Source: a virus
DNA length: 20,675 nt
IMG/VR virus record: IMGVR_UViG_3300042154_001251
Coordinates: 1-20,675 of that record
Strand: one strand, 5' to 3'
Shown here piece after piece: positions 1 through 20,675 of this stretch (positions are counted from its first letter, which is position 1; each line of letters begins with the position of its first letter). Both the position numbers and the translations under genes were made by a program. The notes under the pieces are model-generated. The model did not search any database, had not been told where the DNA came from, and saw only the letters and a list, made by a program, of their open reading frames with translations.

Positions 1-2
1 AG

Positions 3-176
3 GTAGCAAAGACTGCAAGTATAGATATGTTAATTCAAATTCAGAAGCTAAAAGGATATTCAAAAAATTGGATATATTACCATTTAAAAACTGCTAACGA
101 TTTTAAGATTTACGGAAAATTAATGAGCTATCATCATCGATGGGCAAAAATTCAAATAGAAAATAGAAAATTATGA
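3..176 (+). CDS. C-terminal end of an upstream protein (partial), possibly a helicase
   Basis: The frame starting at base 3 is open from the window edge to a TGA whose last bases overlap the next ATG (ATGA at 173-176). About 57 C-terminal residues are visible. They are basic and aromatic, with a GYSKNWIYYHLK stretch followed by a short helical tail. Phrases of the type GYKxGWxYxxxK are common at the C-terminus of phage DEAD/DEAH or SNF2-like helicases, and such helicases often stand next to VRR-NUC genes, so a helicase is a reasonable inference. The ATPase motifs would lie outside the window, so this cannot be confirmed here. The 4-base overlap suggests translational coupling to the nuclease gene. 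Confidence 0.55.
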   Translation, partial: VAKTASIDMLIQIQKLKGYSKNWIYYHLKTANDFKIYGKLMSYHHRWAKIQIENRKL

Positions 177-508
177 AAGAATCAGCAATTCAACAAGCGT
201 GTTATATTTGGTTTAACAACACATTTTGTTTAAAGCATCATGATCCAAGATTAATTATGTTTAGCGTTCCTAATGAGGGAAGAAATGCAAGTGAGCAAAT
301 GTTTAAAAAAGCTACCGGAATGTTGGCAGGCGCATCTGATACAATTATAGTGTTAGAAAATCGTGTAATATTTTGCGAATTTAAGGATGCTAAAGGTAAG
401 CAATCAGATAAACAAAAAGATTTCCAAGAGCGAGTACAATTATTAAATCACGAATACTGGTTAGTAAGGTCACTTGACGAATTTAAAATTAAAATTAACA
501 CATTATGA
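173..508 (+). CDS. VRR-NUC domain nuclease
   Basis: This 111-residue protein consists of a single VRR-NUC fold, a compact PD-(D/E)xK nuclease. The order is a GRN motif near residues 36-38, GMLAGASD with acidic D56, then CEFK giving E69 and K71, and a Gln-containing helix start at Q77. These are the metal-binding and catalytic residues expected for the family. Phage stand-alone VRR-NUC proteins are thought to act on branched or flapped DNA during replication and recombination, often beside a helicase. It overlaps its upstream and downstream neighbours by 4 bases each, so it sits inside an operon. The family assignment is strong. The natural DNA substrate is not readable from sequence. Confidence 0.88.
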   Translation: MKESAIQQACYIWFNNTFCLKHHDPRLIMFSVPNEGRNASEQMFKKATGMLAGASDTIIVLENRVIFCEFKDAKGKQSDKQKDFQERVQLLNHEYWLVRSLDEFKIKINTL

Positions 509-660
509 AACGATATAGAATAACATACAAGCAAACATATTTCATTGAGACATTTGCGACCAGTATTGAGCAAGCAATTGAGATAGCTAAGGACGATTGT
601 TGGTTTAAGTTGGGGTGTATATTGCGGGATAGTGAAATAAATTTAATTGAGACGATATGA
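505..660 (+). CDS. small hypothetical protein (51 aa)
   Basis: A 51-codon ORF is joined to its neighbours by an ATGA overlap at both ends (505-508 and 657-660), which is the main evidence that it is real. The product begins MKRYRITYKQTYFIET and contains a helix of the type SIEQAIEIAKDD, then a hydrophobic segment and an acidic C-terminus. This beta-strand then helix pattern resembles many short phage proteins of unknown role. No catalytic motif, signal peptide or membrane segment is visible. It may assist the nuclease or the methyltransferase, but only its position suggests that. Confidence 0.6.
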   Translation: MKRYRITYKQTYFIETFATSIEQAIEIAKDDCWFKLGCILRDSEINLIETI

Positions 661-1751
661 AACAAGAACACAAATATCCGTACAACTGGACTTTGAAAGA
701 TGCAGTTTTTACAAAAGATAAAGGTAAAGTATTTAGTTGCTTTGCGTGTGGAGGTGGCTCAACGATGGGTTATAAACTTGCAGGATTTGACGTGTTGGGC
801 TGTAACGAGATAGACCCAAAAATGATTGAAGCATACAAAACTAATCACAACCCAAAATATGCATACCTTGAACCTATACAAACATTTAAAAATCGTACTG
901 ACTTACCTAAAGAATTATATAATTTGGATATTCTTGATGGCTCTCCTCCCTGTTCATCTTTTTCAATGGCTGGTAATAGAGATAAAGACTGGGGTAAAGA
1001 GAAGAAATTTAGAGAGGGACAAGCTGACCAAGTTTTAGATACATTATTCTTTGACTTTATAGATTTAGCAAAAGAGTTGCAACCAAGAGTAGTAGTAGCG
1101 GAAAATGTAAAAGGTTTACTTTTGGGTAATGCAAAGGAATATGTTAAAGAAATATACAAGCAATTTGATGCGGCAGGATATTACTGCCAACATTTTCTAC
1201 TTAATGCATCTAAAATGGGAGTGCCACAAAGAAGAGAACGTGTGTTTTTCATTTGTTTGCGTAAAGATTTAGCTAAAGATTTTTTACACCAGCAAGATAT
1301 GTTTACCGAAATTCCAAAGATTGAAATGGAGTTTAATGAAAAAGAAATACCATTTAAAGAATTTATAAACACAAAAAACAATGAATATCCAATTAGTGAT
1401 TTTTACAAAACATTATGGTTAAAACGAATAGATGGAGACGATTCGTTTGCTAATATAAATGATAGGGAAAGAGATAAGCCAAACACAGGTTTTGGTACAA
1501 ATTTCTTATATACAAATAAGGTTTGCGGAACATTAACAACTAAAAAAGACTGCTATTGTTTATTTGATGAAGCAAGATATACTTCAGACTTTGAATCAAA
1601 ATGCATCGGAACATACCCACAGGATTATAATTTCAATAATGTAAAACCATATTATCTAATTGGTATGTCAGTTCCACCAGTAATGACTGCACAAATTGCA
1701 TCTAATATTTACGAGCAATGGTTAAGAAAAATAAATAATAAAATAGTTTGA
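657..1751 (+). CDS. DNA (cytosine-5-)-methyltransferase
   Basis: This 364-residue protein carries the C5-methyltransferase motifs in order. Motif I (SAM binding) is FACGGGST near residues 29-36. Motif II is NEIDP near 50-54. Motif IV is DGSPPCSSF, with catalytic Cys at about residue 99. Motif VI is ENV at 149-151. Motif VIII is QRRERVFF at 181-188. A target-recognition region follows, then GTLTT near 301 and a motif-X-like helix at the C-terminus. It transfers a methyl group from SAM to C5 of cytosine. No partner restriction enzyme is seen, so protection of phage DNA from host restriction is the likely role. Motif I has Cys where FAGxGG is more usual. The gene overlaps the preceding small gene by ATGA. 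Target site unknown. Confidence 0.93.
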   Translation: MKQEHKYPYNWTLKDAVFTKDKGKVFSCFACGGGSTMGYKLAGFDVLGCNEIDPKMIEAYKTNHNPKYAYLEPIQTFKNRTDLPKELYNLDILDGSPPCSSFSMAGNRDKDWGKEKKFREGQADQVLDTLFFDFIDLAKELQPRVVVAENVKGLLLGNAKEYVKEIYKQFDAAGYYCQHFLLNASKMGVPQRRERVFFICLRKDLAKDFLHQQDMFTEIPKIEMEFNEKEIPFKEFINTKNNEYPISDFYKTLWLKRIDGDDSFANINDRERDKPNTGFGTNFLYTNKVCGTLTTKKDCYCLFDEARYTSDFESKCIGTYPQDYNFNNVKPYYLIGMSVPPVMTAQIASNIYEQWLRKINNKIV

Positions 1752-1776
1752 TATTAAAGAATAAGTATTATATTTA
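1747..1776 (+). promoter_or_regulatory. putative Bacteroidota promoter
   Basis: TTTG at 1747-1750 is followed after 18 bases by TATATTTA at 1769-1776, a one-mismatch copy of the Bacteroidota -7 element TAnnTTTG. Transcription would begin near 1783, ahead of the structured leader and the gene at 1893. It lies right at the methyltransferase stop codon. AT-rich DNA makes chance matches common, so this is moderate evidence only. Confidence 0.45.
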
Positions 1777-1790
1777 CAAAAAATTAAGTA

Positions 1791-1880
1791 ACGACCAAAT
1801 GAAGAAATCTAAATTATTTTTAGCCCCAATATTAAAATGCCTCTTGGTCGTGGCTATTAGTATTGGGGTTATTTTATTTA
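1791..1880 (+). promoter_or_regulatory. structured leader: two interlocking stems, possible attenuator or pseudoknot
   Basis: Stem A pairs ACGACCAA (1791-1798) with TTGGTCGT (1844-1851), 8 of 8 bases. Stem B pairs CCCCAATATTA (1824-1834) with TAGTATTGGGG (1858-1868), 11 pairs including one G-T. The left arm of B lies in the loop of A and its right arm lies outside A, so both together would make an H-type pseudoknot. Stem B is followed by a T-rich run (1869-1880), as in an intrinsic terminator. A short TAGCC (1821-1825) / GGCTA (1852-1856) pairing would compete with the base of B. Placed between a promoter and the gene at 1893, this could be an attenuator or simply a terminator. Confidence 0.45.
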
Positions 1881-1891
1881 ATACATTATAG
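1799..1891 (+). CDS. possible 30-aa membrane miniprotein or leader peptide
   Basis: An ATG at 1799 opens 30 codons ending TAG one base before the ATG of the next gene. The product starts MKKSKLFLAPILK and continues with a hydrophobic stretch (LLVVAISIGVILF), a plausible single membrane helix behind a basic N-terminus. It spans the stem-forming leader, so it could be a leader peptide whose translation changes folding, a real small membrane protein, or chance. The near-abutting position with the next start codon is the only supporting context. Low confidence. Confidence 0.27.
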   Translation: MKKSKLFLAPILKCLLVVAISIGVILFNTL

Positions 1892-1892
1892 T

Positions 1893-2408
1893 ATGAACAA
1901 AGAACACGAAATTGACTGCATGAAATATCGCAAGTCTACGCACATTGCAGGTATTGATGTAGAAACAATCGTGAATGAATTAGGTCAATGCGTATTGACA
2001 ATCAAAGATGCTTATTACGCACGAGGTGTTGACGTCTCAGGCAACAAAACCGATGGGTACTTCTTGGAATTTGAGGAAGACGTGAAGCCAATGGTAGTTA
2101 ATAGTATCAATCGCAAGACAATCGCAGCTGTTGTTAAGCTACAAAAATCGTTAACGTCTGCTGAATCAAGAAACATCGGTAACTGGATCGGTGTAGTTAT
2201 TGAGTTGAGTTTTGACCCGTCAGTTAAAATGATGGGTAAACAAGTTGGAGGGATTAGAGTTAAGCCTACACAACTAATTAAACAAAAACAACCGATAACA
2301 CCGGAACGTTTCGCAAAGGCTTTAGATGCGATTAAAGCGGGCAAATTCGACAAGGAACAATTGATTAAGGATTATTTATTAACGGAAGAACAAATAGAGC
2401 GGTTATGA
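1893..2408 (+). CDS. conserved-looking phage protein of unknown function, DNA-metabolism cluster
   Basis: The product is a soluble protein of 171 residues starting MNKEHEIDCMKYRKSTHIAG. The ATG at 1893 is chosen over an in-frame TTG at 1863 because the extra residues would come from the structured leader; another in-frame ATG at 1920 is possible. Segments such as GIDVETI, KDAYYARGVDVSGNKTDGYF, SRNIGNWIGV and GKQVGGIRVKP look like a structured beta-rich domain. The C-terminal 40 residues are helical and charged (FAKALDAIKAGKFDKEQLIKDY). I recognise the general type from flavobacterial phages, where it accompanies YqaJ exonuclease genes, but know no assigned function. Its position just before the exonuclease and the ssDNA-binding-like protein suggests a recombination or replication accessory role. 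Confidence 0.75.
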   Translation: MNKEHEIDCMKYRKSTHIAGIDVETIVNELGQCVLTIKDAYYARGVDVSGNKTDGYFLEFEEDVKPMVVNSINRKTIAAVVKLQKSLTSAESRNIGNWIGVVIELSFDPSVKMMGKQVGGIRVKPTQLIKQKQPITPERFAKALDAIKAGKFDKEQLIKDYLLTEEQIERL

Positions 2409-2551
2409 CAGATAAACAATTTTGTGAAATATACACATCTTTTTATGGGGACGGAATAGACCATATAGAACAATTAGTCACAGTTGTTTATAATGGTGAA
2501 GAATTGAAAGATATAATTGAATTTTTTATTAAACAACTACAAAATGATTAA
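2405..2551 (+). CDS. small acidic hypothetical protein (48 aa)
   Basis: This 48-codon ORF starts inside the stop codon of the previous gene (ATGA at 2405-2408) and ends 8 bases into the exonuclease gene. That double overlap supports translation. The product (MTDKQFCEIYTSFYGDGIDH...) is acidic and probably helical, with no recognisable motif. It may mainly carry ribosomes onto the exonuclease start, or bind the exonuclease; neither can be shown from sequence. Confidence 0.55.
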   Translation: MTDKQFCEIYTSFYGDGIDHIEQLVTVVYNGEELKDIIEFFIKQLQND

Positions 2552-3200
2552 ACACAACATAACACAAGGAACTGCAGATTGGTTAGAATTGCGTCACGGT
2601 AAAATCACCGGTACTGCATCGAAAGGATTGTTTATTAAATCCGATACACTACTTATAGATTTGATTTCGCAACACATTGAAGACTGGGAATTAGAAGATA
2701 GTTATTCTTCAGCGGATATGGTTAGAGGGACTGAACTTGAGCCATACGCAAGGGAAGCAATATCGGATGAGTTATTCATATCCTTTAAAGAGATTGGATT
2801 CATTCAAAATACTGCTATTCCAATTTTAGGCATTTCACCTGACGGACTATCCGAAGATGACACAATCGGTCTTGAAATCAAATGCCCAAGATCAAAGAAG
2901 CACACCGAAACTATTTTGAATAATGAAATACCAAGCGACAATATCCACCAAGTTTTACATTACTTCACAGTTAATCCTAAGTTAGAAACGATGTATTTTG
3001 TATCTTACCGACCTGAAAGTAAAGTAAAAGCATTGTGGTACAAATCACTTACAAGGGATTCATTGATTGATTTAGGCACGAAAGCAAAGCCAAACATAAA
3101 GAAGGTAAGCGAGTGGGTAGAAATAGCGACAATCGAAGCCGGTAAGATTAACCACGAATTGAATATGGCGTTGTTGAAGTTAAATGAAATGTATAAATAG
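2544..3200 (+). CDS. YqaJ-type viral recombinase / exonuclease
   Basis: This is a 218-residue PD-(D/E)xK exonuclease of the YqaJ / lambda-exonuclease group. The N-terminus has WLELRHGKITGT, followed by RGTELEPYAR with a metal-binding Glu. GISPDG supplies D100, GLEIKCP supplies E111 and K113, and IHQVLHY supplies Q136. Such enzymes chew the 5' strand of duplex ends so that an annealing protein or ssDNA-binding protein can act. ATG 2544 is preferred over an upstream in-frame TTG (2517) because it gives the usual family N-terminus and overlaps the preceding gene. A separate annealase gene is not recognised here; the unknown protein at 1893 and the DUF3127 protein downstream are candidate partners. 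Confidence 0.9.
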   Translation: MIKHNITQGTADWLELRHGKITGTASKGLFIKSDTLLIDLISQHIEDWELEDSYSSADMVRGTELEPYAREAISDELFISFKEIGFIQNTAIPILGISPDGLSEDDTIGLEIKCPRSKKHTETILNNEIPSDNIHQVLHYFTVNPKLETMYFVSYRPESKVKALWYKSLTRDSLIDLGTKAKPNIKKVSEWVEIATIEAGKINHELNMALLKLNEMYK

Positions 3201-3206
3201 ACAATA

Positions 3207-3265
3207 GAAAGTGCCAGAGAGCGGGATGGTTAAATGTCAGGCGGAAACTTGGCAGCTTTCTTTTT
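3207..3265 (+). terminator. stem-loop with T tract after the exonuclease gene
   Basis: GAAAGTGCCA (3207-3216) pairs with TGGCA, a bulged G, then CTTTC (3250-3260). The T run continues to 3265. The loop is large (33 bases), so termination may be weak or the loop may have its own fold. It separates the exonuclease gene from the ssDNA-binding-like gene. Confidence 0.45.
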
Positions 3266-3293
3266 AATAATTAACAATTAAAAACAAAACAAA

Positions 3294-3659
3294 ATGAACA
3301 CAATTAAAGGAAAAGTAATCGTAAAAAATGAAACGATTAAAGTTACAGAAAAGTTTAGTAAAAGAACGTTTGTAGTTGAAGAAGCTGGAGATTATCCGCA
3401 ACTAATTGAAGTTGAATTACAGCAGGATAAATGTAGTCTTATTGATTCGATTCAAGTGGGGCAAGTTATTGAAGCACATTATAATTTGCGAGGACGTTCT
3501 TGGACTAATCCTCAAGGCGAAGTTAAGTATTTCAATACGATTGTTGTATGGAAGATTGATGGTATTGTTACAGAAATGAAGTCAACAAGCGAGAAGTTAA
3601 GCGAAGTAGTGAATCGTGCGACTATTGCAGATGAGGTCGGGGATGATCTACCTTTCTGA
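3294..3659 (+). CDS. DUF3127-family OB-fold protein, ssDNA-binding-like
   Basis: This 121-residue protein matches my knowledge of DUF3127, a small Bacteroidota OB-fold family. Diagnostic segments are SKRTFVVEE, YPQLIEVELQQDKCSLID, FNLRGRSW-like YNLRGRSWTNPQGE, and VKYFNTIVVWKI. The last residues, EVGDDLPF, resemble the acidic tail ending in Pro-Phe through which bacterial SSB recruits partner enzymes. I infer that it coats single-stranded DNA made by the exonuclease upstream. The start follows an A-rich stretch (AAAACAAAACAAAATG), a good initiation context in a phylum that rarely uses Shine-Dalgarno pairing. A strong terminator follows 24 bases after the stop codon. Confidence 0.82.
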   Translation: MNTIKGKVIVKNETIKVTEKFSKRTFVVEEAGDYPQLIEVELQQDKCSLIDSIQVGQVIEAHYNLRGRSWTNPQGEVKYFNTIVVWKIDGIVTEMKSTSEKLSEVVNRATIADEVGDDLPF

Positions 3660-3683
3660 TTTACACTAAGTAGGTTACTGTAA

Positions 3684-3726
3684 ACAAAATTACGGCAGTA
3701 TTTTGAATTTGCTGCCGTAATTTTGT
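3684..3726 (+). terminator. strong bidirectional terminator
   Basis: A perfect 15-base stem is formed by 3684-3698 (ACAAAATTACGGCAG) and 3712-3726 with a 13-base loop. The core is GC-rich (CGGCAG/CTGCCG) and both outer flanks are A/T-rich, giving a T run on either strand. It closes the DNA-metabolism operon just before the accessory cassette region. Confidence 0.85.
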
Positions 3727-3732
3727 CCAGTT

Positions 3733-3764
3733 AAATAAAACTAAACGGGACACTAACGTTTGAC
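3733..3764 (+). repeat. direct repeat, copy 1 (of 2)
   Basis: AAATAAAACTAAACGGGACA followed by CTAACGTTTGAC matches 4435-4465 with one substitution (G/A) and one single-base gap. In both places it leads into a palindrome with the inner stem CTTRGCGCA/TGCGCTAAG. The pair brackets the first two small accessory genes. Confidence 0.8.
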
Positions 3765-3801
3765 GGCTTGGCGCATTTTCAGTTGCGCTAAGGAGTGGTT
3801 A
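3754..3801 (+). repeat. attC-like palindrome E3
   Basis: Outer arms TAAC (3754-3757) and GTTA (3798-3801) flank unequal unpaired spacers and an inner stem CTTGGCGCA (3767-3775) / TGCGCTAAG (3784-3792), which has one G-T pair. The layout (AAC...GTT ends, spacer, inner stem, loop) is that of integron attC recombination sites. The 7-base R-box consensus is met only in its AAC/GTT core, so the assignment is a hypothesis. Confidence 0.5.
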
Positions 3802-3843
3802 TGGTTTGTAGACTAAGATTAAAAACAAATAAATTTTATTATT

Positions 3844-4056
3844 ATGAAATACGAAATTGAAAAACAAAAAATAGATGATTTTTTTGAGACGGTTAAAGAA
3901 CTCGAAACATTATTGACTGAAAGAATATCAGATTTGCACAATGTAGAAGGTGCAATGCAAGCAAGACACGCTTATGTTTTTTATAGACGAGTGTTGTGGG
4001 ATGCGAAATATTCTCTTAGAGACAGTCTCAAAGAAATCAAAGATAAATCTAAGTAG
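3844..4056 (+). CDS. small coiled-coil-like hypothetical protein (accessory gene A)
   Basis: The product has 70 residues, is highly charged and is predicted by eye to be almost all helix (MKYEIEKQKIDDFFETVKELETLL...). Heptad-like spacing of Leu/Ile and Phe suggests a coiled coil or helical bundle. No catalytic motif, signal peptide or membrane span is seen. It is the first of three small genes lying between palindromic repeats, all in the same direction, like genes in a cassette row. A weak Bacteroidota promoter candidate (TTTG at 3805, TAAATTTT at 3830) would place transcription almost at the start codon. Function unknown; an anti-host or superinfection role is possible but unsupported. Confidence 0.6.
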   Translation: MKYEIEKQKIDDFFETVKELETLLTERISDLHNVEGAMQARHAYVFYRRVLWDAKYSLRDSLKEIKDKSK

Positions 4057-4068
4057 GCTATTAACCAT

Positions 4069-4114
4069 AACGTTTCTCGGCTTTGTTTAGTGCCGACTTA
4101 GAAAACTAAACGTT
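4069..4114 (+). repeat. palindrome E5 after accessory gene A
   Basis: AACGTTT (4069-4075) pairs with AAACGTT (4108-4114), enclosing TCGGC (4077-4081) / GCCGA (4092-4096). An alternative stem GTTTAGT (4085-4091) / ACTAAAC (4105-4111) uses overlapping bases. It begins with the same ATAACGTTT string as the element at 4454 but has a different inner stem. Confidence 0.5.
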
Positions 4115-4135
4115 CTAACTTAAAAAATATTAATT

Positions 4136-4378
4136 ATGAAAACAGAATTTAACAATACCGAAAACGAGGCATTGAACAAAACCGATGTTAGTGGCAGGTT
4201 ATCTTCTTACCAAAAAATGAAATTAAAATACGAAAAACAAATTAGAGAACTTACTAACGATATAATCACATTAGTTGAGGAAAAAGATTTTGAGAAAACA
4301 ACTATTGTAAAACTCCAATGGAAAATTCGTTTAGATGTGGAAAAAGCTATTTGGTATGGTTCGCCAACTTGCCACTAA
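4136..4378 (+). CDS. small hypothetical protein (accessory gene B)
   Basis: This product has 80 residues with a polar N-terminus (MKTEFNNTENEALNKTDVSG) followed by a long charged helix (KMKLKYEKQIRELTNDIITL) and a C-terminal part ending WKIRLDVEKAIWYGSPTCH. It is probably cytoplasmic and helical. The TAA stop codon is itself the first half of the palindrome E1 (TAACA at 4376-4380), so gene and repeat are fused, as when a cassette carries its own recombination site. The start follows AAAATATTAATTATG, an A/T-rich initiation context. Function not recognised. Confidence 0.6.
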   Translation: MKTEFNNTENEALNKTDVSGRLSSYQKMKLKYEKQIRELTNDIITLVEEKDFEKTTIVKLQWKIRLDVEKAIWYGSPTCH

Positions 4379-4424
4379 CATCCGTATAAGCGCTGTTTTT
4401 TTCAATGGCGCTTATACCTTGTTA
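4376..4424 (+). repeat. attC-like palindrome E1
   Basis: TAACA (4376-4380) pairs with TGTTA (4420-4424). Inside, unpaired TCC (4381-4383) faces CT (4418-4419). Then GTATAAGCGC (4384-4393) pairs perfectly with GCGCTTATAC (4408-4417) around a T-rich 14-base loop. A near-identical element stands at 4853-4897. R-box-like ends, asymmetric unpaired spacer, inner box and variable loop are the ingredients of attC sites. It could also act as a terminator, since T runs follow. Confidence 0.55.
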
Positions 4425-4434
4425 TATTTTTTTT

Positions 4435-4465
4435 AAATAAAACTAAACGAGACATAACGTTTGAC
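4435..4465 (+). repeat. direct repeat, copy 2 (of 2)
   Basis: This is the second copy of the repeat at 3733-3764, differing by one G/A substitution and one missing C. It again runs into a TAACGTTTGAC palindrome. It lies between accessory genes B and C. Confidence 0.8.
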
Positions 4466-4504
4466 AACTTAGCGCATACTGAAAGTTGCGCTAAGTTGCT
4501 GTTA
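4455..4504 (+). repeat. attC-like palindrome E4
   Basis: TAAC (4455-4458) and GTTA (4501-4504) enclose a perfect 12-base stem, CAACTTAGCGCA (4465-4476) / TGCGCTAAGTTG (4487-4498), around a 10-base loop. The spacers are unequal: 6 bases on the left and 2 on the right. It shares its left half with E3 and follows E1 after 30 bases, giving two palindromes in tandem between accessory genes B and C. Confidence 0.55.
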
Positions 4505-4548
4505 GCAAATCGTTGCGGAAAAATTATAAATGAACTAAAATTAGAATT

Positions 4549-4833
4549 ATGGAAAGAGTAAAAATAGATAGAGAGAAAACCATTCAAGAAATGGCTTACG
4601 AGATTATTGATAAGTTTGGGAATACTGAAATGGGAAGGTATAAAATACAATTGATGTGTGACCAATACGCTGAAGAATATCTGCAAAAACAAAAGCACAA
4701 ATCAATTGATGAGCAAGTGGGAATACTGAAAGATACTCTTGAAGAAATGATGACTGGGTTTGATACAGAAGAAAACAGAATCGATTTCATTCTTGATATT
4801 TGTAACGGTTACAGAAAACGTATTTCGAAGTGA
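4549..4833 (+). CDS. small acidic hypothetical protein (accessory gene C)
   Basis: The product has 94 residues, is acidic and mostly helical: MERVKIDREKTIQEMAYEII, then a YAEEYLQKQK helix, then VGILKDTLEEMMTGFDTEENRIDFILDICNGYRKRISK. No motif is recognised. It is a plausible cytoplasmic helical protein and not a shadow frame, since codon use resembles its neighbours. It is bracketed by palindrome E4 upstream and E2 downstream, completing the row of three same-strand small genes. A role in host takeover or superinfection control is conceivable, but only genomic position suggests it. Confidence 0.62.
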   Translation: MERVKIDREKTIQEMAYEIIDKFGNTEMGRYKIQLMCDQYAEEYLQKQKHKSIDEQVGILKDTLEEMMTGFDTEENRIDFILDICNGYRKRISK

Positions 4834-4852
4834 GTAACCTATCAATGTTTGC

Positions 4853-4897
4853 TAACATCCGTATAGGCGCTGTTTTAATTGCGCTTATACCTTGTTA
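4853..4897 (+). repeat. attC-like palindrome E2
   Basis: This is a near copy of E1: TAACA (4853-4857) / TGTTA (4893-4897), unpaired TCC versus CT, and GTATAGGCGC (4861-4870) / GCGCTTATAC (4881-4890) with one G-T pair. The loop is 10 bases rather than 14. The stem arms are conserved while the loop differs, the pattern expected of a structure-recognised element. Confidence 0.55.
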
Positions 4898-4938
4898 TAA
4901 AAATTTATAATCCGCCAAATGCATAATTATTTTGTAGT

Positions 4939-4973
4939 TTTGGCACTACATTACAATAATTAATATATATTTG
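4939..4973 (+). promoter_or_regulatory. Bacteroidota promoter for the sigma / packaging operon
   Basis: TATATTTG at 4966-4973 is an exact match to the -7 element TAnnTTTG. TTTG at 4939-4942 lies 23 bases upstream, at the long end of the accepted spacing. Transcription would start near 4980, leaving a leader of about 25 A/T-rich bases before the gene at 5005. This is the best promoter seen in the window. Confidence 0.65.
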
Positions 4974-5004
4974 TAGAAATTATTAACAATTTAAATTAAA
5001 AAGT

Positions 5005-5223
5005 ATGAAAAGTCAATCAGTTAGAATCGAATTAGAAGGTGTGGATTTAGAAGTAGAGTACTATTTTGAAACTCCATACGATTTGGATGAGCAACAATTA
5101 GAAACATTGCGCATCGAAACAATAAAAACGCTGCATAACGACGACATTACGGAGTTGATGTGGCATCACCGAGAGAAGATAGCCTTTGCGGTATATGAAG
5201 CGTTGGACTTAATGGAGTATTGA
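5005..5223 (+). CDS. small acidic hypothetical protein (72 aa)
   Basis: This is the first gene behind the 4966 promoter. The product is strongly acidic with two strand-like segments at the start (VRIELEGVDLEVEYYFETPY) followed by helices (EQQLETLRIETIKTL and REKIAFAVYEALDLMEY). It has no membrane segment or recognised motif. The next gene starts one base after its stop codon, so they form a pair. It could be a regulator or an inhibitor acting early in the operon; that is inference from position only. Confidence 0.6.
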   Translation: MKSQSVRIELEGVDLEVEYYFETPYDLDEQQLETLRIETIKTLHNDDITELMWHHREKIAFAVYEALDLMEY

Positions 5224-5224
5224 T

Positions 5225-5410
5225 ATGTATAATAGAATATTTAAAACACTAGAAAACCGATTCAAAGAATATGAATCTTTAGAGAAGTATTTGGATTCGC
5301 ATATTGACGAATTGCAGACAGAAAATCATAGGTTAATTGAGCAAATAGCAATATTGAAAGCGGAATTAAGCTACGCTCAGTCACAATTGAATCAAGGTAT
5401 GAACGATTAA
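5225..5410 (+). CDS. small coiled-coil hypothetical protein (61 aa)
   Basis: The product is almost wholly a coiled coil: heptad-like Leu/Ile positions run through YLDSHIDELQTENHRLIEQI and AILKAELSYAQSQLNQ. It begins one base after the previous stop codon. It probably dimerises, and may pair with the 72-residue protein upstream. No other function can be read. Confidence 0.58.
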   Translation: MYNRIFKTLENRFKEYESLEKYLDSHIDELQTENHRLIEQIAILKAELSYAQSQLNQGMND

Positions 5411-5477
5411 CTTATAAACAATGCTAAACTATATATATTTATTAGTTGTATATTTACTAAAATTAGACTAATGAAAT

Positions 5478-6005
5478 ATGAGTTGGATAATACCAATCGT
5501 AAATAATCATAAGGAGTGGACTAAATTTGTTCACTCTTTTGGCGAGTACTTTTTTGCCGAAGATATCGTCCAAGAAACCTACATAAACCTTTTGAAGTGG
5601 AGCAGCGAGGATAAGCTATTCACAGATGGCAAAATTAATAAAGGTTATATGTGGCTATCACTCAAGAATACCTTTTTACAACACGTTAATAAATCCAAAC
5701 GCATCAAGTACGTTTCATTAGAGAATCTTTATATGATGGAAATGTCAAACAATACTGAGATGCTTGTTGCAAAGAATGCTATTGAAGTTAAAATATTGGA
5801 TGAAATAAATTCTTGGGAATGGTACGACAAAATGCTATTTGAAATCTATCGCAACGAGAAAACTTCTATGCGTAAAATCGCAGCCAAATCTAATATAAGC
5901 CTTTCAAGTATTTTCAACACACTAAAAACTTGCAAGAAGAAAATTAAGGACAATATCGGAGAGGATTGGGAAGATTATTTAAACGAGGATTTTGAACTGC
6001 TTTAA
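5478..6005 (+). CDS. sigma-70-family-like RNA polymerase factor
   Basis: The product has 175 residues. Residues 24-41 (FFAEDIVQETYINLLKW) match sigma region 2 of ECF-type factors, the part that binds core polymerase and the -10 element. Residues 127-157 (KTSMRKIAAKSNISLSSIFNTL...) form a helix-turn-helix like region 4, which reads the upstream element. The middle is rich in Lys and aromatic residues. Placed between the accessory genes and the terminase, it is a good candidate for switching polymerase to the late genes. Region 2 is short and the match is remote, so it could be an adaptor rather than a full sigma factor. Its own upstream region has TATATTTA at 5449-5456 but no clear -33. An out-of-frame ATG (5471) opens 11 codons overlapping its start. 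Confidence 0.7.
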   Translation: MSWIIPIVNNHKEWTKFVHSFGEYFFAEDIVQETYINLLKWSSEDKLFTDGKINKGYMWLSLKNTFLQHVNKSKRIKYVSLENLYMMEMSNNTEMLVAKNAIEVKILDEINSWEWYDKMLFEIYRNEKTSMRKIAAKSNISLSSIFNTLKTCKKKIKDNIGEDWEDYLNEDFELL

Positions 6006-6035
6006 ACAAAAACGTAAAATTGTAATTATATAGAT

Positions 6036-6410
6036 ATGGCAAGACCGAAAAAAATACAAGCAAAAGGATTAGGCGACACAGTAGAAAGTGTTTTAAAAGC
6101 AACCGGAATAGATAAGGTGGCTAAATTTATATTAGGCGAAGATTGTGGATGCGATGAGCGTAAGGAAAAACTAAACGCATTGTTTCCGTACAAGAAACCT
6201 TTGTGCTTAACTGAGAATGAATACGAATGGTTAAAGGCGTGGATTGAAACTAAAACCAATCAAGTAACACCAAGCGACCAAGCACAAATATTGGTTATTT
6301 ATAATCGCATATTCTTACAAAGAAATGAGCCTTCTAATTGTTCAAGTTGCTTGAAAGATATGGTAGACCAATTAAAGCAAGTAATGCTAACGTATGAAGA
6401 TACTATCTGA
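6036..6410 (+). CDS. conserved phage hypothetical with Cys motifs, upstream of terminase
   Basis: The product has 124 residues, with a basic start (MARPKKIQAKGLGDTVESVL), a GEDCGCDERKEKLN segment with two Cys, an FPYKKPLCL segment and a C-terminal SNCSSCLKDMVDQL segment with two more. The spaced CxC, C and CxxC pattern might bind zinc or an iron-sulfur centre. Proteins with this CGCDERKxxLN and NCSSC layout are, to my recollection, common just ahead of terminase in flavobacterial phages, with no role assigned. It starts right after AATTATATAGATATG, an instance of the recurring start-proximal element. Confidence 0.75.
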   Translation: MARPKKIQAKGLGDTVESVLKATGIDKVAKFILGEDCGCDERKEKLNALFPYKKPLCLTENEYEWLKAWIETKTNQVTPSDQAQILVIYNRIFLQRNEPSNCSSCLKDMVDQLKQVMLTYEDTI

Positions 6411-6589
6411 TGAGGTATTACATCGCAATAATAAACGATAAGTTACACCAACAAGAATGGGCAAAATTAAAGGCAACTTTAAAAACTGCTGATGTTGCGT
6501 ATATGGTTTATTATAGTGATGTGAAACAAATAGAATTGAATCAGGTTAATAGTAGGATTTTCTACGAAATGGTTTATAGTGAGAACTGA
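6410..6589 (+). CDS. small hypothetical protein (59 aa)
   Basis: The ATG shares its A with the TGA stop codon of the previous gene (TGATG at 6408-6412), a classic coupling signal. The 59-residue product alternates strand and helix (MRYYIAIINDKLHQQEWAKL, then VAYMVYYSDVKQIELN) and resembles small ferredoxin-like phage proteins in shape. No functional residues are recognised. It lies 20 bases before the small terminase gene. Confidence 0.58.
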   Translation: MRYYIAIINDKLHQQEWAKLKATLKTADVAYMVYYSDVKQIELNQVNSRIFYEMVYSEN

Positions 6590-6609
6590 ATAAATAATAC
6601 TTTTTTCAG

Positions 6610-6897
6610 ATGGAAGAAAAGAAGAAGAATGGAGGCGCAAGAACAGGTGCGGGAAGACCTACAAAAGTAGATGAATTAAAAGCTAATGCTATATTCATTA
6701 ACGCACTTAAAGTCCTTTACAAGCAAGATTTAGACGACGACAATAAAGTGGCATTTGTAGTAGATTTATTAGATTCACAACGAGGGCAAATCTTCGTGGC
6801 GGAACATATATTTGGTAAGCCAAAAGAGACAGTTGAAACTACATTGAATGTTAACGATTTTAATATAAAGGACTACTTCAAAATTGGTAACGATTAA
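6610..6897 (+). CDS. terminase small subunit (putative)
   Basis: The product has 95 residues. It starts with a Lys/Gly-rich segment ending GARTGAGRPTKVDELKA, the hallmark N-terminus of many phage small terminases and their DNA-binding regions. A helical body (INALKVLYKQ, FVVDLLDSQRGQIFVAEHIFG) and KPKETVETTLNVN follow. This protein should recognise the phage packaging site and hand DNA to the large subunit. It is shorter than many small terminases (usually over 120 residues), possibly keeping only the DNA-binding and oligomerisation parts. The large subunit begins 14 bases before its stop codon, which supports the call. Confidence 0.75.
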   Translation: MEEKKKNGGARTGAGRPTKVDELKANAIFINALKVLYKQDLDDDNKVAFVVDLLDSQRGQIFVAEHIFGKPKETVETTLNVNDFNIKDYFKIGND

Positions 6898-8089
6898 CGA
6901 TAAATATTTTAACTTAGGTTCGGATTCAAGATACTTTATAATTACGGGCGGTAGAGGTAGTTCAAAGTCTTTTAGTATAACTACATTCCTTAGTTTGCTC
7001 ACAAGGGAATCAGGACATATTATTTTATTTACACGTTACACATTAGTATCGGCTGCAATAAGTATTATTCCCGAGTTTATAGAGAAAATCGAACTACTTG
7101 GAATGGCTAACGATTTCGCAGTTACAAAGGATGAGATTATAAACGTTAAGACTGGCAGCAAGATAATCTTTAAAGGAATTAAAACAAGTAGCGGAACACA
7201 AACTGCAAACCTTAAATCGTTACAAGGTGTCACTACTTGGGTACTTGACGAGGCGGAAGAATTAACAGACGAAGATACATTCGATAAAATTGATTTATCC
7301 ATACGACATAAGACAAAACAGAATAGGGTTATACTTATTCTAAATCCTGCTACCAAAGAGCATTTTATTTACCAACGATTCTTTGAGGGTAAAGGAATTG
7401 AGGGTGGTTCGAATACGATTAAAGGGGATACAACGTACATACATACAACCTATTTTGATAATATACACAACCTATCGGAGTCTTTTCTATCGCAAATAGA
7501 AACGATTAAAGAAAGGAGACCGGATAAGTATCAGCATCAAATTCTTGGGGGTTGGTTGAATCGTGCCGAGGGTGTGATTTTCAGCAATTGGACAATAGGC
7601 AAATTCAAAGATGTTGGAAGCGTTGTATATGGACAAGATTTTGGATTTAGCGCAGACCCTACAACATTAGTAGCGACATCAATTGATTCGGTTAATAAAG
7701 TTATTTACCTGAAATTACACCTATACCAAACTGGCTTAACGACATCTGATATTTATAGGCTTAATAAATCCATTGCAAATGACTGCCTAATTGTAGCTGA
7801 TTCAGCAGAACCACGTTTGATAAACGAACTGCGAGATAAAGGTCTTAATATAATGGAGGCGATTAAAGGTCAAGGAAGTGTAACGTATGGAATTAGTTTA
7901 CTGCAAGATTACGACTTGATAGTTGATGAGGATTCGATAGATTTGATTAAAGAATTAAACAACTATTCTTGGCTTGAACGTAAAAGTAAAACACCAATCG
8001 ATAAACATAACCACGCACTCGATGCCATTAGATACGCAGTAGGTTACCAACTTGATAATCCATTCCATAAACAATACCACATAAGATGA
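6884..8089 (+). CDS. terminase large subunit
   Basis: This 401-residue protein is the packaging motor and nuclease. The ATPase half has Walker A GGRGSSKS (residues 22-29), Walker B WVLDEAEE with D122/E123, and coupling motif ILNPAT with N154. The nuclease half has YGQDFGFSADPT with D252, VADSAEP with D306, and HNHALDAIRYAV with D380. It resembles the PBSX/XtmB type. No in-frame ATG lies between the upstream stop codon and Walker A; the next in-frame Met is residue 74, which would destroy the motor. Initiation at TTG 6884, inside the small-terminase gene, is therefore the best reading. Length fits the family. The stop codon overlaps the next ATG (ATGA). Confidence 0.95.
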   Translation: MVTINDKYFNLGSDSRYFIITGGRGSSKSFSITTFLSLLTRESGHIILFTRYTLVSAAISIIPEFIEKIELLGMANDFAVTKDEIINVKTGSKIIFKGIKTSSGTQTANLKSLQGVTTWVLDEAEELTDEDTFDKIDLSIRHKTKQNRVILILNPATKEHFIYQRFFEGKGIEGGSNTIKGDTTYIHTTYFDNIHNLSESFLSQIETIKERRPDKYQHQILGGWLNRAEGVIFSNWTIGKFKDVGSVVYGQDFGFSADPTTLVATSIDSVNKVIYLKLHLYQTGLTTSDIYRLNKSIANDCLIVADSAEPRLINELRDKGLNIMEAIKGQGSVTYGISLLQDYDLIVDEDSIDLIKELNNYSWLERKSKTPIDKHNHALDAIRYAVGYQLDNPFHKQYHIR

Positions 8090-8259
8090 CAGATGACTTA
8101 CCACATATGAAACGAGTAGTTGAGCAGTATATATTTGATAAGAAAGGAATATGGATAACTATAATATTCGATGACCTTATGAGAATGCATTTACATTTCA
8201 AAATGTTAGCTGCTGCATACGATGTTGCATTTGCTTACAACAATAAACCTAAAATTTAA
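8086..8259 (+). CDS. small hypothetical protein (57 aa)
   Basis: A 57-codon ORF starts within the large-terminase stop codon (ATGA at 8086-8089) and ends 10 bases before the chaperone gene. The product (MTDDLPHMKRVVEQYIFDKK...) has a central aliphatic segment (GIWITIIFDDLMRMHLHF) and a C-terminal helix. The hydrophobic part is interrupted by acidic residues, so it is not a convincing membrane span. Coupling to its neighbour is the main support. Function unknown. Confidence 0.55.
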   Translation: MTDDLPHMKRVVEQYIFDKKGIWITIIFDDLMRMHLHFKMLAAAYDVAFAYNNKPKI

Positions 8260-8269
8260 TTATAGATAT

Positions 8270-9025
8270 ATGAAGCTCGAATTAATTATACCAACTTCTT
8301 TAAGTGAGATTCCATTAAAGCACTATCAGGACTTCCTGAAGATGCAGAAAAATAGCAACGATGAGGAATTTATCGCACAGAAAATGATTGAAATCTTCTG
8401 CGGCATTGAATTGAAGGACGTAGTTAAGATGAAACTTACTACAATAAACGAATTGATAGTACATTTTGCAGAACTATTTGATACGAAATCTAAATTTCAA
8501 CCTACATTTAAAATCGGAAATCAAGAGTTTGGATTTATAACGAACTTGGAAGACATAACTTTAGGTGAATATGTGGATTTGGAATCGCATTTGAACGATT
8601 GGGAGACATACCACAAAGCAATGGCAGTTATGTATAGACCAGTTACCAAGAATTTTAAAGGTAAATATGAAATTATAGACTATAATCCTAATCCCGATAT
8701 GCAAGAATTAATGAAGTTCGCACCACTTGATATCGTGTTAGCATCTTCGGTTTTTTTTTGGACTTTAGGAAAAGAATTATTGCAGGCTACGATTACTTAT
8801 TTAACTCTACAAGTTCAGATGAACAAGGATTTTCAAGCGACTTTTCAGAGCAAGCTCAATTTGCCAAGCAGTGGGGATGGTATCAATCAATATTTTGCCT
8901 CGCTCAATCAGACATTACAAAGTTTGACATTGTCACCGGATACAAACTTACTCAATGTCTCACATATCTCACCTTTGAAAAGCAGAAAACCGAAATCGAA
9001 CAAAGGCAACTTAACAAGCATTTAA
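8270..9025 (+). CDS. tail assembly chaperone-like protein, 0-frame product (251 aa)
   Basis: The ATG at 8270 follows TAATTATAGATATATG, the recurring start element, and is preferred to an in-frame upstream codon at 8222 that would overlap the previous gene. Residues 1-160 form a conserved-looking domain (SLSEIPLKHYQDFLK, FIAQKMIEIFCGIEL, DITLGEYVDLESHLNDW, MQELMKFAPLDIVL). After a run of nine T (8751-8759, residues V161-F163) the frame continues as a polar, Ser/Gln-rich tail (SSGDGINQYFASLNQTLQSL) of about 88 residues. The -1 frame over the same bases encodes a different, more family-like tail. This recalls lambda G/GT, where a -1 shift makes two tail chaperone forms. Known chaperones act with the tape measure during tail assembly and leave the finished particle. 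Confidence 0.78.
   Translation: MKLELIIPTSLSEIPLKHYQDFLKMQKNSNDEEFIAQKMIEIFCGIELKDVVKMKLTTINELIVHFAELFDTKSKFQPTFKIGNQEFGFITNLEDITLGEYVDLESHLNDWETYHKAMAVMYRPVTKNFKGKYEIIDYNPNPDMQELMKFAPLDIVLASSVFFWTLGKELLQATITYLTLQVQMNKDFQATFQSKLNLPSSGDGINQYFASLNQTLQSLTLSPDTNLLNVSHISPLKSRKPKSNKGNLTSI
8751..8759 (+). other. T9 slip site for -1 frameshifting or transcript slippage
   Basis: Nine T in a row are read GTT TTT TTT TGG in the 0 frame, which contains the slippery heptamer T TTT TTT. A -1 slip moves decoding to TTG GAC TTT AGG at 8758, entering the overlapping frame that ends at 9039. A homopolymer this long could also slip during transcription. No convincing downstream stem-loop was seen. Confidence 0.6.
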
Positions 9026-9039
9026 ATAAAAATAGATGA
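8758..9039 (+). CDS. tail assembly chaperone C-terminal domain in the -1 frame (T-like)
   Basis: This reading frame lacks an ATG near its 5' end and is entered most simply by a -1 slip at the T9 run, giving a fusion of about 256 residues. Its sequence is strongly domain-like: FSEQAQFAKQWGWYQSIFCLAQSDITKFDIVTGYKLTQCLTYLTFEKQKTEIE (key residues W-G-W-Y, D-I-T-K-F, F-E-K). That pattern is familiar from Bacteroidota phage tail-region proteins, which argues for real coding. Its TGA stop codon (9037-9039) overlaps the ATG of the next gene as ATGA, whereas the 0-frame stop lies 10 bases earlier. The alternative is that one frame results from a recent indel in the T run. Confidence 0.7.
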   Translation: MDFRKRIIAGYDYLFNSTSSDEQGFSSDFSEQAQFAKQWGWYQSIFCLAQSDITKFDIVTGYKLTQCLTYLTFEKQKTEIEQRQLNKHLNKNR

Positions 9040-9491
9040 CAAATTATTATAAAGTACTGAACGATTTAAAAGCGCATTTTGATGCTGACGTAATCGTGAA
9101 CACAATAACGGAAGGTGATATATTTAAAGTAGATTTAGGTAAGCAGACTATATTTCCTTTGATTCACATCATGGTAAATTCAGCTAACTTTGAAAGCAAT
9201 GTGGTGCGTTTTAATGTATCTATTATTGCGATGGACATTGTAGATATTTCAAAGTCAGAAGCTACAGATATATTCATAGGAAACGATAATGAGCAGGATG
9301 TTTTACATACACAATTAGCGGTATTAAATCGTGCGTACGAGATGTTGCGTAGAGGTGATATGTACGATGATAATTTTGTGGTAGATGGCAATCCAAGTTG
9401 TGAGCCATTTACAGAAAGATTCGAGAATTTATTAGCAGGATGGACAATGACATTCGATGTATTAGTTCCTAACGAAATGACAATCTGTTAA
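9036..9491 (+). CDS. putative tail terminator / tail completion protein
   Basis: The product has 151 residues with alternating strands and helices: an N-terminal helix (YKVLNDLKAHFDAD), strands around FPLIHIMVNSANFESNVVRFNVSIIAMDIVDI, a helix with HTQLAVLNRAYEMLRR, and a closing strand WTMTFDVLVPNEMTIC. The order (N-terminal helix, DV-type strands, long helix, final TMTFDV strand) fits tail-terminator / neck proteins that cap the tail and join it to the head. The family type is one I associate with flavobacterial phages. It is coupled by ATGA to the -1-frame chaperone domain and lies one base ahead of the gp10-like gene. Fold-based inference. Confidence 0.6.
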   Translation: MTNYYKVLNDLKAHFDADVIVNTITEGDIFKVDLGKQTIFPLIHIMVNSANFESNVVRFNVSIIAMDIVDISKSEATDIFIGNDNEQDVLHTQLAVLNRAYEMLRRGDMYDDNFVVDGNPSCEPFTERFENLLAGWTMTFDVLVPNEMTIC

Positions 9492-9492
9492 A

Positions 9493-10005
9493 ATGACTGA
9501 AACGCAGAAAGCCTTAATTAAGTTTCGTGATACTATAATAAACGAAGCAAAAGCTAACCTAAAATCAATGGGTAAAGATAGCACTGGAAAGTTATCTAAA
9601 TCGATTCAGGGACAAGTTAAGGAAATGCCTAACTCAATCAGTATGTACTTTCAAATGGAAGCGTACGGATATTTTCAGGATAAAGGGGTTTCAGGTATTA
9701 AGAAAAAATACAACACGCCATTTTCTTATACAACCAAAATGCCACCACCAAGTAAGTTGGATAAATGGATTGTAAGGAAAGGTATTGCGCCAAGAGATAA
9801 GAAAGGAAAATTGATGAGCCGTAAAGGACTGCAGTTTGCTATTGCTCGTGGTATATTTATCAACGGAATTAAACCGAGCCTATTTTTTACTAAACCATTT
9901 GAGAAAGCATTTAAGAAACTGCCTGATGTATTGGTGGATAAATACGGATTAGATGCCGAACAATTATTTGATTCAATAATGAAAGAAACACTAACTAAAA
10001 AATGA
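9493..10005 (+). CDS. HK97 gp10-like neck / tail component (putative)
   Basis: The product has 170 residues. The N-terminal helix (ETQKALIKFRDTIINEAKANL) is followed by a small strand region with YFQMEAYGYFQDKGVSG and a basic middle (KKYNTPFSYTTKMPPPSKLDKWIVRKG). The C-terminus has GIKPSLFFTKPFEKAFKKLPD. The AxYxxFxxxG step and the RPFLxPAF-like ending (here KPSLFFTKPF) are typical of the HK97 gp10 group of head-tail joining proteins. It is basic, so it may contact DNA or acidic partners. It is linked to both neighbours by near-zero spacing. Confidence 0.66.
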   Translation: MTETQKALIKFRDTIINEAKANLKSMGKDSTGKLSKSIQGQVKEMPNSISMYFQMEAYGYFQDKGVSGIKKKYNTPFSYTTKMPPPSKLDKWIVRKGIAPRDKKGKLMSRKGLQFAIARGIFINGIKPSLFFTKPFEKAFKKLPDVLVDKYGLDAEQLFDSIMKETLTKK

Positions 10006-11075
10006 GCAATATATTTGTAAAATCACCTTATATAATTGAGGTTAACGAGATAGGACAAACAGGAAGTTATATCCAACTATTTATTTGGAACGCAAACGAT
10101 ACGCAACCAAGCACACCAACTTATCAGCTATCGAAATTAATTCCATCAAGTACGAATTTCCAAACGACTTACGATATATCAGAGTACGTTCGTGAGTACA
10201 TAAAGCACAATGCATTTAATAACGTGTACAATCAAAATAACGCTGCAACTCCTTATTTAGAATATTGCAATGTCGTGGTTAAGCGTTATAAAGTAGTAGT
10301 AGGTACAAAGAATTTAATTGATACAACTACATATAAGGCATTCGATGGCTATGGCTATTATGAACAAGGTTACAATCCTAACTTGGGCGAGTATTTATTA
10401 GACCAAAAAACGTATTACTATAATTACGATTCTACTGCCAATTTAACAACTGACTTTTTAAAACGAGCAGGAAGTTTAACATTAGATGCAACAAGTGGCT
10501 ATAAGATTAAGAGAACGAATTTATCTACATTAGCAACGGATATTTATACTATTACAACAAGTGCGGTTATTGATACATATAGAGTGTTTCCGGGTTGGCT
10601 TGCAGTAGGTAATAAAGTAGAAATTTTAACGGCAGCAGATGCGGTTGTTTGGACTGCAACTTTTAAGCCTAAAACGGAATGCAGATACGAGCCAGTTGTT
10701 GTGGATTTTATTAACCGATACGGGGCATGGCAACGTGAATTTTTCTTCAAAGCATCTAATACTAATATTAACGTTGAAACATCGGAGTACAATTTACTAC
10801 AAACGAATTTAGTTAGTTACTCAAAATTTGAAGGGCAACGAAGAACGTTCAACACCAACGGAAAAGAAACTATTAAATGTAACACCGATTGGGTAAGCGA
10901 GGATTATGCAGAAACAATTAAGCAATTGATGTTATCGGATAGGATTTTAGTTAACGATAGACCGGCTAAAATGAATACAAAAAGTACGGAGTTATTCAAA
11001 TCAATTAATACCAAAATGATTAATTACGAAATGACATTTGACATTGCAAACGATATAATTAATTCTGTAGTTTAA
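10002..11075 (+). CDS. tail structural protein of unknown detail (357 aa)
   Basis: The product is a beta-rich protein of 357 residues, starting with a SPYIIEVNEIGQTGSYIQLFIW strand set and continuing with many short aromatic strands. It has no signal peptide, membrane span or enzyme motif. It overlaps the preceding gene by 4 bases (ATGA) and the next by one base (TAATG), so it belongs to a tightly coupled tail block with the 773-residue protein. The beta content, Tyr/Asn/Thr richness and position before the tape measure suggest a virion component of the tail or its tip. I do not recognise a named family. Confidence 0.68.
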   Translation: MSNIFVKSPYIIEVNEIGQTGSYIQLFIWNANDTQPSTPTYQLSKLIPSSTNFQTTYDISEYVREYIKHNAFNNVYNQNNAATPYLEYCNVVVKRYKVVVGTKNLIDTTTYKAFDGYGYYEQGYNPNLGEYLLDQKTYYYNYDSTANLTTDFLKRAGSLTLDATSGYKIKRTNLSTLATDIYTITTSAVIDTYRVFPGWLAVGNKVEILTAADAVVWTATFKPKTECRYEPVVVDFINRYGAWQREFFFKASNTNINVETSEYNLLQTNLVSYSKFEGQRRTFNTNGKETIKCNTDWVSEDYAETIKQLMLSDRILVNDRPAKMNTKSTELFKSINTKMINYEMTFDIANDIINSVV

Positions 11076-13396
11076 TGAGAGATGTACAAATTTATATTGA
11101 AGGCAAACGATTAGAATTATTCAACGATGAAAAGATTGAGATAAATTCATCCGTACAAAATATTCAGGATATCGCAAAGGTATTTACGGATTTTAGCCAA
11201 TCATTTACAGTTCCAGCATCGACTGTAAACAATCAAATATTTCAGCACTTTTATCAATCGGATGTTAACGCAACTATCGACCATCAGATTAGACGAGACG
11301 CAAAGATTGAAATTGACTTAACTAATTTTAGAACGGGTAAGATTCAAATAGAAAAATCTAATCTAAAAAATGGTAGTGTTGAAAGTTACACATTGACATT
11401 CTACGGAGACATCGTTACGCTTTTTGATTTGATAGGTGACGAGAAAATGAATACGTTGGATTTGTCTGCCTATTCACATTTATATACGGGTAGCGAAGTA
11501 CAAAGTAGAGTTACAAGTACGGCAGATTTAGATGTGCGTTATCCTTTAGTATCTTCATTACGTGCATGGGAGAATTCAGGAGGTGGAGTGAATGACATTA
11601 CGCAAACTGCACACGCAATTGCATATACCGAACTATTTCCTGCAATAAAAATTAGTAGATTATTTCAAGCAATAGAGACAAAATACGACATTGATTTTCA
11701 AGGGTTATTCTTAACCGATAAAAGATTTACCGAGTGTTTCATGCACTTGAAAAATAAAGCAGAATTTAAATTTAGAACTGCATTTCAAAGGGTGGATTTA
11801 GTTACTACATCACCTACAAACGATTACTTTGATTTAGTAGAAGATTCGTTGCATATACAATACATAGACCCTGCGATTGCTGCGGTAGATGCTAATACAC
11901 AATCACATCAAATTACAATTGCAATTTCTTACGTTTCAAATTCAGCTATAAATTATTACATTGATATTTTTGAAAATGGAATTTATCAAACTACAATTAC
12001 GGATTTAGGATTAAATAGTTATTTAGTTTTAGATTACGTGAACGAGCCTGGTTTAGATAAGAAAATCACGCTAAATATATCTTCGGATTTTCCTTTAACT
12101 ATGAAGGTAAATATGCAATATCAACAATCTTATTATATAGAAGACGCATACGGAAATCCTTCAATATTGCAACAAAGATTATTTATTGGATATGGTACAA
12201 ACCAATCTTTAATCGGAACGGTAGATTTATCCGCCGTTATGCCGGACATGAAAATAGCTGATTTCATTACGGGCATACTTAAGAAATTCAATCTTACTTG
12301 TTACGGACTTACACCTTATTCATTCCAAGTTGAGCCATTGGAAGATTGGTATAAGAAAGGCAGAATATTGAATATAACACCTTATACTGACATTGATTCT
12401 GTAGATATTGAGCGCATAAAAGTATACAAAGAGATTGCATTTACGCATGAAGTATCTCAATCCGTTACTAATGTAGAATTTTACGATACATTTGGAAGGC
12501 AATATGGAGACTTGCAACAAAGTTATAACTACGAGTCAAGCGAATATCAGGTTAAAGTGCCATTTGAAAACCTATTATTCAACAAATTTACCGGTACAAA
12601 TTTACAAGTAGGTTATTATTTAGATAAAAGTTTAGTTCCATACATTCCGAAGCCTTCTTTAATGTATATTGAGGAAGCTAAAACGTGCAGTTTTAAGTTT
12701 GATAATGGCTCAACTGTTCCAACATTAACAAGTTATAGACCATTCGGGCAGGATTTAACCTATAATAACTTCAAATGGTCACTAAATTTCGGTGCTGATA
12801 TTTCAACTTTGTATAATGTAGTAAATCCAAATAGCATTTATAGCGTATATTATTCAGGTTATTTAAACAACTTGTACGCACGTAAAAATAGAATGTATAC
12901 GTACAAAACGAAACTACCAATTTCTATTCTTACAAGCCTTAAATTAAACGATAGGCTAATCATTCGAGATAAGCGGTACATAATAAACGAAATGAAATCC
13001 GAACTTACAAGCGGTGAAGTTACGTTTGTATTGATATTGGATTTTAGGGCAATGAATGCGATTACAACATCTCCAGTGCCTAAACCAAGTGGAACAATTA
13101 CAGTGCCTATATTAATAGGAAATCAAGTCACCAAAATAACTATAGATGTGGGGACTACCGGAGTAACTGCGGATAAATATATTGTAACAACTGACGATAA
13201 AGTTCTATTTACTTATCCTGAAAATACAAGTGATTTCTTTTTAATAGCGGCAGAAGATAGCGCAACAATTACAACCGAAGAATTGATAGCGTTACGAAGC
13301 GAACAAGGAGGAGGAAAAGTATATCCAATTACGCTTACAACAGAATACGAAAATGGAGATTTAATAGATAACACCTTATATATAATTCAAGAATAA
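11075..13396 (+). CDS. large tail / baseplate-like structural protein (773 aa)
   Basis: The N-terminal part (RDVQIYIEGKRLELFNDEKIEINSS, then QNIQDIAKVFTDFSQSFTVPAS) is a pattern I recognise from flavobacterial phage structural genes. The body is beta-rich with repeated DLSAVMPDMKIADFITGILKKFNL-type helices. A phrase ending VTFVLILDFRAMNAI near residue 655 closes it. A Pro-rich linker (SPVPKPSG) then leads to a separate C-terminal module of about 100 residues with its own strands, which may vary between phages. Probably a baseplate or tail-tip protein; named orthologue unknown. TAATG overlaps couple it on both sides. Confidence 0.7.
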   Translation: MRDVQIYIEGKRLELFNDEKIEINSSVQNIQDIAKVFTDFSQSFTVPASTVNNQIFQHFYQSDVNATIDHQIRRDAKIEIDLTNFRTGKIQIEKSNLKNGSVESYTLTFYGDIVTLFDLIGDEKMNTLDLSAYSHLYTGSEVQSRVTSTADLDVRYPLVSSLRAWENSGGGVNDITQTAHAIAYTELFPAIKISRLFQAIETKYDIDFQGLFLTDKRFTECFMHLKNKAEFKFRTAFQRVDLVTTSPTNDYFDLVEDSLHIQYIDPAIAAVDANTQSHQITIAISYVSNSAINYYIDIFENGIYQTTITDLGLNSYLVLDYVNEPGLDKKITLNISSDFPLTMKVNMQYQQSYYIEDAYGNPSILQQRLFIGYGTNQSLIGTVDLSAVMPDMKIADFITGILKKFNLTCYGLTPYSFQVEPLEDWYKKGRILNITPYTDIDSVDIERIKVYKEIAFTHEVSQSVTNVEFYDTFGRQYGDLQQSYNYESSEYQVKVPFENLLFNKFTGTNLQVGYYLDKSLVPYIPKPSLMYIEEAKTCSFKFDNGSTVPTLTSYRPFGQDLTYNNFKWSLNFGADISTLYNVVNPNSIYSVYYSGYLNNLYARKNRMYTYKTKLPISILTSLKLNDRLIIRDKRYIINEMKSELTSGEVTFVLILDFRAMNAITTSPVPKPSGTITVPILIGNQVTKITIDVGTTGVTADKYIVTTDDKVLFTYPENTSDFFLIAAEDSATITTEELIALRSEQGGGKVYPITLTTEYENGDLIDNTLYIIQE

Positions 13397-13575
13397 TGAT
13401 AAAAAATATTATTGCAATGCTTCAAATCGGAGAGCATTTAGGAGTATCGGAGAACATCGAAATAGCGAAAGGAAAGTACAAATTTTCGACATCTATTAAA
13501 GCACATTGGAAACAAGCAAGACGAGAAATAATAATGGCAAAAACTAAAGGCAATGGCGGAAAAGCGGACAATTGA
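13396..13575 (+). CDS. small basic hypothetical protein (59 aa)
   Basis: This ORF starts inside the stop codon of the 773-residue gene (TAATG at 13394-13398) and runs 23 bases into the tape-measure gene in another frame. The product begins with a short hydrophobic helix (IKNIIAMLQIGEHLGV) and becomes very basic (AHWKQARREIIMAKTKGNGGK). It may bind nucleic acid or the tape measure. Overlap coupling supports translation, though the long overlap with the next gene lowers confidence slightly. Confidence 0.52.
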   Translation: MIKNIIAMLQIGEHLGVSENIEIAKGKYKFSTSIKAHWKQARREIIMAKTKGNGGKADN

Positions 13576-15583
13576 ATTAGAAGTAAAAGAATCTGGATTT
13601 AAATCCTTAAAGGCGCAGTTAAGAGAAGCACAAGCTGATGTTGCTGCGTTATCGGATAAGTTCGGGGCGACATCTAAAGAGGCTGCTGCTGCTGCAAAGG
13701 CTGCAGGTATTCTTAAAGATAAAATTGCCGATGCAAAAGACTTAACAGATGCCTTTAATCCGGATGCTAAATTTAATGCATTAAGTGGTTCAATTGGCGG
13801 TGTATTAAATGGATTCCAAGCGTATGAAGGCGCAATGGGTTTAATAGGTGTTGAGTCAGAAAACCTACAGAAAACCTTACTAAAGGTACAATCCGCAATG
13901 GCATTGTCTCAAGGTATACAAGGCGCCTTAGAGGCAAGAGATAAATTTATTGCATTAGGCTCGGTTGTTAAAGATGCGTTTGCGAAAATGACTTCAGCAA
14001 GTAAGGCATTTATGGTTACAGGAATCGGTCTTTTAATTGCCGGAGTTGGTTTACTTGTTGCTAATTGGGAGTCAGTTAGTCAGGCATTAGGAGCGGCAAC
14101 AGATGCACAAAGATTAAATAGCAAGGTTATCGCAGAGGCTACAACTGCCATAAGCAAAGAAGTAAATGCTGCCGATACTTTAAGTAATTCGTTAAAAGAT
14201 GAGACATTAAATCGTGCTGAAAAAGTAAGATTAATAAAGGAATTTCAAGCGGATTATCCGGGATTATTGCGAAATGTTAATTTAGAAAAGGATTCTATTA
14301 AAAGCATTAACGCACAATTAGGCGATAATATAAAACTACTTCAATTACAAGCCGAAGCAAAGGCGCTTGCATCTATTCGTGAAGAAACATACACTAAAAA
14401 ATCACAATTACAATTACAACTTCAAACCGAAGCAATAGAAAATGCAGGCACTGCTACGTTTAATTATGGTGAAAGTGCTGCAAATGGTTTTTTAGGGTTT
14501 AGTACAGGTGCTGAAAATGCAGCAAACGCAACCAAGAAATTAGGTGACTTTCAAAATAGTTCTACTAAATCTTTAGAAAAGCAAATCAAATCCATTGATG
14601 ACTCGGAAAAATCTTTAAATAAAAAGATTGATGCATTAAAGAAAACCGGAGCGGCAACTGGAGAATTAACAGATGCTGAAAAGAAAGCGGAAGAAGAAGC
14701 AGAAAAAGCAAGACAAAAGGCAATCCAACGAGCAGAAGAAAGAGCAGCAAAAAGAAAGGCAGAATTAGAGCAATTAACTCAATTTTTAGCAGCAGCAACA
14801 AAGGCAAATTTAGACGCTATAAAAACAGACCAACAACTTGAACTTGATGCAATATCTGATAAGTATAAGGCGCAAATTGAACTTGCTAAAAAATACAATA
14901 AGGATGCTACACAAATAATTGAAGCACAAAGGAATGAAGAAAATTTAGTAAATACAAAGTACATACAATTAGAACTTGATGCGGAACAATTAAAGCAAGA
15001 CAAACTTAATGAATTAGCCGAAGCGCAAAAAACAAAAGATGCGCAAATTGCAGCAGATAAAGCCGCAGCAGACAAAGCCGCAGCAGATGCTGAAATAGCA
15101 TTAGCAAAATTAACAAGAGACCAAAAAATTGAAGCTGCACAAGCCGTATCTAATACCTTCGCACAATTAGCTAACTTATTAGGTGAACAAACGGCAGCGG
15201 GTAAAGCAGCAGCAATAGCAGCAGCGACAATAGAAACATTTTTATCTGCACAAAAGGCTTATTCTGCAACTGTTGGTATTCCATTTGTAGGTCCGGTATT
15301 AGCACCAATAAATGCGGGTATTGCAATAGCTGCCGGTATTAAAAATATCAAAGCAATTGCATCTGTTAAAACTCCGAATGGTGGGGGTGGTGGTGGAAAT
15401 ATACCAACTGCTCCAAGTGGTGGCGGTGGTGTTACTGCTCCTAACTTTAACATTGTAGGCAATTCAGGAATAAATCAACTCGCTGAACTTGGTGGACAAC
15501 CAATTCAAGCGTATGTAGTAAGTGGTGAGGTTACATCCGCACAAGCATTAGATAGAAATCGAATACAAAATGCAAGTTTTTAA
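13553..15583 (+). CDS. tail tape measure protein
   Basis: The product has 676 residues and the expected architecture. An N-terminal helical segment (KSLKAQLREAQADVAALSDKF) comes first. One hydrophobic, membrane-active stretch lies at about residues 153-170 (FMVTGIGLLIAGVGLLVA). A long charged coiled coil with EEEAEKARQKAIQRAEERAAKRKAE and DKAAADKAAA repeats follows. A second Ala/Ile-rich segment (AAATIETFLSAQKAYSATVGIPFVGP) and a Gly-rich C-terminus complete it. Tape measures set tail length during assembly and leave the tail with the DNA; at roughly 1.5 angstrom per residue this would suit a tail near 100 nm. Chaperone and tail-tube genes fit this call, although both are unusually distant from it. 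Confidence 0.88.
   Translation: MAEKRTIELEVKESGFKSLKAQLREAQADVAALSDKFGATSKEAAAAAKAAGILKDKIADAKDLTDAFNPDAKFNALSGSIGGVLNGFQAYEGAMGLIGVESENLQKTLLKVQSAMALSQGIQGALEARDKFIALGSVVKDAFAKMTSASKAFMVTGIGLLIAGVGLLVANWESVSQALGAATDAQRLNSKVIAEATTAISKEVNAADTLSNSLKDETLNRAEKVRLIKEFQADYPGLLRNVNLEKDSIKSINAQLGDNIKLLQLQAEAKALASIREETYTKKSQLQLQLQTEAIENAGTATFNYGESAANGFLGFSTGAENAANATKKLGDFQNSSTKSLEKQIKSIDDSEKSLNKKIDALKKTGAATGELTDAEKKAEEEAEKARQKAIQRAEERAAKRKAELEQLTQFLAAATKANLDAIKTDQQLELDAISDKYKAQIELAKKYNKDATQIIEAQRNEENLVNTKYIQLELDAEQLKQDKLNELAEAQKTKDAQIAADKAAADKAAADAEIALAKLTRDQKIEAAQAVSNTFAQLANLLGEQTAAGKAAAIAAATIETFLSAQKAYSATVGIPFVGPVLAPINAGIAIAAGIKNIKAIASVKTPNGGGGGGNIPTAPSGGGGVTAPNFNIVGNSGINQLAELGGQPIQAYVVSGEVTSAQALDRNRIQNASF
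15050..15088 (+). repeat. short in-gene tandem repeat (15-bp unit)
   Basis: Two and a half copies of GCAGCAGAYAAAGCC encode AADKA-type pentapeptides in the coiled coil of the tape measure. Copies lie at 15050-15064 and 15065-15079, with a partial one at 15080-15088. Unit gain or loss would change tail length by small steps. Confidence 0.7.
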
Positions 15584-15594
15584 ATTATAGAAAT

Positions 15595-16188
15595 ATGGAG
15601 AAAAGACAATTAATTGAACTAATCATTGACGAGACGAATTTAACGGATGAGGTATTCGCAATTTCGGTTGTAAATAAGCCAGCAATCGAATCTAATTTTA
15701 TTGCTTTATCGGAGCAAGTTGTGGAATTGAAAGTAATTGATGAGGAAAAGAAAGTACTTATGGGTGCTGCATTGATTCCAAATAAGAAAATACCGAGATT
15801 AGACAAAAGCAATAAAGTCTTCGATATTTGGTTTTCAGAGGCTACAATCGAAAAAGCAAGCCAATTGTTCTTAATGCGTAACTATCAAAACGAAGTAACA
15901 ATGGAACATAACCATAAGCTAAAGGATATGTCTGTTGTAGAATCGTGGATTATTGAAGATTCCGAAATGGACAAATCTAAATTGTACGGATTTTCCTTTC
16001 CAAAAGGTACTTGGATGGTCGCTATGAAAGTAGACAATGAAGATGTTTGGAACGATGTTAAAGCAGGTAAGATTAAAGGCTATTCAATCGAGGGAAGATT
16101 TTCCGATAGTATGGATTTGAAAGCAATAGAGGAAGAAAACGAACTAATAGAAAAAATTAAACAAATCTTAAACAATGGCAAAAAATAA
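15595..16188 (+). CDS. XkdF-type prohead serine protease (putative)
   Basis: The product has 197 residues. GAALIPNKKIPRLD (57-70), VFDIWFSEATIEKASQLFL, TMEHNHKL with H105 and H107, VVESWIIED with S117, and YGFSFPKGTWMVAMKV are the landmarks of the XkdF-like capsid maturation proteases. A His plus Ser in this order suits the herpesvirus-type fold of prohead proteases, which trim scaffold and capsid during maturation. The terminal GYSIEGRFSD strand also fits. The neighbours downstream, a scaffold-like gene and the major capsid gene, are the expected substrates. The start follows AAATTATAGAAATATG. Which residues are catalytic is inferred. Confidence 0.85.
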   Translation: MEKRQLIELIIDETNLTDEVFAISVVNKPAIESNFIALSEQVVELKVIDEEKKVLMGAALIPNKKIPRLDKSNKVFDIWFSEATIEKASQLFLMRNYQNEVTMEHNHKLKDMSVVESWIIEDSEMDKSKLYGFSFPKGTWMVAMKVDNEDVWNDVKAGKIKGYSIEGRFSDSMDLKAIEEENELIEKIKQILNNGKK

Positions 16189-16366
16189 GACTTTAAGTAA
16201 GACAAGCCCTAAAGGTGGTAAGCGTGGTTGTTTGTGCGAGAACGGAACATACGATTCTAAATGCTGCGATGGAACACTACAAGCGCAAGGAATTGGAAGC
16301 GGAATAAGCGACACGATAAACAACGTTGTTAGAACAAGTAGCACAAGAGTTATAACAAATAATTAA
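16175..16366 (+). CDS. four-Cys miniprotein (63 aa)
   Basis: The product has 63 residues, basic at the start (MAKNKTLSKTSPKGGKRG) with a compact GCLCENGTYDSKCCDG segment. This gives Cys at 19, 21, 30 and 31, spaced as in a small metal-binding knuckle or disulfide loop. The rest is polar (LQAQGIGSGISDTINN...). It overlaps the protease gene by 14 bases and precedes the scaffold-like gene. Close relatives occur, to my recollection, next to capsid genes in flavobacterial phages. It may be a capsid decoration or assembly factor; unproven. Confidence 0.72.
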   Translation: MAKNKTLSKTSPKGGKRGCLCENGTYDSKCCDGTLQAQGIGSGISDTINNVVRTSSTRVITNN

Positions 16367-16408
16367 GCAAAAACTAAAACAAAATAATAACAATTTAATT
16401 ATACTATT

Positions 16409-16975
16409 ATGAACATTATAAATCAAATTAAAACTTTACTTAATATGGAAGTAAAATTAGAGCAAATGAAGCTCGCTGATGGAATGACAGTATTAGAGGC
16501 TGATTCATTCGCACCTGAAATGGAAGTTTTCGTAGTTACTGAAGACGAGCAAAAGATTCCCGTACCAGTTGGTGAGTACGAAATGGAAGATGGACGTATC
16601 TTGGTTGTAATGACTGAAGGTCTTATTGCTGAAGTTAAGGAAATGGAAGCTGAAGTTGAAGCGCCTGAAGCTGAAGTTGAAGTGGAAGTAGTTGCTGAAG
16701 TTGAAGCGCCATCTGTTTCTGCAACACCAAAAAAGACTATTGAATCTGTAACGAAAGAATCTTTCTTTTCGGAAATCGAAGCACTTAGAGCAGAAATTAC
16801 AGAATTAAAAGCATTAGTAGAAAAATCCAAAGTTGAGGAAGTTGTTGAACTTGCTGAAACTCCAAAACCAATTTCGTTTAATCCTGAAAACACTACACCG
16901 GTAGAGGTAACGAGATATGCAAATGGACGCTCACGTTCTGTAATGGATTCGATATACGAAAAATTAAATAAATAA
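16409..16975 (+). CDS. capsid scaffold-like acidic protein
   Basis: The product has 188 residues. An ordered N-terminal part (ADGMTVLEADSFAPEMEVFVVTEDEQ, then PVPVGEYEMEDGRILVV) resembles a beta domain. An acidic Ala/Glu/Val low-complexity region with AEVEAP repeats follows, then a coiled coil (FFSEIEALRAEITELKALVEKS) and a basic C-terminal tail (RYANGRSRSVMDSIYEKL). Acidic and coiled in the middle with a basic tail just before the capsid gene is typical of scaffolding proteins, which guide capsid assembly and are often removed by the protease. Start element: TAATTATACTATTATG. Confidence 0.62.
   Translation: MNIINQIKTLLNMEVKLEQMKLADGMTVLEADSFAPEMEVFVVTEDEQKIPVPVGEYEMEDGRILVVMTEGLIAEVKEMEAEVEAPEAEVEVEVVAEVEAPSVSATPKKTIESVTKESFFSEIEALRAEITELKALVEKSKVEEVVELAETPKPISFNPENTTPVEVTRYANGRSRSVMDSIYEKLNK
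16649..16710 (+). repeat. direct repeats encoding AEVEAP
   Basis: GCTGAAGTTGAAGCGCC occurs at 16649-16665 and 16694-16710, with a partial copy between. The repeats build the acidic low-complexity part of the scaffold-like protein and are likely to vary in number. Confidence 0.65.
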
Positions 16976-17003
16976 TATAAATAATAAACTAAAAAATTAA
17001 ATT

Positions 17004-17960
17004 ATGCCAACTACAGTTAATGTAAGTACCAGTTATGCTGGTGAGTTCGCAGGGAAATATATCGCTGCTGCCCTATTATCCGCTCCAACTTTAGACAAGA
17101 ATGGAGTTACAATCATTCCTAATGTAAAATACAAGCAAGTTGTTAAGAAAGTAACATCTGATGCTAACTTGATTAAAGATGCTTCATGTGATTTCACGCC
17201 AACCGGAACAGTTTCTTTAACAGAAAGAATTTTGCAACCTAAAGAATTGCAAGTAAATCTTAACCTTTGTAAGACTTCATTTGAGTCAGATTGGTCTGCA
17301 ATCGAAATGGGTTATTCCGCATTCGATGTTCTACCAAAAACATTCGCTGATTTCTTAATCGCACACGTTTCTGAAAAAGTTGCTGCTGCTACTGAAACTT
17401 CAATTTGGACGGGTGTAGGTGCTACTTCAGGACAATTTGCGGGATTTGGTTCAATCGTTTCTACAGATGCTTTATTACCGGCTGCTCAAGAAGTTGCAGG
17501 AACAACTATTACGGCGGCGAATGTGGTTACGGAGCTTGGAAAAATCGTTGATGCGATTCCACAAACAGTTTACGGAAAAGAAGATTTGAAAATCTATGTT
17601 GCTCCAAACATCGCTCGTGCTTACATTCGTGCACTGGGTGGATTCGGAACATCAGGTTTAGGTGGAAACGGAACAGATTCAAAAGGAACACAATGGTATA
17701 CTAACGGAGAATTAATGTTCGACGGAGTTGCATTGTTTGTTGTTAATGGTCTTGCTGCTAATACTGCTATTTGCGCTCAAACTGCTAACTTGTATTTCGG
17801 TACTGGTTTGATGAGTGACTTGACAGAAGTTCAGGTAATTGACACATCGGCTACACTTGGAGACAAGAACGTAAGAGTAATCATGCGTTACCAAGCGGGT
17901 GTACAAATTGGAGCAATTGAAGACGTAGTAACTTATGGAATTCCTAACGCTGCAAACTAA
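17004..17960 (+). CDS. major capsid protein (putative)
   Basis: The product has 318 residues. The N-terminus (STSYAGEFAGKYIAAALLSAPTLDKNGVTIIPNVKYKQVVKKV) and the segments SLTERILQPKELQVNLNLCKTSFESDW, VAAATETSIWTG and DLKIYVAPNIARAYIRAL resemble HK97-fold capsid proteins of flavobacterial phages. The middle and end are beta-rich (VRVIMRYQAGVQIGAIEDVVTYG). It follows the protease and scaffold genes, the usual assembly trio, and is followed by a terminator, as befits a highly expressed gene. Codons here are more biased to GCT, GTT and ACT than in the neighbouring tail genes. Fold is inferred from pattern and context. Confidence 0.82.
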   Translation: MPTTVNVSTSYAGEFAGKYIAAALLSAPTLDKNGVTIIPNVKYKQVVKKVTSDANLIKDASCDFTPTGTVSLTERILQPKELQVNLNLCKTSFESDWSAIEMGYSAFDVLPKTFADFLIAHVSEKVAAATETSIWTGVGATSGQFAGFGSIVSTDALLPAAQEVAGTTITAANVVTELGKIVDAIPQTVYGKEDLKIYVAPNIARAYIRALGGFGTSGLGGNGTDSKGTQWYTNGELMFDGVALFVVNGLAANTAICAQTANLYFGTGLMSDLTEVQVIDTSATLGDKNVRVIMRYQAGVQIGAIEDVVTYGIPNAAN

Positions 17961-17980
17961 TTAACTAATTTATAAACTTT

Positions 17981-18013
17981 AAGGGGGATTGGAGTAGTCC
18001 TTTCCCCTTTTTT
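17981..18013 (+). terminator. intrinsic terminator after the capsid gene
   Basis: AAGGGGGA (17981-17988) pairs with TTCCCCTT (18002-18009) apart from one G-T, around a 13-base loop, and a run of six T follows (18008-18013). Terminators after both this gene and the tail-tube gene would tune levels of the two most abundant virion proteins. The gene after it starts only 14 bases later. Confidence 0.72.
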
Positions 18014-18026
18014 AATACTTAAAAAT

Positions 18027-18602
18027 ATGGCATGTGATGTTACAATGGGAAGACTTGAATCGTGTAAAGATTCTATTTCAGGACTTCTAAATATATATTT
18101 TGCTAATTATGGTGATTTAGCTTCCGAGAATGCTGTTTATGGTTCTGCTGAATTTTCAGACCAAATTGCAACTTGGGATCCTAATGGTGCTTCAGCTTTA
18201 TCTTTGTATAAATACGAACTTAAAGGAGCAAACGGATTTGAGCAAACAATCCAAACTTCAAGAGACAACGGAACTACTTTTTACGAGCAAGTTTTGACTG
18301 TTCAATTGAAGACACAAAATGCTGCTACTACTAAACAAGTTAAATTGCTTGCTGCGGGTAGACCAAGAGTAATCGTAGAAACAAGAAACCACCAATTTTT
18401 TATGGTAGGTTTAGACCAGGGCGCTGACGTTACTGCGGGAACTATTTCTTCAGGTACTGCAATGGGTGATTTTAATGGTTATAGTTTGACATTTACTGCA
18501 ATGGAAAAAATACCGGCTAACTTTATCAATTGTGCAACTCAAACGCAATTGTGTACAGTATTTACAAATGGTGCGTTGCCAGCGGTTGTTATTTCTGCTT
18601 AA
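18027..18602 (+). CDS. major tail tube protein (putative)
   Basis: The product has 191 residues. It opens MACDVTMGRLESCKDSISGL with two Cys and runs as a beta protein with strands such as FYEQVLTVQLKTQ, RPRVIVETRNHQFFMVGLDQGADVT, GDFNGYSLTFTAMEKIPANF and QTQLCTVFTNG. The GYSLTFTAMEKxPANFI ending strand and VGLDQGADVT loop are patterns I associate with tail-tube proteins of flavobacterial phages. Tube subunits hexamerise around the tape measure. It is flanked by a terminator on each side, which fits separate high expression. Its position beside the capsid gene, not beside the tape measure, is odd. Confidence 0.75.
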   Translation: MACDVTMGRLESCKDSISGLLNIYFANYGDLASENAVYGSAEFSDQIATWDPNGASALSLYKYELKGANGFEQTIQTSRDNGTTFYEQVLTVQLKTQNAATTKQVKLLAAGRPRVIVETRNHQFFMVGLDQGADVTAGTISSGTAMGDFNGYSLTFTAMEKIPANFINCATQTQLCTVFTNGALPAVVISA

Positions 18603-18627
18603 CATTTAAAAATACATTTCTCTAATT

Positions 18628-18654
18628 AAGGCGGCTATTATGGTCGCCTTTTTT
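18628..18654 (+). terminator. intrinsic terminator after the tail-tube gene
   Basis: AAGGCGGC (18628-18635) pairs with GTCGCCTT (18643-18650) through eight pairs including one G-T, around a 7-base loop, and a T run to 18654 follows. A classic rho-independent shape. Confidence 0.78.
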
Positions 18655-18696
18655 GATTTACAAAACAAAATAACCAAAAGTTAATTATAGTTATAT

Positions 18697-19032
18697 ATGG
18701 TAATTCTAACAACAGAAAATGTAAATACGCAAAGAATGTACTTCATTCCAAGAAGCGCAACATTTACCAATGTATATATAACGGATGAGCAAACCAATGT
18801 TACAACATCTTTAACCGGTTATGAAGTATCAGACTTTGGATATTACGTTCAATTAAGAGGTGTATTCAACCTGAAAGAAAACCATTTCTACACAATTGAA
18901 ATAAAGAATGGTTCAACAATAATTTTTAGAGATAAGATTTTCTGTACAAACCAAAGTACATCAAGTTTTTCTGTAAATAATGCACAATATACAAGCAACA
19001 ATACAACAAATACATTCATAGTTTATGAGTAA
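18697..19032 (+). CDS. small structural-looking protein (111 aa)
   Basis: The product is beta-rich: VNTQRMYFIPRSATFTNVYITDEQTN, a GYYVQLRGVFNLKENHFYTIEIKNG pair of strands, then a KIFCTNQST turn and a Thr/Asn-rich end (SNNTTNTFIVYE). It has the look of a small immunoglobulin-like or jelly-roll virion protein. The start is preceded by TAATTATAGTTATATATG. The portal gene begins inside its last codons (overlap of 8 bases), so it may be a head-tail connector or decoration. Unrecognised family. Confidence 0.62.
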   Translation: MVILTTENVNTQRMYFIPRSATFTNVYITDEQTNVTTSLTGYEVSDFGYYVQLRGVFNLKENHFYTIEIKNGSTIIFRDKIFCTNQSTSSFSVNNAQYTSNNTTNTFIVYE

Positions 19033-20675
19033 TGTTCACATATTAAATTTAGCGGCTTATTCTACACCTACTATTCAAGAATCAAAGCGAGATGCTTGGG
19101 TTGAATACGGGGAGGATAATAATTATTATCAATTTTTGATAGATAGATACACGAATAGCACAACGAATAACGCAATAATAAACAACATTTCACGCTTAAT
19201 ATACGGGCGTGGTTTAAGTGCGTTAGATGCGTCAAGAAAGCCAAACGAATATGCACAAATGATGTCGCTATTTAACAAGGATTGTGTGCGTAAAATCTGT
19301 ATGGACAGAAAAATGCTTGGACAATTTGCTATTCAGGTGCATTATAATAAAGACCATAGTAAAATCTTAAAGGCTTACCACATACCGACTAACTTAATAC
19401 GTGCAGAAAAGTGCAATGAAGATGGAAATATTGAAGGATATTACTATTCGGATGATTGGACTGACGTAAAGAAATTTAAGCCACAAAGATATTCAGCATT
19501 TGGCACATCAAAAGATGAGGTAGAAATATTATTTTCAAAGCCTTATGCAGTTGGAATGAAATATTATAGCTATCCTGATTATCAAGGTAGCTTGCCGTAT
19601 TCAATGTTGGAAGAAGAAATTGCGGATTACTTGATTAACGATGTAAAGAATGCTTTTAGCGGGCGAATCGTAGTTAATTTTAACAATGGCGTACCAACCG
19701 AAGAGCAACAAGAACAAATTAGTTCGAAGGTAATAAACAAACTTACCGGAGCAAATGGAAATCCAGTAATCGTTGCATTTAATCGTAACGCAGAAAGTAA
19801 AACAACTATTGATTCTATTCCTTTGGACAATGCGCCTGAACATTTCCAATACTTATCTAACGAATGTTTAGGAAAGATAATGTTAGGACATAACGTAACC
19901 TCTCCTTTATTGTTTGGAATTGCAACAACAACCGGTTTTAGTTCAAATGCGGATGAGTTAAAGAATAGTTCAATACTATTCGACAATATGGTTATACGAC
20001 CAATGCAAGAAGAAATATTGGAAGCATTCGATTCTATTTTAGCATACAACGGAATCAGTTTAAAATTGTATTTCAAGACTTTGCAACCTTTAGAATTTAC
20101 AGATTTAGAAAATGCACAAACCGAAGAACAAGTAGCGGAAGAAACGGGTACGGAATTAAGTTCAATTGACGAATTAGACCTATCAGCATTCGGAGAAAAT
20201 GTACCTGAAAATTGGATGCTTATAGATGAAACAGAAGTGGATTACGATTCCGAAGATGAGTTAGATAATGAAATTGAAAGCATAAATAAAAAAACACCTT
20301 CTTTACTTTCTAAAATATACAACTTTGTAAGCACTGGCACTGCATTCCCTCGTTCAAAAAGTGAACAAGATGACGTTGTAAATGATTTTAAATTTATTAC
20401 ACGTTACAAATATAGCGAGGGATTGTCAGTAAATAGTAGAGATTTTTGTAAGTCAATGGTAAATGCTAAAAAGGTTTACAGAAAAGAGGATATATTAAGA
20501 ATGAGCAGCACAGCAGTTAATAAAGGATGGGGTGCTGAAGGTGCTGATACTTATTCTATTTGGTTATACAAAGGTGGCGGAGATTGTCATCACAAATGGA
20601 TTAGACAAACTTTTGTAGCGCTTGGTGCAAATTCAGGAATAGACCCTTTGTCTCCTAAAGCAGTAGAAATATCAG
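19025..20675 (+). CDS. portal protein, partial at 3' end, with C-terminal extension
   Basis: The ATG at 19025 overlaps the preceding stop codon and the frame stays open to the window edge (550 codons). Residues 1 to about 420 look like a portal: INNISRLIYGRG near the start, IPTNLIRAEK, FSKPYAVGMKYYSYPDYQG, the helix NDVKNAFSGRIVVNFNNG, and LMLGHNVTSPLLFGI-like KIMLGHNVTSPLLFGIATT. An acidic stretch follows, then a separate domain with FKFITRYKYSE, SRDFCKSMV, KVYRKEDILRM, GWGAEGADTYSIWLYKGGGDCHHKW (C521, H522, H523). Portals form the dodecameric ring through which DNA enters. The role of the C-terminal domain is unknown. The true stop codon lies beyond the window. Confidence 0.82.
   Translation, partial: MSNVHILNLAAYSTPTIQESKRDAWVEYGEDNNYYQFLIDRYTNSTTNNAIINNISRLIYGRGLSALDASRKPNEYAQMMSLFNKDCVRKICMDRKMLGQFAIQVHYNKDHSKILKAYHIPTNLIRAEKCNEDGNIEGYYYSDDWTDVKKFKPQRYSAFGTSKDEVEILFSKPYAVGMKYYSYPDYQGSLPYSMLEEEIADYLINDVKNAFSGRIVVNFNNGVPTEEQQEQISSKVINKLTGANGNPVIVAFNRNAESKTTIDSIPLDNAPEHFQYLSNECLGKIMLGHNVTSPLLFGIATTTGFSSNADELKNSSILFDNMVIRPMQEEILEAFDSILAYNGISLKLYFKTLQPLEFTDLENAQTEEQVAEETGTELSSIDELDLSAFGENVPENWMLIDETEVDYDSEDELDNEIESINKKTPSLLSKIYNFVSTGTAFPRSKSEQDDVVNDFKFITRYKYSEGLSVNSRDFCKSMVNAKKVYRKEDILRMSSTAVNKGWGAEGADTYSIWLYKGGGDCHHKWIRQTFVALGANSGIDPLSPKAVEIS

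Follow-up and report, generated by a model that had tools for sequence, protein, structure and literature searches.

The window analysed here is a stretch of 20,675 nucleotides of viral DNA, covering positions 1 to 20,675 of IMG/VR record IMGVR_UViG_3300042154_001251. A gene starting with the ATG at 8270 appears to make two proteins, with a common front and two different ends encoded over the same 266 nt. The features of the locus and its surroundings are:

6884 to 8089, plus strand: large terminase gene, upstream (PF04466, E 4.4e-30)
8270 to 9025, plus strand: 0-frame gene (G-like), 251 aa, with an N domain of ~163 aa and an unshifted tail; homologous along its whole length to 50 aligned relatives
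8751 to 8759, plus strand: T9 slip run, with the in-phase heptamer T_TTT_TTT at 8752-8758; T9 in 122 of 122 distinct close relatives
8758 to 9039, plus strand: −1 frame tail (T-like domain, 93 aa), which the shift would join to the N domain in a 256-aa fusion; conserved in all homologues examined
8760 to 9025, plus strand: dual-coded stretch, 266 nt; selection on both frames, strongest in the first ~27 codons
9036 to 9491, plus strand: next gene of the conserved tail module (phrog_30964); its start overlaps the −1 stop
13553 to 15583, plus strand: tape measure protein gene, downstream in the same module (phrog_9483, E 7.5e-11)

The recomputed frames end at 9025 and 9039 and give products of 251 and 256 residues, exactly the end points and nearly equal sizes noted in an earlier reading of this DNA (the sequence-only reading). 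That reading had also seen the −1 stop overlap the next ATG; the TGA occupies 9037-9039 and the ATG 9036-9038, forming ATGA. The T domain carries the motifs R-x-R...W-G-W-Y...L-T-Y-L-T-F-E-K. The slip run is the sole T9 on either strand of the window, compared with ~6 expected from dinucleotide shuffles; long T runs may be avoided elsewhere in the window. The host of these phages is probably a member of the Bacteroidota. By terminase gene the nearest annotated phages are Nonlabens and Olleya phages, and one homologue (L242) sits in a Bacteroidetes genome bin. A contig labelled as a Euryarchaeota genome bin, L243 (PBGL02000003.1), carries the phage gene with T9 and is probably a mis-binned phage contig.

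Relatives were collected in two sets. Two IMG/VR scans, one per product, gave 159 loci; with the window there are 122 distinct complete regions in this close set. All 122 have a T9 run, found in two different phases. The second domain is in the −1 frame wherever both ends are present, and both frames stay open for 68-93 codons past the slip. The wider set (83 records including the Nonlabens phage) came from a profile scan started from the Nonlabens domain and from a genome collection. Its run lengths are T9 in 74 records, T8 in 5 and T10 in 4, with T_TTT_TTT in phase in all of them and the frame relation unchanged. Runs of at least nine A or T are rare otherwise: the 975 kb of these loci contain 200 slip runs and 28 other such runs.

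A T9 run is an error-prone place, and a sequencing or assembly indel in such a homopolymer could split one ordinary gene into two frames. The sequence-only reading held that relatives with T8 or T10 would point to this. Such runs do occur, in 9 of the 83 distant relatives, but the frame relation is kept in each. They therefore represent substitutions at the edges of the run rather than indels, and the proposal of a shared slip site stands. The T9 layout in 122 of 122 distinct relatives comes from many assemblies and recurs in an isolated phage, Nonlabens P12024L, and both frames remain open and constrained. An indel is hardly credible given a layout common to relatives and an isolate, and we reject it.

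Openness of the two frames over this length is not expected by chance. When the codons of the window were resampled with phage codon usage and the −1 protein fixed, the 0 frame was open in 0 of 20,000 resamplings; with the 0-frame protein fixed, the −1 frame was open in 0.025%. Among 51 relatives the median openness probability was 0 for both frames, with maxima of 0.001 (0 frame) and 0.017 (−1 frame). Divided into segments, the median chance probability per sequence was 0.132 for codons 0-24, 0.010 for codons 24-65 and 0.012 from codon 65 to the end. The third frame over the same stretch contains ~10 stops, and in the −1 frame of the single-coded upstream N region stops number 14 per 156 codons on average. 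Selection for openness across the whole 0-frame tail is firmly indicated by these comparisons.

The silent sites of the −1 frame provided insights into whether the 0-frame protein matters as well. In pairs at 50-60% identity, the share of identical four-fold sites is 0.64 for the −1 frame inside the overlap and 0.35 in the single-coded N region. We compared the relatives with a resampling model in which the −1 protein is kept and 0-frame stops are banned. Observed wobble identity was 0.823 against 0.500 in the model for codons 0-27, and 0.665 against 0.475 for codons 27-72. The corresponding 0-frame amino-acid identities were 0.498 against 0.245 and 0.429 against 0.310. The same resampling applied to the N region as a control gave 0.487 observed and 0.464 expected, suggesting that common descent contributes little at this level of divergence. 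The constraint peaks in codons 0-27, 42-54 and 64-72 and rises further at the 3' end (codons 82-95). Relatives with a 0-frame tail of middle length show strong constraint in codons 0-24 and 36-48 and weak constraint outside them, for example in codons 48-66 (0.554 against 0.517). The single-coded 3' end of their T domain is itself above expectation (0.638 against 0.534), so the 0 frame cannot explain all of the far-end conservation. This silent-site conservation lies just ahead of the start of the next gene and possibly reflects the initiation region of that gene.

The rival view is that only the −1 frame matters past the slip, and that the 0-frame tail is an accidental read-through that stays open by chance. 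The sequence-only reading had counted the residues GDGI as a clue to a real 0-frame domain, but the conserved W-G-W-Y of the −1 frame leaves little freedom for these residues, which are therefore not independent evidence. In addition, the 0 frame shows weak conservation in codons 20-42, as it does in codons 48-66 of mid-length relatives, and its end point varies. However, synonymous resampling essentially never gives full openness in the clade of the window, and the −1 wobble sites are conserved far past what stop avoidance requires, most of all in codons 0-27 and 42-54. The 0-frame motif L-G-x-E-L-L-x-A-T-x-x-Y-L is also kept where the −1 frame varies. An accidental tail is therefore improbable. 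Amino-acid selection on the 0 frame is firmly supported for the first part of the tail, and a function of the last 25 codons may be proposed tentatively. The central claim of the sequence-only reading, one N-terminal domain followed by two fully overlapping alternative C-terminal tails set by a slip at the T run, agrees with the relatives, in which the conservation of both frames that it had proposed to look for is present.

The lengths of the 0-frame tail in the relatives suggest how the overlap arose. The −1 domain was found in all homologues examined. Past the slip the 0-frame tail has ~25 codons in the Nonlabens phage and L243, 48-67 codons in most distant relatives and 79-89 codons in the clade of the window (24 rows, support 99/91, one reversal in L101). 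The tree has only a midpoint root, and long branches carry the two short-tailed rows, which makes the direction of growth likely but not proven. Of the two coding layers the T domain is probably the older, and the 0-frame tail likely grew over it. The 0-frame stops would have been lost in steps, lengthening the G tail over the T domain from ~25 to ~60 to ~85 codons. On balance we lean towards a new C-terminal domain born by stepwise overprinting, from ~25 to ~88 codons over the T domain, so that the frameshift selects between two domains of equal size rather than adding one. Overlapping coding is common in viruses. Here short, middle and long versions exist in living relatives, and the growth of a dual-coded domain can be traced stepwise.

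The shift would be a −1 slip on T_TTT_TTT within the T9 run, and we infer both the slipping and its rate. A heptamer of the form X_XXY_YYZ, the pattern of programmed −1 ribosomal frameshifting, is in phase in all sequences. A stimulatory RNA structure was sought downstream and none was found (fold z-score 0.78, without compensatory pairs in 22 sequences); such a structure is not required for a −1 slip and is absent in phage P2 as it is here (PMC3091744). The in-phase heptamer fits tandem ribosomal slipping, and a run length of 8-10 also allows transcriptional slippage, in which the second product would come from transcripts that gained or lost U when RNA polymerase copied the T9 run. The run exceeds the 7 bases needed for ribosomal slipping, and it measures 8-10 bases, mostly exactly 9, in ~205 sequences, even where its phase has moved by one base. 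The failed search for a stimulatory structure points the same way. On the other hand, T_TTT_TTT is in phase everywhere, including all T8 cases, although a T9 run holds one in any phase and its presence there decides little. Conserved residues (V/L before and W/Y/C after) likewise account for the T bases flanking the heptamer. The sequences fit both mechanisms; slippage by the polymerase is a real possibility, at somewhat less than even odds.

Internal initiation could produce the −1 domain as a separate protein rather than a fusion. The first −1 codon in the window is TTG, a possible start, and the annotation of the Nonlabens phage gives the downstream part as a separate gene. But this codon varies (TTG in 81 sequences, TTA in 36, TTT in 5), and there is no conserved internal Met: the first Met falls no earlier than residue 82 or is missing altogether. 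Separate initiation also leaves the invariant T9 unexplained. With a varying start codon and no conserved internal Met, it is very improbable, and slipping at the T run is the preferred origin of the second product.

We modelled the two halves separately, as the 0-frame protein and the −1 tail alone. The 0-frame model has a pLDDT of 79. Its slip position falls inside a long helix (residues 153-184), which is followed by helices 186-195 and 203-219; residues 238-251 of the tail have pLDDT below 50. The −1 tail alone is predicted to be a helical domain with a pLDDT of 71. The 0-frame model had no significant PDB match, and the −1 model had no match among three aligned PDB chains. Matches in BFVD were uncharacterized phage proteins and the Nonlabens homologue, with annotated chaperones at E ~0.5 or worse. 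A weak structural cousin is gp10 of Flavobacterium phage 6H (L247:10050-10927, minus strand), which lies near the tape measure gene. It is followed by an unannotated open −1 frame of ~100 codons, but there is a stop right after its TTTTTTC, and no usable −1 continuation was found at that site.

In the window the terminase gene is followed by the frameshift gene, the genes at 9036, 9493, 10002 and 11075, and the tape measure gene at 13553. The order from the frameshift gene through 9036, 9493 and 10002 to 11075 is conserved in relatives, and in the window it leads on to the tape measure gene. The gene before the frameshift gene is the terminase in some relatives and a small unrecognised gene in others. 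This variation of the upstream neighbour indicates that the place of the gene is at the head of the tail module rather than in a slot beside the tape measure gene; it is not located directly between the major tail protein and tape measure genes, as G/GT genes are. The late-gene order of the window (6884-20674) is odd in other respects, running from the terminase through the tail module with the tape measure gene, a protease, a likely capsid and a likely tail tube to the portal, which comes last and away from the terminase.

We consider it probable that the gene uses programmed −1 frameshifting in the manner of lambda G/GT, giving a 251-aa G-like protein and a 256-aa fusion with a T-like domain. 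Most expression events would read T9 in frame and give the 251-aa protein with its own C-terminal helices past the slip. A minority would slip by −1 on T_TTT_TTT and give the 256-aa protein, with the same N domain and the T-like domain. If the parts act as in lambda, the role of the N domain would be to coat the tape measure protein, and that of the T domain to recruit the major tail protein. Rather than a 'G' and a 'G plus T', the two products would be alternative-tail isoforms of near-equal size.

The sequence-only reading had named the gene a tail chaperone. The frameshift layout and the tail module point to this, and we infer a chaperone function from them; no chaperone model matches, and the gene does not sit beside the tape measure gene. 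Searches of Pfam, NCBIfam and PHROGs found no chaperone model, with phrog_166 'tail protein' reaching only E 0.013, and comparison by sequence or profile gave no match to a known chaperone family. A literature search for Bacteroidetes tail chaperone frameshifts returned the GeneTack survey alone. A frameshift gene of the tail module could have another role, for instance as a neck or scaffold assembly factor, which would suit its position first in the module, four genes ahead of the tape measure gene, and its lack of similarity to known chaperones. However, a −1 fusion gene of such a size in the neighbourhood of a tape measure gene is the hallmark of a tail chaperone (PMC5009743), and the window offers no other candidate between 11075 and the tape measure gene. 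We regard a different role as unlikely.

The general arrangement is that of known systems: as in G/GT genes, a slippery site is combined with an overlapping downstream −1 frame, and both are conserved in relatives. Like the gene in the window, lambda G/GT has one start and a −1 slip near the tape measure gene, and its fusion adds a T domain (PMC5009743). However, lambda has its own slip sequence in place of T9 / T_TTT_TTT, its products are 'short' and 'long' rather than near-equal isoforms with alternative tails, and the window gene has no detectable sequence similarity to it and is not beside the tape measure gene. The P2 E/E+E' gene also makes two tail proteins from one start by a −1 slip on a T run, TTTTTTG (PMC3091744), but it is unrelated in sequence and lies directly ahead of the tape measure gene. 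The main difference is in length, and the dual-coded region is as unusual as the sequence-only reading had thought. The distance from slip to stop is ~18 nt in the lambda record and 20 nt in P2, and the PRFect paper gives averages of 36 nt for the Xu et al. 2004 set and 26 nt for SEA-PHAGES (PMC10885494), compared with 266 nt here. The G/GT-type frameshift device is known, as in those chaperones; what is new is that the alternative ends are wholly superimposed. This questions the view of the unshifted chaperone as the fusion minus its T domain. One of the features that PRFect uses is how close a site lies to the stop codon (PMC10885494). Long dual-coded genes of this kind therefore probably go undetected or are annotated as two genes, as happened in the Nonlabens phages, which is a warning for annotation pipelines and for programs that predict frameshifts.

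Nonlabens phages P12024L/S provide a true homologue in their genes 40 and 41. In alignment the N domain is 27% and the −1 domain 22-36% identical, and the T9, the −1 relation and the place after the terminase gene are as in the window. Unlike in the window, the 0-frame tail stops ~25 codons past the slip, leaving little dual coding. The comparison suggests that genes 40 and 41 of P12024L are one frameshifted gene, annotated at present (L161:6001-6695) as two hypothetical proteins.
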